From: Thiorhodovibrio litoralis
GTDB lineage: Bacteria; Pseudomonadota; Gammaproteobacteria; Chromatiales; Chromatiaceae
Direction of reading: 5' to 3'
Length of the DNA stretch: 64,000 bases
Assembly: GCF_033954455.1 (NCBI RefSeq)
Contig: NZ_CP121473.1
Span: 4,450,501 to 4,514,500 of the forward strand
The position numbers and the translations under genes are program-made. Shown here piece by piece: positions 1 through 64,000 of the stretch (its first letter is position 1; every line of letters starts with the position of its first letter). The notes under the pieces were generated by a model. That model was given only the letters and a program-made list of their open reading frames with translations, was not told where the DNA came from and did not search any database.

Positions 1-2342
1 TCGGTGATGCTGCTCTGCGCCACTCCGAGCCGTGCGGCCTTGGCGCGATCAACCACCAGCACCAGCTTGTCGGCCGGGTATTCGACCGAGTCATCGACAT
101 CGACGATGTCTGTCGTGCCCTCAAATTGCGCGCGCACCTGACGTGCGATCTCGATCTGTCCCGGGTATTCGATCCCATAGACCTCTGCCACCAGGGGCGC
201 GAGCACCGGCGGACCAGGCGGGATCTCGACAATCTTGGCGTTGCCATCGAAGCCCCGCGCGATCTCTTGCAGGGGTTCGCGCACGGCGAGCGCGATCTCA
301 TGACTGGCGCGCTCGCGATCCTCTTTCGCGGTCAGATTGACCTGAATATCGCCTAGGTGCGCGCCCTCGCGCAGATAGTACTGGCGCACCAGACCGTTGA
401 AGTTAATGGGCGCGGCCGTGCCGGTGTAGACCTGATAATCGGTGACCTCGGGGACGCTTTCCAGATACTCGCCCATGGCGCCAAGCACCCGCGCGGTCTG
501 CTCCAAGCTAGTGCCCTCGGGCATATCGAGGACCACCTGAAATTCGCTCTTGTTATCAAAGGGGAGCATTTTCAGGATCACCGCCTGGCTGACCACCAGG
601 GACAGCGACAAGCCAATGAGCACCAGAATGCCGCCGAGCAGCAGCCAGCGGTTACGCTTGCCCTTGCCGCCGAGCAGGAAGGGGCTGATCAGGCGGTTGA
701 ACAGCCGTTGTAACCGATTGTCTGGCTTTGTCTCGCTCTCATGTTCTTGATCGCTGGTGGTCAGCACGCCGGAGGTGCTAGCGAACTTGGGCGCGAGGAT
801 CTTGTAGGTCAGCCAGGGCGTGAACACAAAGGCCACCACCTGGGAAATTAACATGCCGATGGATGCATTGATGGGGATGGGGGTCATGTAGGGCCCCATC
901 AGGCCGCTGACGAAGGCCATGGGTAGCAGGGCGGCAATCACCGTGAAGGTGGCCAGAATGGTGGGGTTGCCGACCTCATCGACCGCGCGCGGGATGGCTT
1001 CGAGCAGCTTTTTGCCACCCATGGCCAGATGGCGGTGGATGTTTTCCACCACCACGATGGCATCATCGACCAAAATGCCGATGGAAAAAATCAGCGCAAA
1101 CAGCGACACCCGGTTGAGCGTGAAGCCCCAGGCCCAGGAGGCGAAGAGCGTCAGCGACAGGGTGACAATGACCGCAGCTCCGACAATCAGGCCCTCACGC
1201 CAGCCCAGCGCGAGCATCACCAGAGCGACCACTGAAAGTGTCGCAAAGATCAATTCATGGATCAGCCGACTGGCCTTGGCATCGGCGGTGTCGCCATAGT
1301 CGCGGGTGATCAGCACCTCGACGCCTTCGGGGATGAAGGTGCCCTGCAGTTGCTCGAAGCGCTCGGTGACCGCCTCGGCGATCTGCACGGCATTGGTACC
1401 CGCCTGCTTGGCCAGGGCGATGGTCACCGCCGGGGTGGTGCCGGCCAGTTCCAGATCGCGGCTCGCGGCGTCCGGCCCGGCACCGAGCCACACATAGACG
1501 TCCGGGAAGGCCGGCCCGCGCTCCACCTTGGCGACATCGCGCAGGTAGACCGGGCGTCCCTCATGCAGGCCCACCACCAGATCGGCAATCTGCTCGGGGG
1601 AGGTCAGAAAGGTGCCGGCCTGGACTTCGATCTCGCGATTGTCGGCGGTCACGGTGATGTCGTCGCGAATCAGATTATTGGCTTGAAGCGCGCGGCGCAG
1701 GTCGCTTAAGTCAATCCCAAAGCCGGTCAACGCCTGGGGATCGAGCAGCACATGCACGATCTGATCCGGCGCGCCGAGCGTGTAGATATCACGGGTTCCG
1801 GGCACGCGCTTGAGTTCCTGCTCGATGGCATGGGCGACCTGGCCGAGTTCAAAGGCGCCAATATCAGGGTTCTGTGACCACAGGGTCGCGGTCACAATGG
1901 GCACATCGTCGATTCCCTTGGGCTTGACGATGGGCGGGCCGACGCCCAGATTGGGCGGCAGCCAGTCCTCATTAGCAAACACCTTGCTGAACAGGCGCAC
2001 AATGGCCTGGGTGCGGTCCTCGCCCACCTCGAACTGCACCGTGATCACCGCCATACCGGGGCGCGAGACCGAATAGACGTGCTTGATGCCTTTAATCTCC
2101 GAGAGCACCTGTTCGGCCGGCCCGGCCACCAAGTGCTCCACCTCGCTGACCGAGGCACCAGGGAAGGGGATAAACACATCGGCGAAGGTCACATTGATCT
2201 GCGGTTCTTCCTCGCGCGGAGTGACCAGGATGGCGAAGAGTCCCAGCAGCAGACCAACCAGCGCCAACAGCGGGGTGATTTCGGTATTCTGAAAGCGGGC
2301 GGCGATGCGCCCGGACAGGCCGAGTTGCTCGGTGTCAGCCAT
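1..2342 (-). CDS. RND-family multidrug/metal efflux permease, 3' end outside window
   Basis: Inner-membrane proton-driven efflux pump of the AcrB/HAE superfamily. The reading frame runs from ATG at 2342 leftward off the window edge, so about 780 N-terminal residues are visible of the roughly 1,000-1,050 usual for the family. A first membrane segment lies near residues 23-42, followed by a large periplasmic loop. A hydrophobic stretch near residue 425 carries the ILVDDAIVVVEN signature, whose paired Asp residues are the proton relay in AcrB-type pumps. The start overlaps the 3' end of the membrane-fusion gene by 8 bp, which implies translational coupling. The partner is the upstream periplasmic adaptor; no outer-membrane TolC-like gene is visible. 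Substrate cannot be read from sequence. Confidence 0.9.
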   Translation of the reverse strand, partial: MADTEQLGLSGRIAARFQNTEITPLLALVGLLLGLFAILVTPREEEPQINVTFADVFIPFPGASVSEVEHLVAGPAEQVLSEIKGIKHVYSVSRPGMAVITVQFEVGEDRTQAIVRLFSKVFANEDWLPPNLGVGPPIVKPKGIDDVPIVTATLWSQNPDIGAFELGQVAHAIEQELKRVPGTRDIYTLGAPDQIVHVLLDPQALTGFGIDLSDLRRALQANNLIRDDITVTADNREIEVQAGTFLTSPEQIADLVVGLHEGRPVYLRDVAKVERGPAFPDVYVWLGAGPDAASRDLELAGTTPAVTIALAKQAGTNAVQIAEAVTERFEQLQGTFIPEGVEVLITRDYGDTADAKASRLIHELIFATLSVVALVMLALGWREGLIVGAAVIVTLSLTLFASWAWGFTLNRVSLFALIFSIGILVDDAIVVVENIHRHLAMGGKKLLEAIPRAVDEVGNPTILATFTVIAALLPMAFVSGLMGPYMTPIPINASIGMLISQVVAFVFTPWLTYKILAPKFASTSGVLTTSDQEHESETKPDNRLQRLFNRLISPFLLGGKGKRNRWLLLGGILVLIGLSLSLVVSQAVILKMLPFDNKSEFQVVLDMPEGTSLEQTARVLGAMGEYLESVPEVTDYQVYTGTAAPINFNGLVRQYYLREGAHLGDIQVNLTAKEDRERASHEIALAVREPLQEIARGFDGNAKIVEIPPGPPVLAPLVAEVYGIEYPGQIEIARQVRAQFEGTTDIVDVDDSVEYPADKLVLVVDRAKAARLGVAQSSIT

Positions 2343-3468
2343 GGTCCTGGCTCCTGCCTGCAGCCCGCGCCGCTGACTGCTCCTTGAGCGCCACCCCGGC
2401 GGCGATGGGATCGAGCGCCACTTGCTCGCCCTCGGTCAGGCCCGAGAGCACCCGCAGCGACCCATTGAGCCGGCGCCCCACACGAATCAGCCGGAAGCCG
2501 ATGCGCCCCTTGTCATCCACCACATAGGTACCGGTGACCTCGGAGCGATAGACCACAGCCTCGACGGGGATGGTCAGCTCGGTGTCTTCGCCAGTCACAA
2601 AGACGGTCTTCACGAACATGCCGGGAAACAGCCCCGGATGGTCTCCGGCTAGCGCCACTCGCACCTCAAAGCTGTTGGAGCCGGCCTCCGCGAAGGGGAA
2701 GACCGTGAGGGCGCCGGTCTCGACCGGCTTGCCATCGGGCGCGAAGACCCGCACCGTGCCCTGCTCGCGCACCGCCGGAATGACGCTTTGCGGCACATCG
2801 ACACTGACCCGCAGCTTCTCCAGCGAGACGCCGGTCATGACCGGTTTGCCGGGGCTGACCATTTCGCCGACCTCGACAAAGCGCTCGTTGACGATCCCGG
2901 AGTAAGGCGCCTTGATCAGAGTGTAGGCAAGCTGCTCTTGGGCCTGCTCCAGCGCCGCCTGGGTGGCCTCAAGCCCGGCCTCGGCGCTTTTTAGCTCGGC
3001 AGCGGCCTTGTCCATCTCCGAGTCGGAGGCGGTTTTCTTTTGATACAACCCCTTCACACGCCTGTGCTCTTCGCGCGCCTGCTCCAGCTGGGCCACTGCG
3101 GCTTTCATCTCCGCCGCCGCCTGAGCGACCCGAGCGCGGTGCTCGGTATCGCGCAGCTGGGCGATGACGGAGCCGCGCTCGACGAAGTCATCCACGTCGT
3201 AGAATATCTCCTCGACCAGCCCCTGGGTCTGGGCGGAGACCGTGGTGCGGTTGACCGCCTCTACCACGCCGTCGAGCCGGTATTCGCGCTCAACCTCGTG
3301 GTAGCTCACAGGGGCGGTTTCCAGCTCGGCGGCCTGGGCATCCACGCTGGTTGTATCCGCGCCGGTTGTTTTTGCGCCGCTTTCATCATCGCCGGCGATC
3401 GCGACGCCGGCCAGAACGGTCAGCGTCAGCACGCCGACCCCGTGGAAAATCGTCTTGACAATTCGCAT
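2335..3468 (-). CDS. HlyD/MFP-family periplasmic adaptor of RND pump
   Basis: Periplasmic membrane-fusion subunit linking the RND permease to an outer-membrane channel. I chose ATG 3468 because it begins a normal signal peptide (MRIVKTIFHGVGVLTLTVLA, then VAIAG); the open frame continues 64 codons further upstream but those read through the apparent operator and look non-coding. The mature protein has the usual order: lipoyl half, a long Ala/Gln/Glu-rich alpha-helical hairpin (about residues 120-190), second lipoyl half (APYSGIVNERFVEVGEMVSPG), beta-barrel and C-terminal domain. Length of 377 aa is normal. It overlaps the permease start by 8 bp. Likely controlled from the palindrome at 3483-3505. 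Confidence 0.9.
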   Translation of the reverse strand: MRIVKTIFHGVGVLTLTVLAGVAIAGDDESGAKTTGADTTSVDAQAAELETAPVSYHEVEREYRLDGVVEAVNRTTVSAQTQGLVEEIFYDVDDFVERGSVIAQLRDTEHRARVAQAAAEMKAAVAQLEQAREEHRRVKGLYQKKTASDSEMDKAAAELKSAEAGLEATQAALEQAQEQLAYTLIKAPYSGIVNERFVEVGEMVSPGKPVMTGVSLEKLRVSVDVPQSVIPAVREQGTVRVFAPDGKPVETGALTVFPFAEAGSNSFEVRVALAGDHPGLFPGMFVKTVFVTGEDTELTIPVEAVVYRSEVTGTYVVDDKGRIGFRLIRVGRRLNGSLRVLSGLTEGEQVALDPIAAGVALKEQSAARAAGRSQDHG

Positions 3469-3482
3469 GATGGCTTGCCTGC

Positions 3483-3505
3483 TTAGAAAATTAGATTTTT
3501 CTAAT
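3483..3505. promoter_or_regulatory. AT-rich inverted repeat, candidate repressor operator for efflux operon
   Basis: TTAGAAAA at 3483-3490 and TTTTCTAA at 3497-3504 form a perfect 8-bp inverted repeat with a 6-bp spacer. A second nested palindrome, ATTAGA-N4-TCTAAT, lies at 3490-3505. It sits 15 bp upstream of the adaptor start, in a GC-rich genome, which suits an ArsR- or TetR-type repressor site. No repressor gene is visible in the window. Confidence 0.5.
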
Positions 3506-3716
3506 ATACGGTGATAGCCGCTCTCGTTCAAGGCGTTATCTGTTGTCACCCAAATGCGCGTCCGGCAAGGTAATCTGCTGCTCCGGTCACGTTTTCTGTA
3601 GCGAAAAGTCAGCGGCCTGGCTGGTCGATAGACTATCCTTTGATAGCTACTAGCGCGCAAAAAAGATCATCGCAAATCAACCTTCCCCTATTCCCCAGCT
3701 ACAACTCCATTATCTA

Positions 3717-5627
3717 ATGCCCCCAGCCATTGCCACATCCGGCTCAAAGCCCACCGATTCCGATCCGGGTATCTCGCGCGAGGCGCTAGTCGAGCAGCTG
3801 CACACCTGGGAGTCTATCGTCAGCCGCTCGCCCGACGCGGTCTGTATGACCGATCATCTTGGCGTGGTTGAGTATATCAATGCTGCCTTCGAGCAGGTCT
3901 TCGGCTATTCATCCCGTGAAATCCTCGGCCAATGTCTCGATGTGCTTGACCTACCCGAGCCTGATAATGCGGATTCAACGCTACTGAGCGGGCATTTCTT
4001 GCTGCCCGGGTTCGATCTTCAAGCCAGCATGCACCACACCCGCAGCGCGGGCAACTGGCAGAGCGAGGCGGTCGTGCGCCACCGTGACGGCCAAGCTGTT
4101 GCTGTGCGTGTTAGCACCCTGCTGCGCAGCTCGGAGTCCGGTCGTGCGCTCGGTCAGGTCTTTGACTTTGTCGATATCACGGAGACCAAACGCCGCGAGC
4201 GCCAGCTCGAGACACTGCGCGCCGTGGCCGAGGATCTCTCGACCCAACTGGAACTGAACGACATGGTCGAGCAGGCGCTGGATGCCGCCACCAACCTGAC
4301 CGAGACGGATTTTGCCGCCATCGCCTTTCCTTCCAAAGACGGCAGCCTGCTGCGCTATCGCTGGACTACGCCGCTAAGCAACGCCGAGACGCGCGCAACG
4401 GTCAGCGCGTCCTTCGATGCCGCGACCAGCATTGCCGGCGCCGCCCTACTCAAGGGCCATGAGACCAGCCTGGCGGACTGCCCGGCGCCGAACGCGGTGA
4501 GTGATCCGCTGTGCGCGCTCGGTGCGCGCGCTGCCCTCGCCTACCCGGTGACGATTCAAGGGCGCGCCCAGGCGGCGCTTTGCGTTGCCAGCCTCGAGCA
4601 CCCCCGCGAATTCACACCTGACTTGGTGCAACTGCTCGCGACCATCGCGCGCCAGATCGGAGTGGCCATCGACCGCGAACGTCTGATCGACGACGCACGC
4701 GCGTCTAACCGCCAGATCGATGAGATCATCCACCGCAATCCGGACGCCATCCTGATCACCGATGACAACGGCCGGGTGCGCTTCGCCAACCCCGCCGCGC
4801 AGACACTGCTTGCACGCAACGCAGAAGAACTCGAAGATTTCCCACTCGGCCTGACCTCACAAGGCAACAAAGGCGAGCTCGATGTGCACCGCGCCACCGG
4901 TGAGCTGGTTCCGGTCGAGTTGCACGCGATGGAAACCACCTGGGAAGGGCACCGCGCGCATGTCCTGACCCTGCGTGACCTGAGCGACCGCATCCAGGCC
5001 GAGAAAGAGAAACTCGCTAGCGCGGATCGCATTCACACGGCACTGGTTCAGACCATCGAGGCCATCTCCCGCACGGTCGAAACGCGCGACCCCTACACCG
5101 CCGGCCATCAGCGCCGGGTTGCCGTGCTAGGACGCGAGATGGCACAGGCCATGGGGCTCGAACCAGACGTGGTCGACGGCGTCTACATGGGCGGCACCAT
5201 TCACGACATCGGCAAGCTTTATATCCCGTCAGAAATTCTCAACCGCCCCGGCAAGCTCAATGATGTCGAGTTCATGCTGATCAAAACCCATTGCGCGGTC
5301 GGACGTGACATCATTGGCGGGATCGACTTTCCCTGGCCGCTTGCCGAGATGGTGCATCAGCATCATGAGCGCATCGATGGCACCGGCTACCCACGCGGTC
5401 TGCGTGGCGATGAGATTTTGCTGCAGTCACGCATTCTGGCCATTGCCGACGTGGTCGATGCGATGAGCTCCAGACGCCCTTATCGCGAGGCATTGGGCCT
5501 GGATGCGGCACTCGAAGAAATCGAACGCGGCTCTGGCACTCACTACGATCCCGAAGCCGTCGCTGTCTGCATCCGCCTGTTCACGCACCAGGGCCTGCGC
5601 CTGGAGGATCTTGAAGCGGCCAACTGA
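3717..5627 (+). CDS. PAS-GAF-PAS-HD-GYP protein, probable cyclic-di-GMP phosphodiesterase
   Basis: Predicted cytoplasmic phosphodiesterase that hydrolyses cyclic-di-GMP under control of sensory domains. Order over 636 aa: PAS (about 30-145), GAF (about 165-320), PAS (about 335-430) and a C-terminal HD-GYP domain (about 445-630). The catalytic metal motif HDIGK lies near residue 495, and HHERIDGTGYP, the family-defining GYP segment, near residue 548. There are no membrane segments. It is the first gene of a same-strand run that continues with a KaiB-like protein, a histidine kinase, a receiver and another KaiB-like protein. Its stop codon at 5625-5627 lies at the start of a hexanucleotide repeat. 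Signal ligand is unknown. Confidence 0.9.
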   Translation: MPPAIATSGSKPTDSDPGISREALVEQLHTWESIVSRSPDAVCMTDHLGVVEYINAAFEQVFGYSSREILGQCLDVLDLPEPDNADSTLLSGHFLLPGFDLQASMHHTRSAGNWQSEAVVRHRDGQAVAVRVSTLLRSSESGRALGQVFDFVDITETKRRERQLETLRAVAEDLSTQLELNDMVEQALDAATNLTETDFAAIAFPSKDGSLLRYRWTTPLSNAETRATVSASFDAATSIAGAALLKGHETSLADCPAPNAVSDPLCALGARAALAYPVTIQGRAQAALCVASLEHPREFTPDLVQLLATIARQIGVAIDRERLIDDARASNRQIDEIIHRNPDAILITDDNGRVRFANPAAQTLLARNAEELEDFPLGLTSQGNKGELDVHRATGELVPVELHAMETTWEGHRAHVLTLRDLSDRIQAEKEKLASADRIHTALVQTIEAISRTVETRDPYTAGHQRRVAVLGREMAQAMGLEPDVVDGVYMGGTIHDIGKLYIPSEILNRPGKLNDVEFMLIKTHCAVGRDIIGGIDFPWPLAEMVHQHHERIDGTGYPRGLRGDEILLQSRILAIADVVDAMSSRRPYREALGLDAALEEIERGSGTHYDPEAVAVCIRLFTHQGLRLEDLEAAN

Positions 5628-5673
5628 GACAGAGACAGAGACAGAGACAGAGACAGACACAGGCACAGGCACA
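5626..5673. repeat. Hexanucleotide tandem repeat (GAGACA)5 plus three degenerate units
   Basis: Five perfect GAGACA units are followed by GACACA and two GGCACA. The tract begins within the stop codon of the HD-GYP gene and fills part of the gap before the KaiB-like gene. Because the unit is six bases, copy-number changes would keep every reading frame open, so on/off phase variation is not expected. Confidence 0.9.
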
Positions 5674-5710
5674 AACAAGAACCGAATCCAAGCGCGCGAG
5701 GGCCAGACCG

Positions 5711-5977
5711 ATTTATCACCTCACCCTGATTCACTCCGGCGATTGTGACGCCACCGCTCGCGCCAGGCAGAATGTGCAAGCATTTTGCCAGCGTGTGCTG
5801 GGCGACGACTACAAACTTGAACTGGTGAACATCTTGCTGGACCCAACCAACGCGCGACAGTTGGGCATTCTGGTCACACCAACCCTGATCAAGAGCAGCC
5901 CTGCGCCAGAAACGCGCATGATTGGCGATTTTTCTGACGAAAACCGCCTCCGCCAGTGTCTCGGACTCACCAACTGA
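5711..5977 (+). CDS. KaiB-like thioredoxin-fold protein, non-canonical start
   Basis: The 88-residue product aligns by eye over its full length with the KaiB family: an N-terminal strand (IYHLTLIHSG), a helix, YKLELVNILLDP, then the hallmark LVTPTLIK and a RMIGDFSDENRL segment. It resembles the second KaiB-like protein at 9156-9428. The frame has no ATG, GTG or TTG early enough to include the first strand; the first such codon is GTG 5774, which would remove about 21 residues of the fold. ATT at 5711 has a GAGGG ribosome-binding sequence 8 nt upstream (5698-5702) and is my preferred start. A CTG at 5624, overlapping the previous stop, would add an Arg-Gln repeat tail and is less attractive. 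Partner KaiC is absent from the window. Confidence 0.72.
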   Translation: MYHLTLIHSGDCDATARARQNVQAFCQRVLGDDYKLELVNILLDPTNARQLGILVTPTLIKSSPAPETRMIGDFSDENRLRQCLGLTN

Positions 5978-6058
5978 TCCGTCTCGCTCACCACGCCGCG
6001 CGAAGCGCCGGACTCACCGCCGCTCAGCGCGAAGCTCGGTCCGACCCCTGCCAGCGCC

Positions 6059-8581
6059 ATGCGCCACCTATTCATGCACCAGCCTAAGGCGCCACCACTG
6101 CCAGACGCTTCCACCGAGCCACCTGCAACCCGCGTCAATCCGCTGCGCCTGATCGCGGTCGCCAGTCTGATTCTGCTCACCCTGAGCGGCGCCACCGCCG
6201 GCTCCCGCTGGCTCATGCAGCAGGCTCGCCTAGACGCTGAGAACCGTCTTGAGCACATCAACGACAGCCTGGTCCAAGAGCTCGACACCTGGCGCCGGGC
6301 GCAGCTAGCCGGCGTTCTGGTGCTCGGCAAGCAACCACGCCAAGCGCTGTTTCCGCTGCTTGATGACTGGTCGCGGCAGGAAATCGACGGCACCAGCTGG
6401 CTGATTGACATCGGCGGCGAGTCACCGCACCTGCTGGCCAAGTCCGGGCACGCCGAGGACTTCGGCCGCGAAACAGTGCCTTTCGACGCCGATCTCGGTG
6501 ATCGCCCCGAGCTCAAGGCCACCATGTTCATGCTGGAGCTGACCGACCTCGACGGCCGCCACGCGTTCGGCGTCTCGACCAGAGTCCCAGGCAGCAACTG
6601 GCTTGTTGTCACCACGGCACCGGTGGCGCAGCTGCTGGGTCCAACGCACCGTATCCTGATCATGATGGGGCTGATGATCGCCTCTGTCATAGTCACCCTC
6701 ATCGCCGCAATGCGCCTACTGACATTGCACAAACGCGGCCAGCATTATCTGCGCCGCTATCACAGAGAGCGCGAAAAGCGCGAGCTGCTTGAGGCGCTCA
6801 GGGAAAGCGACAGCCAGCTTCAGGTCTTTTTCAACGACGCCTTTACCGGCATGGCGGTGGCCACCAGCGAGCTGCGCTGGCAACGCGTCAATCCCGCGCT
6901 TGCCGAGCTGATGGGCACGGACACAGAAACACTGGCCGGACAGCCGTGCGTCGAGCTGTTTTGCGCCGAGGACCGCGACACCGTTGCACAACTGCTCGAG
7001 CAACTGCGCCGCGGCGAGCGCAAGGGCGCGCAGCGTCAGGTCCGACTGGTGCATGGCGAAGGGCATCTGCTGCCGGTGCGCCTGGCACTGCACGCCATCC
7101 GCGACGGTGCGCAAGCCTTCCAGTATCTGCTGGTCCAGCTTGAGGACATGCGCGATCGCCAGGAAGCGGATCAGCTCTACGACGCGCTGCTGCACACCAG
7201 TCTCGACGGTTTCTGGATCATCAACCAAGCCGGCGAGCTACTTGAAGTCAACACCGGCTATTGCCGCATGACCGGCTACCAGCGCGAAGAACTCATCGGC
7301 CAGCCAATCACCGCGATTGAGGCCAAAGAGGACGAGCGCTTGGTCCAGGCCCGCATGGCGCGCATGATTGACGGCAACCAGGAGCACTTCGAAACAGCGC
7401 ACCGACACAAGGACGGCCGACTGGTGCCGATTGAGGTCAGCACCAGCTACAGCCACCTGCTTGGCGGACGCTTCTACGCCTTCTTGCGCGACATCAGCGA
7501 GCGCAAGCGCATCCAAACCGTCCTGGACGCCGAGCGCGCGCAACTGCGCAGCCTGTTTGATGGCATCGAGTCGATCATCTACGTCGCCGATCCCGAGACC
7601 TATGAGCTGCTCTACGCCAATGCCGCCTTCACCGGATCGCTGCCGGATACGCCTATCGGCAAGCCCTGCTACCAAGTCATGCACGGGCGCACCCTCCCCT
7701 GCCCCTTCTGCACCAACCATGTGATCCGCCAGCGCAAAGGCACCCACAGCCACGTCTGGCAATTTCACCAGCAAGCGACCGGGCGCTGGTATCGCTGCGC
7801 AGACAAGCTCGTGCATTGGTCGGACGGACGCCAAGTGCGCTTTGAGATCGCCTCCGACATCACTGCGCAAAAAAACAGCGACCAGCACTCGCTGCAACTG
7901 GAAAAGCTCAGCTCGCTCGGACAGCTGACCGCCGGCCTGGCCCACGAGCTAAACAATCCGCTGATGGGTGTGATCAATGCCATCCAGTTCTGCCTGGCTG
8001 AAGATGCGAGCGATGCTGAACGCCAGGACGTGCTAAAGGATGCCGAGGAGCAAACCCGCCGCTGCATCAACATCGTGCATGAGCTGCTGGCATTTTCGCG
8101 CCAGCATAACGGTCCGGTGCATGCGTTTCGTGAGGTTGACCCCCAACCCATCATCAAGCGGGTGGTGCGTTTATTCGACTATCGTTTGAACCGGGATCAG
8201 ATCCAATTCGAACTTGAGCTCGACCCGCAACTCGAGCGCCTGCGCCTGCAGCCGGAGCGCTTCGAGCAAATGGTGGTGAATCTGCTCAGCAACGCGATCG
8301 ACGCGGTGGCGGAGCGTCCGCAGCGGCGCATCCAACTGCACTTTGCGCGGCGTGGCGAAGTGGCCGCGCTCGACCTCATCGACACCGGCGTCGGTTTGAC
8401 CGAGACGCTGCAGCGGCGCGTCTTCGAGCCATTTTTCACCACCAAGCCGCCCGGCAAGGGCACGGGGCTCGGTCTCTCCACAAGTTGGTCGATCATTGCC
8501 GATCATGGTGGTACGCTAGAGTTCGTGAGTGCGGAAGGTCAAGGCACCCGCGTCACGGCGCGCCTACCATGCCCGCCCTAA
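6059..8581 (+). CDS. Membrane PAS sensor histidine kinase of the KaiB-like locus
   Basis: Inner-membrane sensor kinase of 840 aa. Two membrane segments (about 30-50 and 199-221) flank a periplasmic sensor region. Three cytoplasmic PAS domains follow, near residues 250-365, 369-490 and 494-605. The third contains the cysteine cluster LPCPFCTNH, as in some redox- or metal-responsive PAS domains. The HisKA box has GLAHELNNP with the phospho-accepting His near 626. The ATPase domain shows the N box (NLLSNAIDA), G1 (DTGVGL) and G2 (GKGTGLGLS). It lies 81 bp after the first KaiB-like gene and 146 bp before a stand-alone receiver, its likely phosphotransfer partner. The start is uncertain between ATG 6059 and ATG 6074; neither has a good ribosome-binding site. 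Confidence 0.9.
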   Translation: MRHLFMHQPKAPPLPDASTEPPATRVNPLRLIAVASLILLTLSGATAGSRWLMQQARLDAENRLEHINDSLVQELDTWRRAQLAGVLVLGKQPRQALFPLLDDWSRQEIDGTSWLIDIGGESPHLLAKSGHAEDFGRETVPFDADLGDRPELKATMFMLELTDLDGRHAFGVSTRVPGSNWLVVTTAPVAQLLGPTHRILIMMGLMIASVIVTLIAAMRLLTLHKRGQHYLRRYHREREKRELLEALRESDSQLQVFFNDAFTGMAVATSELRWQRVNPALAELMGTDTETLAGQPCVELFCAEDRDTVAQLLEQLRRGERKGAQRQVRLVHGEGHLLPVRLALHAIRDGAQAFQYLLVQLEDMRDRQEADQLYDALLHTSLDGFWIINQAGELLEVNTGYCRMTGYQREELIGQPITAIEAKEDERLVQARMARMIDGNQEHFETAHRHKDGRLVPIEVSTSYSHLLGGRFYAFLRDISERKRIQTVLDAERAQLRSLFDGIESIIYVADPETYELLYANAAFTGSLPDTPIGKPCYQVMHGRTLPCPFCTNHVIRQRKGTHSHVWQFHQQATGRWYRCADKLVHWSDGRQVRFEIASDITAQKNSDQHSLQLEKLSSLGQLTAGLAHELNNPLMGVINAIQFCLAEDASDAERQDVLKDAEEQTRRCINIVHELLAFSRQHNGPVHAFREVDPQPIIKRVVRLFDYRLNRDQIQFELELDPQLERLRLQPERFEQMVVNLLSNAIDAVAERPQRRIQLHFARRGEVAALDLIDTGVGLTETLQRRVFEPFFTTKPPGKGTGLGLSTSWSIIADHGGTLEFVSAEGQGTRVTARLPCPP

Positions 8582-8622
8582 ACACACAAAAGCCCGCAAC
8601 CCGGCTGACTGCCGCCTGATGC

Positions 8623-8690
8623 GGACCCCCTTGATGTGGACCCCCTTGATGTTAACCACTGATTAAGAACCATTGATAAGAACCACCGGC
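8623..8690. repeat. Short tandem duplications between kinase and receiver genes
   Basis: GGACCCCCTTGATGT occurs twice in perfect tandem (8623-8637 and 8638-8652). A second imperfect repeat of about 13-14 bp built on AACCA-TGAT-AAG follows up to about 8690. They lie in the 146-bp gap before the receiver gene and could be part of its promoter or a binding-site array. Confidence 0.7.
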
Positions 8691-8727
8691 GCAAACCAGA
8701 CTCATCCTGAACCGACGCAGACGACCT

Positions 8728-9159
8728 ATGGCCAAAAAAATCCTGATCATTGACGATGACCCGGCCGTGCGTCAGGCGTTTGAGCTCGCCCTGCGGCGCA
8801 CCCCTTACGTGGTGGCGACCGCCGACTGCGGGGAAGCTGGCGCCGAGCAGGCGCTGCAGGAGGACTTCGATCTCATCTACCTGGACCTGCGCATGCCCGG
8901 CATCGACGGAGTGGAAACACTCCGACGCATCCGCGCGAAAAAACCTGATCAGCTGGTCTACATCGCAACCGCTTTTCACCGCGAGTTCTTTGATGATCTC
9001 GCCGCCGCCCGCCGCGACGGCATTGTTTTTGAACTCTTGCGCAAGCCCCTGGAGCGTCAGCAGATCATCGACATCACCCGCGCGATCCTGGGCGACGATA
9101 TTGACGACAGCTCGCCCAAGGCCGAGCCCAGCGCCGGCGATGCGACCGGGGCGCCATGA
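8728..9159 (+). CDS. Stand-alone response-regulator receiver protein
   Basis: The 143-aa protein is a single CheY-like receiver domain with a short disordered tail. The acidic pocket DDD is at residues 9-11, the phospho-acceptor is Asp53 in YLDLRMPG, a conserved Thr lies in IATAFH, and Lys lies in LLRKPLE. No DNA-binding or enzymatic output domain is attached, so it probably works by protein contact. Its stop overlaps the start of the second KaiB-like gene (ATGA at 9156-9159), so the two are translated together. The kinase immediately upstream is the natural phosphodonor. Confidence 0.93.
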   Translation: MAKKILIIDDDPAVRQAFELALRRTPYVVATADCGEAGAEQALQEDFDLIYLDLRMPGIDGVETLRRIRAKKPDQLVYIATAFHREFFDDLAAARRDGIVFELLRKPLERQQIIDITRAILGDDIDDSSPKAEPSAGDATGAP

Positions 9160-9428
9160 TCAAGCTCAAGCTTTATGTCACCGGCATGACGCCCGGCAGC
9201 CGCGCGCTGATCGCGCAGCTCGAGGAACTCATCGGCACCCTTGATGACAACTTCGACCTCGAAGTGCTCGACATCTTCGAACACCCGAACGAAGCCTATG
9301 ACGACCTGGTACAAATCACCCCCACCCTGGTTCGCAGCCTGCCTCCCCCTGTCACCCAGATCATCGGCGACCTCAGCAACCGCGAGCGCATCCTTGCCGG
9401 ACTGGCACTGAACAGCACGGCAGCATGA
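9156..9428 (+). CDS. KaiB-like thioredoxin-fold protein
   Basis: The 90-residue protein has clear KaiB-family features: LKLYVTGMTPGSRALIAQL at the N-terminus, FDLEVLDIFEHP, QITPTLVRSLPPP and QIIGDLSNRERILAGL. In cyanobacteria KaiB binds KaiC and thioredoxin-like SasA. In proteobacteria KaiB-like genes also occur with kinases and receivers, and some act outside circadian timing. Here it is coupled by ATGA to a stand-alone receiver and there is no KaiC nearby, so a role as interaction partner of the receiver or kinase is an inference. Confidence 0.92.
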   Translation: MIKLKLYVTGMTPGSRALIAQLEELIGTLDDNFDLEVLDIFEHPNEAYDDLVQITPTLVRSLPPPVTQIIGDLSNRERILAGLALNSTAA

Positions 9429-9582
9429 GCATCCTCTCGCAAACACCACGCGCTCGGGAAGGCATCGAACACATGACAACGCCGCACACGAAAAAACCAA
9501 AAAACATTTGGAAAACCAACCTACCCGAGCAATTGCATCCGCGGGCCAACAGTCATTCATCCGCCGTCTTTGACGCGCTTGC

Positions 9583-9611
9583 TTGACACTGCCCGCGCCC
9601 GCACCTAGCAT
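9583..9611 (+). promoter_or_regulatory. Sigma-70-type promoter for ispB
   Basis: TTGACA at 9583-9588 and TAGCAT at 9606-9611 are separated by exactly 17 bp. The predicted transcription start near 9618 lies upstream of ATG 9646, which supports that start over the upstream TTG at 9583, which is inside the -35 box. The rest of the 217-bp gap from 9429 shows nothing else recognisable. Confidence 0.7.
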
Positions 9612-9645
9612 CCTTTCGCGTATTTACTACGACCCCACTGCTTCA

Positions 9646-10614
9646 ATGGATCTCTCCAGTATTCGGGCTCCTGTCCGGGACGACCTCACAGCCGTCGATG
9701 GCTTAATTCTCCGACGCCTGCAATCCGATGTAGTGCTGATCAACCAGATCGGCCACTACATTGTCGGCAGCGGCGGCAAACGCCTGCGCCCCCTGCTCGT
9801 GCTGCTCGCCGCGCGCGCCTGCGGCTACACCGGCGAGCACCACATCGACATGGCCGCCATCGTCGAGTTCATTCACACCGCCACCCTGCTGCACGACGAC
9901 GTCGTCGACGGCTCCGAACTGCGCCGCAATCGCGAAACCGCCAACGCCGTCTGGGGCAATGAAGCCAGCGTGTTGGTCGGAGATTTCCTCTACTCGCGCG
10001 CCTTCGAGATGATGGTCGATGTCGGTCAGATGCGTGTCATGGACGTGCTCGCTCACGCCACCAACCGCATCTCCGAGGGCGAAGTGTTGCAACTGCTCAA
10101 CACCCACGACCCAGACACGACAGAAGCCCGCTACATGGAAGTCATCGAGCGCAAGACCGCCACCCTGTTTGAGGCCGGCGCCCGCCTCGGCGCCGTGCTC
10201 GCAGAAACCCCGCGCGAGACCGAAGACGCGCTGGCCGCCTACGGTCTGCATCTCGGCATCGCCTTCCAACTCGTTGACGACGCCCTCGACTACGGCTCCG
10301 ACCAAGAAACCATCGGCAAAAACATCGGCGACGACCTCGCCGAGGGCAAACCCACCCTGCCCGTCATCCGCGCGATGGAAGTCGGCACCGAAGACCAACG
10401 CAACATCCTGCGCCAAGCCATCGAGACCGGCGGCCGCGACCAAATGGACCAAGTCGGCGCCACCATTGTCGCCACCGAAGCACTGGAGTATACTGTCTCG
10501 CTCGCACGGTCCCACGCGCAGTCTGCCCGAGACGCGTTAGCGATCCTGCCCGAGTCCGACAGCCGCAACTCGCTGCTCACGACGGCCGACTTCGCCGTCA
10601 GCCGCACCTACTAA
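9646..10614 (+). CDS. ispB: Octaprenyl diphosphate synthase
   Basis: Cytosolic trans-prenyltransferase that extends farnesyl diphosphate with isopentenyl diphosphate to make the ubiquinone/menaquinone side chain. The protein (322 aa) has the first aspartate-rich motif LLHDDVVD, the second motif LVDDALDY, the GGKRLRP substrate loop and KPTLPVI, all as in gammaproteobacterial IspB. The N-terminus from MDLSSIRAPV aligns with the usual IspB start, and a promoter lies just upstream. It is transcribed alone; tRNA-Pro follows 147 bp later, and that gap shows no recognisable element. Confidence 0.95.
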   Translation: MDLSSIRAPVRDDLTAVDGLILRRLQSDVVLINQIGHYIVGSGGKRLRPLLVLLAARACGYTGEHHIDMAAIVEFIHTATLLHDDVVDGSELRRNRETANAVWGNEASVLVGDFLYSRAFEMMVDVGQMRVMDVLAHATNRISEGEVLQLLNTHDPDTTEARYMEVIERKTATLFEAGARLGAVLAETPRETEDALAAYGLHLGIAFQLVDDALDYGSDQETIGKNIGDDLAEGKPTLPVIRAMEVGTEDQRNILRQAIETGGRDQMDQVGATIVATEALEYTVSLARSHAQSARDALAILPESDSRNSLLTTADFAVSRTY

Positions 10615-10761
10615 GCAGCAACCGTTCGGCCCTGGCACCATGGCGACTCTGATTAGCAACAGCCCAAAACCGCATGGCCCAGGACAGAAAGACCCAAGAC
10701 CGCGAGACGACCAATACCGGCACCGCCCAAACCGCAATTGCCGTGACCCAAAGACGATCAT

Positions 10762-10838
10762 CGGGGTGTAGCTCAGCCTGGTAGAGCACTGCCTTCGGGA
10801 GGCAGGGGCCGGAGGTTCGAATCCTCTCACCCCGACCA
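10762..10838 (+). tRNA. tRNA-Pro (anticodon CGG)
   Basis: Full cloverleaf read by eye over 77 nt with encoded CCA. The acceptor stem is CGGGGTG/CACCCCG, the D-stem GCTC/GAGC, and the anticodon stem CTGCC/GGCAG with loop TTCGGGA (anticodon CGG). The T-arm has GGAGG, loop TTCGAAT and CCTCT. An integrase remnant starts 15 bp downstream, as expected for a tRNA used as an attachment site. Confidence 0.95.
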
Positions 10839-10852
10839 TTAAAACCAATCAC

Positions 10853-11530
10853 TTAGCCAATCTCCTTTGTTGCGGTTTCTTGGGCGCCGTGACTAGAACG
10901 TGGCGCGAGGTCGAGCTGGGCGACTGCGGAGCGAACGCGATCAGGGGCCAGGTGAGCATATCTTTCCGTCATCGTCACAGAGCTGTGACCCAGCAGGTCG
11001 CGGATCACTGTCAGCGGGAATCCGGATGTCACCAGCCAGGCGGCGCAGGTGTGCCGGAGATCGTGGATACGGAAGTCGGAGATCCCTGCACGCCGGCAGG
11101 CGGTCGCAAGCGAGCGCTTAATGCCGCGAATTGGCGAGCCATCGGTATTGTCCGGCGATTGAGGTCAACCCTCTCCCATTCCAGGCCCAATAACTCCCCC
11201 CGCCTGCATCCGATATTCAGCGCTAGCTGAATGAAGTCGCCAAGGTGCGCAGCATTGGGCCCGCCTCGGGCTGCTGCAAGCAGCTGGTCGGCCTCGGCGT
11301 AGGACAGCCAGCGCACGCGACCCTCGGGCTCGCGCAACTTGCGCCCAAGTACCGGGCTCGGGATGTCCCACTCAAGCGCGCGCCGCGCCCAGTTCAGCGA
11401 GCTGGACAGCAACGAGAGCTCGCGGTTGACCGTGGCGGGGCTTGCCCCAGTGCCGCGCCTGTCGGCAATGTATCCAGTAACATCAGACGGGCACAGGGTA
11501 TGCAGCTCCCGCCCGGTGAATTTCGCGGCG
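10853..11530 (-). pseudogene. Tyrosine recombinase (integrase) remnant at tRNA-Pro
   Basis: Two out-of-frame pieces of one phage/island integrase. The right piece encodes the core-binding and early catalytic region (RELSLLSSSLNWARRALEW, then LALNIGCRRGELLGLEWERVDL with the catalytic Arg). The left piece, in another frame, carries HDLRHTCAAW and LLGHSSVTMTERYAHL, the remaining catalytic His-x-x-Arg, His and Tyr. The join near 11150 lacks about 40 residues that intact relatives have and shifts frame. The 5' end is also missing, replaced at about 11535 by phosphatase-fold sequence. The gene is dead; it marks the former end of an integrated element. Confidence 0.85.
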
Positions 11531-11540
11531 CTCGGCTCCC

Positions 11541-12122
11541 GACATCGCCAGCGCGGAGCTCCTCATCAATGAGAGCCCGAGCAAGGCGCCCCCTTGGCGC
11601 GGTTTTCTCCGCGCCGACCTGGCGAACGGCTGGTCGGTCTATACGGTGCACTGGAAGTCGTCGCGCGGGGAGAACTGCACGACCAAGGATTTGGACAATG
11701 CACGGCAGCGCGAGATTCAAGCGGTCGGACTGGCGGAGGATTCCGCCGCGGCAATCGCCGATGGTCGCACGGTGATCGTTGCCGGGGACTTCAACATCCA
11801 GGCGCCCGGGCGGTCGCTGCGCGTCGGTACTGATCCTGGCGAGGATTGCGCCCCGAGTGATGGGCGCTGTGAGGGGATTTGTGGAACTGGCGGGCTTGAT
11901 GGCTATGACGACAGCATCGCCCTGCTGCTAGGCATGGACCCGAGCGCGCGGCTGCTGTCAGCGGAGCTGGATTCAACCTATGTGCTGCGCCATTTCCCCG
12001 GCGGGGCGATTGATCATGTGCTGGTGGCGGGGCCGGGCGAGTTTTCGGCGGCGATGGTGCCGCCGGTATCAGGTGAGCGGTGGATGGGGTCGGATCATCG
12101 GGCGGTGGTTGTGGGGCAGTAG
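11541..12122 (+). pseudogene. Endonuclease/exonuclease/phosphatase-fold protein, 5'-truncated remnant
   Basis: An open frame without a proper start encodes about 190 residues typical of the C-terminal two thirds of the EEP superfamily: a metal-binding ELLINES-like segment, VIVAGDFNIQAPG (the Asp-x-Asn motif), then HFPGGAIDHVLVAG and MGSDHRAVVV (catalytic Asp-His pair). The 5' part is missing, where the integrase remnant ends. A start at GTG 11646 would lack the first metal-binding residue. I treat it as a fragment left by recombination; substrate is unknown. Confidence 0.7.
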
Positions 12123-12209
12123 GTTGGGGCTAGGAAACAGTTCGAGCCAGGCAATTTTTTTCACTTTTCAATCAAGGCATTGCGCGTTGCCCACGTCAAG
12201 CCGGCACGA

Positions 12210-12247
12210 AAAACCCCGCCCCGAGGAGTCGGGAGCGGGGTTGTCTT
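12210..12247. terminator. Rho-independent-like hairpin
   Basis: AACCCCGC (12212-12219) pairs with GCGGGGTT (12235-12242), preceded by an A run and followed by TGTCTT. It lies between the phosphatase-fold remnant and the convergent pilin gene, so it may act in both directions. The rest of 12123-12379 shows no gene. Confidence 0.5.
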
Positions 12248-12379
12248 GGGCTGTGGGCGTCCGTGCCCGAGGGGTCAGCCGCGCCGGGTTGCGCTTAGGC
12301 TGCGCCCCGCTGGGGTGGCTTGGCAATTAAATCCAATCTGGCCCCATTTAGCTCTTAACCCTTTTAGCTCCCAATTAAC

Positions 12380-12847
12380 TTAACGGCACGAGCCAGGAAG
12401 ATATTTGACTGGAACTCCATTGGTAGCCCCTGGACCGCAAGCAAATCCACTAAGCTGAGCAGGGAAATCAGCGATTGTTGCAGGCGTTCCAACTGATGAT
12501 TCAGGAACTAGATCAATAGTCATTGTATCAACTGCTGCGTCAATTCCCTGTACTGTAACAGTAACCACGCCATTCGCATCTGTTGCGATAGAGCTGACGT
12601 ATTGCGTTGTCGTAGTACCTTCACCGCATCCCCAACCATTCGCACCGGGTGTATCACCAGCATTGGCCGTTTGATAAACTTCAGCTATTGTCGTTCGGCA
12701 TTGACTGGTAGCAAGAATTGGTTCGGCCATTTTGGCCTTAATGATATAATCCTGATAAGCCGGCAAAGCAATCGCCGCCAAAATACCAATGATCGCCACA
12801 ACGATCATCAGTTCGATCAAAGTAAAACCTTGTTGATACTTTTTCAT
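12380..12847 (-). CDS. Type IV major pilin (PilA-like), orphan
   Basis: Type IVa prepilin of 155 aa. The start at ATG 12847 gives the short leader MKKYQQG followed by [20 protein letters not shown], with the prepilin-peptidase site after Gly7 and Glu5 of the mature protein. Two C-terminal cysteines (FACGPG and PGSCR) would form the usual disulfide loop. No pilus assembly or pilin glycosylation gene is nearby. The gene is noticeably richer in A/T than its neighbours and sits among mobile-element remnants, so lateral acquisition is plausible. I looked for a sigma-54 promoter with correct -24/-12 spacing upstream and did not find one. Confidence 0.93.
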
Positions 12848-13050
12848 GATCTGCTCCAGTGCAGTGAATAGAAAGACATTGACATCGCCCATCAGAGGGA
12901 GATCGGAGCGGGATGGGTTCCGCTCTCGACGACCGGAGTATCAGGATTCAGGCCAACTTTGGTGGAAAGCGGCTAATCGATTGAAAAGAAAAGGCAACTG
13001 CGCCAAAAACCCAAGCCGTCACTCGCTTGGACGGACGCGGGCGGGCAGGC

Positions 13051-13107
13051 TGTCACAGGGGTGAAGGTGTGACAGTCACACCCCCTGTCACACCCCTGCC
13101 ACAGGGG
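13051..13107. repeat. Palindromic repeat cluster targeted by the IS element
   Basis: TGTCACA and TGTGACA recur in alternating orientation (13051-13074, then 13075 onward). Removing the insertion and one target copy restores a hairpin with a perfect 10-bp stem: TGTCACACCC at 13086-13095 pairs with GGGTGTGACA at 17853-17862. This resembles a REP-type extragenic palindrome lying between pilA and the toxin-antitoxin genes. The remaining gap from 12893 to 13050 shows nothing recognisable. Confidence 0.6.
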
Positions 13108-13116
13108 GGTAAGGGT
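13108..13116. repeat. 9-bp target duplication of outer IS, left copy (GGTAAGGGT)
   Basis: GGTAAGGGT directly abuts the outer left terminal repeat; the identical right copy is at 17848-17856. Confidence 0.95.
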
Positions 13117-13123
13117 CATACCA

Positions 13124-14222
13124 TTACCCATAACTATCCCTGACGCTGCGGTAAGCCTCCAGCGCCATGACAAAATCGGGGATGCGCTGCAACCCAATCC
13201 AGAGCGTCTTCGGTCCCGGGAACCCATCGGATTTGCGGTTGAGAAAGCCGCCCAGGGAGGCGACCATGCGCACCATGGTATCGAGCGAGGGCGGCTGCTC
13301 GGGTGGCGCTTGTTTCTGGGTGACCAGATAGACCGCCTTCCATTCCTCCTCGGCAAAGACCGCATCGCAAGGCAACTCCGGGCACTCGCGCCCGAGCATG
13401 GTCAGGTACAGCACCCGCCACGCGATGATCATGTACAAAGCGAGCGCCGGCTCCAGGCGCTCGCGCGTCTCGAGCTGCAGCTCCTCGATGCGGCAGCCAC
13501 TTTTTAAGATCCGGAAAAAAATTTCCACTTGCCACCTGCAAAGATACCAGGAGAGCGTCTCGATGGCCTCTTGGGCGCTCTGCACCGCCAGATTGGTCAG
13601 CAACAGCCAGTTGAGTGGCTCCTCGCCGGCGGGCGGATTGACCTCGGTGGCCAGCAAAGCCGTGACCGTGACATCGGGCAAGGTGCGATCCGGGCGCCAG
13701 GGTGCCTTCAGGGTCACGCGCACCACCTTGATCTCCTGCGTGACCTGGCGTGCTTTGGCCCCCTTGGTGGCGGGACGCTCGAAGGTGATCTCGGTGAGCA
13801 CCGGGGCGGCGTCCAGGGCCTCATTGAGCTTTCTGCCATCGGCCAAGCAGCGGTCGCGATGCTGCACCCGTACCAGCCAATCGGCGCTGTTCTCGGGGAT
13901 GGGCGCTTCAACAAACAGGTCGTAGATGTCGCCCTCGCGATCGGCAACATAGGTCAAGCGCGTGTCGCTCAGTTCCTCGGCCAGCGCATTGACGCGCGCG
14001 TAGCCATCGACCCAGCGCACGCTTTCTTTCTCCTCCAGTGGGCGGCGCGAGTCTTTGTCCTGGCCCAGGCTACCGGGCTCGCGCACAAAAGTGTGCAAAT
14101 CCAGCAGCCCCAGCGCGAGGCGCTCGGGCGTGACCGCCAAGGTGGGATGGATGTACATCCCATAGCGGCTCTCAAAGTTCAGTGGCCCAAGACCGACAAT
14201 GCCTTTTTTGGTTGTATAGTCC
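13124..14222 (-). pseudogene. Outer transposase, C-terminal part (interrupted by inner IS)
   Basis: Encodes about the last 365 residues of the IS4-family transposase, starting within the DYTTKKG segment just after the first catalytic Asp. It includes the YVADREGDIYDL region with the second Asp and the WQVEIFFRILKSGC segment with the catalytic Glu. The missing N-terminal 90 residues lie at 16593-16864 beyond the inner element; together the pieces make 1,371 nt, identical in length to the intact inner gene. Small differences from the inner copy (for example VTQEIK against VKQEIK) show they are separate copies. Confidence 0.93.
14214..14222. repeat. 9-bp target duplication of inner IS, left copy (GTATAGTCC)
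   Basis: GTATAGTCC abuts the inner left terminal repeat; the identical copy at 16584-16592 abuts the inner right end. Nine bases is the duplication size of IS50/Tn5-type transposition. Confidence 0.95.
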
Positions 14223-14229
14223 CATACCA

Positions 14230-15600
14230 TTACCCATAACTATCCCTGACGCTGCGGTAAGCCTCCAGCGCCATGACAAAATCGGGGATGCGCTGCAACC
14301 CAATCCAGAGCGTCTTCGGTCCCGGGAACCCATCGGATTTGCGGTTGAGAAAGCCGCCCAGGGAGGCGACCATGCGCACCATGGTATCGAGCGAGGGCGG
14401 CTGCTCGGGTGGCGCTTGTTTCTGGGTGACCAGATAGACCGCCTTCCATTCCTCCTCGGCAAAGACCGCATCGCAAGGCAACTCCGGGCACTCGCGCCCG
14501 AGCATGGTCAGGTACAGCACCCGCCACGCGATGATCATGTACAAAGCGAGCGCCGGCTCCAGGCGCTCGCGCGTCTCGAGCTGCAGCTCCTCGATGCGGC
14601 AGCCACTTTTTAAGATCCGGAAAAAAATCTCCACTTGCCACCTGCAAAGATACCAGGAGAGCGTCTCGATGGCCTCCTCGGCGCTCTGCACCGCCAGATT
14701 GGTCAGCAACAGCCAGTTGAGTGGCTCCTCGCCGGCGGGTGGATTGACCTCGGTGGCGAGCAAGGCCGTGACCGTGACATCGGGCAAGGTGCGATCCGGG
14801 CGCCAGGGTGCCTTCAGGGTCACGCGCACCACCTTGATCTCCTGCTTGACCTGGCGTGCTTTGGCCCCCTTGGTGGCGGGACGCTCGAAGGTGATCTCGG
14901 TGAGCACCGCAGCGGCGTCCAGGGCCTCATTGAGCTTTCTGCCATCGGCCAAGCAGCGGTCGCGATGCTGCACCCGTACCAGCCAATCGGCGCTGTTCTC
15001 GGGGATGGGCGCTTCAACAAACAGGTCGTAGATGTCGCCCTCGCGATCGGCAACATAGGTCAAGCGCGTGTCGCTCAGTTCCTCGGCCAGCGCATTGACG
15101 CGCGCGTAGCCATCGACCCAGCGCACGCTTTCTTTCTCCTCCAGTGGGCGGCGCGAGTCTTTGTCCTGGCCCAGGCTACCGGGCTCGCGCACAAAAGTGT
15201 GCAAATCCAGCAGCCCCAGCGCGAGGCGCTCGGGCGTGACCGCCAAGGTGGGATGGATGTACATCCCATAGCGGCTCTCAAAGTTCAGTGGCCCAAGACC
15301 GACAATGCCTTTTTTGGTTGTATAGTCCAGCTCGCTGGTATCTTGGATACACAGCACCCGCGGATGCTCGCGCAGACGTTCTTCGGTACAAGCAAAATGG
15401 GGTGCGAGGATCTGCTCGGCGGTGACCGTGGGATGATCGAAAAAGCGATAGGCGGCCCGGGTCTCATACCAACCGTTGCAAGCCCCGGGAATACTTTGTG
15501 TCGGCTTGGCGCCGAGGGTTTCAAGCACCTGTTGGGCGCGATGATTCAGGCGCTTGTCGCCCAGAGAGATGTCCTGCAGTTCAGAGGCCAGCGCGATCAT
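14230..15600 (-). CDS. IS4-family (IS50/Tn5-like) DDE transposase, intact
   Basis: The 456-aa transposase cuts and joins the element ends. The N-terminus (SLGDKRLNHRAQQVLE and GACNGWYETRAAYRFFDHP) matches the Tn5-type DNA-binding domain. The RNase H-like core shows CIQDTSELDY (first Asp), YVADREGDIYDLF (second Asp) and WQVEIFFRILKSGC (Glu of the YREK-like signature). ATG 15600 overlaps the stop of the druA-like gene (ATGA), indicating coupled translation. The stop lies 7 bp inside the left terminal repeat boundary. Confidence 0.95.
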   Translation of the reverse strand: MIALASELQDISLGDKRLNHRAQQVLETLGAKPTQSIPGACNGWYETRAAYRFFDHPTVTAEQILAPHFACTEERLREHPRVLCIQDTSELDYTTKKGIVGLGPLNFESRYGMYIHPTLAVTPERLALGLLDLHTFVREPGSLGQDKDSRRPLEEKESVRWVDGYARVNALAEELSDTRLTYVADREGDIYDLFVEAPIPENSADWLVRVQHRDRCLADGRKLNEALDAAAVLTEITFERPATKGAKARQVKQEIKVVRVTLKAPWRPDRTLPDVTVTALLATEVNPPAGEEPLNWLLLTNLAVQSAEEAIETLSWYLCRWQVEIFFRILKSGCRIEELQLETRERLEPALALYMIIAWRVLYLTMLGRECPELPCDAVFAEEEWKAVYLVTQKQAPPEQPPSLDTMVRMVASLGGFLNRKSDGFPGPKTLWIGLQRIPDFVMALEAYRSVRDSYG

Positions 15601-16478
15601 GCCACCACCCCCAGGGCGGCGCGGAAGTCCGCCGCCAGCGGGTAGACATAGATCGCCTTGCGCGGCAGCGCGGCCCGATGGGTGCGGTCGCACTTGCCGC
15701 GCCCGGTGGTTTCGCCCAAGTCGTGCCAGTTGGCGGCACGGTAACAGGTCCCGGCAAAGCGTGGGGTCTCGACAAAGGTCTCCAGCAGCACCAGACGCTC
15801 GCCATAGCGGGCGGGAAAGTCGACACTGACTTGCCGCGCGGCCAAGGACAGCACCTTGGAGGCGAGGTGTTTGACCTGCACCCAGGGCAGGATGAGGAAG
15901 CGGGCGTTGTTGAGCACCCGTCCCAGGTGTGCTTGGCGCTGCGCGGGCGTCCAGCCAATCCAGCGGTCGCGGGCAGCGACTTTCCAGGCCGCCGCGCCAA
16001 AGCCGATGGCGCCGAGCAGACCGCCATCCCACTGGATCAGGTAGCGCAGCTGCGCACCAGGCAGGGGACTGTAGCCGAGGTAGTGGTAGCGCTCGATCAG
16101 GCCGTTCCATAATTGCGAGGCCCTTCGATCATCAACGCGCGCCAGGCGCAAGCCGCTGAGCGCGCGCAGCGGGACGGACACTGGGATCGGTTCGGGCCGG
16201 GACTCGGGGCGCGGGACGAAGCGCCGCCCATTGCCATTGCCGCAGGTCGGTGGCGGCAGCACAATGAGCCCGGCACGATGCAACCGCAGCAGTCCCACCC
16301 GGGCACTCATGAGCTTGGGGCGGCCTTGGATATCGGTCCACTCCAGCGCGCGGCACACCCGCCGAGCGATCTCCGCGCGCAGCGGCGGCTGCGCCAGCGC
16401 GATCTCCTGGCGAATGCGCGCTAAGTCGGTCTCGTTGAAAGGGCGCCCACATAAACGGCTTGGAATCGCTTGGTCCAT
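15597..16478 (-). CDS. DUF4338 / DruA-like accessory protein carried by IS (inner copy)
   Basis: The 293-aa protein matches the DUF4338 family (named DruA in the Druantia anti-phage system). I see the characteristic WNGLIERYHYLGYSPLPGAQ, LGRVLNNARFLILPWVQVKHL, VLLETFVE and GTCYRAANWHDLGETTGRGK segments. A GGGAG ribosome-binding site precedes ATG 16478. It lies 5' of the transposase in the same element and overlaps it by 4 bp. Since no other Druantia genes are present and the gene lies inside the IS termini in two copies, I infer an IS accessory function (for example target or host interaction) rather than a defence system. Biochemical activity is unknown. Confidence 0.85.
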   Translation of the reverse strand: MDQAIPSRLCGRPFNETDLARIRQEIALAQPPLRAEIARRVCRALEWTDIQGRPKLMSARVGLLRLHRAGLIVLPPPTCGNGNGRRFVPRPESRPEPIPVSVPLRALSGLRLARVDDRRASQLWNGLIERYHYLGYSPLPGAQLRYLIQWDGGLLGAIGFGAAAWKVAARDRWIGWTPAQRQAHLGRVLNNARFLILPWVQVKHLASKVLSLAARQVSVDFPARYGERLVLLETFVETPRFAGTCYRAANWHDLGETTGRGKCDRTHRAALPRKAIYVYPLAADFRAALGVVA

Positions 16479-16583
16479 GGTCTCCCGTCCCCTTGCTGAA
16501 GATGAAAGGGCATCTCAGCAGAACTCGGGAGCTGTGTCCAGCCCCGGACGACGCTGGGGCGGGGAGATATGGGTAATGGTATG

Positions 16584-16592
16584 GTATAGTCC
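16584..16592. repeat. 9-bp target duplication of inner IS, right copy (GTATAGTCC)
   Basis: Identical to 14214-14222, directly after the inner right terminal repeat. Confidence 0.95.
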
Positions 16593-16864
16593 AGCTCGCT
16601 GGTATCTTGGATACACAGCACCCGCGGATGCTCGCGCGGACGTTCTTCGGTACAAGCAAAATGGGGTGCGAGGATCTGCTCGGCGGTGACCGTGGGATGA
16701 TCGAAAAAGCGATAGGCGGCCCGGGTCTCATACCAACCGTTGCAAGCCCCGGGAATACTTTGTGTCGGCTTGGCGCCGAGGGTTTCAAGCACCTGTTGGG
16801 CGCGATGATTCAGGCGCTTGTCGCCCAGAGAGATGTCCTGCAGTTCAGAGGCCAGCGCGATCAT
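16593..16864 (-). pseudogene. Outer transposase, N-terminal part
   Basis: First 90 residues of the outer transposase, from MIALASELQD to the interruption in the CIQDTSELDYT segment. It retains the DNA-binding domain but only the first catalytic Asp. It starts with ATG at 16864, overlapping the stop of the outer druA-like gene. If expressed it would be a truncated protein able to bind DNA but not catalyse, which in some IS families acts as an inhibitor; that is inference. Confidence 0.93.
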
Positions 16865-17742
16865 GCCACCACCCCCAGGGCGGCGCGGAAGTCCGCCGCC
16901 AGCGGGTAGACATAGATCGCCTTGCGCGGCAGCGCGGCCCGATGGGTGCGGTCGCACTTGCCGCGCCCGGTGGTTTCGCCCAAGTCGTGCCAGTTGGCGG
17001 CACGGTAACAGGTCCCGGCAAAGCGTGGGGTCTCGACAAAGGTCTCCAGCAGCACCAGACGCTCGCCATAGCGGGCGGGAAAGTCGACACTGACTTGCCG
17101 CGCGGCCAAGGACAGCACCTTGGAGGCGAGGTGTTTGACCTGCACCCAGGGCAGGATGAGGAAGCGGGCGTTGTTGAGCACCCGTCCCAGGTGTGCTTGG
17201 CGCTGCGCGGGCGTCCAGCCAATCCAGCGGTCGCGGGCAGCGACTTTCCAGGCCGCCGCGCCAAAGCCGATGGCGCCGAGCAGACCGCCATCCCACTGGA
17301 TCAGGTAGCGCAGCTGCGCACCAGGCAGGGGACTGTAGCCGAGGTAGTGGTAGCGCTCGATCAGGCCGTTCCATAATTGCGAGGCCCTTCGATCATCAAC
17401 GCGCGCCAGGCGCAAGCCGCTGAGCGCGCGCAGCGGGACGGACACTGGGATCGGTTCGGGCCGGGACTCGGGGCGCGGGACGAAGCGCCGCCCATTGCCA
17501 TTGCCGCAGGTCGGTGGCGGCAGCACAATGAGCCCGGCACGATGCAACCGCAGCAGTCCCACCCGGGCACTCATGAGCTTGGGGCGGCCTTGGATATCGG
17601 TCCACTCCAGCGCGCGGCACACCCGCCGAGCGATCTCCGCGCGCAGCGGCGGCTGCGCCAGCGCGATCTCCTGGCGAATGCGCGCTAAGTCGGTCTCGTT
17701 GAAAGGGCGCCCACATAAACGGCTTGGAATCGCTTGGTCCAT
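16861..17742 (-). CDS. DUF4338 / DruA-like accessory protein (outer IS copy)
   Basis: Intact 293-aa copy whose translated sequence appears identical to that of the inner copy, with the same start, GGGAG ribosome-binding site and ATGA overlap with its now-interrupted transposase. Because its transposase is split, this copy can only act in trans. Confidence 0.85.
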   Translation of the reverse strand: MDQAIPSRLCGRPFNETDLARIRQEIALAQPPLRAEIARRVCRALEWTDIQGRPKLMSARVGLLRLHRAGLIVLPPPTCGNGNGRRFVPRPESRPEPIPVSVPLRALSGLRLARVDDRRASQLWNGLIERYHYLGYSPLPGAQLRYLIQWDGGLLGAIGFGAAAWKVAARDRWIGWTPAQRQAHLGRVLNNARFLILPWVQVKHLASKVLSLAARQVSVDFPARYGERLVLLETFVETPRFAGTCYRAANWHDLGETTGRGKCDRTHRAALPRKAIYVYPLAADFRAALGVVA

Positions 17743-17847
17743 GGTCTCCCGTCCCCTTGCTGAAGATGAAAGGGCATCTCAGCAGAACTCGGGAGCTGTG
17801 TCCAGCCCCGGACGACGCTGGGGCGGGGAGATATGGGTAATGGTATG

Positions 17848-17856
17848 GGTAAGGGT
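17848..17856. repeat. 9-bp target duplication of outer IS, right copy (GGTAAGGGT)
   Basis: Identical to 13108-13116, directly after the outer right terminal repeat. Confidence 0.95.
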
Positions 17857-17917
17857 GTGACATGGGGGGATCGCTGGCCCCCAAGGGCCTTGACGGTCTT
17901 GTTCTGGAACCCTGCTT

Positions 17918-17937
17918 TGGTTATTCTGGTATAACCA
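17918..17937. promoter_or_regulatory. Inverted repeat at PIN-toxin start, candidate autoregulatory operator
   Basis: TGGTTAT-N6-ATAACCA is a perfect 7-bp inverted repeat ending on the first base of the PIN gene's start codon. Position and symmetry fit an operator bound by the ribbon-helix-helix antitoxin encoded downstream. Confidence 0.5.
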
Positions 17938-18362
17938 TGAAGATCGTTATCGACACATCCGTCCTCGTAGCTGCCTTGCGCTCCCGTGTCGGCGCCAGCC
18001 ATGCTTTGTTGCGAAGCCTGCCCGATCCACGCTTTCGCATCGCACTCTCGGTCACACTTTATACGGAATGGCAAGCGGTGCTAACGCGGCCCGAGCATAT
18101 GCCGACTGACGTTACGCCGGCACAGGTGCTGGCGTTTCTGCGTTATCTGGCATCGATTGCACATCGCCAAGACATCTACTATCTGTGGCGTCCAGTGCTG
18201 CGCGACCCCAATGACGACATGGTGCTTGAATGCGCCATGGCCTCGGGTAGCCGTTTCATCGTCACGCACAATCTGAGCGACTTTCGGCGGGCCGAGTCAT
18301 TCAGCATCCAGGCCGTCACACCGGCGCAGTTTCTCGACTTTCTTGAGGCGCCGATCACTTGA
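17937..18362 (+). CDS. PIN-domain toxin of toxin-antitoxin pair
   Basis: Predicted ribonuclease toxin of 141 aa, COG1569-type. PIN-domain acidic residues are visible: Asp6 in VIDTSVLVAAL, a Glu in TLYTEWQAVL, and Asp residues in RDPNDDMVLECA and HNLSDFR. I chose ATG 17937 because it begins the first PIN strand; the frame extends 25 codons upstream into the IS boundary. The cognate ribbon-helix-helix gene starts 12 bp downstream, so the toxin is first in the operon. It sits directly beside the IS cluster. Confidence 0.85.
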   Translation: MKIVIDTSVLVAALRSRVGASHALLRSLPDPRFRIALSVTLYTEWQAVLTRPEHMPTDVTPAQVLAFLRYLASIAHRQDIYYLWRPVLRDPNDDMVLECAMASGSRFIVTHNLSDFRRAESFSIQAVTPAQFLDFLEAPIT

Positions 18363-18374
18363 GGATCTATTTCC

Positions 18375-18623
18375 ATGAGCGCACTGACCGTCCGTTTGCC
18401 CAATTCCGTCCATCAAACCATCAAAGAACTGGCGGCTCGGGATGAGATCTCCGTCAACCAGTTCATCGCCAGCGCCGCCGCCGAGAAAATGGCCGCCGTG
18501 CTGACCCTCGATTATTTGCGCACCGAGGCCGCCAAGGGCCGGCGCGAGGATTTCCTGCACCTGCTCGATCAGGTTCCAGACGCCCCGCCGCTTGCGGGGG
18601 ATGAGTGGCCGGCGAGTTCATAG
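18375..18623 (+). CDS. Ribbon-helix-helix (CopG/HicB-type) antitoxin
   Basis: The 82-aa protein has an N-terminal ribbon-helix-helix domain: strand ALTVRLPNSVHQTI, helix KELAARDEIS, then VNQFIASAAAEKMAAV. The C-terminal tail would wrap and neutralise the PIN nuclease. It follows the toxin by 12 bp on the same strand and is the likely repressor acting at the inverted repeat at 17918-17937. Confidence 0.8.
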   Translation: MSALTVRLPNSVHQTIKELAARDEISVNQFIASAAAEKMAAVLTLDYLRTEAAKGRREDFLHLLDQVPDAPPLAGDEWPASS

Positions 18624-18678
18624 CCTGCTGTTGCAAGGGAATGTTTGACCATACCAAACTCGCGTGAGGAGCGAATCA

Positions 18679-19131
18679 ATGCCTGCTATCTGTCTGAAAA
18701 CAGCGGCTGCCGTGACAGGATTGACCAAGAGAACCCTGTGGCGCTAAATCGAAAACGGCAAATTAAACACAGAAATGCAAGAGAGCGAGGTGAAAACCCT
18801 GGTGGATTTCGACGGCGTGCTGCGGATCGCGCAGCTGGAACTTCCTGCGGATGACTATGCAATGATCCTGGACGCGGATGCGGGCGCGCCGGAGGCAGAA
18901 TGCGAGTTTGGCCTGTGGCTGCTGGAAAATGGGCGCGAGACGCTGGCCGTGGAGTGGTTGCAACGAGCGGCGCACGCGGGCGTGGCCGATGCCATGCAAT
19001 GGCTCGGCAAGCTCTATGCGCGCGGCGAGGGGGTGGAGCAAGACGAAGCCCAGGCCACTGAGTGGATCAAACAGGCCGCCGCGCATGGCCATCCGATCGC
19101 GCAGCGGCAGGTGGCGGAGCTTGGGCTTTAG
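18679..19131 (+). pseudogene. Sel1-repeat protein with N-terminal HTH-like segment, in-frame TAA
   Basis: ATG 18679 follows GAGGA and encodes ICLKTAAAVTGLTKRTLWR, an HTH-like segment shared with the next gene (AKAITGLSRSSLWRRI). A TAA at 18745-18747 then interrupts the frame at codon 23, exactly where the paralogue has Arg. The same frame continues to 19131 with one to two Sel1/TPR-like repeats (AECEFGLWLLENGRETLAVEW and ADAMQWLGKLYARGEGVEQDEAQA). A restart at ATG 18775 could produce the repeat part alone. The lesion could be real decay or a sequence error. Confidence 0.7.
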
Positions 19132-19152
19132 CCCCAGCGCCGGGAGTTTTGG

Positions 19153-19491
19153 ATGCAGACCATCCACTTCGATACAGCCAAGGCCATCACCGGCCTGAGT
19201 CGCTCAAGCCTGTGGCGTCGCATTCGCGAACACCCGGGCTCCACTGAAACCCTCGGCCAGACCAAGGGCCAGATGCGCACGCGCATCGACATTGACTGCG
19301 CCTTGGAATGGAACCGCTTTGCGCTCACGGACCAGGATCGCGCGCTCATCCTTGGTGCCGATGCCGGGCACGCCGGCGCTCAATATGGTTTGGGCTTGCG
19401 ACTGCTCGAACTCGGCCATCCGCAGCAAGCGAGGCGGCAGCCGAAAACCGGAAACGCGCAAGCACCTCAACGACAAATGCTGCTAAAGTAA
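19153..19491 (+). CDS. Short Sel1-repeat paralogue, probably 3'-degenerate
   Basis: The 112-aa protein starts with the HTH-like FDTAKAITGLSRSSLWRRIREHP and has one Sel1-like unit (AGAQYGLGLRLLELGHPQQA). It then ends in a low-complexity tail (RRQPKTGNAQAPQRQ) where a further repeat would be expected. It is a paralogue of the preceding interrupted gene and 21 bp behind it. A GGGAG precedes the ATG. Sel1 proteins mediate protein-protein contacts; the partner is unknown. The abrupt tail suggests a frameshift or truncation. Confidence 0.6.
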   Translation: MQTIHFDTAKAITGLSRSSLWRRIREHPGSTETLGQTKGQMRTRIDIDCALEWNRFALTDQDRALILGADAGHAGAQYGLGLRLLELGHPQQARRQPKTGNAQAPQRQMLLK

Positions 19492-19564
19492 AGCCCACAG
19501 ATTCAAGCTCCGGGGCAATACCCGCGCATTCTGCCCCGCTCCAAGACATTATCGGGTGCAAAGA

Positions 19565-21025
19565 ATGGCAAGAGAGCCGAGAGACAAGTGGGGCAGTTTC
19601 GTTGTCGGGCCTATCATCGTGTTCGTTGCCCTCGGGGCGATTTGGAAGAACGAGAACCGCTTCGACTATCACCAGGCAGCCAAGAAAACCCAGGCTGTCG
19701 AGTCGGTGCAAGAACTGACCCCGGAGCAGCGCTTCTCCTATACCGGCAGCATGGATCAATCACTGGTCCTGCCAGGGGAGTATGTCGAAGCCTTCACCGG
19801 GTACCTGATGGTACGCCGCGACGCCGAGATCTACGCCTGGGACAAGGAGACGGACTCCGACGACCGCGTGACCTGGTCGCGGCGCTGGATGAGCAGCGTG
19901 GAGAGCAACTCCCGCAACAACGGCATCAGCCAGCAGCTTTCCTCGCGCACACTGACCCCCACCGAGTATCAAGTCGGCGATTTGACGATCGATGGCGCAC
20001 GCATCGAATTCGTCGACAGTTCTGTCGAGATATCGCCGTTTGATTTGCGCATCACGAATCCCGTGCTCGAAGACCGGGGCGAGTACCTCTACCTGTCAAA
20101 GGGTGAAGTCGACAACATGGGCGATGAGCGAATTCGTTACACCGGCATTCGAGTGCCCACGACCGCGACCTATTTCGGCAAGGCCGAAGCGGGCCGGGGC
20201 GTGGCGGATACCTCGCAGGCCCGCACTGGGATGATCAATGCGATCATTCAGGACAGCGGTATTCTCCATCACATCGTCGCCGGCGAAAGGGAAACCGCCC
20301 TGGCCACCATGGCGGCGCACATCAGCCGACTAAAGTGGATTGTGCGAGGGGCAGCATCAGCGGTGGTGATTATCGGATTCAATATCTTCTTCAGCGCAAT
20401 GCTCGGGTTCTTGTATTCCATCCCCTTGATTGGCGGCCTTGCGCGATCGGGTTCCTTCGTCCTCTCTCTGGCGCTGGGGCTCCCGCTGATAGTGGTGACC
20501 ATGCTGGGTGGCTATCTGATCGCTAATCCGGCCGTCTTGCTGGCAATCGCAGCTCTGATCGGCGGTGGCACATTGGCTCTGCGCAAACGCAAGAAGAAAA
20601 CCCAAAACGCGGTCTTCCAGCAACTGGAAACCCAGTACGGCCCTGAACTGCAAACCCTGGACATCAAAGAGCTGGAATTCATCGAACTGGCAAAGCTGGT
20701 TTTCTCCGACGGCAAGCTGGACCCCAAGGAGGAGGAATTCCTCCGGCGCTGGTCACGTAAGCAGGGCTGGGATGATGGCCGTTTCCTGGACATGCTGAAC
20801 AAAGCAAAAACCATGAGCGACAGCGGCCCACCCAGCCGCACGGCAAGCGAAGAGCAGCTGAAAAACCTCATCCGCCTGGCACTGGCAGACGGCCACCTTT
20901 CACGCTCGGAGTTGAATAGCATTCAACACGCAGCGAAACGCCTGGGCTTTGATCGCGGACGCATTGCCCGGATAACCCAGCAGGTCCAACAGATGGCGGC
21001 CAGAGGCGCGGCCCAGCCTGCCTGA
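19565..21025 (+). CDS. TMEM43-like membrane protein with C-terminal TerB-like domain
   Basis: Membrane protein of 486 aa from ATG 19565. An N-terminal membrane segment (VVGPIIVFVALGAIW) is followed by a large extracytoplasmic region resembling the TMEM43 (LUMA) family. A cluster of about three to four hydrophobic segments follows near residues 265-340, then a basic RKRKKK stop-transfer. The cytoplasmic C-terminus (about 365-480) has a TerB-like repeat (ELEFIELAKLVFSDGKLDPKEEEFL and LKNLIRLALADGHLSRSEL), each unit with Asp-x-(K/H)-Leu metal-binding-like acidic residues. TerB domains often sit at membrane stress systems. No tellurite-resistance genes are nearby; the function is unknown. Confidence 0.65.
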   Translation: MAREPRDKWGSFVVGPIIVFVALGAIWKNENRFDYHQAAKKTQAVESVQELTPEQRFSYTGSMDQSLVLPGEYVEAFTGYLMVRRDAEIYAWDKETDSDDRVTWSRRWMSSVESNSRNNGISQQLSSRTLTPTEYQVGDLTIDGARIEFVDSSVEISPFDLRITNPVLEDRGEYLYLSKGEVDNMGDERIRYTGIRVPTTATYFGKAEAGRGVADTSQARTGMINAIIQDSGILHHIVAGERETALATMAAHISRLKWIVRGAASAVVIIGFNIFFSAMLGFLYSIPLIGGLARSGSFVLSLALGLPLIVVTMLGGYLIANPAVLLAIAALIGGGTLALRKRKKKTQNAVFQQLETQYGPELQTLDIKELEFIELAKLVFSDGKLDPKEEEFLRRWSRKQGWDDGRFLDMLNKAKTMSDSGPPSRTASEEQLKNLIRLALADGHLSRSELNSIQHAAKRLGFDRGRIARITQQVQQMAARGAAQPA

Positions 21026-21067
21026 CACCGCTGCAGGATAAACCCGCCGGGGAGGGCGAGGGAAAGC

Positions 21068-24000
21068 TCAGGGCATCGCCGTCTCGGCCGACTGGTTGTC
21101 GTTACTGGCTGATGGGGCCTCATCGCCGGGTGATTGTCTTGTCTCATTCAGCGCCTGCTCCAGCAGGCGGGTCGACACATCCCTGGACTCGCCCTTGACC
21201 AGCGCCCGCTGCAAATCCGCCAGGGCTTCGGCAGCCTGCACTTCGCCGGCGAGTCGCGCGGCTGTTTTCAGACGCTGCGCCAGGGCGATGGCATCGGCCT
21301 GTTGCTCGCGCGCGAGATAATCGGTCATGGCTGGCATGGCCCGACTCAGCTGACTGTGGAAGTCAGCCTCGGTGCCGGCCCAGGCAGGCGCCTGGTCATT
21401 CCTGCGATCACCCGGCCCCTTGGCATCGCGACCGCGCAAATATGGCAGCAAGGTTTTCAACAACTCGGTTTCGTCGAGCGGTTTGTTCAAAAAGGCCGTC
21501 ATTCCCGCCGCGCGACACAGGTGCTCGCCTTCGATCATCCCATGGGCGGTCAGTGCGATGACCGGCAGATCCGCCAGGCGCGGGTCGGCGCGCAGGCGTT
21601 CTGTCACCTGAAAACCATCGAGGCCGGGCATGCGGATGTCGAGCAGCACAGCGTCGAACCTCTCCCGCCCAAGACAGGCGAGCGCTTCGAATCCATCGGC
21701 GGCGGCGGTCACCTCGAATCCCAATCCTTTCAGGACATCGACCGCGATTTCGCGGTTGACGGCGTGATCGTCAGCTACCAGAACCCGGGTACCGGGCGGA
21801 ATCTGCCCGCTGAGCGCATGCAGCCTGGATGCAGCATTCTCTTGTGGCGGCGATTGGCCCAATGCGCTCAGCAGCGCCCCTCGCAATGCAGCGTGCGACA
21901 TCGCCTGCGTAACCAGGCCGTCAAAGACTCCATCGCCAGCCTGAGCCTCGGCACCCTGCACCGCGCCGAGCGTTCCAATCAGCACAAGCGCCGGTTTGGG
22001 GGAGATCGCCGGGTGCTGGCGCAATTGCCGTACGACAGTGGCTACTTGAGCATCGGCTTGGGCATCTGCCAGGCGAGCATCCAAGAGCACAAGCGAAAAA
22101 GCACATCCCTTGCGGCAAGCGTCGCCAAGCATGGACAGGGCGTCAGTGCCCGAGGCCGCCAATGCCACCGCCAAACCCAGGTGATTGAGTGCTTGCCCCA
22201 AGAGTGCTTGGGAGAATTCGCGCTCGCTGACGACTAGGGCACGCGTGCCAGGCTCCGGCCAGTTCAGCTCGCTCGGTTGTTCAGCGTCCCGCGACAGACC
22301 AAGCTCGGCGGTGAACTGGAAGATACTGCCCCGCTGGGGATAGCTATAGACCTCGATGTCCCCGCCCATGAGTCGCACCAGATGGCGCGAGATCGCGAGC
22401 CCCAGACCGGTCCCGCCTTGAGCGCTGCTGGCGTCGGAATTGTCTAGCTGCGAAAAGGGCTGAAACAGGCGCTGCAGGTCCTTCGAGGCAATGCCAACGC
22501 CAGTATCTTCAAGCGCAAATTTCAGTCTGACGCGGTCCCTGGCGTGATCCTCGCCGGAATTTCCTGGGCCGCTCCCCCCGGCGCCTCTCCGGATAAGGCC
22601 CCGGATATGCTCTGGCTCTGGCTCTGGCACGACCTGCTCGACACACAGCAACACCGAACCGCTCGGGGTGAACTTGATCGCATTGCTGGTCAGGTTCAGG
22701 AGCACTTGCCCCAGTCGCACAGGGTCGCCGCGCAGATGCCGCGGCACACCAGGACCGATGGCAAAAGCGATGTCCAGCATTGGCTCCCGGTTTCTGATCG
22801 CGGCGAAGCTGGCAATCTGCTCGAGTACCTCATCGAGCGTGAAATTGCGTTCTTCGAGCCTGACCCGCCCGGCTTCCATTTTGGAGACAGCCAGAATGTC
22901 ATCGAGAATCCTGAGCAGAGACTGCGCTGCCGCGCGAATCTTGCTGGCCCGATCGCGCTGCGCCGGAGGAATATCGGCCTGCAGCAGGAGCTTGGCCAGA
23001 CCAATAATGCTCGACATCGGCGTGCGCAGCTCGTGGCTTACATTGGCGAGCAGCGCCGTCTTGGCACGACTAGCGCTTTCGGCGCGCTCTTTGGCTTCGA
23101 GCAGACTGGCTTCGAGCTCTTTCTGGGTGCTGACATCGCGCGCGACACCTTCGATGACCCTGGTCCCATCAGGAGCATCGACAGCAAGGGTTTCGGTGCA
23201 TTCAAGCTGCCGCAGTTGTCCCCTGGCATTGCGCACCCGCACCACGCTGCTGGCTGATAGCTGCACGTCACCCACGCCTAAGGGAAACACCGCAGACGCG
23301 CTGCTGACATCGACGAGAAACCGCTCGAGCTCACGGCAGAATACCTGCGGCTCGCAGCCCATCACCTCCCGCACGGAGTCACTGGCAAAGAGCAGCCGGC
23401 CATCCGCTGATCGGGCGTAGACGAAATAGCCCTGCAGGCGGTTGAGCAACCGCTCGTAGCGTGCCTGGGTCCAGGCCGTTGTTTGCTCGGCGCGCTGGCG
23501 ACGATCGCGCTGGCGGTGCATGAGCAACGTCAGCAGCAACGCGCCAACCCAGACAACAATCAGCAAGGCACCGCCAAGCGCTGATTGAATCAGCAGGTGG
23601 CGTCGGAAAACCTTCAGGTGCTCGCGCAGGAACTGATCCGTGGTCAAGAAGCGGGCGAGACCGATCAAATGGTAATCGCGCGGGTCGAGCAGGGGCACCT
23701 CGGCCACCAGGCAGTTCGCACATGCCGGGTCGCCCTGCTGCAACAGCTGCGGATCAAGTTCATCCCATTCAGGCGCCAGTTCGATCGCAAGCGCGGAGAA
23801 AAAGGGCTGGCCGGTGTCTTTCTCCTTGAAGCTGAGCACCTCGTTCAGCACATCCTTAAGCGGTTGCGAGCGCGCCTCGGTCATGGCGAGAACCAAGGCC
23901 CCAGCCAGACGATCGGCCTGGGCCTGCCCCAATAGATTCGCCTGATGCTGGGCTTCGTTCTGAAGACCTGGCTTGAGTGCGCCCCGCCAATACCCTTCAA

Positions 24001-24082
24001 TCAGCGCGCCAAGCCCCAGTGCAAGAAGCACAAACGCGAGGGTGATCCAACGGGCAAGAGCATTCATGGCACAGGCGCTCAA
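21068..24082 (-). CDS. Hybrid sensor histidine kinase of receptor module 1
   Basis: Inner-membrane hybrid kinase of about 1,000 aa. Two membrane segments flank a periplasmic domain with a CANCLVAEVPLLDPRDYHLIG segment shared, including its Cys-x-x-Cys, with the cyclase of module 2. Then come PAS (about 205-330), HisKA (NVSHELRTP, His near 349), ATPase (NLTSNAIKF, DTGVGI, GGTGLGLA), a degenerate receiver (about 610-740), a canonical receiver (VADDHAVNRE, VLLDIRMPG, TAHG, NKP) and a C-terminal helical segment like an HPt domain but with Gln where the His should be (AQRLKTAARLAG). The start is TTG 24082, overlapping the previous stop (TTGA), or ATG 24067. No cognate output gene is adjacent. Confidence 0.9.
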   Translation of the reverse strand: MSACAMNALARWITLAFVLLALGLGALIEGYWRGALKPGLQNEAQHQANLLGQAQADRLAGALVLAMTEARSQPLKDVLNEVLSFKEKDTGQPFFSALAIELAPEWDELDPQLLQQGDPACANCLVAEVPLLDPRDYHLIGLARFLTTDQFLREHLKVFRRHLLIQSALGGALLIVVWVGALLLTLLMHRQRDRRQRAEQTTAWTQARYERLLNRLQGYFVYARSADGRLLFASDSVREVMGCEPQVFCRELERFLVDVSSASAVFPLGVGDVQLSASSVVRVRNARGQLRQLECTETLAVDAPDGTRVIEGVARDVSTQKELEASLLEAKERAESASRAKTALLANVSHELRTPMSSIIGLAKLLLQADIPPAQRDRASKIRAAAQSLLRILDDILAVSKMEAGRVRLEERNFTLDEVLEQIASFAAIRNREPMLDIAFAIGPGVPRHLRGDPVRLGQVLLNLTSNAIKFTPSGSVLLCVEQVVPEPEPEHIRGLIRRGAGGSGPGNSGEDHARDRVRLKFALEDTGVGIASKDLQRLFQPFSQLDNSDASSAQGGTGLGLAISRHLVRLMGGDIEVYSYPQRGSIFQFTAELGLSRDAEQPSELNWPEPGTRALVVSEREFSQALLGQALNHLGLAVALAASGTDALSMLGDACRKGCAFSLVLLDARLADAQADAQVATVVRQLRQHPAISPKPALVLIGTLGAVQGAEAQAGDGVFDGLVTQAMSHAALRGALLSALGQSPPQENAASRLHALSGQIPPGTRVLVADDHAVNREIAVDVLKGLGFEVTAAADGFEALACLGRERFDAVLLDIRMPGLDGFQVTERLRADPRLADLPVIALTAHGMIEGEHLCRAAGMTAFLNKPLDETELLKTLLPYLRGRDAKGPGDRRNDQAPAWAGTEADFHSQLSRAMPAMTDYLAREQQADAIALAQRLKTAARLAGEVQAAEALADLQRALVKGESRDVSTRLLEQALNETRQSPGDEAPSASNDNQSAETAMP

Positions 24083-24753
24083 TCAATCGTTTTAGCGATA
24101 CCGAGGAAAAAACCCTGCAACTTAACGCCGCTCTCTCGCAGCGCGCTCAGGCTCACATAAGGCTGGACCCGGGCTCCAATAAACACGCCAGCTGCAACAC
24201 CCCGTTCCACATCAGCCTCAAACGGGGAAAACAGCAGACGGGAGTGACGGGCAGAGAAGGCCTGCAGCGAGCGCAAATCCGCCAGTGGCAGGCGCGACTC
24301 AGTGATGAAAACAGCCGCTGGGGGAGTTTCGGAACGCTCTTGCAAGGCAGGATCATCACTCAGCACGACACGCAGCCGATACGCCAGTAGCCCACCCGGT
24401 TGCTCGAGCTGTTGCCGGTAGCGCTCCGCCGAGGCTCGGTCATGGGCGAAGAACAGAACAATCGCCAGGCGCTCTTGTTGATCGAGCTTGCGCTGCAGAT
24501 TCTGATCAGCGGCCAGCGTGGCGCGAAAGATCTTCAGGCCAATTTCAACCCGACGCCTTTCACTCGCGCCCGTAGCCAGCGCATCTTGAAGACTTGCGCC
24601 CAGCACGCACGCTAGCAGCAGCATTAACAAGACAACGCGAATGCAGTTAACGAGCTGACATTTCGCCGTCCAAGACGCACCTTCAGATTGCCTGACTGAC
24701 GCCCCGGCCTGCCTCGAAATCATCCTTAACAGCGAGATCCCATGAATAAACAT
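24079..24753 (-). CDS. Periplasmic YfiR-like protein of receptor module 1
   Basis: Predicted exported protein of up to 224 aa with a signal sequence (VVLLMLLLACVLGASLQDALA). The mature part begins RRRVEIGLKIFRATLAA. It ends HSRLLFSPFEADVERGVAAGVFIGARVQPYV and SGVKLQGFFLGIAKT. It is clearly homologous to the product of 28448-29065. The predicted fold and the ending resemble the YfiR/DUF4154 family, which represses periplasmic sensors of diguanylate cyclases, but this assignment is tentative. It lies between the receptor gene (46 bp downstream of its stop) and the kinase gene, whose TTG start it overlaps. Confidence 0.6.
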   Translation of the reverse strand: MFIHGISLLRMISRQAGASVRQSEGASWTAKCQLVNCIRVVLLMLLLACVLGASLQDALATGASERRRVEIGLKIFRATLAADQNLQRKLDQQERLAIVLFFAHDRASAERYRQQLEQPGGLLAYRLRVVLSDDPALQERSETPPAAVFITESRLPLADLRSLQAFSARHSRLLFSPFEADVERGVAAGVFIGARVQPYVSLSALRESGVKLQGFFLGIAKTID

Positions 24754-24798
24754 CAGAAACCGGGATTGCCAAGCGTCGCAACGAACGCGAGACGATAA

Positions 24799-26910
24799 TT
24801 AATTAAGCGTGTAAGCAAACTGAATCCAAAGAGCACGTCCCTCCAGCAACGGGTAATCGTACTCGTAAGTATCCATTGGCGCAGGGGAGCGAATGGATTC
24901 ATTCAATAGATTGGTCGCGCCAGCGCGCACCGTTAACCCGTTGACTCCAACGTCGAACCAGCTCAGCGTTAGGGACAGGTCGTTGTATGCACCCAAAGGG
25001 TCGGTGCGCGAATCCAGCGGATCTCGCGCCCGATCGCCGACGTAGCGCCAGCGCCCAGCGAGCAGAACATCTTTGCGGGGATTGTAGAAAACGCCAAGAT
25101 TACCGAGCCATTTTGCCGCGCCGGGGACGGGGCCACCAGTCTCCTCGTTTAAGGTGTCCGCATAGCTCAGATTGGCATTCAGCTTGAAGTCGCGCCAGAA
25201 CCGCTGCTCCCACTCGAGTTCGACCCCCTTCAGACGCTCTTTGCCGCGATTGAAGATGCCTTCAGGAGTCGTGACGATGATGTCAAATAACTTGGAGTAG
25301 TAAAGGGTCAGGCGGGCGACAGTGTTCGGCTTGCGGAAAATGTAGCCGATCTCCGCCGTGTGAACGCGCTGCGGTTGATCCGGCGTTTCCTGCTCTGTCG
25401 GCGGCAACGGGACATAATACCGCTGAAGCAGCGTGGGCGGAAAAAACGCACCGGCAAACTGAGCTTTAACCACGTGCCTGTCGTTGATGCGCCAGACACC
25501 GGCAAAGCGAGGGGAAAAACTGCCGCTAACATCGCTGTAATGGTCATAGCGTGCGCCGAGCGTCAGATCGAGATTCTCAAGGACGGACCACTGATCCTGA
25601 ATCGCCAGGCTGCTGATGGTGCGAGCCGCGTCTGGCGAGAAAGTCGCAAGTTCTCCCGAATAGCGACGCATTCCGGGCAACGGCTCGAAGGTAAAGATAT
25701 CGGCGTTAAAGGCGCGCCATGCATCGAGTCCTTCATCCCTCGCAACGCTGAACTCCACGCGCAACTTGTGGTAGTCCCAGCCCGTCCATTCGAGAAAGCT
25801 CTCGGCTTTGGTCGACATGACCGAAAACCATCTCTCAGTGTACAACCCATCTGGCAGTACCGGACTGCCTGGCACCGCAGGCGCACCGGGAGGCCGCAGG
25901 AGTTTGTCTAAGAAAGAGTCTATCTGTTGCCAGCGGAGGATCAAAGCACCGTTTAGATTCGCCATTGGCGCAAAGTCAACGCGGCCCTGAAGCAACCATT
26001 GACTTCCATCCAAACGATCGTTTTGGCGGGACGGATCAGGCAGGACGCCGGTGCTACCGAAGAACGCGTTTTTGCGACTGAACTGATATTGCGCGAACAG
26101 CGAGGCATTGCCCACATCAAGGTTAAGCTGTCCGAATCGATATTGCTCACCACTATCGACCGGCCCCGGAGCATTGGAGACTGAAGCCAGCCCGATGGTA
26201 TGGAGCAGGTCTCTCTCAACCCACAGATCAGCCCCGCGACTATCCCAGCCTGCCAGGTTCACTCGCAGCGAAAGGTCTCGCTCGGGGTCGTCAAAGCGGT
26301 AGATAGCACCGACTTCCGTGGTGCCATTGTCACCGTAGCGCAGGTGTGCGTAGGGTTGCGAGTATGTAACGATGTTGATCAGGCCAGCGAAAGCCGATTC
26401 CCCGTAGAGCGCGGAGCCAGGGCCGCGAATCACCTCGATACGCTCGACTTGCGCAATCGGTAACTCGAAGTACGTCGAGTTTCCCGCGAGGCTGTTATTC
26501 AGCGGCACGGAGTCAATCAGAACCTTGACTTCATTATTTCCATTATCAATGCCACGAAAAGACGCAGTGAAAAGACCTTCTTGCCGACGGTCGATGACCA
26601 CGCCAGGCACCAGAGTCAAAGCTTCCGCCACAGTCCGCACACCCAGAGCCATCATCTCATCGCGCCTTAGAATGGTCACGATGCCGGGCACATAGTCAGC
26701 ATTCATGCGGTTCTTGGTGGCAATCTCCGTCGCGTCAGCGATCACGTCAAGAACCTTGGATTCGAGCGACCGGCTCTCCAACCCCTGCTCTGATGGATCG
26801 AACTCCCCCGCAGCCTCGCGGCCAATGCCGCATTCCGGCATTGACAGCCCCGCGCATAGCAGGACAAGCATGCCAGTGCCGAATCGAGGTGTCCGTGTGG
26901 ATAAAGCCAT
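24799..26910 (-). CDS. TonB-dependent outer-membrane receptor of module 1
   Basis: Outer-membrane beta-barrel of 703 aa. A signal peptide is followed by a plug domain containing MNADYVPGIVTILRRDEM, VAEALTLVPGVVIDRR and QVERIEVIRGPGSALYGESAFAG. The rest is a barrel with repeated aromatic strands. The nearest relative in the window is the 29070-31124 receptor, with which it shares the MNADYVPG segment. Substrate is unknown; no siderophore, cobalamin or TonB-ExbBD genes are close. Because the genes behind it encode a periplasmic protein and a sensor kinase rather than an uptake system, signalling or ligand sensing is inferred. The 120 bp upstream to 27030 must hold the module promoter; I see no convincing site. 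Confidence 0.9.
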   Translation of the reverse strand: MALSTRTPRFGTGMLVLLCAGLSMPECGIGREAAGEFDPSEQGLESRSLESKVLDVIADATEIATKNRMNADYVPGIVTILRRDEMMALGVRTVAEALTLVPGVVIDRRQEGLFTASFRGIDNGNNEVKVLIDSVPLNNSLAGNSTYFELPIAQVERIEVIRGPGSALYGESAFAGLINIVTYSQPYAHLRYGDNGTTEVGAIYRFDDPERDLSLRVNLAGWDSRGADLWVERDLLHTIGLASVSNAPGPVDSGEQYRFGQLNLDVGNASLFAQYQFSRKNAFFGSTGVLPDPSRQNDRLDGSQWLLQGRVDFAPMANLNGALILRWQQIDSFLDKLLRPPGAPAVPGSPVLPDGLYTERWFSVMSTKAESFLEWTGWDYHKLRVEFSVARDEGLDAWRAFNADIFTFEPLPGMRRYSGELATFSPDAARTISSLAIQDQWSVLENLDLTLGARYDHYSDVSGSFSPRFAGVWRINDRHVVKAQFAGAFFPPTLLQRYYVPLPPTEQETPDQPQRVHTAEIGYIFRKPNTVARLTLYYSKLFDIIVTTPEGIFNRGKERLKGVELEWEQRFWRDFKLNANLSYADTLNEETGGPVPGAAKWLGNLGVFYNPRKDVLLAGRWRYVGDRARDPLDSRTDPLGAYNDLSLTLSWFDVGVNGLTVRAGATNLLNESIRSPAPMDTYEYDYPLLEGRALWIQFAYTLN

Positions 26911-27030
26911 ATCTCCGACGCGAAAAATGCCCTGGCCAGATTGCTTCTTGTCGCACTTGATTTAAGTGTATTTTGGCGTCTGCCGAGCGCGACCAGAGTA
27001 GTCATTATGCGGCATTCGCGCAGAGACCGC

Positions 27031-28458
27031 TTAGCCGATCACCCGGTTACGCCCCTGCTGCTTAGCCAGGTAGAGATTGCGGTCGGCGGCTTCGAGCAGG
27101 CTGTCGACGTCGGTTCCACAATGCTCGGCAATGCCTCCGCTGATGGTCAATTTCAGATTGGGCCGGATCGGGGGCAGGCTTTCGATGCCAACGCGGATGC
27201 GCTCGGCGAGCTCGGCAGCGGTATTGCGGGTCGCGAAGGGCAGAATGACGAGGAATTCTTCACCGCCATAACGCCCGCAGGTATCAGCGGCGCGAATGCA
27301 CTCGCGCATGGCCTCGGCGGTCTGAATCAACACCGCATCGCCAACGGCATGGCCATAGGTATCATTAACGGCCTTGAACTCGTCCAGGTCGAACAAGATC
27401 ACCGAGAGCGAATGGCGGTCATTCTCGGTACGGGCGATCTCTTCCTCCAGCCGCTCGAACAGGAAACGCCGGTTGTAGCTTTTGGTCAGTCCATCGGTGT
27501 TAGCGGCCAGGTGCAGTCGCTGCTGCACGGCCTTTAGCTCGGAGACATCCACCAGCGACACCACCGGGTGAGGCGCGTTCGAGACATTCACCTCGGTTGC
27601 GGACAGAATGGCCCAGCGCGGTTCGCCGTCCTCTGCGCTGAGTTGAATCTCGCGCCGATCGGGTCCGGACAGGTCCATCCCCAGTGCCCTGATCTTTCGC
27701 CAGGCCAGGCTATCGAGCCGCCCGGTCGCACTGGGAACGAGCTCCAGATAACGCTGCGCCGCCTTGTTGGCCAAGGCGATACGCCGCTGGTCCTGCTCCA
27801 GCAGCAGGATCGGGAAGGGGGCGACGTCGAGCAAATTGCGCACATTCGATTCGCTTTCGCGCAGACGCAGCAGCAACCGCACAGTTCCGAGCCAGGCCAC
27901 AACAATCAGGGCCAGAATGCTGCCACCGGCCCAGATCAGTCTGATCCGTACATCGCCGATCAGGCGGTTCAACGAAGCTGTATTGCAGTAAAAGGTGGCG
28001 ATACCGATGAGTTGTTGATTGCGCGGATGATAGAGGGGCGCATCGACCTTCAGGCAGTCGGTACACTGCGCCTGTCCGCGCGCAAGGCGCTGGCGCTCAG
28101 GCGGGACTGCAACGCTATCGGGGTCCAGTTCCAGCTCGATGCGCAGCGTCAGCTTGGAGTCATCCTGAGGCTCCTTGAGCAACAGCATCCCATTGATGCG
28201 GGTGTCGAGTTCGTCGAGCAATCGCGACTGCGCCAGGTCGAGCCCGAACAGCACCTCCAGACTGCGCGCCTGCGCCTGGGCCAGGGCGCGCACGCGGCTT
28301 TCGGCATCGGCGCGCAGATTGGGCTCCAGCACCAGCAGCCAGTAGCCGGTCATCAAGGCCATCAGCAGCACGCCAAGGCTGGCGAACAAAATCGCTAGAT
28401 TGCGCTCGAATGCCAGCGAGCGATGCAGGGAACCCATAAAGCCGCGCTTACTCCTCAT
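27031..28458 (-). CDS. Membrane diguanylate cyclase (PAS-GGDEF) of receptor module 2
   Basis: Inner-membrane diguanylate cyclase making cyclic-di-GMP from GTP. From ATG 28458 it has two membrane segments (about 15-38 and 185-208) around a periplasmic domain containing CTDCLKVDAPLYHPRNQQLIG, homologous to the module-1 kinase including the Cys-x-x-Cys. A PAS domain follows, then GGDEF with the active site RYGGEEF and an allosteric RxxD I-site (RAAD) just upstream, predicting product inhibition. The gene start overlaps the end of the YfiR-like gene by 11 bp; an alternative start is ATG 28437. Confidence 0.9.
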   Translation of the reverse strand: MRSKRGFMGSLHRSLAFERNLAILFASLGVLLMALMTGYWLLVLEPNLRADAESRVRALAQAQARSLEVLFGLDLAQSRLLDELDTRINGMLLLKEPQDDSKLTLRIELELDPDSVAVPPERQRLARGQAQCTDCLKVDAPLYHPRNQQLIGIATFYCNTASLNRLIGDVRIRLIWAGGSILALIVVAWLGTVRLLLRLRESESNVRNLLDVAPFPILLLEQDQRRIALANKAAQRYLELVPSATGRLDSLAWRKIRALGMDLSGPDRREIQLSAEDGEPRWAILSATEVNVSNAPHPVVSLVDVSELKAVQQRLHLAANTDGLTKSYNRRFLFERLEEEIARTENDRHSLSVILFDLDEFKAVNDTYGHAVGDAVLIQTAEAMRECIRAADTCGRYGGEEFLVILPFATRNTAAELAERIRVGIESLPPIRPNLKLTISGGIAEHCGTDVDSLLEAADRNLYLAKQQGRNRVIG

Positions 28459-29065
28459 GATGGGCCACCCGCAGGAAAAACGCCTTGAACCGCAGACCGG
28501 CGCGTTCGGCCTGCGCGAGATTGACCGCTGGCAGAATCCGGTCGGTGACATAGACCCCAGCCACCGCGCCTCGAGCCACATCGCCGGTAAAAGGGGAAAA
28601 GACCAGAACGCCGCGCCCTTCAGACAGACGCTGCAACTGTGCCGAGGCCATCCCGACGCTCGCCACGAACACCGCGGCCAGCGATGCGTCCGCCTCCTCA
28701 AGCAAGTCAGCAATGGGTACGGGTCTGACCTTAAGCCGCAGCCCCTGCACCTCCCCAACCTCCTCAATGGAGCTCACCACCTCACGCACGCTGGCATCTA
28801 GCGTCTGGTAGCCAACCGCAATATGCAACTGGCCATCGCGGCTGTGGTCCCGCTTCAGGTCCTCTACAGCGCCGAGCACGGCGGGAAAGAGCTTGAGCCC
28901 GACCCGCAGGCGCTGCTCTTCCTCCGGCCACAGGCCGCCCGCCAACGCCGCTGCCTGGGCTAGCGCGACACCCACCAGCACCAGACACAAAAAGGCAACA
29001 GGCAGACGCCGCCGCGCGGAGATGCGCGGACTGCCAGGACTGGAGCCTGACTCGGGCGGGATCAC
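28448..29065 (-). CDS. Periplasmic YfiR-like protein of receptor module 2
   Basis: Predicted exported protein of about 205 aa. GTG 29065 is my best start: it lies 4 bp after the receptor stop and leads into the signal sequence RRRLPVAFLCLVLVGVALAQA. The mature protein parallels module 1: RLRVGLKLFPAVLGA, then GVLVFSPFTGDVARGAVAGVYVTDRILPAV and RAGLRFKAFFLRVAH. By position it should bridge the outer-membrane receptor and the periplasmic domain of the cyclase, as YfiR does for YfiN; this is inference, and family membership is not certain. Confidence 0.6.
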   Translation of the reverse strand: MIPPESGSSPGSPRISARRRLPVAFLCLVLVGVALAQAAALAGGLWPEEEQRLRVGLKLFPAVLGAVEDLKRDHSRDGQLHIAVGYQTLDASVREVVSSIEEVGEVQGLRLKVRPVPIADLLEEADASLAAVFVASVGMASAQLQRLSEGRGVLVFSPFTGDVARGAVAGVYVTDRILPAVNLAQAERAGLRFKAFFLRVAHHEE

Positions 29066-29069
29066 GCGA

Positions 29070-31124
29070 TCAGAACGCGTACCCAAGCTCGAGCCACCAG
29101 CGCCGGTCGGGACGGGGGTAATCGTCAGCGTAGATCCAGTCGACACCGCCAGCGCTCGCCTCCTGATCGGGGTAGCGCACATTGGCATTGGCGAGATTCT
29201 TGACCCCGAGACGTGCGAAGGGACCCGAGCCGGGTTTGGCATAACTGAGCGTCAGGTCCAGCGTGGTATAGGCCTCGAGCGGGTCGCGGTCATCGTCCTC
29301 GCGGCGCTCAGTTTCACCAACATAGGCCAGCTGCGCGGCCAGAGTCCAGGCCGGCGCCGGGCGCCAGATCAGCGCCAGATTCGCCAGCAGGTTGGTGCCG
29401 CCGGGCAGCGAGCGGCCGCTGCTTTCATCTCGGGTTTGGACATAGGACAGGTTGCCATCGAGCTTAAGATCGCGGCGCAGGCGCTGCTGATACTCAAACT
29501 CCACACCTTGCAGTCGGGCATCAGCGACATTGGCATAGGCACTCTCAGGGTTGTAGAAGACGATCGGATCAGTCAACTCGGAGTGAAACACAATCACCCG
29601 CCCTTCCCAGGTCGGCTTTTTCAGGATGTAGCCGAGCTCGTAGGTCGCAATCTCGCCAAAGCCGATGTCATCGTTGGCGGAGTATTCCTGCTCGTAGAAG
29701 GTTGGCGGACGAAAGGCGCGCGCATACTGCGCCTTGATGATGTTCTCGGCATCGATGCGCCAAACTGCCGCCAGCCGCGGGCTGAGATGCGAGCCGACAT
29801 CGCTGTAGTCATCAAAGCGCAGCGCGCCGGTCAGGGTCAGCCGCTCGTTGAGGCGGAATTCATCCTGCACGATCGCGCTCAGGATGCGCCGGTTGCGCTG
29901 GTCATCCAGCCAGGGGAAGTCGATTTCAAACGCCGCTGGCCAGTCCCAGGTGGCCTCGTCCACCGCGACATGACTGGCTTCCAGACCAAAGAGGACCTGA
30001 TGGCGATCATTCGGGTTCCAGTGCGTATCGGCGGCGATTAAATAGCGGGTTTCCTGATAATCCTGGCTCATGACTACCGACTCGTCGTCGAAGAAATAGC
30101 CGGTGGGAAACACAAACAGGTCATCGCGATCGCGCTCGTAGCGAAGTACCTCGAACCGCAGCCGGCTGCGCCAGCGCGCATTGAAGGTCAGATCGGTGCC
30201 AAGCTGCAAGGATTGGTAACGCTGTCGCGAGGCCAGCCGGTCATCATCCGGCGGCAAAAAGTGATTGATGCCGAAATAGTCGCCGTAGTCATCATCGAGC
30301 AGCTTGATTGAGCCAAAGAAAGCGCCCCAGCGGATGTCGGCAAAGAGTCCGCGATAGCGATGCGACTCATTCGAGAGGCCCGGGGCATTGGAGATCTCGG
30401 GCATGCCGAGGTTGAAGGCCGCATCGGTGGCGACATCAACCCCGCCGTCGCCATCCAACCCGTAAGCATTGACCGACAACGCCAGATCGCGTTCGGGGTC
30501 GGCCCAGTGCCACATCAGGCCGCCACCGTAATCGCCGTCCTCCATCGCCGAGGCCGAGACTTCGCGGTCGCCCGTGCGCGTGATGACATCGATCACGCCA
30601 GCAAAGGCATACTCCCCATGCACCGAGGCGCCAGGGCCGCGAATCACCTCGATGCGCTCGACCTGCTCGATGGGAATGTTGAGCACCGGGTTGGCGGTGG
30701 CATAGAGGGTGGCGTTCATCGACACGCCATCGAGCAGGATCTTGAGATTGCCCGAGGCGTAGCCGTAGCCGATGCCGCGGCTCAGAATCTGGCGCTCGCC
30801 GGTCATCTCGATGGCCTGGCTGATGCCAGGCACCAGCGCCAGCGCCTCACTGACCGAGCGCACGCCACGCGCGCGCAGATCATCGCCGGTTAAAATCGTC
30901 GCCATGCCTGGCACATAATCGGCATTCATGCCGCTTTTGGTGGCAAGCTGCGTCTGCTGGTCGATGATGGAGAGCAGGTCATTGAGCGATTCGGTGTCCG
31001 CGACTTCCCCAGCCCGCTCGCTGGCGAAACCCGCCGCGCTGAGCAGAGATGTCAGCAAGACAGTTGCCGTCACGGACTGGCGCGTCCAGGCGCCAAGAGA
31101 CGAAAATTGCGCGCTACTGATCAT
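29070..31124 (-). CDS. TonB-dependent outer-membrane receptor of module 2
   Basis: Outer-membrane receptor of 684 aa from ATG 31124, with a signal peptide and plug domain (MNADYVPGMATILTGDDLRA, VSEALALVPGI, QVERIEVIRGPGASVHGEYAFAG). The beta-barrel ends in the usual aromatic residue (LELGYAF). It is a paralogue of the module-1 receptor. It starts 49 bp after the rlmB stop on the same strand, so it may be transcribed from a promoter in that short gap or by read-through. The following genes are the YfiR-like protein and cyclase. Ligand unknown. Confidence 0.92.
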   Translation of the reverse strand: MISSAQFSSLGAWTRQSVTATVLLTSLLSAAGFASERAGEVADTESLNDLLSIIDQQTQLATKSGMNADYVPGMATILTGDDLRARGVRSVSEALALVPGISQAIEMTGERQILSRGIGYGYASGNLKILLDGVSMNATLYATANPVLNIPIEQVERIEVIRGPGASVHGEYAFAGVIDVITRTGDREVSASAMEDGDYGGGLMWHWADPERDLALSVNAYGLDGDGGVDVATDAAFNLGMPEISNAPGLSNESHRYRGLFADIRWGAFFGSIKLLDDDYGDYFGINHFLPPDDDRLASRQRYQSLQLGTDLTFNARWRSRLRFEVLRYERDRDDLFVFPTGYFFDDESVVMSQDYQETRYLIAADTHWNPNDRHQVLFGLEASHVAVDEATWDWPAAFEIDFPWLDDQRNRRILSAIVQDEFRLNERLTLTGALRFDDYSDVGSHLSPRLAAVWRIDAENIIKAQYARAFRPPTFYEQEYSANDDIGFGEIATYELGYILKKPTWEGRVIVFHSELTDPIVFYNPESAYANVADARLQGVEFEYQQRLRRDLKLDGNLSYVQTRDESSGRSLPGGTNLLANLALIWRPAPAWTLAAQLAYVGETERREDDDRDPLEAYTTLDLTLSYAKPGSGPFARLGVKNLANANVRYPDQEASAGGVDWIYADDYPRPDRRWWLELGYAF

Positions 31125-31173
31125 GACGCATCCAAAATAAGGTTGAGCTGCAGACATCGCCGCTGGTCTGGGC

Positions 31174-32016
31174 TTAAGCCGCAACCGCTAACCGCTGGCG
31201 CACAGCCTCATAGAGACAAATCCCGGCGCTGACCGAGACATTCAGGCTCTCGACCTGACCGCGCATCGGCAGGGCCGCAAGTTGGTCGCAGTGCTCGCGC
31301 GTCAGGCGTCGCATGCCTTTGCCCTCGCTGCCGAGCACCAGTGCGAGCGGGCCCTTTAACTCGAGCTCGAACAGGCTGTGCGATGCCTGGCCAGCCAGCC
31401 CAAGAACCCAGACCCCGCGCTCCTGGAGCTGGGTCAAGGTGCGGGACAGATTGGTCACCTGCACGAAAGGCACACTGGCCGCGGCACCGCTGGCCACCTT
31501 GACCGCCGTGGCATTCAGCCCCACGGCGCGATCGCGCGGGGCAATGACCGCGAGTGCGCCAGCACCGTCGGCACAGCGCAGGCAGGCGCCCAGATTATGC
31601 GGGTCGGTGACGCCGTCGAGCACCAGCAGCAGCGGGTCGCGCGGGCCGGCCGCGAGTAACTGGTCCAGATCGGCCTCGGTGCGAGCGACCGGCGCATCGG
31701 TCCAAGCCAGCGCACCCTGATGATTACCGCCACTGGCGGCATCATCGAGCGCATCCCGGGCCTGCCGGCGCACGGGCACACCATCGGCGCGCGCCTGCTC
31801 GACCAGTTCATTCAGACGACGATCGCGCCGGGCGCGGTCAAGCCACAGCTCGCGCACCCCGCCCTGGTTCAGGGCCGCGCGCACGGCATTGATGCCAATC
31901 ACGACCGCGGCACCTGCGCTTTTCACCAGTCCATCCGCGTTGCTGACGCAGGCTTTACCCGCGCCATCCGCTTTGCCCCTGCCACCCGCCTTGGCGTTCC
32001 CATTCCCCTTGGCCAT
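31174..32016 (-). CDS. rlmB: 23S rRNA (guanosine-2'-O)-methyltransferase RlmB
   Basis: SPOUT-family methyltransferase that methylates G2251 (E. coli numbering) of 23S rRNA. The 280-aa protein has a Gly/Lys-rich N-terminal extension (about 38 residues) before the substrate-binding domain (VIGINAVRAALNQGG). The SPOUT core has LVLDGVTDPHNLGACLRCADGAG, LVLGSEGKGMRRL and ESLNVSVSAGICLYEA (motifs I-III). It follows rnr at 52 bp, the conserved gammaproteobacterial rnr-rlmB order. ATG 32016 was chosen because it begins recognisable sequence. Confidence 0.95.
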   Translation of the reverse strand: MAKGNGNAKAGGRGKADGAGKACVSNADGLVKSAGAAVVIGINAVRAALNQGGVRELWLDRARRDRRLNELVEQARADGVPVRRQARDALDDAASGGNHQGALAWTDAPVARTEADLDQLLAAGPRDPLLLVLDGVTDPHNLGACLRCADGAGALAVIAPRDRAVGLNATAVKVASGAAASVPFVQVTNLSRTLTQLQERGVWVLGLAGQASHSLFELELKGPLALVLGSEGKGMRRLTREHCDQLAALPMRGQVESLNVSVSAGICLYEAVRQRLAVAA

Positions 32017-32068
32017 GGTGATTCGCTCTGCTCTCCCTTGCTCTGCGCTAGTCCGCTGCGACCACGGT

Positions 32069-34339
32069 TCAGCTAGCGGCGCGTTTACGGCTGCCGCGAC
32101 GGCGGGAGCGCTTCGCGCCCTCGGACTTCTTGTCCGCGGGTGCCAGCACGAAGTCGATCTTGCGGTCATCGAGATTGACTGCCGCCACCTGCACCCGTAA
32201 CCGGTCGCCGAGCCGATAGACTTGGCCCGTGCGGGCGCCATTGAGTCGGTGGCCGATGGGGTCGAAGTGGTAGAAGTCGTTATCCAGCGCAGTAATGTGC
32301 ACCAGCCCGTCGACATAGACATCGTCGAGTTCGACGAACAGGCCAAAGCCCTGCACGCTGACGATGGTGCCGTCGAACTGCTCGCCGAGCTTGTCGCGCA
32401 TGTACTCGCATTTCAGCCAGTCGGCGGCATCGCGGGTGGCCTCGTCGGCGCGCCTCTCGGTGCCTGAGCAATGCTCGGCAATCTGCTGTAGTTCGGGCTT
32501 GGAGTAATCCAGCTCCGCCACACTTCCACCGGCCAGAATGTGCTTGAGGATGCGGTGGACGATTAGGTCCGGATAGCGGCGGATCGGTGAGGTGAAATGG
32601 GTATAGCCCTCGTAGGCCAGACCAAAGTGGCCGACATTGTCCGAGCTATACATCGCCTGCTGCATGGAGCGCAGCAGCACGGTCTGGATGAGATGAAAAT
32701 CCGCCCGCCCGCGCACTGAATCCAGCAGGGTGCCATAGTCCTTGGCAGTGGGCTTGTCGCCGCCAGGCAGGTTCAGCCCGAGCTCGGCAAGAAACTCACG
32801 CAGGTCGGAGAGCTTCTCGGCCTTGGGCTGCTCGTGGATGCGAAACAGCGCCGGCATCTTCCTGCGCTCGAACTGCCGTGCGGCGGCCACATTGGCCGCG
32901 AGCATGCATTCTTCGATCAGGCGATGGGCATCGTTGCGGGTGCGCGGCTCGATTGATGCCAGGCGGCCCTGCTCGTTGAAGATGAACTGGGTCTCGACCG
33001 TATCGAAGTCGATGGCCCCGCGCTCGCTGCGTGCCTCAAGCAGCGCATGAAACAGCTGATGCAGTTCATGCAGGTGCGGCAGCAACTCGGCATGCTGCTC
33101 AGACAGTTCGGGCTCGCCATCGATCCGCCCATCGCTCAACAGGCTCGCGACCTGATCATAGGTGAGACGGGCAGCCGAGCGCATCACGCCCTCGAAGAAG
33201 CGCGAGCGGGTCACCCGGCCTTCGCGGTTGACATAAAGCTCGCACCCCGTGCACAGGCGATCGACCTGCGGATTGAGCGAGCAGAGCCCGTTGGACAGCA
33301 CCTCCGGCAGCATCGGGATGACCCGATCAGGGAAATACACCGAATTGCCGCGCGCGCGGGCTTCCTCGTCCAGCGCCGTGCCTGGCATCACATAGGCCGA
33401 GACATCGGCAATGCACACCAACAGCCGCCAACCCTTGGGCTTGCGCTCGGCATAGACGGCGTCGTCGAAGTCACGCGCATCGGCGCCGTCGATGGTAACC
33501 AGCGGCAAGCCGCGCAAGTCCTCGCGCCCGGCCTTGGCCGCTTCCGGCACCTCCTCGGTCAGATCGGCAATCTGCGCCAGCACCGCCTCGGGCCAGGCAA
33601 CGGGCAGATCGTGCGCGCGGATGGCGATGTCGGTCTCCATACCAGAGGCCATGTGATCGCCCAGGACTTCCTGAACCCGCCCAAGCGGCTGCGTGCGCTT
33701 GGTGGGCTGATCGGTGATCTCCGCCACCACGATCTGGCCCTTGGTCGCCTGACCAACGCGATCACTCGGGACGATGATGTCGTGATTGATCCGCTTGTTG
33801 TCCGGCACCACGAAACCAACACCGCTCTCGGAATAAAAACGCCCCACCACCGACTGGGTGTTGCGCTCGAGAACCTCCACCACCGCCCCTTCGAGCCGCC
33901 CACGCCGGTCGCGCCCGGTCACCCGCGCGACAATGCGATCGCCATGGAAGAGCGCGCGCATCTCTTTCGGGTAGAGATAAAGATCATCCCCGCCGTCATC
34001 TGGCTTGAGGAAGCCAAAGCCATCCGGATGCCCGATTACCCGCCCGGCGATCAGATCCTTCTTGTTGACCAGGCAGTAAGCGGCGCGGCGATTGCGCACC
34101 AGCTGCCCGTCGCGCACCATGGCGCCAAGGCGGCGCTCCAGCGCCTGCTGCTGCTCGGGGTCAGTCAGGCCGAGCGCTTGGGCAACGGCCTCAAAGTCCA
34201 TCGGCACCCCGCCGTCGGTCAGGGTCTCGAGAATGAACTCGCGGCTGGGGATGGGGTTGTCGTACTTCCTCGCCTCACGCTCGCGGTGCGGATCGAGGGC
34301 CTTTGTCGATTGAGTCTTCTTGCGTCTGGCCACGGTCAC
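32069..34339 (-). CDS. rnr: Ribonuclease R
   Basis: Processive 3'-to-5' exoribonuclease able to degrade structured RNA. The 756-aa protein has an N-terminal winged-helix segment, cold-shock domains, an RNB catalytic domain with the metal-binding DGADARDFDDAVYAE segment, a C-terminal S1 domain (GEQFDGTIVSVQGFGLFVEL) and a basic Ser/Arg/Lys-rich tail. The start is GTG 34339 or GTG 34333. It is the first gene of the rnr-rlmB pair and is read away from the tRNA-Leu gene. Confidence 0.95.
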   Translation of the reverse strand: MTVARRKKTQSTKALDPHREREARKYDNPIPSREFILETLTDGGVPMDFEAVAQALGLTDPEQQQALERRLGAMVRDGQLVRNRRAAYCLVNKKDLIAGRVIGHPDGFGFLKPDDGGDDLYLYPKEMRALFHGDRIVARVTGRDRRGRLEGAVVEVLERNTQSVVGRFYSESGVGFVVPDNKRINHDIIVPSDRVGQATKGQIVVAEITDQPTKRTQPLGRVQEVLGDHMASGMETDIAIRAHDLPVAWPEAVLAQIADLTEEVPEAAKAGREDLRGLPLVTIDGADARDFDDAVYAERKPKGWRLLVCIADVSAYVMPGTALDEEARARGNSVYFPDRVIPMLPEVLSNGLCSLNPQVDRLCTGCELYVNREGRVTRSRFFEGVMRSAARLTYDQVASLLSDGRIDGEPELSEQHAELLPHLHELHQLFHALLEARSERGAIDFDTVETQFIFNEQGRLASIEPRTRNDAHRLIEECMLAANVAAARQFERRKMPALFRIHEQPKAEKLSDLREFLAELGLNLPGGDKPTAKDYGTLLDSVRGRADFHLIQTVLLRSMQQAMYSSDNVGHFGLAYEGYTHFTSPIRRYPDLIVHRILKHILAGGSVAELDYSKPELQQIAEHCSGTERRADEATRDAADWLKCEYMRDKLGEQFDGTIVSVQGFGLFVELDDVYVDGLVHITALDNDFYHFDPIGHRLNGARTGQVYRLGDRLRVQVAAVNLDDRKIDFVLAPADKKSEGAKRSRRRGSRKRAAS

Positions 34340-34482
34340 CTGGCATATCGCTCGGTAAAAACCGCTAGTCTAGCGCACACTGGCTTGCGACACCCAAGGC
34401 GAACACCTGATATCGCCAACCCCCGCTGACCTGAAACAACGAAATCCGCGCGCAACAACGCAAAAAGGCGCGCACGCGCAAG

Positions 34483-34511
34483 TTGACAGCCTCCCCCCGG
34501 CTCACTAAGAT
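34483..34511 (+). promoter_or_regulatory. Sigma-70-type promoter for tRNA-Leu
   Basis: TTGACA (34483-34488) and TAAGAT (34506-34511) are separated by 17 bp. A GC-rich stretch follows up to the tRNA at 34556. Confidence 0.75.
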
Positions 34512-34555
34512 TCGCGCTTCCGCTGCAGCCGTTCTGGCTCGCACCGCTCCCCTTT

Positions 34556-34642
34556 GCCGAGGTGGCGGAATTGGTAGACGCGCATGGTTCAGGTCCATGT
34601 GGGCGAAAGCTCGTGGAGGTTCAAGTCCTCTCCTCGGCACCA
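34556..34642 (+). tRNA. tRNA-Leu (anticodon CAG)
   Basis: An 87-nt class II tRNA with long variable arm and encoded CCA. The acceptor stem is GCCGAGG/CCTCGGC, and the anticodon stem-loop is CATGG-TTCAGGT-CCATG (anticodon CAG). The variable arm is GTGGGCGAAAGCTCGT-like, and the T-arm has GGAGG-TTCAAGT-CCTCT. The type I restriction operon begins 105 bp downstream. Confidence 0.95.
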
Positions 34643-34747
34643 TCAACCTTCCTTGCCCTATTTCGCAATCGCCACTGACAATCTGTGGCAAAATCTGGCC
34701 GATGAGGCACCCGCAACGGGGATAGACTCACGGACAGGTCGCGAGGA

Positions 34748-37573
34748 ATGACTGCGGAACCCGCCAACCAGAACGCCGAGCAACTCGCCAGAGACGCCAT
34801 CGACCGGCAGCTCGCCGCTGCGGGCTGGGTCGTGCAGAAACAGAAAACGCTCGATTTCAACGCCGGCCCCGGTATCGCCGTGCGCGAGTACCAGACCGAC
34901 GTCGGTCCAGCCGATTATGTGCTCTTTGTCGACCGCCAGCCGCTTGGCGTGATCGAGGCTAAGCCTGAGGATTGGGGCCACAAAATCACCACGGTAGAGC
35001 TTCAGGCCGAGACCTACGCCGCCGCGCGGCTGAAATGGCTCCATCACACCAAACCCCTGCCCTTCGTCTACGAATGCACCGGCGTCATCACCCGCTTCAC
35101 CGACGCCCGAGACCCCAAACCGCGCTCGCGCGAAGTCTTCAGCGTTCATCGTCCCGAGACCCTGGCTGAATGGGCCAAGCAGCCCGCCTCCCTGCGCGCA
35201 CGGCTTGGCCAGCTGCCAACACTGATCACCGGCGGACTGCGCGACTGCCAGGTGCGCGCCATCATCAATCTGGAAGATTCTCTCAAGGCCGCCAGGGCGC
35301 GTGCCCTGGTCCAGATGGCGACCGGCGCGGGCAAGACCTTCACCGCCATCAGTGCAGTGTATCGGCTGCTTAAATTTGGCGATGCCAAGCGCGTGCTCTT
35401 CCTGGTCGACACCCGCAACCTGGGCGAGCAGGCCGAACAGGAATTCATGGCCTTCGTGCCCAATGATGACAATCGCAAATTCACCGAGCTGTATAACGTT
35501 CAGCGCCTGAGCTCCGGCCACATCGCCCGGGACAGCCAGGTCTGCATCAGCACCATCCAGCGCATGTACGCGCTCCTCAAAGACCAATCGCTGGACGAGG
35601 CGGCCGAGGAAACCAACCCGGCCGAGCAACTGGTCAAGGGCAAACAGCCGCTGCCGGTCGTCTACAACCCCTGGATTCCGCCTGAGTTCTTTGACGTCGT
35701 CATCATCGACGAATGCCACCGCTCCATCTACAACCTCTGGCGCCAGGTGCTCGAATACTTCGACGCTTTCTTGGTTGGCCTGACCGCCACGCCCGACAGC
35801 CGCACCTATGGCTTCTTTCACAAGAACGTCGTCAGCGAGTATCCGCACGAGCAAGCCGTCGCCGATGGCGTCAATGTCGGCAACGAGGTATTTGAGATCG
35901 AGACCGGGCGCACCAGGGAAGGCGCCGTCATCAAAGCCAAGCAGCAGGTCGAGCGCCGCGAGCGCCTCACCCGCCGCCGGCGCTGGGAAATGCAGGACGC
36001 CGATGAGACCTACACCGCCAAGGACCTAGACCGGTCGGTGGTTAATCCCGACCAGATTCGCACCGTCATCAGCGCCTATCGCGACAGCCTTGCGCGCATC
36101 TTTCCCGGACGCCGGGAGGTTCCCAAAACCCTGATCTTCGCCAAGACCGACAGCCACGCCGACGACATTATCCAGATCGTGCGCGAAGTCTTTGACGAAG
36201 GCAACGCCTTCTGCAAGAAGGTCACCTACCGCGCCGCGCGCGACCGCCAGGACAAGGACGGCGGGCTGCTCGAAAAAGGCGAGGACCCCAAGTCCATTCT
36301 GGCCCAGTTTCGCAACGCCTATCACCCGCGCATCGCCGTCACAGTGGACATGATCGCCACCGGTACCGACGTCAAACCGCTCGAGTGCCTGATTTTCATG
36401 CGCGACGTGCGCAGCCGCAATTACTTCGAGCAGATGAAAGGCCGTGGCACCCGCACCCTGGACGCCGACGGACTGAAGAAGGTCACGCCATCGGCCTGCA
36501 CCGCCAAGACCCACTATGTCATCGTCGATGCAGTTGGCGTCACCCGCTCACTCAAGACCGCGAGCCGGCCACTGATCACCAAACCCTCGGTCCCGCTCAA
36601 GGATCTCGCCACTGGTGTGATGATGGGCGTGCGCGACGAGGACAGCGTCAGCTCCCTGGCCGGACGCCTTGCCCGCCTCGACAAGCAACTCGACGACCCG
36701 GAGCGGGCACGCATTCAGACCGCCGCCGGCGGCACCCGGCTCACCACCATCGTTCGCTCCCTGGTTGACGCCATCGATCCCGACCGCATCGAAGAACGCG
36801 CGCGCATTATCACCGGCAGCGACCACGGCTTCGGCGAGCCCGGCGACAGCCAGCGCGACCAGGCGCGGGATGAATTGGTCGGCGAAGCCGCCCGGATCTT
36901 CACCGGCCCGCTGATCGAACTACTCGACAGCATCCGCCGCGACAAGGAACAAATCATCGACCACGACAATCTCGACAACCTGGTCACCGCCGACTGGGCC
37001 GGCGAGACGGCCGAAAACGCCGCCGCACTGCGGAAAGAATTCGCGCAATATCTCAGCGAGCACCGCGACCAGATCGAGGCACTGTCCATCTTCTTCACCC
37101 AGCCCGCCCGCCGCGCCGCGGTCACTTATGGCATGATCCAAAGCCTGCTCGACCAGCTGCGCCAGGACCGCCCCAAGCTCGCCCCGCTGCGCGTGTGGCA
37201 AGCCTATTCTCAACTCGACCAGCTACCGGCAGGAACCGCCAGCCCGATCAGCGAGCTGACTACCCTGGTCGCCCTGATCCGGCGCGTCTGCGGCATCGAC
37301 CAACGCATCGCACCCTACGACGACACCGTGCGCCGCAACTTCCAGAACTGGATCATGCGCCGCCACAGCGGCGCCGGCGAGAAGTTCAACGAAGAGCAAA
37401 TGGCCTGGCTGCGCATGATTCGCGATCATGTGGCTGGGTCGTTCCGGTTCGAGCGAGATGATTTGGAATTGGCGCCTTTCGATGGCCAGGGTGGGATTGG
37501 TCGGATGTATCAGTTGTTTGGCGAGGGGATGGATGAGGTTATTGAGAAGTTGAATGAGGTATTGGCTGCGTGA
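34748..37573 (+). CDS. hsdR: Type I restriction enzyme, R (endonuclease/translocase) subunit
   Basis: The 941-aa motor and nuclease subunit. The N-terminal PD-(D/E)xK nuclease is seen as ADYVLFVDRQPLGVIEAKPED (near residues 57-77). The superfamily 2 helicase core has MATGAGKT (about 190), IIDECHRS (about 320), GLTATP and QMKGRGTRTL. The C-terminal part should bind the methylase complex. It is the first gene of the operon and its stop overlaps the hsdS GTG start (GTGA). The restriction subunit needs HsdS and HsdM, both present and intact. Confidence 0.95.
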   Translation: MTAEPANQNAEQLARDAIDRQLAAAGWVVQKQKTLDFNAGPGIAVREYQTDVGPADYVLFVDRQPLGVIEAKPEDWGHKITTVELQAETYAAARLKWLHHTKPLPFVYECTGVITRFTDARDPKPRSREVFSVHRPETLAEWAKQPASLRARLGQLPTLITGGLRDCQVRAIINLEDSLKAARARALVQMATGAGKTFTAISAVYRLLKFGDAKRVLFLVDTRNLGEQAEQEFMAFVPNDDNRKFTELYNVQRLSSGHIARDSQVCISTIQRMYALLKDQSLDEAAEETNPAEQLVKGKQPLPVVYNPWIPPEFFDVVIIDECHRSIYNLWRQVLEYFDAFLVGLTATPDSRTYGFFHKNVVSEYPHEQAVADGVNVGNEVFEIETGRTREGAVIKAKQQVERRERLTRRRRWEMQDADETYTAKDLDRSVVNPDQIRTVISAYRDSLARIFPGRREVPKTLIFAKTDSHADDIIQIVREVFDEGNAFCKKVTYRAARDRQDKDGGLLEKGEDPKSILAQFRNAYHPRIAVTVDMIATGTDVKPLECLIFMRDVRSRNYFEQMKGRGTRTLDADGLKKVTPSACTAKTHYVIVDAVGVTRSLKTASRPLITKPSVPLKDLATGVMMGVRDEDSVSSLAGRLARLDKQLDDPERARIQTAAGGTRLTTIVRSLVDAIDPDRIEERARIITGSDHGFGEPGDSQRDQARDELVGEAARIFTGPLIELLDSIRRDKEQIIDHDNLDNLVTADWAGETAENAAALRKEFAQYLSEHRDQIEALSIFFTQPARRAAVTYGMIQSLLDQLRQDRPKLAPLRVWQAYSQLDQLPAGTASPISELTTLVALIRRVCGIDQRIAPYDDTVRRNFQNWIMRRHSGAGEKFNEEQMAWLRMIRDHVAGSFRFERDDLELAPFDGQGGIGRMYQLFGEGMDEVIEKLNEVLAA

Positions 37574-38997
37574 CTTTAGTTCCCAAGATTGATACTGGTC
37601 TTCATTACCCGATCAACATCCACGCAATCCCTTCGAGTTGGGCTGTCGATTATATAGGCCATTTCACCGATGAAATACAGCCCGGGTTTTCCTGTGGCAC
37701 ACACAACTCGAACGCAGAAGGCGTGCCACATTTGCGCCCAATGAATATTTCTCGTAAAGGCAAAGTGGATTTGGACGAGGTCAAGCATGTTGCCAGAGAG
37801 CATGACAACCGCCGTCTATCGCAAGGAGATGTTTTATTTAACAACACAAATAGCCCAGAGCTGATTGGAAAAACCGCTCTCGTATCTAAGCTTGCGATCG
37901 GGGTCGCATTTTCGAACCACATGACAAGACTCAGGTTCAATACTGCAATAGATCCCCGATTTGCTGCACTACAGATTCACTACCTATGGATGATGAAGTA
38001 CTTTCTTCATCGCTGCGTCAAGCATGTCAATCAAGCAAGCGTTTCATCGCGAAATCTTGCTCGTTCAGTGCCTTTGGTTGCCCCACCTATCAATGAACAA
38101 CGACGCATCGTAGCCAAAATTGAAGAACTGTTTTCTGAGTTGGACAAGGGTATCGAAAGCCTGAAAACCGCCCGAGGGCAACTCAAGGTCTATCGCCTGG
38201 CCGTGCTTAAGCACGCTTTTGATTGCAAGCTTACAGCTCTGTGGCGCAGGAATAAGAATCGAGCTCCTTGGGAACAGATTCTATTTGGCTCCCTTCTATC
38301 ACATGTCACCTCCGGCTCAAGAGGCTGGGCGAAATACTACTCAAGCAATGGCGATATTTTCATTCGCGCCCAGAATCTGAAGCATGACCGACTCGATCTT
38401 AGTGATGTGGCTTATGTGCAGCTTCCAGAGCAGTCCGAAGGGATGCGGACGCGCGTTCGAGTCGGCGATTTGCTGATCACGATAACGGGCGCCAATGTTA
38501 CCAAAACTGGATATATTCACTCCGATATTGGAACTGCCTATGTCAGCCAGCATGTTGCACTTTGCCGCCCGAAGCAAAATGCAGATCCCGAATATCTTTA
38601 TTGGTACCTGACTGCTGAGTCAGCAGGCCGGAAACAGCTAAAGGGGATGGCATATGGAGCAGGAAAGCCCGGATTGAATCTCGACAATATTCGATCGGTC
38701 GAAATTCGCTTTCCAGAGCTTGACGAGCAGAAATTCATCGTTCAAAAAATCCATGAATTGCTTACAGTCGAAGAAAACCTGACATCAGTGATCGATTCCG
38801 AGCTACGACGGACCGAATCCCTCCGCCAAGCCATCCTCAAAAAAGCCTTCTCCGGCCAACTCGTCCCCCAGGACCCCTACGACGAACCCGCATCGGTGCT
38901 GCTCGAACGTATTCGCGCGGACAAAGCTGCTCAAACTGAAACAAACCAGCCCAAAGGCAGACGCCAACCCCGCCAAAAGCGGACCGTGCCGGTCTGA
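37570..38997 (+). CDS. hsdS: Type I restriction-modification specificity subunit
   Basis: The 475-aa DNA-recognition subunit has two target-recognition domains (about 15-170 and 230-385). Each is followed by a coiled-coil segment beginning at PPINEQRRIVAKIEELFSEL and PELDEQKFIVQKIHELL. GTG 37570 overlaps the hsdR stop. The target-recognition stretches (about 37600-38800) are visibly richer in A/T than flanking genes, as expected for fast-exchanged recognition modules. The recognised DNA sequence cannot be read from the protein. Confidence 0.93.
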   Translation: MTLVPKIDTGLHYPINIHAIPSSWAVDYIGHFTDEIQPGFSCGTHNSNAEGVPHLRPMNISRKGKVDLDEVKHVAREHDNRRLSQGDVLFNNTNSPELIGKTALVSKLAIGVAFSNHMTRLRFNTAIDPRFAALQIHYLWMMKYFLHRCVKHVNQASVSSRNLARSVPLVAPPINEQRRIVAKIEELFSELDKGIESLKTARGQLKVYRLAVLKHAFDCKLTALWRRNKNRAPWEQILFGSLLSHVTSGSRGWAKYYSSNGDIFIRAQNLKHDRLDLSDVAYVQLPEQSEGMRTRVRVGDLLITITGANVTKTGYIHSDIGTAYVSQHVALCRPKQNADPEYLYWYLTAESAGRKQLKGMAYGAGKPGLNLDNIRSVEIRFPELDEQKFIVQKIHELLTVEENLTSVIDSELRRTESLRQAILKKAFSGQLVPQDPYDEPASVLLERIRADKAAQTETNQPKGRRQPRQKRTVPV

Positions 38998-39002
38998 AAG
39001 CT

Positions 39003-39293
39003 ATGTTGATCGATACGCTACAGGCACAGCGCGAGACTATTATCGCCTTGGGCAAGGAGTATGGTGCGCGGCACATCCGGGTGTTTGGCTCCGTTGCCCG
39101 ACGTGAGGAAGGGCCAGACAGTGATGTCGACCTCTTGGTCGAGCTTCCGCGCGGTTATGATCTTTTTGCGCAGCGGCTGCCACTGACCGATCGCCTGAGC
39201 GATCTGCTTGGCCGCCGCGTCGAGCTAATACCCGAACATGAGCTCAGCCGCCACATCCGTGATCAGGTCCTGACCGAGGCGATCGCCTTATGA
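39003..39293 (+). CDS. MNT-type nucleotidyltransferase antitoxin (MntA-like)
   Basis: The 96-aa minimal nucleotidyltransferase has the GSVARREEGPDSDVDLLVE signature (Gly-Ser and paired Asp for metal/NTP). In HEPN/MNT pairs this protein neutralises the HEPN RNase, in studied cases by adenylylating its Tyr. It starts 5 bp after hsdS and overlaps the HEPN gene by ATGA. Location inside the restriction-modification operon is unusual. Confidence 0.9.
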   Translation: MLIDTLQAQRETIIALGKEYGARHIRVFGSVARREEGPDSDVDLLVELPRGYDLFAQRLPLTDRLSDLLGRRVELIPEHELSRHIRDQVLTEAIAL

Positions 39294-39643
39294 GCAAAAC
39301 CTGGCAAGCCCACGCACGTCACATCCTGGACGCCATCGGGCGCATTCGGCTGATCGATTCCCGAGGCGACCTGACGCAGGACGTCGTCCTCTACGATGCC
39401 GCACTGCGTAACTTGCAGACACTCTCCGAGTCGACACAGCAACGACCAAAAGCCATGAAAGAGGCCCATCCAGAAATCCCCTGGCGCCAGATCAGCGGAT
39501 TTCGCAACATCCTCGTGCACAACTATCTTGGCGACATTGATCCGCTGACCATCGCCTCCGTCATTGAACGCAACCTCCAACCGCTGGAGGACTGCGTTCA
39601 AACAATGCTTGACAGTGACCTGCCGAACAACCGTGAACAGTGA
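39290..39643 (+). CDS. HEPN-domain RNase toxin (HepT-like, DUF86)
   Basis: The 117-aa all-helical HEPN protein carries the active-site motif Arg72-x4-His77-x-Tyr79 in RNILVHNYLGD. The Tyr is the residue modified by the partner nucleotidyltransferase in characterised systems. It overlaps the MNT gene by 4 bp and the next small gene by 11 bp, so the three genes are a coupled unit nested between hsdS and hsdM. Confidence 0.9.
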   Translation: MSKTWQAHARHILDAIGRIRLIDSRGDLTQDVVLYDAALRNLQTLSESTQQRPKAMKEAHPEIPWRQISGFRNILVHNYLGDIDPLTIASVIERNLQPLEDCVQTMLDSDLPNNREQ

Positions 39644-39800
39644 TCCGATCGTCGAAGAGATCCGTCGAGGCCGTCGCGCGCATGCAGCGAGGTTCGGGAA
39701 TGATATGAAAGCCATCTGTACGGATTATCGCAGACGCGAAAACGAGCTCGCTAAGCGCCTGATCGCACCACCACCAAGGAGCAGGAGAACGAAGGACTGA
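39633..39800 (+). CDS. Small conserved protein coupled to HEPN/MNT genes
   Basis: GTG 39633 opens a 55-aa frame overlapping the HEPN stop. The product VNSDPIVEEIRRGRRAHAAR, then FGNDMKAICTDYRRRENELAK, resembles a common small family often found beside toxin-antitoxin genes (pattern DPIVEEIR, then F-x-D-x-x-A-I-x-x-D). The function is unknown. It ends 24 bp before hsdM. Confidence 0.6.
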   Translation: MNSDPIVEEIRRGRRAHAARFGNDMKAICTDYRRRENELAKRLIAPPPRSRRTKD

Positions 39801-39824
39801 AATGAATCGAGGCTACCCAACCGA

Positions 39825-41330
39825 ATGAACACCGCCTCCATCATCTCCAAGGTCTGGAGCTTCTGCCACACGCTGCGCGACGATGGCGTGGGCTATGGCG
39901 ACTATCTCGAGCAGCTCACCTACCTGATCTTTCTCAAAATGGCGGCAGAGTATGCCAAGCCGCCCTACAGCCGTGAGATGGGCATCCCGGCGCGCTACGA
40001 CTGGGAGAGCTTAAAGCGCCGTCGCGGCGCGGAACTGGAAGCGCATTACATCGATCTGCTGCGCGAGCTGGGCACTCGGTCCGGCATGCTCGGCAAGATT
40101 TTCACCAAGGCGCAGAACAAGATTCAGGACCCAGCCAAGCTCTATCGGCTGATCAACATGGTCGACGAGGAGCAGTGGGTCATGATGGGCGCCGATGTGA
40201 AGGGCGACATCTACGAGGGGCTGCTGGAGAAGAACGCCGAGGACACCAAGTCTGGCGCCGGGCAGTATTTCACGCCGCGCGCGCTGATCCGCGTGATGGT
40301 GGAGTGCGTTCGCCCTGAGCCCGGCAAGACCATCGCCGACCCTGCCTGTGGCACCGGGGGATTTTTCCTCGCCGCCTATGACTTCCTCAACAACCCCGAC
40401 AATCACCAGCTCGACAAGGCGCAAAAGGCGTTTCTCAAGCACCAGACCTTTCACGGCCATGAGATCGTCGCCAATACCCGGCGTCTGTGCCTGATGAACA
40501 TGTTCCTGCACAACATCGGCGAAATCGACAGCGAGGGCATGATCTCGCCGCAGGACGCGCTCATCGCTCCGAGCCCAACGACCTACGACTATGTTCTGGC
40601 CAATCCGCCCTTCGGCAAAAAAAGCTCCATGAGCTTCACCAATGACGAGGGCGAGGAGGACACCGAGGAGCTGACCTACAACCGGCAGGATTTCTGGGCG
40701 ACCACCTCAAACAAACAGCTCAATTTCGTGCAGCACATCCGCACCATGCTCAAGACCACCGGGCGCGCCGCAGTGGTGGTGCCAGATAACGTGCTGTTCG
40801 AGGGCGGAGCCGGCGAGACCATCCGCGCCAAGCTATTGGAAACCACCGATCTGCATACCATTCTGCGGCTGCCAACGGGAGTCTTCTATGCCCAAGGGGT
40901 CAAGGCGAACGTCCTGTTCTTCGACAACCGCCCGGCGAGCCCAGATCCACAGACCCGGGAGGTCTGGTACTACGACTATCGCACCAACGTTCACCATACC
41001 CTGAAGAAGAAGCCGATGCGCTTCGAAGATTTGGCGGATTTCATCGCCTGCTACCAGCCGCGCAACCGCCATGAACGCCGACCAACCTGGAACCCTGACA
41101 CCAACGCCGAGGGGCGTTGGCGCACCTACAGCCGCGCGGAGCTGATCGCACGCGACAAAACCAGCCTGGATGTCTTCTGGCTGAAGGACAAGAGCCTGAC
41201 CGATCTCGACAATCTGCCGGAACCCGAGGATCTGGCCGCCGAGATCATCGAGAATTTGGAGGCGGGACTGCGCAGTTTCCGCTCGGTACTGGCGGGACTA
41301 ACCTCGGAGAATAACGACCACCCACTATGA
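39825..41330 (+). CDS. hsdM: Type I restriction-modification adenine methyltransferase subunit
   Basis: The 501-aa N6-adenine methyltransferase has an N-terminal helical domain (VWSFCHTLRDDGVGYGDYLEQ), SAM-binding motif I (DPACGTGGF near 170) and catalytic motif IV (NPPFG near 260). The C-terminal region contacts HsdS. The gene comes last in the order R-S-(MNT-HEPN-small)-M. It overlaps the rlmI-like gene by ATGA, so the chromosomal gene is co-translated with the restriction system. Confidence 0.95.
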   Translation: MNTASIISKVWSFCHTLRDDGVGYGDYLEQLTYLIFLKMAAEYAKPPYSREMGIPARYDWESLKRRRGAELEAHYIDLLRELGTRSGMLGKIFTKAQNKIQDPAKLYRLINMVDEEQWVMMGADVKGDIYEGLLEKNAEDTKSGAGQYFTPRALIRVMVECVRPEPGKTIADPACGTGGFFLAAYDFLNNPDNHQLDKAQKAFLKHQTFHGHEIVANTRRLCLMNMFLHNIGEIDSEGMISPQDALIAPSPTTYDYVLANPPFGKKSSMSFTNDEGEEDTEELTYNRQDFWATTSNKQLNFVQHIRTMLKTTGRAAVVVPDNVLFEGGAGETIRAKLLETTDLHTILRLPTGVFYAQGVKANVLFFDNRPASPDPQTREVWYYDYRTNVHHTLKKKPMRFEDLADFIACYQPRNRHERRPTWNPDTNAEGRWRTYSRAELIARDKTSLDVFWLKDKSLTDLDNLPEPEDLAAEIIENLEAGLRSFRSVLAGLTSENNDHPL

Positions 41331-42544
41331 ATACCACGCCACTGTTTTTGAAGAAAGACCAGGAGCGCCGCCTGCTGGCCGGGCATTGCTGGGTCTACAG
41401 CAATGAAGTCGATACGGCGCGCTCGCCGCTGAAGGGACTGGAGCCGGGGGCGCCGGTGGAGCTGATCGCGCAAGGTGGGCGTTGGCTTGGCCATGGTTAT
41501 GTCAACCCCAACTCCCTGCTGTGCGCGCGGCTGGTCAGTCGCGAGCGCAGGCTGCCGCTCAGCCCGGCGCTGCTGCTGGGTCGGCTGCACCAGGCGCTCA
41601 GCCTGCGTGAGCGGCTGTATACCGCGCCTTTCTATCGGCTGGTGCATGGCGAGAGTGACGGACTGCCGGGGCTAATCGTTGACCGCTATGGCGAACTGCT
41701 GGTGGTGCAGATCACCACCGCGGGCATGGAGCGCGAGCGCGGCGAGGTGCTCTCGGCGCTGGCGCAGGTTCTGCGACCGAAGCACATCCTGCTGCGCAAC
41801 GATATCTCGGTGCGCGCACTCGAGGGCCTACCGCAGCAAGTCGAGTGGGCGCTGGGCGGCTTCGAGGGAGAGATCAGTCTGCGCGAAGGCGACATTGAGT
41901 ACCACATCGACCCGGTGCAGGGGCAAAAAACCGGCTGGTTCTATGATCAGGCCGAGAATCGGCGAATGCTCGCGCGCTTCGGCGTCGGCCGCTCGGGCAT
42001 CGGCGAGCGGGTGTTGGATGTCTGCTGCTATTTGGGCGCATGGGGCTTTGCCGCTGCCAGCGCCGGTGCGCGCGAGCTAAGTTTTGTCGACAGTTCAGCG
42101 GGAGCTCTGGAAAAAGTCGGCGCCACCGCCGAGCGCCATGGCCTGGATGAGCGCGTCTCCGATCTACTCCAAGGCGATGCCTTCGACGTGCTGCGATGTT
42201 TGCGGGATGCAGGACGCACATTCGACCTGATCATTCTCGACCCGCCAGCATTCATCAAAAAGCGCAAGGATCACAAGGAAGGCTTGCAGGCCTACCGTCG
42301 GCTGAACCGACTGGGGCTGGAGCTAATGGCCCCCGATGGACTGCTGGTCAGCTCGTCCTGCTCGCATCATCTCAGCCGCCAGGAATTCCACCACAGCATT
42401 CAGCAGGCCGCCCGCAGCGCTGGGCGCGAGTTGCAATTGCTGTTCGACGGCGGTCAGGGGCCGGATCATCCGGTGCACCCAGCCATTGTCGAAACCGCTT
42501 ATCTCAAAACTGCATTCTTGCGTGTGCTAGCACCGGCTAACTGA
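41327..42544 (+). CDS. RlmI-like 23S rRNA (cytosine-C5) methyltransferase
   Basis: The 405-aa SAM-dependent methyltransferase has an N-terminal PUA domain (LLAGHCWVYSNEVD). The RlmI-type middle region is seen as GESDGLPGLIVDRYG and GQKTGWFYDQAENR. The Rossmann core has VLDVCCYLGAWGFAAA and LIILDPPAFIKKRKDH, and a C-terminal VSSSCSHHL contains the likely catalytic Cys. By family it methylates C1962 of 23S rRNA. The start overlaps the hsdM stop. Confidence 0.9.
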   Translation: MNTTPLFLKKDQERRLLAGHCWVYSNEVDTARSPLKGLEPGAPVELIAQGGRWLGHGYVNPNSLLCARLVSRERRLPLSPALLLGRLHQALSLRERLYTAPFYRLVHGESDGLPGLIVDRYGELLVVQITTAGMERERGEVLSALAQVLRPKHILLRNDISVRALEGLPQQVEWALGGFEGEISLREGDIEYHIDPVQGQKTGWFYDQAENRRMLARFGVGRSGIGERVLDVCCYLGAWGFAAASAGARELSFVDSSAGALEKVGATAERHGLDERVSDLLQGDAFDVLRCLRDAGRTFDLIILDPPAFIKKRKDHKEGLQAYRRLNRLGLELMAPDGLLVSSSCSHHLSRQEFHHSIQQAARSAGRELQLLFDGGQGPDHPVHPAIVETAYLKTAFLRVLAPAN

Positions 42545-42667
42545 CGCGCATTTAACCCAACCTTCACCTCCTCTCAACAGCATCGCAACAAAGCTCGGTA
42601 ACCATAGCGCCAAATTGATCAAGGCGTTGAGTTTGCCAGCACGCATGCAGCTGCGGGGAGGATGAGA

Positions 42668-43483
42668 ATGAGTCAGGTCGAGGCCTTGCGGCCGCTGAGA
42701 TATCGCACCATTTGGATCTCGGATATCCATCTTGGCTTTCATGGCTGTCAGGCCGATTTTCTGCGCGATTTTCTGCGCGCGACAGCCTGCCGCCAGCTGT
42801 ATCTGGTGGGCGACATCATCGATCTTTGGGCCTTGCGCAAGGGCCTGTACTGGCCTAGTGCGCACCAACAGGTGGTCCAGGCTGTGCTGGAGAAAGCGCG
42901 CAACGGAACCCAAGTGACCTATGTTCCGGGCAATCACGACGAACTGCTGCGCGGGCATCTCGGCGAGGATTTTGCCGGCGTCGCCATCCGCGACGAGGTG
43001 GTCCATACCACGGTCGATGGTCGCCGTCTGCTGGTGCTGCATGGCGACAAATTCGACCACGTGGTGCAGAAAGGCCCATGGCTCGCGCACATTGGCGCCA
43101 CGCTTTACGATCTGATCCTGGGCATCAGCCAGCCCGTGAACCGCATCCGCCGTCGCCTCGGGCTGCGCTATTGGTCCTTGGCGGCTTTTCTGAAGCGCCG
43201 GGTCAAAAACGCGGTGAATTACATTGGCAACTTCGAGCAGATCGTCGCAACCGAAGCGCGCAAGCATCGCGTCGACGGCATGGTGTGCGGTCATATCCAT
43301 CATGCCGAGATGCGCGAAATCGACGGCGTTGATTACTGCAACTGCGGCGATTGGGTCGAGAGTTGCACCGCCTTAGTGGAGCATCACGATGGCCGCATGG
43401 AGTTGCTGCGCTGGACCGAGATTCGCGAAGTCCTTGGCAGCGATGCGGCCAAAGCTCCCGAGCCTCTGGCCGAAGCGGCCTGA
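42668..43483 (+). CDS. Metallophosphoesterase, PlcP-like or LpxH-like (COG2908)
   Basis: Calcineurin-like phosphoesterase of 271 aa with metal motifs SDIHLG, VGDIIDLW, PGNHDE, LHGDKFD and GHIHHAE. ATG 42668 is 5 nt after GGGGAGGA; ATG 42662 is too close to that ribosome-binding site. Proteins of this family are annotated UDP-2,3-diacylglucosamine diphosphatase, but some are the phosphate-starvation phospholipase PlcP that releases diacylglycerol. With btaBA and pst genes in the same window, PlcP is attractive: its diacylglycerol would feed BtaA. I did not find a convincing Pho box upstream. The short 13-bp gap to the convergent EAL gene has no clear terminator. Confidence 0.75.
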   Translation: MSQVEALRPLRYRTIWISDIHLGFHGCQADFLRDFLRATACRQLYLVGDIIDLWALRKGLYWPSAHQQVVQAVLEKARNGTQVTYVPGNHDELLRGHLGEDFAGVAIRDEVVHTTVDGRRLLVLHGDKFDHVVQKGPWLAHIGATLYDLILGISQPVNRIRRRLGLRYWSLAAFLKRRVKNAVNYIGNFEQIVATEARKHRVDGMVCGHIHHAEMREIDGVDYCNCGDWVESCTALVEHHDGRMELLRWTEIREVLGSDAAKAPEPLAEAA

Positions 43484-43496
43484 TTAGAGCTCCCGA

Positions 43497-45359
43497 TTAG
43501 GCATCAGGGCGCTCACCCGTGATGGCATCGGCATCGATTGTGGCCTCGGCCTGTCCAATGGGGGAGGCCTTGGCGGATTTTTTCAGTCGGGCGATGATCT
43601 GGGATACGTCCTCGAGCGTGAAGGCGGCAGCGGTCGCGGGAATCCAGAGCATCGCGGCGCTGCAGCTCAGCAGCGGGAACCTCACCAGGTCTCCGTGCCG
43701 ATTGGTGGCCTCGATATAGCCGCGCTCGCGGGTGGCCGCGTCGTATAAGCTCTGCGCTTCGTGCTGGAATTGGTCGAGCAGGTCGGAAACGCGCTGGTGG
43801 ACATCCTCGTGTACCAGCGCGCGGAATCCGGCGAAAAAATCATCGCCGCCGACATGACCGATGAAGCAGGACTGTCGCGGGAGCAGCTTGCGCAGCAGGT
43901 CGGCAAAGAGCGCGATGGCGCGGTCGCCAATGCGAAAGCCATAGGTGTCGTTGAAGGGCTTGAAGTTGTCGAAGTCGAAATACACCAGGCAATAGTCCTG
44001 GCAATGGTCTTCAAGCACTTGCTGCACGTAGTCGATGATGGTGTTGTTGCCGGGTAGGCGCGTGAGCGGGTTCTGGTCCCGGGCCGCGGCCAGGTTCTTG
44101 CTGTCGACAATCTGCAACAGCGCCGCCTGGGAGATGAAACCGGCGTAGGTGAAGTTCTCGGTCATGATCATGCCCGGCGGGCTGTCGGCGGCGGCGTAGG
44201 CCTCGAGCAGGCGCTCGGCGGGACAGTGGATGTCGATGCTGGGGCAGGGGGTGAGAAAATCAATCAGGCGTTTGCGGTACGCGCTATTGGAGAGCAACTC
44301 GCGGCCGTAGCTTGAGTAGATGTAGCGCTTGAGGTCTTTCTCACACACCAGGCCCCGGGGCTTGTCGGCGCGGTCGAGCACAGGAAAGAAGCTGCATTCG
44401 CTGTGGTGCTTGAACAGGTCGAAAACCTTGCGCATGTCGTCGTCTTCGCGCAAGGTCGGCAGTTGCTGGATGCGGCTGAGAATCAGCGTCGAGTCGCTAT
44501 CGGACTGACGCCGGGATGGGCCCACCGTCCGCGGCACAATGCTGTAACTGGAGGCGAGGCGCGCAATCTTTGTTGTCGGGCGGGCGATAAAGAAACCCTG
44601 GGCGAGATCGCAGCCGATATCGCGACAGGCGGTCAGCTCGTCGGCAGTTTCCACTCCCTCGGCAACCACCTGGACGCCCAGCGTGTGGGCGAGGTGCACG
44701 GCATTCTCGACGAACAGGCGCCGCTTGTGATCCCGCGCGATGGATGAGATGAAAAAGCGGTCGATTTTGATCAGATCCGGTGGAAACTCGTACAAGAGCT
44801 TCAGGCCCGAGTAGCCGGTGCCGAAGTCGTCGATCGCGAACAGAAAACCCTTTTGGCGCAGGCGTTCCACGGCGAGCCGCGCTTGCGGCTGCGCGGTCAG
44901 GTCTTGCAGTTAGGTCAGCTCGAAGCAGATGGTGGGGGTGGGAAGTCCGTGGCGGCTTAGGCAGTCATGCGTCATTTGGCCCCTGCGCGGTTCCTTGATC
45001 AGGCTGCGCGAGTCGAGATTGAACAGCAAACGTGCCTGGCCGATGTTGGCGCCGATGTTGGTGATGGCCGCGAAGCTGTCAATGGCCTTGTCGCGCAGGG
45101 CGCTTTCCAGTTCGAGTAGGCTGCCCGCCTCATCGGCACCGTCGAAGAGTCGCGCGACGCTGGGAAAATCGATCCGCTCGAGTCCGCGCAGCAGTGCCTC
45201 GAAGCCAAAGACGGCGCCGGTGTGAATGTTGACGATGGGCTGGAAGGCATAATCCAGCTTCTCGCACAGGGCGCACACCGCGAATCCATTAATGGGAGGC
45301 GAGAAATCAGGCGGATAGGGCATGTGAATGTCCGAGGGGCGCGCAATGTGAATGCTCAT
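43497..45359 (-). pseudogene. EAL-CBS-GGDEF cyclic-di-GMP protein with in-frame TAA
   Basis: The order is EAL phosphodiesterase (FEALLRG, then FAIDDFGTGYSGL and VAEGVET), a CBS-like pair (about the middle) and a C-terminal GGDEF-like domain with HVGGDDFF. ATG 45359 starts the protein. A TAA at 44910-44912 interrupts the EAL domain right after CFELT, and the same frame continues with LQDLTAQPQARLAVERLRQ. The upstream part alone would lack the catalytic DDFGTGYS loop. It could be a dead gene, a read-through case or a single-base error. The two pieces otherwise show no decay. Confidence 0.8.
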
Positions 45360-45429
45360 GCGGCTTGTCTTCCTGAATGACGGGGAATGAACGAGCAAAC
45401 GCGCCCCGGGCTGACCCTCTTAGCTTGGA

Positions 45430-46210
45430 TCAATCGCTGTCGTGCAGTGCATCGAGTGCGGCCTCGGTGATATCGGGCGCCAGTGGCAGATAGCCTAGGG
45501 AGCCGGCGGTAATCTTGATGCGCTGGGCGACGCCCTCGTTGCCGCGAGCAGTCATGGTGCCGCCGGGCCAGTCGATGACCTTGGCCGCGCCGAATTGCTG
45601 GCTCCAGCCGTCGTGAATGGCGCTGAGATGATTGGTGAAGGCAAAGGTGGTTCCGCTCGCGTCCTGCCGCGCCACCAGTTGAATCAACTTGGCGGGCAGA
45701 TCGAGATCAGGATTGGCGGCGGCAATGCGCGGATCATCCCAACGGGCCACCTTGCCGAGAAAAATCTCCGGATACAGCTCGCGCGGGAGCCGCAGCGGTC
45801 CGTCCACCCCCGGCAGGTTGTAAACCAGCGCGATCATGCCTGCGGTAATGGGGATTTGGGCAAAATCCCAGTCCACCGCGTCTGCTTGCCCTTGCGTGAC
45901 CGGTGCATCCGTGGTGCCAATGTCGGTCTCCCCAGCCAAGAAGCGCTTGACGCCCTCGCCACTGCCGATGGAATCGTAATGGATGGCGATCTCGGGGTGC
46001 TTGGCGACATAGTCCGCGCGCCATTGCTCGAACAAGGGGGGCGGCGAAGGACGAGCCCGCGATCAGAATGGTGTTGGTTGGACTTGCCTCGCTCGCCTGG
46101 CTGTCATGCGCGCTTGCCGGTTGGGCGTCTGGACTTGGCTGGCAACCAGCGAGGGCGACGGCAAGACAGCCAAGAATGGTGGCGAAAAGCGGACGGATGT
46201 TGCGGAACAC
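45430..46210 (-). pseudogene. PstS-like phosphate-binding lipoprotein with homopolymer frameshift
   Basis: The N-terminal frame (MFRNIRPLFATILGCLAVAL, then AGCQPSP) is a lipoprotein signal with lipobox Cys and ends ILIAGSSFAAPL. The C-terminal frame starts FEQWRADYVAKHPEIAIHYD and continues with SIGSGEGVKRFLAGETDIG and DASGTTFAFTNHLS, all typical of PstS-type binding proteins. The frames join at six Gs (46036-46041 on the plus strand); one fewer base restores a single frame. It is shorter than pstS at 61425. A Pho-box-like site lies upstream at 46334-46351. Confidence 0.8.
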
Positions 46211-46333
46211 TTGACCTTACCCCTGAAGAATCCTGAAGCGGCGAAGGACTCCGGGCGGCTAGAAAAGGGGATGGCCAGAAGCCGCCCGGATACCCACTGC
46301 GATCGAACTATAACGCCGCGAGATCAAGGATAG

Positions 46334-46351
46334 GTGACGGTTCGATGACGG
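46334..46351 (-). promoter_or_regulatory. Pho box-like site upstream of PstS-like gene
   Basis: On the minus strand the site reads CCGTCAT, CGAA, CCGTCAC, two half-sites at 11-bp spacing that match 6 and 5 of 7 bases of the CTGTCAT consensus. Another CTGTCAT on the same strand lies at 46366-46372. The CGAA spacer recurs in two other sites of this window. The rest of the 219-bp gap 46211-46429 holds nothing else I recognise. Confidence 0.5.
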
Positions 46352-46429
46352 CCAGATTGCGTCGCATGACAGACCCGGTTGGCGCGGGACGCTTTGTGCC
46401 GAGCGATGCGACGAGGCGGGGTCATGAGC

Positions 46430-47128
46430 TCAGTCCGCGGCGGGCTTGGCCTCCATGCTGGCCGCTTCGCGGAAGTAGCCTTCCAACTCCAGGCCGTAGT
46501 CGATGGCGCGGCCGAGCTCGGCGGTGAACTTCTCGACCGCGCCGGCGGAATTCGCCAAGGCCAGGTCGTGCGCGGTGGAGTCCACGGCGCCGGCGGCGCG
46601 CTCGGTGTAGGTTTTGGTCTGACCGGTGGCATCGAGCTGGAAGGGACCGGTCAGCTCGCGCGGGTCGACACGGTTGAGGATGGCCAGATTGCGGTTGAGG
46701 TCGGCGATGGATTCGATCAGCTGTTGCTTCACGCGCAGATAGCGTGACAGATACTCGGTAAAGGTGGCATAGGCGTTGAGGTTGCCGATGTTGGCCGGGT
46801 CGGTCAGATACTCGGGTGTCCATTGCACGTCGAGCACGTTGAAATAGTTCTGGAAATCGAACAGATCCACTTCCGCGTCCGCGCGCGCGAGCATCTGGTA
46901 GGCACCGCTCAGGGCTTCCTCGACCCAGCGCTCGCGGTCTTTCCAATCCTTTCGGTTGCCCTGCATCTCGGCGGTGTCGAAATCATTGCCGCCAAAATCA
47001 AAAGCGCCGAATTTCTTGAAGAAATCGCCCAGGCTGCCGGCTTGGGCGGTCGCGATCTGGCCGAGACCGAGCGCGAGGAGCAGCGACAGAGTCGCGGCAA
47101 GACGGGAGCAAATGTTGGTCTGTTTCAT
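46430..47128 (-). CDS. Secreted/periplasmic protein of unknown function
   Basis: The 232-aa protein starts at ATG 47128 (the frame is open 14 codons further upstream). It has a signal peptide (LAATLSLLLALGLGQIATAQA). The mature protein begins GSLGDFFKKFGAFDFGGNDF and is mostly helical, with aromatic/acidic segments (VDLFDFQNYFNVLDVQWTPEY) and long helices (YLSRYLRVKQQLIESIADLN). I do not recognise the family. It lies between two solute-binding-protein genes on the same strand, so it may belong to the same periplasmic system. Confidence 0.7.
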   Translation of the reverse strand: MKQTNICSRLAATLSLLLALGLGQIATAQAGSLGDFFKKFGAFDFGGNDFDTAEMQGNRKDWKDRERWVEEALSGAYQMLARADAEVDLFDFQNYFNVLDVQWTPEYLTDPANIGNLNAYATFTEYLSRYLRVKQQLIESIADLNRNLAILNRVDPRELTGPFQLDATGQTKTYTERAAGAVDSTAHDLALANSAGAVEKFTAELGRAIDYGLELEGYFREAASMEAKPAAD

Positions 47129-47308
47129 AAGGGGTCTCCGTCTGGTCAAAATGTTTTCTGATTCCGCCAAGTCAGGCGGTTTTGCATTGTCCGATTTGGA
47201 TTGGATCGGGAGCTGGTCGGCGGGGCGTCCTGGCGATTGGGCCTTGGCTTTCGTCGCGACGCGTCTAATGACGCAATGCGCATGAAGGGCAATAAAGCCG
47301 CGGGGCGA

Positions 47309-48841
47309 CTACAACCGCAACCCGCTGGGATCGCCGAGTTCATCATAGGTTTGGATCAGCGCTTGAATCACATCCCCATTTTGCCGCGGAATCAAGACTT
47401 GTGAGGCTTTGATCAAGTCCGGAATCAGCCCGTTGGCCTCGACGAAGTCACCGAAGACCTGGTTCATCTCCGCGTTGGTGATCTCGGTGCTGACCGGGCG
47501 GAAGCCTTCTTTTTGCAAGGCCAGCAGCTGCATGTCGCGGGTGAGCAGATAATCCTTGAAGCGCTTGGCGGCCTCGACTTGCTCGCGCGAATTGCCATGG
47601 CGCAGGGTGTAATAGGGGTGATCCGATACCAGATTGTACTTGGGATAGCGGATCATGGGCTTGGCGCCGTCCGGGTCGTTGGCGTCGCGGATGAAGGCAA
47701 GCTTGACCGCCAGCTTCTCGTAAATATAGACGGTCGTCAGCGGTTGGCCGCCGTAGCCGGCTTGCATCAGGGGCTCGGCCAGCTTGCCGGTGCTGGTCTT
47801 GCTTTGATCCGACATGAACTTAATAAAGGCCAGATATGCCTGGAAGTCGGGGTTTTCCAAATCCTCCAAGCGCAGGGTGTAGCGGCCGCGTTCCTTGGCG
47901 AAGAACTCGAACGCCATGGTCACCAGGGCCACCGCGCCCGAGTTTGAGCTGGACGGGCGGGTAAAGCCGAACTGATACAGCCGGCCATTGGGGTCGACGG
48001 GGTCACCCTTGAGCTCGCGGTGGAAAATCTCAGTGATGGTATCGAAGCTCATCGATTTCTGGAGCTTGTCATCGATGGCCTGCTGCACCGGCGCTCAGGT
48101 GACGAAGACCATGGGGCTGCGGGCGACGGATTCGTCGGTTTCAAACAGCTTGCCACCAGTGAAGGCGTCCTCCACCACACCGCGAAAGATGCTCGAGGCC
48201 GGCGCCCAGACCTGATATTCGTTGCGGCCTTGGTGCATGGATTTGCCGTCGCGAATCAGGCTGCCGGATTTGATCGAACCGATTTTGTCGATGGTGATGC
48301 GAATCGGCTTGCCGTCGATGCTTTTCAGGTCAGGATCGGCCATGAACCGCTGCGCGGCCTCCTCGAACCAGCCGCGCTTTTCCGAGCCGGCGGCGATCTT
48401 CACCTCGATGACGTCTCTATCCTCGGGCACCGGGTATTGGACGTGTTGCTTGCCGCCGGTGCTTGGCGTGACCTTGACCGGCGCGACCTTGAGCTGTTCC
48501 TCGGCGACGATGGTGTCGATGGCGGTTTCGTTGTCCTTCGGCAGCACCTTGGGCGCCGGACTCTCGGGCGTGCTCTCGAGTTGCTGATCGGGCGCCTGCT
48601 TGGTTGGTGTCGGGGCTGGTGTCGGGGCTGGCGCCGAGGCTTGCGCGGGTGTCGAGCCCGATGCCGAACCGGGCGCCGATTGGGGCTTGGCCTGCACCTT
48701 GGACAGGTCGACGTTCAGCTCGCCGAAGTCGAAGAGCTTCTCCGCCGCCGTGGCGGTGGATGGAAGACTGGCGAAGGCGAGCGCGAGCGTCAGGATGGTC
48801 GCTAACGCCGAAAAATGCATCTGCGTGGATTTCGCATTCAT
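47309..48841 (-). pseudogene. Solute-binding protein (SBP_bac_11-like) with in-frame TGA
   Basis: From ATG 48841: a signal peptide, a Pro/Ala/Thr-rich linker (about residues 50-95), then a periplasmic binding fold (IEVKIAAGSEKRGWFEEAAQRF, NEYQVWAPASSIFRG). A TGA at 48095-48097 follows SPMVFVT. The same frame goes on with APVQQAIDDKL and the second lobe to 47309. At this position relatives usually have Trp, one base away from TGA. The second lobe resembles the binding domain of the 49584-51353 protein. The 180 bp between this gene and the unknown secreted gene contain only a weak 5-bp-stem hairpin near 47165. Confidence 0.75.
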
Positions 48842-48932
48842 CTGGATCACCGGGTTTCTTTCATCTCAGTCTGTGCCGAAACATCTGCCGTGCCAGACTC
48901 CGCCCATGTTTGAATCAGCGCCAATTTGAGGA

Positions 48933-49253
48933 TCAGTCGATTGAGACCTCGGCATAGCTCCCAGGAATCGCCGACCCCAGAGCAGCAACAATGGTCGCGG
49001 ACGCTGCGCGGATGCGCGGCCAACTCGTCGTTTCGAGCACCAGTATGGCCATGGATCGGCCACTCAGATCCTGTTGATGCTTCAGGTTTTTGTCTGTTGT
49101 CAGAAAGACCTCGAAGCCATCGGCCTCAGCTGCCGCAAGGAGTTTTCCGTTCTCTAGTCGCGACCAGCCGCGCTCGTACACTGTTACGACATCCTGACCA
49201 GGAAGCAGGCGCCGCAAGGGCACTGGTACACCTTGGTCGAATAAAATTCGCAT
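48933..49253 (-). CDS. DUF5615 PIN-like toxin
   Basis: The 106-aa PIN-like protein begins MRILFDQGVPVPLRRLLPG and has VFLTTDKNLKHQQDL, the acidic residues typical of DUF5615 (VapC45-like) putative RNases. It starts immediately after the DUF433 stop (TGA directly followed by ATG), so the two form a toxin-antitoxin operon. It is inserted among the solute-binding-protein genes. Confidence 0.85.
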   Translation of the reverse strand: MRILFDQGVPVPLRRLLPGQDVVTVYERGWSRLENGKLLAAAEADGFEVFLTTDKNLKHQQDLSGRSMAILVLETTSWPRIRAASATIVAALGSAIPGSYAEVSID

Positions 49254-49484
49254 TCAGGCCGCGGCTAAAGCGCTTGCCGCGACATAGTCCAAAACGGCAC
49301 GGACCTGATCAGCGCTGACGCCAGGAAACAGCTCAGCAAATTGCACAACGGTCATGCCATCCTCGAGGTTCTCGAACAAGGCGGCCACCGGTACCCGGGT
49401 GCCGCGAAAGACCCAGGCACCACTGACACGCTTGCTACTGCGTTCCAGTACTGAGCAATCGGACCAGTCAATCATGGTAAACAA
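49254..49484 (-). CDS. DUF433 antitoxin
   Basis: The 76-aa protein has the DUF433 pattern: WVFRGTRVPVAALFENLEDGMT, then FAELFPGVSADQVRAVLDYV, a small winged-helix-like fold that pairs with DUF5615 toxins. The start is ATG 49484 or ATG 49475. It directly abuts the toxin gene. The 99 bp upstream to the VWA gene show no clear promoter. Confidence 0.85.
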   Translation of the reverse strand: MFTMIDWSDCSVLERSSKRVSGAWVFRGTRVPVAALFENLEDGMTVVQFAELFPGVSADQVRAVLDYVAASALAAA

Positions 49485-49583
49485 AGCTCCTAGGCTGTCA
49501 GGTAACCACGCGATTCCGAGTGAGATTCAGGGTGTGATTCGGGCCGTGGGAACGAGACAAAGTCAAAGCAACTGCGGGCCAAA

Positions 49584-51353
49584 TCACAATAAATCGCTGA
49601 AGCGCTGGAAGATGGCGCGAATCTCGCCGGAGTCGCCGCGACGGGTCTCGCCGCCGGCGGACTCGGTGATGGCGGTCAACTCGCGGTCGTCGGCCTTCTC
49701 GCCGAAGGCGACGCCAAACACCGGAATGCGGCATTGTGGATCGCCAAAATAGCCCCCCTGGCCGTCCGCCTGGCTGTAGCCGATTTTTTCGATCAGTTCA
49801 TCGGTGGTGATCTTGTAGGCATTGTCCTTGCCGTCGGTCAGCACCACGATGACGCGGATCGCGGACTGGTCGGCATGGGCTTTCTGGTCGGCGCAGATGT
49901 CCTCCCAAGCCTCGGCGATGGCGCCGCGCATGGCGGTGCCGCCCTTGGGACGCGCGCGCCCGAGTGTCTCCGCGAGCTTCTGCTTGCCGGCGGCGTCCAT
50001 GGCAATGGGCTGACCCTTGGGGGTCAGGTCCGAATAGGCCACGGCATAGTCATAGAACAAGAGCGCGAGCCGATCCTGATCCTGCATGCGGTTGGCCAGT
50101 AGCTCGGCACTCTCCACCGCCATCTCCATGCGGCTGCGCATCGTGCCGCGTTCGGCATCGCGAATTTTCGCGTCCATGCTGCCGGAGCGGTCGATAATCA
50201 GGTAGGCAATGGCCTCGTTCTTGATGCCGCGGAAGGCATCGCGCACGGCTTGCACCACCGCCCCGCTGGGCGCGGCCAGAAAGCGATGCACGGTATCGAA
50301 AGGCTGCACGCCGTTCTCGGCGTTCCAGACCTTGTCATAAATCCCCTGGTCGATATCCAGCGCCACCCCGGGGCGAAAGCCGTATTGCAACGCCTGCGCC
50401 TGCACTGGCGGCGACATCAGATACTCGAAATAGCGCTTGGCCCCTTCCTGCTCGTCGGCGTCGACCCAGTCGCGCTTGACGATGGCGAAGGGATGATTGC
50501 TGACAAAGGTGCCTTCGCGCGGGTAGACCGCGACCAGCCGCGGATAGCCGAGCTGGTCCTGGCGGATGCTGTTGTTGGCCTGGATGACATCACTCTCGTA
50601 GAGCACCGCAGCATCGGCGTATTGGGGGCCGCCCTGGGTCATCTTCTTGGCATAGAAACCGGTCGAGGCGCCATAGTGAATGACATGCTCATGCACCTTC
50701 TCGACGAACTCCCGCACCTTGGGGTCATCGACCGCGCTCATCGACAGGCGCGCGACGGGATTGCCGCTCGCCACTTCCGCACCCGCGAAGAACTGCGCCA
50801 CCAGCGCCGAGAGCCCGCTGTTGGAGCGCTCGGGGTTGGTCTGGCCGTAGCGGATCGCGTCGGCGCCGGCCTGCTCGAACAGGCTCTTCCAGCCGACGGC
50901 ATCGGCCCCGCCGAGACGCTCGACCACCGGCTCCCAGGCGGCGATGACCACCGGGGAGGAGACCAAGAAGCCGTCGATGCCGAGCAGCTCGCCGGCGCCT
51001 GCCTCGGTGCTTTCGTGGTTGATGAGATTGACATAGAGATCGGACGCCGGGCTGGTGGCATGGACCTCCTCGGGACCGGAGCCACCGTTCATGATTTCGT
51101 TGACGCTATCGCCCGAACCCTTGGGGATGGCGTTGACGCAGATGGGCTTGCCGGAGGCGGTCTTCACGCCCTCGGCGTTGAATGCCTCGGTCGCTTCATG
51201 GATCCAGGCGGCTTTCTCCGAGCCGTAGGTGAAGCGCACCACCACTTGATCATCGGCGGGAGTACAAGTATTCGCCTGCTTGGCGGTCACGAGCGATGGC
51301 AGACAAAGCGCAAGCAAGAGTGCCGCGAAGGACAAGGGTGTTGAATAACGCAT
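49584..51353 (-). CDS. Periplasmic solute-binding protein fused to von Willebrand A domain
   Basis: The 589-aa exported protein has a signal peptide (STPLSFAALLLALCLPSLVTA). The N-terminal periplasmic binding domain (VRFTYGSEKAAWIHEATEAF, VHATSPASDLYVNL, YADAAVLYESDVIQANNS, FVSNHPFAIVKRDW) is of the SBP_bac_11 type related to PstS-like proteins. The C-terminal VWA domain has an intact metal-ion-dependent adhesion site: DRSGSM, GGTAMRGA and LTDGKDN. There is no membrane anchor after the VWA domain. The combination suggests ligand-dependent protein-protein contact in the periplasm; the ligand is unknown. It is the only intact binding protein of the 45-51 kb group. Confidence 0.85.
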   Translation of the reverse strand: MRYSTPLSFAALLLALCLPSLVTAKQANTCTPADDQVVVRFTYGSEKAAWIHEATEAFNAEGVKTASGKPICVNAIPKGSGDSVNEIMNGGSGPEEVHATSPASDLYVNLINHESTEAGAGELLGIDGFLVSSPVVIAAWEPVVERLGGADAVGWKSLFEQAGADAIRYGQTNPERSNSGLSALVAQFFAGAEVASGNPVARLSMSAVDDPKVREFVEKVHEHVIHYGASTGFYAKKMTQGGPQYADAAVLYESDVIQANNSIRQDQLGYPRLVAVYPREGTFVSNHPFAIVKRDWVDADEQEGAKRYFEYLMSPPVQAQALQYGFRPGVALDIDQGIYDKVWNAENGVQPFDTVHRFLAAPSGAVVQAVRDAFRGIKNEAIAYLIIDRSGSMDAKIRDAERGTMRSRMEMAVESAELLANRMQDQDRLALLFYDYAVAYSDLTPKGQPIAMDAAGKQKLAETLGRARPKGGTAMRGAIAEAWEDICADQKAHADQSAIRVIVVLTDGKDNAYKITTDELIEKIGYSQADGQGGYFGDPQCRIPVFGVAFGEKADDRELTAITESAGGETRRGDSGEIRAIFQRFSDLL

Positions 51354-51539
51354 GGCAGTAGCCTTTGTCTCACAAGAGGGCGATTGCATCGGTTTGATGC
51401 AAGGGATTGGCCGGAACAAGTTTCGACAGTCGGATAATGCCAGAAGCTCGAGCCGACAACCAACCCAAAAGGCATTAGCAAACAGCTGAAAAGGCGGTCT
51501 TTTTGCCGCGCATCAACAAAGATCGGGAAAGCTCGGAAG

Positions 51540-51557
51540 CGGTCATCGAATCGTCAT
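51540..51557 (+). promoter_or_regulatory. Pho box-like site between VWA gene and PDC-sensor remnant
   Basis: On the plus strand the site reads CGGTCAT, CGAA, TCGTCAT, half-sites at 11-bp spacing matching 6 and 5 of 7 consensus bases. It lies in the divergent region 51354-51650 and could serve the plus-strand PDC/MFS genes, or the minus-strand VWA gene if read in reverse. Nothing else is recognisable there. Confidence 0.5.
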
Positions 51558-51653
51558 CAATGCAGCGTAGTCTTTTGCGCTTTTTTTTCCGCTCAGAGAG
51601 CGCACCGAGCTACTCGATGCCTTCGGCCATCACCAGGATACCCTGCCACCGAC

Positions 51654-52550
51654 ATGCTCGCTGGAGACAAGAACCAGCGCTTCAGTGCTTGGTTGCGCGA
51701 GCATTACGTGGTCGACGCTACCGTAGCAAAAGGTTAGTGTGTCTCAGTGTGGGGCGATCGGGCGCAGCTCAACAGCGTTTTGATGGATGGATGCCGACAT
51801 ATTCCGTCCTGCAGTGCGTTTTTTGTTGTGGATCTAGCAGGCCGTCAGATCAGCGACACGGTAAGCGCACTCGGAGCTGAACCGAGGGACTTCGGGCGCG
51901 ATCGTTCGACGCGTCCCTATATGCGTGAGGCGGTTCCCGCGTGGGGCTTCCTGCTCTCGGATGCCTATGTCGGGCTGGTATCGCATCGCCCATCGCTGAC
52001 CGCCTTGCACGTCGTGCGCCGCGACTTCGAGCTGCTGGGTTACGTCGGCGCAACCTTCAATCTCAAGGACCTACCGGTGACGGCGAAGCTCTACGAAGAC
52101 CTGCCCCACTGGCTGCAGATCAAAGGCGACCCGTCGATTCGTAACACGGTCTTGCTGCAGACTCGGGTTGAGAGCCCCATGGATCAGAACCTGGATCAAG
52201 TCCTCTCGGTGATTGAGGAGTTGCTGGTCGAGCGGGGAATGTTTCAGGGTGTCGTTCACTTCGCGAGCAGTCGAGCAACGATTTGGACCCTGGATGACCC
52301 ATTGCGCTACCGCATCCTCGATCATGAGGCGCTCTCGGACCCGGACATTTGCCTCGCCTATCCCTGTCGGGTCTATTCAGCTGAGACTGTGATCCCGCAG
52401 GAGAGTATCTCGCCGATTCTCAAGGCGCTGAAGGATCTGCGCTTGATGGACGATACCGGCGAGTGTGCATTGATTGGTAATCGGGTCGTCACGCCAATCC
52501 GGTACTTTCTGGAATCTGTATTCGCGAGAGCAATGGAGCAAAGACCATGA
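51654..52550 (+). pseudogene. PDC/Cache-like sensor domain protein, 5' part degenerate
   Basis: From 51747 the frame encodes a PDC-like sensor fold (AFFVVDLAGRQISDTVSALG, RDRSTRPYMREAVPAWGFLL, SDAYVGLVSHRPSLTALHVV, YVGATFNLKDLPVT). In the same frame upstream, FSAWLREHYVVDATVAKG looks homologous to the missing first helix but is cut by TAG at 51735-51737. Further upstream the plausible continuation (TELLDAFGHHQDTLPP) is in another frame. GTG 51747 could restart a truncated product. Its stop overlaps the MFS start (ATGA), so some translation coupling may remain. Confidence 0.65.
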
Positions 52551-54043
52551 GTAGCGCCGTCGCCGATGCTTCGGACGTGGATCACGTGCCGCACAGAAGC
52601 GTCCAAAGCTACATCGACGAGACCCCCTTATGGTCCGATGGCACCGGCACGGCCGCTGTGCCCATGACGCGGATGCAATGGCGCATCTGGATGCTGGCCA
52701 CCGCGGGCAAGTTTTTCGAGGGGCTGGTGGTCTTCATGACCGGCGTGGCCCTGCCCCTGATGGTGGTCGAGTTCGGGCTCACAGCAGCTGAAAAAGGCGT
52801 CGTTGGGGCGGCGACCCTGGCCGGCATCCTGATCGGCGCCTCGGCATTGGGCGGTCTGGCCGATACCTTCGGGCGCAAGCGGATGTTCATCGTCGAGCTG
52901 ATCATCTTCGTCGTCTTCCTGGTCGCGCTGAGTCTGAGCCCGAGCTTTCCCTGGCTGGTGGTCTTCTTGTTCGGCGTTGGGCTGGCGCTCGGCTGTGATT
53001 ATCCCACCGCGCATCTAGTGATCTCCGAGAGTATCCCAAGCAAGGATCGCGGCAAGCTGGTGCTGAGCGCTTTCGGCTTTCAGGCCGTCGGCGCGCTGGT
53101 CGGCACCGCGGTGGGCTACCTGATCCTGGCCAATCTGCAAGACGAGAGCGCTTGGCGCTGGATGTATGCCACGGCGATTATTCCCGCGATCCTGGTCATC
53201 ATTGGTCGCCTCTCCATCTCCCGCAGCGCGCATTGGCTCCTTGAGCAGGGACGAGTCGCGGAGGCACAGCAGGAATTGATGCGCCGACTCGATCGTGAGC
53301 CGAAGTATCCCAAGCAGGTGCGTCTCGATCGTCCTGCTGAGGAGGCAGTGCACGACCAGAGGCAAGGGCGCAAGCGCGGCTATGGACAGCTCTTCAGGGG
53401 CAAGACACGGCGCGCGACGATCCTCGCCTCGGTCCCCTGGTTTTTGCAAGACCTGGGCACCTATGGCATCGGTATCTTCACACCCACCATCCTCGCCGCC
53501 GCCTTGGGACACCAAACCTCGCATCCGCATAACCTGACCGCGATCATCCACAATGACATCCTGGCCGCGAAAGGGGCGGCGCTGCTTGATGTGCTGCTGA
53601 TCGTCGGCATCCTTGCCGCGGTGCTGCTGGCCGACAAGGTTGGACGCATCCGCCTGCAAATCATCGGCTTTGTCGGTTGCGCGGTGGGGCTCGCCTTGGC
53701 CGCCGTGTCGCAAACGCTCAGCGGTCCCTTGCAGATGACATTGCTCGTGCTCGGCTTCATGGTCTTCAACTTCATGACCAACATGGGACCGAACGCGCAG
53801 ACTTATCTGATTGCTGGCGAGATCTTCCCAACCCGCATCCGCGGCAAGGGCGCGGGCTTTGCCGCTTCGTTTGCCAAGATCGGCGCCGTGACCACCGCCT
53901 TCCTCTTTCCAGTGCTGCTGGCGCAGATCGGTACCGAGACGCTGCTCGCGATTCTGGTCGGCACCTCGCTGGCCGGCGCCTTGATCACCTGGCTGTTCCG
54001 TATCGAGACCGCGGGCAAGAATCTGGAAGAGTTCGAGGATTAG
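52547..54043 (+). CDS. Major facilitator superfamily transporter
   Basis: The 498-aa inner-membrane transporter has 12 predicted membrane segments. The loop 2-3 signature is GGLADTFGRKRMF, and the central cytoplasmic loop is about residues 235-290. The second-half counterpart is LADKVGRIRLQ, and a sugar-porter-like AGEIFPTRIRGKGAG segment follows. About 40 hydrophilic residues precede the first helix (FFEGLVVFMTGVALPLM). It belongs to the sugar/phosphate/organic-anion porter part of the superfamily. Substrate is not readable; the neighbouring Pho-type genes make phosphate or a phosphorylated compound a reasonable guess only. Confidence 0.88.
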   Translation: MSSAVADASDVDHVPHRSVQSYIDETPLWSDGTGTAAVPMTRMQWRIWMLATAGKFFEGLVVFMTGVALPLMVVEFGLTAAEKGVVGAATLAGILIGASALGGLADTFGRKRMFIVELIIFVVFLVALSLSPSFPWLVVFLFGVGLALGCDYPTAHLVISESIPSKDRGKLVLSAFGFQAVGALVGTAVGYLILANLQDESAWRWMYATAIIPAILVIIGRLSISRSAHWLLEQGRVAEAQQELMRRLDREPKYPKQVRLDRPAEEAVHDQRQGRKRGYGQLFRGKTRRATILASVPWFLQDLGTYGIGIFTPTILAAALGHQTSHPHNLTAIIHNDILAAKGAALLDVLLIVGILAAVLLADKVGRIRLQIIGFVGCAVGLALAAVSQTLSGPLQMTLLVLGFMVFNFMTNMGPNAQTYLIAGEIFPTRIRGKGAGFAASFAKIGAVTTAFLFPVLLAQIGTETLLAILVGTSLAGALITWLFRIETAGKNLEEFED

Positions 54044-54123
54044 AAGGGCTTGCGCAGCCTCGGGCGACAGGGCTTGCCAAAGCCACGCATCCTCAGTGCC
54101 GTAAGACAGATAGTTATCCAACA

Positions 54124-54723
54124 ATGCACAATCTCGACGGAATGGACTGGATCCAGGCGGAACTGCAGGATTCATTCGATGAGGATTTCGAGCTAGAGCT
54201 GTCCGAACCGGCGCTTTCACTCGAACTGCGCAAGCTCTATAAGCGCCGGCATCCGGAGACCCTCGATCGCAACACCTATTTTCGCGCCCTACTGACGCTG
54301 CAGGCCGAGTTGATCAAATTGCAGGATTGGGTCGAGCACACCGGTGAGAAAGTCGCCGTCATCTTCGAGGGCCGCGACGCCGCCGGCAAGGGTGGCGTCA
54401 TCAAGCGCATTACCCAGCGGCTCAATCCACGGGTGTGCCGGGTCTAAGCCCCATGGACCTGCAATCGCGCGTGCGCTGGGAGCGCCTACACCAAAGCCAA
54501 GGAAGAGACCTTCGCGCGCTCCAACATCCACGAGGCGCCCTGGTTCGTGGTCGAGGCCAACGACAAGAAGCGCGCGCGCCTTAACTGCATTCACCACCTG
54601 CTGGAACAAATCCCTTACACGGAAGTTGAGCACGAATCCATCAGCCTGCCGGACCGGGTGTTCGATCCTGACTATGAGCGTTCCACCCTGCCGCGCGAGC
54701 TGATGGTGCCGGAGCGGTATTGA
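54124..54723 (+). pseudogene. Polyphosphate kinase 2 (PPK2), internally deleted
   Basis: The 5' part encodes a normal PPK2 N-terminus with Walker A (EGRDAAGKGGVIKR) to RLNPRVCRV and stops at TAA 54445-54447. Immediately after, the out-of-frame SPMDLQSRVRWE and then YTKAKEETFARSNIHEAPWF, DKKRARLNCIHHLLEQIPY match the PPK2 C-terminus. Roughly 110 residues, including the Walker B and lid region, are missing at the junction, and one extra C near 54483 shifts frame. The gene cannot make active kinase. PPK2 normally moves phosphate between polyphosphate and nucleotides. Confidence 0.88.
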
Positions 54724-54824
54724 CGCCTTGCCCGCGCTGCCTGCTCGGCCGTGACTGATCTTATCAAAGCCAGTGGTGCTGTTAAGCTCGAAAAAATGCA
54801 GCGACCATTAGCCGCGTCGGGCAT

Positions 54825-55232
54825 TCAATCAGCGACAGTCACAATTCCCATTTCCACCAGCACGGTCATTGCGATGGACGCGATAATCATAAAGGCGATC
54901 GCGCCGATCGAGATAAAAATGACCATGCGAGCACCGCCACGCTCGTCCTCGCAGGCTGTGACCGGGTTGCGGCCGTCCCAGAGGCAGGAAAGCGGCTGAC
55001 CTTCCTGATAATCACCCATGTCATTGAAGGTGACGCCAAAGTCGCCGATGCGCTGGCGCAACTGGGCATCATCCGGACGCACAACGGCCTGCCAGCGTCC
55101 ATTGACCGTGTGTACCTTAACGACTTCGCCCGTGAAAGGTTGGTAGTGGCGGTATTTACGCAGCTTCCCCCGCGCGGCAACAGCCAAGACCGCAAAGGCA
55201 AGGCACCAAAGTGCGGCGAACAGGAAGCCCAT
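54825..55232 (-). CDS. Small membrane protein, DUF3592-like
   Basis: The 135-aa protein has an N-terminal membrane segment (FLFAALWCLAFAVLAVAA), a soluble domain containing FTGEVVKVHTVNGRWQAVVR and GQPLSCLWDGRNP, and a C-terminal membrane segment (MVIFISIGAIAFMIIASIAM). The arrangement resembles DUF3592 proteins. The function is unknown. It lies between the broken ppk2 and btaB, convergent with ppk2. Confidence 0.6.
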   Translation of the reverse strand: MGFLFAALWCLAFAVLAVAARGKLRKYRHYQPFTGEVVKVHTVNGRWQAVVRPDDAQLRQRIGDFGVTFNDMGDYQEGQPLSCLWDGRNPVTACEDERGGARMVIFISIGAIAFMIIASIAMTVLVEMGIVTVAD

Positions 55233-55293
55233 CAGCTTACCCCGTCATCTGTGTTGAAAAGGAAATCAGGCTGCGTCGGCGCAACCGCGGTTC

Positions 55294-56133
55294 TCAACCC
55301 AACCGGCCGAGAAAGCGATAATAAGGAACCGAGAATCCCGGCAGATAGGGCACGGACGCACGTTCTTCGCTGAATTGATGCGCGGGGAACCGCGCGCGCA
55401 GTGCAGCGAGATGTTCAGGGTTTGGGTGCACGCCGTCGTGCGCGAACCAGCGCGGCCAGAACCAGCGTGTCAGCGCGCCGTGGCGAATCTGCCCGTCTGG
55501 CGGCTTCGCAGCCGAGACATAAAAATCCACCACGGCGAAGATCCCGCCCGGCTTAAGCATGGCCAGCGCGTTATCGATGGCCGCGCGCCAGTCCGGTATC
55601 ATGCTTAGGGAATAGGCGCAGTAGACAGCATCCGCCGGTTGTTCTGGCTGCCAGCGGGTCGCATCCGCCTCGATGATTCGCACCTGGGGGCGGTCGGAAA
55701 ATTTCCGCCGTGCTTGTTCGAGCAGTGCCGGGCAAAGATCCACCAAGGTGACCTGGCCGAAGGCATCCAGCCGCGCGCCAAAAAACTCCAGATTACGACC
55801 GGTACCGCCGCCGAGCTCGATGACATGTGCATCGCCCAGTGCATCCGGGCGCTCATGCAAGAGCGTGGCGTGCAGGTCATCGATCAAGCGTTCGCGTCCA
55901 TGCAGCAGCCGATCACGGAAGAGGTCGTAGTGACCGGCCTGGGGTCCATAAAAGGCTTGCAGCCGCGTGCGTTGGTCACCGCTTTTGGGCTGGCCGCGCA
56001 GCAGATGCAGCAGGATGCGCAGGTCGCCCCCAAAACGGCTTACCGGACTGCTAGCCACTTTTGGCTGCGCTGACCGCACGGACGCCGGCTCGGGTTTCAC
56101 TGCCTGCGCGCGCTCAGACGCGGACATCGGCAA
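55294..56133 (-). CDS. btaB: BtaB-like N-methyltransferase of betaine lipid synthesis
   Basis: The 279-aa class I methyltransferase has the SAM motif VIELGGGTGRNLEFFG. DAVYCAYSLSMIPDWRAAID and GGIFAVVDFYVS follow, with a C-terminal HDGVHPNPEHLAALRA. In betaine-lipid synthesis BtaB adds three methyl groups to diacylglyceryl-homoserine. The assignment rests on this sequence plus overlap (20 bp) with the btaA gene. The likely start is ATG 56133 or the ATG two codons later. Confidence 0.85.
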   Translation of the reverse strand: MPMSASERAQAVKPEPASVRSAQPKVASSPVSRFGGDLRILLHLLRGQPKSGDQRTRLQAFYGPQAGHYDLFRDRLLHGRERLIDDLHATLLHERPDALGDAHVIELGGGTGRNLEFFGARLDAFGQVTLVDLCPALLEQARRKFSDRPQVRIIEADATRWQPEQPADAVYCAYSLSMIPDWRAAIDNALAMLKPGGIFAVVDFYVSAAKPPDGQIRHGALTRWFWPRWFAHDGVHPNPEHLAALRARFPAHQFSEERASVPYLPGFSVPYYRFLGRLG

Positions 56134-57340
56134 TATGAAAGCCGGCGTATGTATGCACCCGGTCCTGCGCCTGGAGTTCGCCGGCCAACTCGGGGTGGAA
56201 GCGCAAGCGATCGCTCAGGCGGCTGCGCTCCGGCCCCAGCTCCAGGGCTTGCAGATAGCGCGGCGCGGCATGGGCACTGCGGAAAATGATGCGGGCATCG
56301 CCGCGTGCGCGAGCCAGAATCCACTCCCACTCATCGGCCAATGCCTGGGGCTGATAACTGCTCATCCAGTCCATGTGATCGAGCAGCACGTATTTGGAGA
56401 TCGGCTTCTCGTGGTGTCTGAGAAAATCCGTTACCGTGCAGGTATGGAGCCCGATGCAATCGGCCGCGCCGGCCTTGAGGCGCGCGAAGTTGTCAGGTTT
56501 CAAGTACTCCGGGCAGCAGTTCTCTGTGTAGCGCCCGCGGATGTAGACCATCCAGAAGTAGTTGGTCCATACCGGCAATTGGCGAAAGACATAGCCAATG
56601 GCGTCGCGCACGAAACCGGCCACACCACTGTCGTGTTGCTCTTGGACCTCCTTGCGCTGCGGATGCGGAACCCCGAGCATGCTCATGGTGAGTTGGCGCG
56701 ACAGGGTCCAGTTCATTCCCTTGGTCCAGATCAAGGGGTCGACTCGGGTGTCGTAGATGTGACGCTGTTCTTCCAGCGTGCGTGTATCGAAGAGTTCCCG
56801 AATGCTGGCGGCAAGGCGCGGGCGCACTTTGAGATAGGTTTGAAAAGCGCGTGCCACGGTGCCAGAGAGACCGTGAAAATAGAAACTCCCGCGTGGCTGG
56901 CCGAACCAACCGATGCGTTTGTCCCAAAAGGCACGGGCATCATCGCCGAGCACCGGGCGCAACTCATGGCGATAGAGGGCTTGCATGCGCGGATGATGCC
57001 CTTCACCAAAGGCAGCAAAAAAGTCCTCAAACTCGAGACGGCGAATAGCCGCCAGCTTGAGTTCCAGCAGCGCATTCTGGCGCGGATTGGCGTCGACGGC
57101 ATGGATTTGCTCGGGGCCAACCAAGGCATAATCCAGCACATTACAGCCAGCGCTGGTAATGACCAGGAGGTGATCCGTGGCATCAATGTTGAGCGCCTGG
57201 CGATCAATCGCCGGGTCTTCCCAACAGGTGTTATAGACCAGGGCGCGGGAGTAGATCGCGTCGAAGACCTTCTGATCGACACGGTCGGCCAAGGTTGAGG
57301 TGCGCATTAGGGTGGGTTCTTTGGTTGTTCTCGATGGCAT
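56114..57340 (-). CDS. btaA: BtaA-like SAM:diacylglycerol 3-amino-3-carboxypropyltransferase
   Basis: The DUF3419 protein of 408 aa transfers the aminocarboxypropyl group of SAM to diacylglycerol, the first step to diacylglyceryl-trimethylhomoserine, a phosphorus-free membrane lipid. Visible hallmarks are YNTCWEDPAIDRQAL, LVITSAGCNVLDYAL, IHAVDANPRQNALLELKLAA and VLLDHMDWM. ATG 57307 (MRTSTLADRVD) is an alternative start. It is the first gene of a btaA-btaB operon and has a Pho box 62 bp upstream, consistent with lipid replacement under phosphate limitation. Confidence 0.92.
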   Translation of the reverse strand: MPSRTTKEPTLMRTSTLADRVDQKVFDAIYSRALVYNTCWEDPAIDRQALNIDATDHLLVITSAGCNVLDYALVGPEQIHAVDANPRQNALLELKLAAIRRLEFEDFFAAFGEGHHPRMQALYRHELRPVLGDDARAFWDKRIGWFGQPRGSFYFHGLSGTVARAFQTYLKVRPRLAASIRELFDTRTLEEQRHIYDTRVDPLIWTKGMNWTLSRQLTMSMLGVPHPQRKEVQEQHDSGVAGFVRDAIGYVFRQLPVWTNYFWMVYIRGRYTENCCPEYLKPDNFARLKAGAADCIGLHTCTVTDFLRHHEKPISKYVLLDHMDWMSSYQPQALADEWEWILARARGDARIIFRSAHAAPRYLQALELGPERSRLSDRLRFHPELAGELQAQDRVHTYAGFHIADVRV

Positions 57341-57401
57341 TTTGACCAGCCGCCCGGGGCGGCAAGTTTGACGATAAACTCCGCTAAGCTACAGTTTTTT
57401 G

Positions 57402-57419
57402 ATGACAGTTTTATGGCAG
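57402..57419 (-). promoter_or_regulatory. Pho box upstream of btaA
   Basis: The minus strand reads CTGCCATAAAACTGTCAT, which matches the PhoB consensus CTGTCAT-N4-CTGTCAT with one mismatch. An additional CTGTAGC follows 7 bp on. It predicts phosphate-starvation induction of btaAB. Confidence 0.75.
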
Positions 57420-57477
57420 CTGCGCGGATTTGCGGGTCCAAACCCGACACAGCAGGTCAGCAAGACGCCGCGCCGGT

Positions 57478-59211
57478 TCAAGGCAAGGGTTCATCCACGC
57501 CGGTTGGCGTTCCGTCCGCAACCCACGGATGAACCTGGGCACCCACCGGCGTCACTGTGGCATCCCGCCCAAGGTTAAAGCTCTGGCGTTCGACGATCCG
57601 CTTGTAGGCTTTGTTGAGCGCCAAGGCGCGGGGTTTGGAGGCGAACAGCAGAAAGCCAATGTCACGATTCAGGACATCGAGCATTTCGGGGATGGGCTTC
57701 CCTTGGTCGTCGAAGAAGAGCGCGAGAATCTCGCGGTTGGCGCGAAATTCATCGCCGGCGCGATTGGCCTTGAGGTAGAAGGCGTATTCGGGCTCACCGT
57801 TGTCAAGCACGGGCTCGAGCAGCCCAGCGAGGCTCTTCTGGCTCCAGTGATACCAGCCCCTTTGGAAGCTCTTGGCATCGAGCTTGCGCGGGAAGGCAAG
57901 ACTGGCGTCGGTATTGGCCCCCATGCCGCCGTGACAACCGACGCAGTGGGCAAGCTCCTCGTAGGTCTGGGGCCGCAGTTGTCCGTCCGCGTCCTCGATC
58001 AGCCCGGCGTAAACCCAACCCTCGCCATTGCTGACGCCCGACTCCATGTTGCCGCGAACCGTCTCGACGCGATCGGGGAAGTCGTGCTTTTCCTTGGTTT
58101 CCTCGGCGGCTTGCAGATCGAGCGCGGCATAGGTCATCCAATAAGCCTTGCGTGCGTAGCGCAGTTCCTTCATGCGCGCAGAGAGGTGATTCACCGCGCG
58201 TTCGTCAAAGTCAATGTAGCGCAGAGTCTGCAGAAACTCGGTGCCTTCCGGGTACAGGCGCGCAGCGAGATGAACCTCGCCAGAACGCTGCGCTTGCAAG
58301 GCCTGGCCAACGTACCACATCAAACGCCCGTCGCGCGGTGACCAGTCGTATTTCACCAGGCTGGCGGTATCGAGCAGGCCGTTTTTGTTTAGATCAACGC
58401 CGCCGAGCGCGCGCTCTTCGACCGGCTTGATCGGAATATCGGCTTCACGAATCATAGCCTCGACGATGGCCAGGTTGGTCTTATAGACGCTGAGATTGAA
58501 GTCGCCATTGAGGTCGCGCTGAAAGATGTCCGGCAGGCGAATGAGCGCATCGGCCGTGGACCCATTGGTCGGCCAATGGGTACTCGGAAAAGGCGTGTAG
58601 GCAAAGGCCCGCCAGCCACTGTAGCCTCTATCTGGAGTGCGGTCGAAGCCTTGGTCGTCGAAATCGAACCAGGCATCGGGAACAAAGCCATCCCAGCGTC
58701 CGTCCCCGTTGTAGTCCCAGCCCTCCGGCAATTCGACCAGGGATTTGGCCGGAATGATGCCGCCCGAGGAATCGACATAGTTGCTTTCGCGAATGTAGGC
58801 CAGGATCTCGGCATCGCTGATGCGCGAGATCGAGGCGCGGCGGTCGATGTAGAGATTCTTCCAGGGATTCTCCTCCGCCGGTGCCGGGAAGTCGTAGACC
58901 AGCTGCAGGTCGGAGTCGTTGACAAAGTTCGGCCGCACCGAACGGGTGTGGCAGGTGTAGCAGGGGTTGACGACGCGGCCCTGGGCATCCTGCGTTTTGG
59001 TGTAGCACTGGGAGGGGATCTGCGGGGTTTCGTTCGTCAGCACACGGCTGGTCAGGTCAGACGCTCCGGCTGAGCTGACCACCAAGAGGCTTGCCAGTGT
59101 GAGGCTGGCTGGGGCGAGGCTTGCTGGCGCGCGACTGGCTAGGGCGCGGCTGGTTGAGGTCAGCTTGGCTGGATTGATCGTGGTGATTGGGCAGTGGGTT
59201 TGCATCGTCAT
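57478..59211 (-). CDS. Periplasmic c-type cytochrome, two haem motifs
   Basis: The 577-aa exported protein has two CxxCH haem-binding sites: PCYTCHTRSV near residue 83 and HCVGCHGGMG near 418. The long signal region is unusual, with Ala/Ser/Leu-rich repeats (ALASRAPASLAPASLTLASLL) encoded by imperfect DNA repeats. The middle contains EF-hand-like DYNGDGRWDGF, DLNGDFNLS and DLNKNGLLD, which could bind calcium. It lies between btaA and the PhoX-like gene on the same strand but behind a terminator, so it probably has its own promoter. The electron-transfer role is unknown. Confidence 0.82.
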   Translation of the reverse strand: MTMQTHCPITTINPAKLTSTSRALASRAPASLAPASLTLASLLVVSSAGASDLTSRVLTNETPQIPSQCYTKTQDAQGRVVNPCYTCHTRSVRPNFVNDSDLQLVYDFPAPAEENPWKNLYIDRRASISRISDAEILAYIRESNYVDSSGGIIPAKSLVELPEGWDYNGDGRWDGFVPDAWFDFDDQGFDRTPDRGYSGWRAFAYTPFPSTHWPTNGSTADALIRLPDIFQRDLNGDFNLSVYKTNLAIVEAMIREADIPIKPVEERALGGVDLNKNGLLDTASLVKYDWSPRDGRLMWYVGQALQAQRSGEVHLAARLYPEGTEFLQTLRYIDFDERAVNHLSARMKELRYARKAYWMTYAALDLQAAEETKEKHDFPDRVETVRGNMESGVSNGEGWVYAGLIEDADGQLRPQTYEELAHCVGCHGGMGANTDASLAFPRKLDAKSFQRGWYHWSQKSLAGLLEPVLDNGEPEYAFYLKANRAGDEFRANREILALFFDDQGKPIPEMLDVLNRDIGFLLFASKPRALALNKAYKRIVERQSFNLGRDATVTPVGAQVHPWVADGTPTGVDEPLP

Positions 59212-59230
59212 GTCGCTTGTTTTGTCCGCA

Positions 59231-59260
59231 AAGAAAGAAAGGGAATCCCGAGGGATTCCC
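59231..59260 (-). terminator. Terminator after PhoX-like gene
   Basis: GGGAATCCC (59241-59249) and GGGATTCCC (59252-59260) form a perfect hairpin. On the minus strand it is followed by a T-rich tail (TTTCTTTCTTT). It separates the phoX-like transcript from the cytochrome gene. Confidence 0.75.
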
Positions 59261-59335
59261 TTATCGTGACAGTTGTCGTCTCTATGTTGCAGGCGGCACC
59301 GGCGCGCTTGACCGATGCCGCACGCCTTTCGACGG

Positions 59336-61159
59336 CTATTTGGTCATCGCGGGGAAGACCATGTGGCCGGTGTAGGCGGATGCCTCGGAAGGCTGCTCGA
59401 GTTTGTCTTCGTCAGACTCTCCATAGGGGTGCTGGACCACCGACATCAGATAGGCGAAGCCGTTGATGTTCGGGTAGAAGTACGGCGAAGTCGTCTCAGA
59501 GCCATAAGGCGTGGTCTGGATACGAGTCAGGCTGCCGGACTGGATGTTGTAGGCCCAGATCATGTCGTTCTGATGGCCAGAGCCGGTGTCTTCACCAATG
59601 ATCAGGGTGTTGTAACCCGGCATGTAGGTGATGTTGTCCGGGTTGGCGAGGCCGTTGATGTCGCACTTATTCACACCGTCGTAGTTCGGCGAGTCCGCAT
59701 CGGCGCCGTAGTCGGTGGTCATCGGGGTGCCGGAAACCAGCGGCCACATTTGGGCGGCCGTGTAGTTACCATCGAGCGATAGCGCATAGACGGTTCCACA
59801 GGCGTTGCCCTTGGCGATGGTCATGTGGTTGGGACCGCCAATGTCGTATTTGTCATAGGGCGGGGTCTTGCCGGCGCGGTTGAAGTCGAGCATGCCGCGA
59901 TCCGTCTCGGACATAGCGATATACAGCACGTCCGCATCCGAGTTGTAAGTGATGCCTTCCATCTTGCGGAACTCAGTGGTGCCGCCTGACATTGCCGCCC
60001 AGCGGCGTGTCTCGAGGCGCGAGGCAATGTTCCAGTCGGACGCCCAGATAAAGCCGTCACCGTCGATGTCGCGCAGCCTCAGGCACTGGTGGTCACCGTC
60101 CTCATGGCCTGCGTTGATCGATGTGTAACCGGCTGGGCAGGCTCCGGTATCCTCGTCGTTCTCCATGATCGGATCGGCTTCGTCGAAGATGTCAGCAAAC
60201 TTGTAACTGTCCTTCCACTGGCTGACCTGGTCGCTGGTGGCATGGCCGAGGTAAACCCAATCCAGATTCGCCGCGCCAGCGCTGCCGCCGGTTTTTTGCG
60301 ACCAGCGCGCTACCCAAAGGGAGCCTGAGTCCAAATTCCCAGCGGTGTCAGCCACGAAGCGGAACAGACCGACATTGGTGCCGTCATCGGACATGTAGAC
60401 GGTCTTGTTGTCCGGCATCACATAGCCGAGCTCCAGCGCCATGCGGCCCATAGCATAGTGCTTGGCGACAGTGGCATCGTTGTAATTGTTGACTTTAACT
60501 TCGACCGGATAGCCGTAGTCGTAGGGGTTCATCACGCTGCTGGCCTGCTCCGGAGTGGCGCCGAAATATGTCGCCATGGCAGCGTTGTAGTCGCTGATGT
60601 TGTTATCGCGCCACTGTTTGGCATCGGGCTCGTACTCTTCCGAGCCCAGATGCGTACCCCAGGGGGTGACGCTGCCGGCGCAGTGGACCCAGCCGCCACG
60701 CACTGCGGAGAAGTCAAGCGCACGGGTGCGAAGAGCGCTGAGCACGCCGGTCTGAGGGTTCTGGCTCAACTCGGTGAGATACATGGCACCTGGGCGCGAC
60801 TCGAAGTGCGAGACCATGTAGAGCTTTCCGTCCTCGCCGTTCAGGATGGAGGCGAAGTCGTTGTCGTTGGAAATGTAGGGCGAGCCGTCTTCAGCGACCA
60901 GCGCATTGCCGTCGATGTCGTGGAGCAAACCAAATGTGCCACCCCCGGCCGTGTCGCCGGAGCGGAGGATGGTGTTGTAGCCGACCTGGACCTGTACACC
61001 GTCGACCGTCGCGGAGTCAGAGGTCAGGATGCTGCGTTTCTCAACATCCGTCAGCGGAAAAGGTGCGGGGCTGAATTCAATCGTGCCGGCCAGCGCCAGA
61101 GGGGCGGTGGTTAAAGTGAGCGCTGCCGCGACAGCGCGATGAAGCTGGTTACTCGCCAT
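59336..61159 (-). CDS. phoX: PhoX-like (DUF839) alkaline phosphatase
   Basis: The 607-aa exported protein of the PhoX/DUF839 family uses iron and calcium to release phosphate from organic esters. Visible: SNDNDFASILNGEDGKLYMV, HCAGSVTPWGTHLGSEEYEP, MPDNKTVYMSDDGTNVGLF and EFRKMEGITYNSDADVLY. Two departures from the best-known PhoX proteins: the signal peptide (QLHRAVAAALTLTTAPLALA) has no twin-arginine motif, and the TPWGT segment ends GSEE where TCEE/SCEE is usual. It may be a distinct DUF839 subgroup. It is divergent from pstS across a Pho-box region and ends at a terminator. Confidence 0.85.
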   Translation of the reverse strand: MASNQLHRAVAAALTLTTAPLALAGTIEFSPAPFPLTDVEKRSILTSDSATVDGVQVQVGYNTILRSGDTAGGGTFGLLHDIDGNALVAEDGSPYISNDNDFASILNGEDGKLYMVSHFESRPGAMYLTELSQNPQTGVLSALRTRALDFSAVRGGWVHCAGSVTPWGTHLGSEEYEPDAKQWRDNNISDYNAAMATYFGATPEQASSVMNPYDYGYPVEVKVNNYNDATVAKHYAMGRMALELGYVMPDNKTVYMSDDGTNVGLFRFVADTAGNLDSGSLWVARWSQKTGGSAGAANLDWVYLGHATSDQVSQWKDSYKFADIFDEADPIMENDEDTGACPAGYTSINAGHEDGDHQCLRLRDIDGDGFIWASDWNIASRLETRRWAAMSGGTTEFRKMEGITYNSDADVLYIAMSETDRGMLDFNRAGKTPPYDKYDIGGPNHMTIAKGNACGTVYALSLDGNYTAAQMWPLVSGTPMTTDYGADADSPNYDGVNKCDINGLANPDNITYMPGYNTLIIGEDTGSGHQNDMIWAYNIQSGSLTRIQTTPYGSETTSPYFYPNINGFAYLMSVVQHPYGESDEDKLEQPSEASAYTGHMVFPAMTK

Positions 61160-61249
61160 GGTGTGTTCCCCCAGTTAGAGAGTTGGCAGTTGGAGATATT
61201 GAAACCACGGCAGCATAGTCAGCGTTTGTGAAAAAACGGTTTCGTGCAA

Positions 61250-61278
61250 ATGACAGTTCGATGATGATTTCGTGACAA
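61250..61278. promoter_or_regulatory. Pho box array in phoX-pstS divergent region
   Basis: Three half-sites at exact 11-bp period. Read on the minus strand they are TTGTCAC, TCATCAT and CTGTCAT, separated by GAAA and CGAA. It lies 91 bp from the phoX start and 147 bp from the pstS start, so it may serve both. A weaker pair (TCGTCAC, AAAA, GATTCAC) lies at about 61328-61345 on the pstS side. Confidence 0.6.
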
Positions 61279-61424
61279 CACACGGAATACTGGCACCCGC
61301 GGAGAATACAATTCGCCCCCCCTTCTTCGTCACAAAAGATTCACAGACAAAGCCAGCCAGATTTGGACAATGCGTATCAGGTTTTCACTCTGATCGTTGT
61401 TTGCCCAACTCTGGAGGTTATCTC

Positions 61425-62495
61425 ATGGCTCTTGCCAGCTTTACCCGCCGCACCCTCGCGGCCTGCACGCTGTCCGCTCTGGCGTTCGCGCCACTCGCCC
61501 ATGCGGAAGAGACCCAGCTGACCGGCTCGGGCGCGAGTTTCCCTTTCCCGCTTTACGCCAAGTGGGCCAAGGATTTCAGCAAGAAGAACAAAGACATCCA
61601 GGTTCAGTACCAGGCAGTTGGCTCGGGTGCTGGCATCCGTGCATTCATCGCTGAAACCGTGGATTTCGCTGCATCCGATGCGGCCATGAACGATGAGGAA
61701 ATCGCCAAGGTTCCCGCTGAGAAGGGTGTGGTGCTGCTGCCGATGACCGCTGGCGAGGTGGTGCTGTCTTACAACCTGCCGGGCAACCCGGAACTCAAGC
61801 TACCGCGCGATGTGATGAACGACATTTTCCTCGGCAAGCTGACCACCTGGCAGGACGAGCGCCTGCAGAAGGCGAACCCGGACGTGAAGTTCCCCGATGA
61901 TGACATCACTGTGGTGCGCCGTTCCGATTCATCCGGCACCACCTATGTTTTCACCGGTCATCTGGCCTGTGCGAGCGACGAGTTCAAGAAAGACGTGGGT
62001 CATGGCAAGAGCGTGGACTGGCCGAAGAGCTTTGTCGGTGCCCCCAAGAACGACGGTGTCGCGGCCATGATCAAGCAGACTCCGGGCGCGATCGGCTACA
62101 TCGAGTACGGCTATGCTGAGGCGACCGGTCAGCCGATGGCCACCTTGCAGAACAAGGCCGGCGAGTTCGTCAAGCCGGGTGAGGCATCCGGTCAGGCCGC
62201 GCTGGCCTCGGCGGAGTTCCCGAGCGGCGATCTCCCGGGTTACGAGGGCACGCCTGATCTGCGCGTCTGGGTGTGTGATCCTGAGGGCAAAGAGGCTTAT
62301 CCCATCGCCACCTTTACCTGGATGCTGATGTACCAGCATCAGGATGAGGAAAAAGCCAAGGTGCTGCGGGACTTCGTCGAGTACGGCTTGAATGAGGGCC
62401 AGAAATCTGCCCCCAAGATGGGCTACATCCCGCTTCCGGCCAACGTCAAGGCCAAGGTTGAGGAAGCTCTGAAGCTGGTTGGCGGCGCCGAGTAA
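61425..62495 (+). CDS. pstS: Phosphate ABC transporter, periplasmic phosphate-binding protein
   Basis: The 356-aa high-affinity phosphate-binding protein has a signal peptide (LAACTLSALAFAPLAHAEE). The mature start TQLTGSGASFPFPLYAKW and the phosphate-contacting segments AVGSGAGIRAFIAETVDFAAS and RRSDSSGTTYVFTGHL are canonical. ATG 61425 has GGAGG 7 nt upstream; the longer open frame from 61272 lacks one. It heads pstS-pstC-pstA. Confidence 0.96.
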   Translation: MALASFTRRTLAACTLSALAFAPLAHAEETQLTGSGASFPFPLYAKWAKDFSKKNKDIQVQYQAVGSGAGIRAFIAETVDFAASDAAMNDEEIAKVPAEKGVVLLPMTAGEVVLSYNLPGNPELKLPRDVMNDIFLGKLTTWQDERLQKANPDVKFPDDDITVVRRSDSSGTTYVFTGHLACASDEFKKDVGHGKSVDWPKSFVGAPKNDGVAAMIKQTPGAIGYIEYGYAEATGQPMATLQNKAGEFVKPGEASGQAALASAEFPSGDLPGYEGTPDLRVWVCDPEGKEAYPIATFTWMLMYQHQDEEKAKVLRDFVEYGLNEGQKSAPKMGYIPLPANVKAKVEEALKLVGGAE

Positions 62496-62554
62496 AGCTC
62501 CCCTAAGTACAGCTCATCAAGTAACGCTCCTTAAGCAAAGCCTCTCAATAATGG

Positions 62555-62593
62555 AACACGCGGCGGGTCACCGAAAGCGATCCACCGCGTGTT
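62555..62593 (+). promoter_or_regulatory. Hairpin in pstS-pstC gap, possible attenuator
   Basis: AACACGCGG (62555-62563) pairs with CCGCGTGTT (62585-62593) around a 21-nt loop. It lacks a U tract. A stable hairpin after a binding-protein gene commonly limits read-through or protects the upstream mRNA, giving more PstS than permease. Confidence 0.45.
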
Positions 62594-62667
62594 TGCCGTT
62601 GGATGAGAGCCGCTTTTGAAGCAATCACCCCCTTTCTGGCCGCCAATCAAGTCATTCGCATCGCGTT

Positions 62668-63639
62668 ATGGTTTCCAATCCCTTTGCTCATGTTGTCACC
62701 AAATTCTCCGAGCCGCCCTCGGCGAGCGACTACGCCGTCGACAAAGCGCTGCGGATGATTGTGCAGGGCGCCGCCGCCGTCATTTTGCTGCTGGTGGCCT
62801 ACATCATTTTCGAGCTTGGCCGTCAGGCACTGCCCGCCATACTGAGCTTTGGTCCGGGTTTTCTGATCGGAACCGATTGGAATGTGCAGGAAAAGGTCTT
62901 CGGCATCCTGCCCGAGATCTGGGGCACGCTCTACAGTTCGTTGCTGGCCCTCTTTATTGGCGGCATCTTTGGCGTGGCCATTGCCATCTTCTTGACCCAG
63001 GATTTCCTTGATCATCGCCTGTCGAACGTATTTCGCACCATTGTCGAGATGCTGGCAGCTATTCCCTCGGTGGTCTATGGCCTCTGGGGTATCTATGTGC
63101 TGATTCCGCTGATTCGACCGGGTGCCGAATGGTTGCACGAGACTTTCGGCTGGTTCCCATTGTTCGGAACCGATCTGGCCGGCCCCGGCATGGCCCCGGC
63201 AGCCTTGGTGCTGGCGGTGATGATTCTGCCGACGGTGGCGGCCATCTCAGTCGACGCCTTCCGCCGCGTGCCCTACAAGGTGAAAGAAGCCGCCTATGGC
63301 ATGGGCACCACGCGCTGGGAGGCGATCATGAAAGTGATGCTGCCAACTGCCTCCAGCGGCATTCTCGCAGCACTGGTGCTGGGCTTTGGCCGTGCACTGG
63401 GCGAGACCATGGCGCTGGCGATGCTCATCGGCAACTCCAACCAGATCAGCCTGTCGCTATTCGCGCCGGCCAATACGCTGGCATCACTGCTGGCGTCGAG
63501 CTTCCCGGAAGCCGGCCCGGTCGAGGTGCAAGCGCTGATGTATGCGGCCTTGGCGCTGCTCGCAATCACACTCATCGTTAACGTGCTTGGCCTCTGGATC
63601 ATGAAGGCGGCCACACGCAAATTCGAGGGTAAGGCATGA
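62668..63639 (+). CDS. pstC: Phosphate ABC transporter permease PstC
   Basis: The 323-aa inner-membrane permease has six predicted membrane segments and the ABC-permease EAA loop (EAAYGMGTTRWEAIMKVMLPTA). The segments ILPEIWGTLYSSLLALFIGG and MLAAIPSVVYGLWG are typical of PstC. Its stop overlaps the pstA start (ATGA). Confidence 0.95.
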   Translation: MVSNPFAHVVTKFSEPPSASDYAVDKALRMIVQGAAAVILLLVAYIIFELGRQALPAILSFGPGFLIGTDWNVQEKVFGILPEIWGTLYSSLLALFIGGIFGVAIAIFLTQDFLDHRLSNVFRTIVEMLAAIPSVVYGLWGIYVLIPLIRPGAEWLHETFGWFPLFGTDLAGPGMAPAALVLAVMILPTVAAISVDAFRRVPYKVKEAAYGMGTTRWEAIMKVMLPTASSGILAALVLGFGRALGETMALAMLIGNSNQISLSLFAPANTLASLLASSFPEAGPVEVQALMYAALALLAITLIVNVLGLWIMKAATRKFEGKA

Positions 63640-64000
63640 CCAGAGTCGCTAGCGAGGCCCTGCTTGAGCAGGATTTGGCCTCGATGAAACAACTGCGAGG
63701 CTCGCTGCTTGAAGGGCGCGGTCTTCAGAGCCGAATTTTCACCGGCATCACCTGGGGCCTGGCCATTCTCGCCTCGTTGCCGCTGTTCTCAGTGATCTAC
63801 ATGCTGATCGCCAAGGGCGGCGCGCGCATCAACTGGGAGACCCTGACCGCACTGCCGCCCGCAGCCTTTGAGTTCGGCGGCGGCATTGGCCCGGCCATTG
63901 TGGGCACGGGCATCATGGTCGGCATCGGCTCGCTCATCAGCATCCCCATCGGCATTCTCGCCGCCATTTATCTGGCCGAGGTCGATCCTTACAGCAAGCT
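63636..64000 (+). CDS. pstA: Phosphate ABC transporter permease PstA, 3' end outside window
   Basis: The first 121 residues are visible. A polar N-terminus is followed by a membrane segment (WGLAILASLPLFSVIYMLI). GGARINWETLTALPPAAFEF and GGIGPAIVGTGIMVGIGSLI then match PstA, with IPIGILAAIYLAEVDPYSKL at the edge. ATG overlaps the pstC stop. pstB and phoU are expected beyond the window. Confidence 0.93.
   Translation, partial: MTRVASEALLEQDLASMKQLRGSLLEGRGLQSRIFTGITWGLAILASLPLFSVIYMLIAKGGARINWETLTALPPAAFEFGGGIGPAIVGTGIMVGIGSLISIPIGILAAIYLAEVDPYSK

Follow-up and report, generated by a model that had tools for sequence, protein, structure and literature searches.

The whole stretch of 64,000 nucleotides that was analysed (the window) contains five plus-strand genes in the order HD-GYP protein, KaiB-like protein (KaiB1), membrane histidine kinase (HK), lone receiver (RR), and second KaiB-like protein (KaiB2) (Table 1). 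The initial annotation had given the same genes in the same order, and all of them were confirmed, with the Pfam domains given in Table 1; also correct was its statement that the second KaiB-like gene is coupled to the receiver, since the ATG of KaiB2 shares bases with the RR stop codon (ATGA). The HD-GYP protein has, besides its HD_5 domain, the HD and GYP motifs, as read in the translation, and is predicted from its sequence to hydrolyze c-di-GMP. HK and RR have the marks of a two-component pair, namely an H-box and an ATPase domain in the kinase and the D, D, T, and K residues in the receiver (read in the sequence); two hydrophobic stretches are seen by eye in HK. The promoter-like motif upstream of ispB also precedes ispB in two other genomes (G080 and G182), as read by eye.

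Table 1. Features of the module and its 3' border (positions in the window; bits are Pfam scores).
Feature	Position	Strand	Evidence and remarks
HD-GYP protein, predicted c-di-GMP phosphodiesterase	3717-5627	+	PAS-GAF-PAS-HD_5; HD_5 130.1, GAF_2 53.5, PAS 62.6 bits
(GAGACA)6 tandem repeat	5626-5662		between HD-GYP stop and KaiB1
KaiB1, KaiB-like	5711-5977 (open frame 5615-5977, start uncertain)	+	PF07689 58.3 bits; G194 orthologue 52%; codon-position pattern
Membrane HK with PAS domains	6059-8581	+	HisKA 52.9, HATPase_c 75.1, PAS_9 95.2 bits
Short tandem repeats, 15 and 13 bases	8617-8686		between HK and RR
Stand-alone RR, special family with long T-to-K spacing	8728-9159	+	Response_reg 77.5 bits; family profile
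KaiB2, KaiB-like	9156-9428	+	PF07689 61.4 bits; G194 orthologue 61%
Promoter-like TTGACA/TAGCAT before ispB	9583-9611	+	by eye
ispB, 3' border of module	9646-10614		polyprenyl_synt 277.5 bits

The open frame of KaiB1 has no ATG, GTG, or TTG upstream of the domain. Candidate starts found by eye are ATT at 5711, with GAGG at 5698-5701, and CTG at 5624 (overlapping the HD-GYP stop). The frame nonetheless seems to be coding: relative to its orthologue in genome G194 the differences at the three codon positions are 0.44/0.25/0.70, and in both KaiB1 and KaiB2 the differences between the window and G194 lie mainly at third positions, which fits with coding constraint on both genes. That KaiB1 is an artefact was rejected on the basis of this pattern and of the G194 orthologue, which has ATG codons near the same place.

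Both KaiB1 and KaiB2 belong to the KaiB family (Pfam PF07689), with scores (Table 1) above the curated cut-off of 27 bits. With the clock KaiB equivalogs TIGR02654/PRK09301 (NCBIfam cut-offs 145.3 and 110 bits) they score 36.4/38.7 bits and 68.2/69.7 bits, respectively. It should be noted that the KaiB linked to kaiC in the host genome also remains below both cut-offs (83.9/86.9 bits), so that this test discriminates little. The initial annotation had called the locus KaiC-less and had advised a search for kaiC elsewhere in the genome. Indeed, no KaiC was found near KaiB1 or KaiB2 at the locus, but the genome carries a two-domain KaiC (234 and 125 bits) at 2.74 Mb, 1.7 Mb away, accompanied by a third KaiB (89 bits) and a PAS-GGDEF-EAL gene, which rules out KaiC absence as a property of the host. 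Neither module KaiB is thus kaiC-adjacent, as are 120 of the 146 distinct KaiB domains in the fetched loci (at least 60 bits with our own profile, weaker domains being left out), which have a KaiC within about 3.5 kb; 4 of the other 26 sit on stretches shorter than 3 kb.

An acidic residue 91 (TeKaiB numbering) makes a KaiB-KaiB ring contact, as described in PMC6769508. KaiB1 has G and KaiB2 has A at this position, and the residue is acidic in none of the 11 module KaiBs counted vs. 84 of the 120 KaiC-linked ones; a twelfth module KaiB outside this count, at the KaiB1 place of G109, reads GLEL and has the acidic residue. The ring-contact positions 26 and 84 are uninformative as discriminators, the former being basic in only 21/120 KaiC-linked KaiBs and the latter being kept as E84 in KaiB2. 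A fusion of a KaiB-like domain to the kinase, as in SasA, is not present either: KaiB1 and HK are separate genes with a stop codon between them.

Conservation of the five-gene order, for which the initial annotation had asked, was not borne out: the exact order with an HD-GYP gene occurs in no other locus examined, only variants of it (G194, G109, and G080). Chance as the origin of the order is ruled out, because parts of it recur in other genomes. G194 (99% complete, probably Thiospirillum jenense) contains no two-domain KaiC, but each of the five proteins has an orthologue there (HD-GYP 55%, KaiB1 52%, RR 69%, and KaiB2 61% identity; HK 52% across the C-terminal 460 residues). These orthologues are encoded at two loci on different contigs, HD-GYP-KaiB1 and HK-RR-KaiB2, and joint action therefore gets no support from position in this genome. 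In G109 the order is GGDEF-EAL, KaiB, binding-protein gene, HK, RR, KaiB, and in L130, from a Legionellaceae MAG, it is HK, RR, KaiB, GGDEF-EAL; the c-di-GMP enzyme is thus of the HD-GYP type in the window and G194 and of the GGDEF-EAL type in the other two. L130 and G159 have HK-RR-KaiB and no adjoining KaiB1 gene. G080 has kept HD-GYP, HK, and RR in order, with both KaiBs absent at clean junctions; at another site (L044) this genome has a solitary KaiB from the RR-linked lineage, which could act in trans. Both congeners have a GAF-less HD-GYP protein without module neighbours, no HK being found in the neighbourhood of its gene, and genome searches revealed in them neither a KaiB besides the kaiC-linked one nor a receiver of the RR family.

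In the order Chromatiales, 210 genomes were searched for KaiB and 204 for the receiver and HD-GYP; the profiles (KaiB, KaiC, REC, etc.) took sequences of the window or fetched ones as seeds and are uncurated, save where Pfam is named. KaiB was found over the cut-off in 54 of the 210 genomes, which were those screened for KaiC; six genomes with weaker matches stand outside this count (including G153, which was screened). KaiC is present in 47 of the 54. Six of the seven without it carry the RR family, and a KaiC fragment is seen in the seventh. The RR family thus occurs in 6/7 KaiC-less vs. 6/47 KaiC-bearing KaiB genomes (Fisher 2e-4, the genomes being related rather than independent; the partial receiver of G012 was counted from locus L042). 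Four of the six KaiC-less genomes with the RR family are 81–87% complete, four are of one genus, and five show one partial, distant ATPase-domain match each. The RR family is marked in most members by TAFHREFF...FELLRKP. Its 17 distinct receivers are adjoined by an intact KaiB in nine cases, by a KaiB remnant in one, and by no KaiB in seven, and in five of the nine RR-KaiB pairs the two frames overlap. Among the matches listed in a receiver-alignment scan (mostly generic receivers), the other 78 receiver loci all lack an adjacent KaiB; the scan yielded, among these matches, two useful named loci, L129 and L130. The seven receivers without KaiB, together with G080, which lacks both KaiBs, indicate that KaiB is not indispensable.

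The KaiB tree is based on 84 columns, resolves little, and leaves many forks open; five of the 146 domains are left out (four on stretches shorter than 3 kb and one in L100). KaiB1 pairs with its G194 orthologue (SH-aLRT 98) and KaiB2 with its own (SH-aLRT 91) rather than with each other, so that an origin of the two by local duplication is unsupported, within the little that 84 columns can resolve. Five of the remaining seven KaiBs linked to an RR cluster loosely with two lone KaiBs (support 81); a long branch sets one KaiB of G091 apart, and those of L130 and of the KaiB1 place of G109 fall among clock-type KaiBs. The module KaiBs are therefore not one clade. Structure models of KaiB1 and KaiB2, predicted from 3-sequence alignments, have the thioredoxin-like (fold-switched) order and are weak evidence for this state; the remaining four KaiB2 models have pLDDT values of 55–62.

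From the observed gene content and order, their recurrence, the joint absences, the coding pattern of KaiB1 and KaiB2, and the presence in G194, we infer every binding and regulatory step of the following scheme. A signal perceived by the PAS domains and the periplasmic part of the membrane HK would lead it to phosphorylate the lone RR. KaiB2, whose start overlaps RR, would be translated from the RR message and bind RR or HK, and KaiB1, sited with the c-di-GMP phosphodiesterase, would couple the HK/RR output to the HD-GYP protein, perhaps through its GAF domain; the end result would be altered c-di-GMP. That the KaiB-fold proteins of the module work in this way without KaiC, as partners or adaptors between HK, RR, and the c-di-GMP enzyme, has in our view an even chance of being correct. 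Its parts differ in strength: KaiC-independence is well supported, and the adaptor mechanism is a suggestion from gene arrangement. The proposal of the initial annotation that the KaiBs belong to a two-component/c-di-GMP pathway rather than to a clock thus holds in so far as they share a gene set with it and homologues persist without two-domain KaiC, and is weakened by the kaiC of the host.

This kaiC is what allows KaiB1 and KaiB2 to be viewed as extra output arms of the host's KaiC, competing in trans for the KaiC ring and relaying clock phase to HK, RR, and HD-GYP in a SasA-like manner. Cyanobacterial KaiB and SasA compete for KaiC (PMC6769508), both predicted KaiB folds would correspond to the KaiC-binding state, and both KaiB and KaiC are found in 6 of the 12 genomes with family receivers. 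We consider this unlikely, however, because all five proteins are kept in G194, because five further KaiC-less genomes retain portions of the module, and because acidic residue 91 is lost from all 11 module KaiBs counted.

The KaiBs might also be without a present role, as leftovers of a former kaiC-kaiB-HK-RR cluster that lost kaiC and is eroding. In favour of this view, G080, the congeners, and Thiohalocapsa-type genomes have patchy losses, G160 contains a KaiB remnant interrupted by stops, the start of KaiB1 is unusual, and the gaps are filled by repeats, but decay is quite improbable given the intact open frames and conserved cores, the third-position differences in both KaiBs, and the recurrent RR-KaiB overlap. 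A comparably doubtful view is that two unrelated units with separate functions, HD-GYP-KaiB1 and HK-RR-KaiB2, happen to lie side by side. Exactly these units are found on different contigs in G194, and L130 and G159 possess the second without an adjoining KaiB1 gene; yet the window has the two together, as does G109 with a different enzyme and an additional gene, and both KaiBs are jointly missing in G080.

If the KaiC-independent reading is correct, KaiB-fold proteins may more generally be receiver or kinase partners in c-di-GMP signalling, with the clock KaiB as one branch of a wider adaptor family and the TAFHREFF...FELLRKP receivers as a dedicated partner, a generalization that we offer tentatively and hold to be possible rather than probable. 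G194, and G728 and G730 outside the class, are systems in which the role of KaiB in the absence of a clock can be studied, as can a possible contribution of its unusual fold to two-component or c-di-GMP signalling.

Among known systems, the module resembles SasA-RpaA of the cyanobacterial clock output in pairing a KaiB-fold domain with a histidine kinase and its cognate response regulator, and the SasA domain (6x61, 1t4y) is matched by the folds predicted for KaiB1 and KaiB2. It differs in that its KaiB is encoded separately, in a gene coupled to that of the receiver, rather than fused to HK, in that the receiver has no DNA-binding domain, and in that KaiC is absent from the locus, with none found in G194. 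Proteobacterial KaiBC loci have kaiC-kaiB followed by HK or GGDEF/EAL genes, as PMC3164672 describes. The kaiC-kaiB-PAS-GGDEF-EAL locus of the host at 2.74 Mb is of this type; the module shares with it that KaiB adjoins kinase or c-di-GMP enzyme genes, but lacks kaiC and has two distinct, divergent KaiBs and a special-family receiver. According to PMC10808063, the Legionella KaiB Lpp1115, whose structure (4kun) shows the fold-switched state, is implicated in stress response and not in circadian rhythm. By sequence and fold it is the best solved-structure match of KaiB1. Its gene is part of a kai operon with kaiC, whereas KaiB1 and KaiB2 are in no such operon. The elongated cyanobacterial KaiB-4, stabilised in the fold-switched state (PMC10808063), carries an extra N-terminal domain, whereas KaiB1 and KaiB2 are single-domain proteins encoded among HK and RR genes; like KaiB-4, they are KaiB relatives with a predicted thioredoxin-like fold, and 8ubh is among their fold matches.

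The five-gene run on the plus strand proposed in the initial annotation was borne out in its order, the genes being those for an HD-GYP protein (PAS-GAF-PAS-HD_5), a first KaiB-like protein (KaiB1), a membrane histidine kinase (HK), a lone receiver (RR) and a second KaiB-like protein (KaiB2); the proposed coupling of KaiB2 to the receiver is seen as an overlap of the two genes. The likeliest translation start of KaiB1 is ATT 5711, since a GAGG lies upstream and since the KaiB1 orthologue of the relative G194 has two in-frame ATGs, the second of them two codons away from this ATT. Short tandem repeats (units of 6, 15 and 13 bases) occupy two gaps in the module. The third PAS-like region of HK contains a CPFC motif (LPCPFCTNHV), which might serve in metal binding or redox sensing; the G194 kinase has CLNC there (by eye).

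Module genes and tandem repeats in the window
Feature	Position	Strand	Remark
HD-GYP	3717-5627	+	domains PAS-GAF-PAS-HD_5
KaiB1	open frame 5615-5977	+	without ATG, GTG or TTG start
HK	6059-8581	+	HELNNP box read in sequence
RR	8728-9159	+	D, D, T and K residues all read in sequence
KaiB2	9156-9428	+	start inside RR stop (ATGA)
(GAGACA)6 tandem repeat, 6-base unit	5626-5662, in the repeat stretch 5626-5673		between HD-GYP stop and KaiB1
Tandem repeats, 15- and 13-base units	8617-8686		gap between module genes

The locus is KaiC-less, as had been proposed, but the genome is not: a check for kaiC elsewhere on its one contig (5,466,623 bases) revealed a two-domain KaiC at 2.74 Mb, with a third KaiB and, after them, a gene for a PAS-GGDEF-EAL protein. 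KaiB matches were found in 60 of the 210 genomes of the order and exceeded the cut-off (PF07689, 27 bits) in 54, all of which were screened for KaiC (PF06745, E up to 1e-20). KaiC was present in 47 and not found in 7, one of which, G119, has a fragment of KaiC adjoining the KaiB gene (L032). The remaining six (G194 and G162, 99% complete; G012, G158, G159 and G160, 81–87%) all contain the receiver family of the module, G012 being counted by the partial receiver in L042. Among the KaiC-bearing KaiB genomes the family occurs in 6 of 47 (G000, G080, G091, G109, G152 and G157), as against 6 of the 7 without KaiC (Fisher 2e-4, a value to be taken loosely, as four of the six KaiC-less genomes come from a single genus). 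By its identical KaiB coordinates, G162 corresponds to the uncultured Thiohalocapsa MAG with locus L129; G155 has a family receiver and KaiC with no KaiB match. When the threshold was relaxed to E 1e-6, a single partial ATPase-domain match (E 4e-9 to 2e-15) appeared in each of five of the six KaiC-less genomes, so that a distant one-domain partner may exist in them; G012 gave no such match even at this threshold. From the comparison of genomes, independence of the KaiB-HK-RR-c-di-GMP gene set from KaiC is well supported, and the likeliest mechanism for the module KaiBs would be that of adaptors.

All five proteins recur in G194, in two loci: HD-GYP-KaiB1 followed by tsaC (by eye; L048), and HK-RR-KaiB2 followed by a repeated stretch and then, downstream of KaiB2 as in the window, ispB (L089). 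Identities to the window are 55% (HD-GYP), 52% (KaiB1), 69% (RR), 61% (KaiB2) and 79% (IspB); for HK the value is 52% across the C-terminal 460 residues and 30% in the part before these. Codon-position differences amount to 0.44/0.25/0.70 in KaiB1 and 0.40/0.23/0.84 in KaiB2, as in coding sequence under constraint.

When gene order was checked in other relatives, parts of it recurred, with changes each time. For example, G109 has PAS-GGDEF-EAL, KaiB, an extra gene, HK, RR and KaiB (L041), the extra gene (L041:10552-11607) encoding a 351-residue lipoprotein that by eye resembles an ABC transporter binding protein and may hint at what type of signal is sensed. In G091, three RR-KaiB couples follow one another together with two kinases (L040:2391-9116), which looks like a multiplication of the RR-KaiB unit; about 9 kb off on the same contig lies an HD-GYP with 46% identity to that of the window. 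RR-KaiB-HK-HK is found in G012 (L042), a kinase piece, RR and KaiB at a contig end in G159 (L047), and HK-RR-KaiB-PAS-GGDEF-EAL in a Legionellaceae MAG (L130), which has a separate kaiC-kaiB. Five of nine RR-KaiB junctions overlap by 4 or 8 bases; in two KaiB starts 4 and 13 bases on, and in G194 and G159 the genes are at least 80 bases apart (the G109 KaiB start was read by eye).

G080 has HD-GYP-HK-RR-ispB (68, 63 and 82% identical to the window, respectively, for the first three) with clean junctions and neither KaiB1 nor KaiB2. Loss of both is the simpler reading, since the more distant G194 has them. In the congeners G182 and G183 (contigs of 5,417,120 and 5,478,625 bases) the sole KaiB is the kaiC-linked one, HD-GYP is without GAF domain (checked by Pfam in G182), a search for a family receiver found none, and at the HD-GYP locus there is no module-type kinase; HD-GYP is followed at once by ispB in G182 and by another gene in G183. 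The joint absence of the KaiBs suggests that KaiB1 and KaiB2 act together, and that of GAF and the neighbouring genes suggests that GAF links HD-GYP to them, each resting on one or two events. Against these two readings it should be noted that a lone KaiB of the RR-linked lineage persists in G080 (L044) and that the KaiB2-like gene of G157 lies on another contig than its family receiver.

With a profile built from five receivers of these loci, complete family members score 130–218 bits and the partial receiver of L042 91 bits; outside the family, the best ORF of the usual single-receiver length scores 84 bits and multi-domain ORFs sum up to 169. The pattern TAF...F(E/Q)...RKP with a T-to-K spacing of 25 is present in 12 of 17 distinct members. 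An intact KaiB adjoins nine of the 17, a KaiB remnant one (G160) and none seven, while none of the other 78 receiver loci among the matches listed in the receiver-alignment scan has a KaiB beside it. Family receivers with no adjoining KaiB include L129:9001-9393, L264 (kinase relic upstream), L266, L267 and L268, several in Thiohalocapsa-type genomes.

A quick tree built from 141 KaiBs, many of its forks unresolved, groups KaiB1 and KaiB2 each with its own G194 orthologue (98 and 91) and places both away from the host's clock KaiB. At position 91, an acidic residue that according to PMC6769508 belongs to the contact between KaiBs on KaiC occurs in 84 of 120 KaiC-linked KaiBs versus none of 11 module KaiBs (rows related); the G109 KaiB at the KaiB1 place, outside these 11, has it. 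AlphaFold models of both (pLDDT 80 and 89, three sequences each) are thioredoxin-like, with fold-switched KaiB and Legionella Lpp1115 as best solved-structure matches; 2qke, 1r5p, 1wwj and 1vgl were not among the 50 matches listed in either search. These results would be compatible with a KaiB kept in the fold-switched state.

By title and start of abstract, no description of such a module was found among the matches listed in the openly licensed literature. What KaiB does in bacteria is incompletely understood, according to an excerpt of PMC10808063, and kaiC-kaiB adjoining HK or GGDEF/EAL genes are described in part of PMC3164672. Elsewhere, a KaiB lies between two GGDEF-EAL genes (G117, L100:2126-5272), kaiC being missing where the similar L101 (G110) has it, and a GGDEF or GGDEF-EAL gene directly follows KaiB in L119:6954-8666 (G388) and L090:5512-8078 (G158), neither of the fetched stretches having a KaiC. 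In G728 and G730 (another class of the phylum, 100% complete), where a two-domain KaiC was looked for and not found, the KaiB gene overlaps a histidine-kinase gene (L271:6637-8036, L272), which suggests a second kind of KaiC-less KaiB, one that would be like a split SasA.
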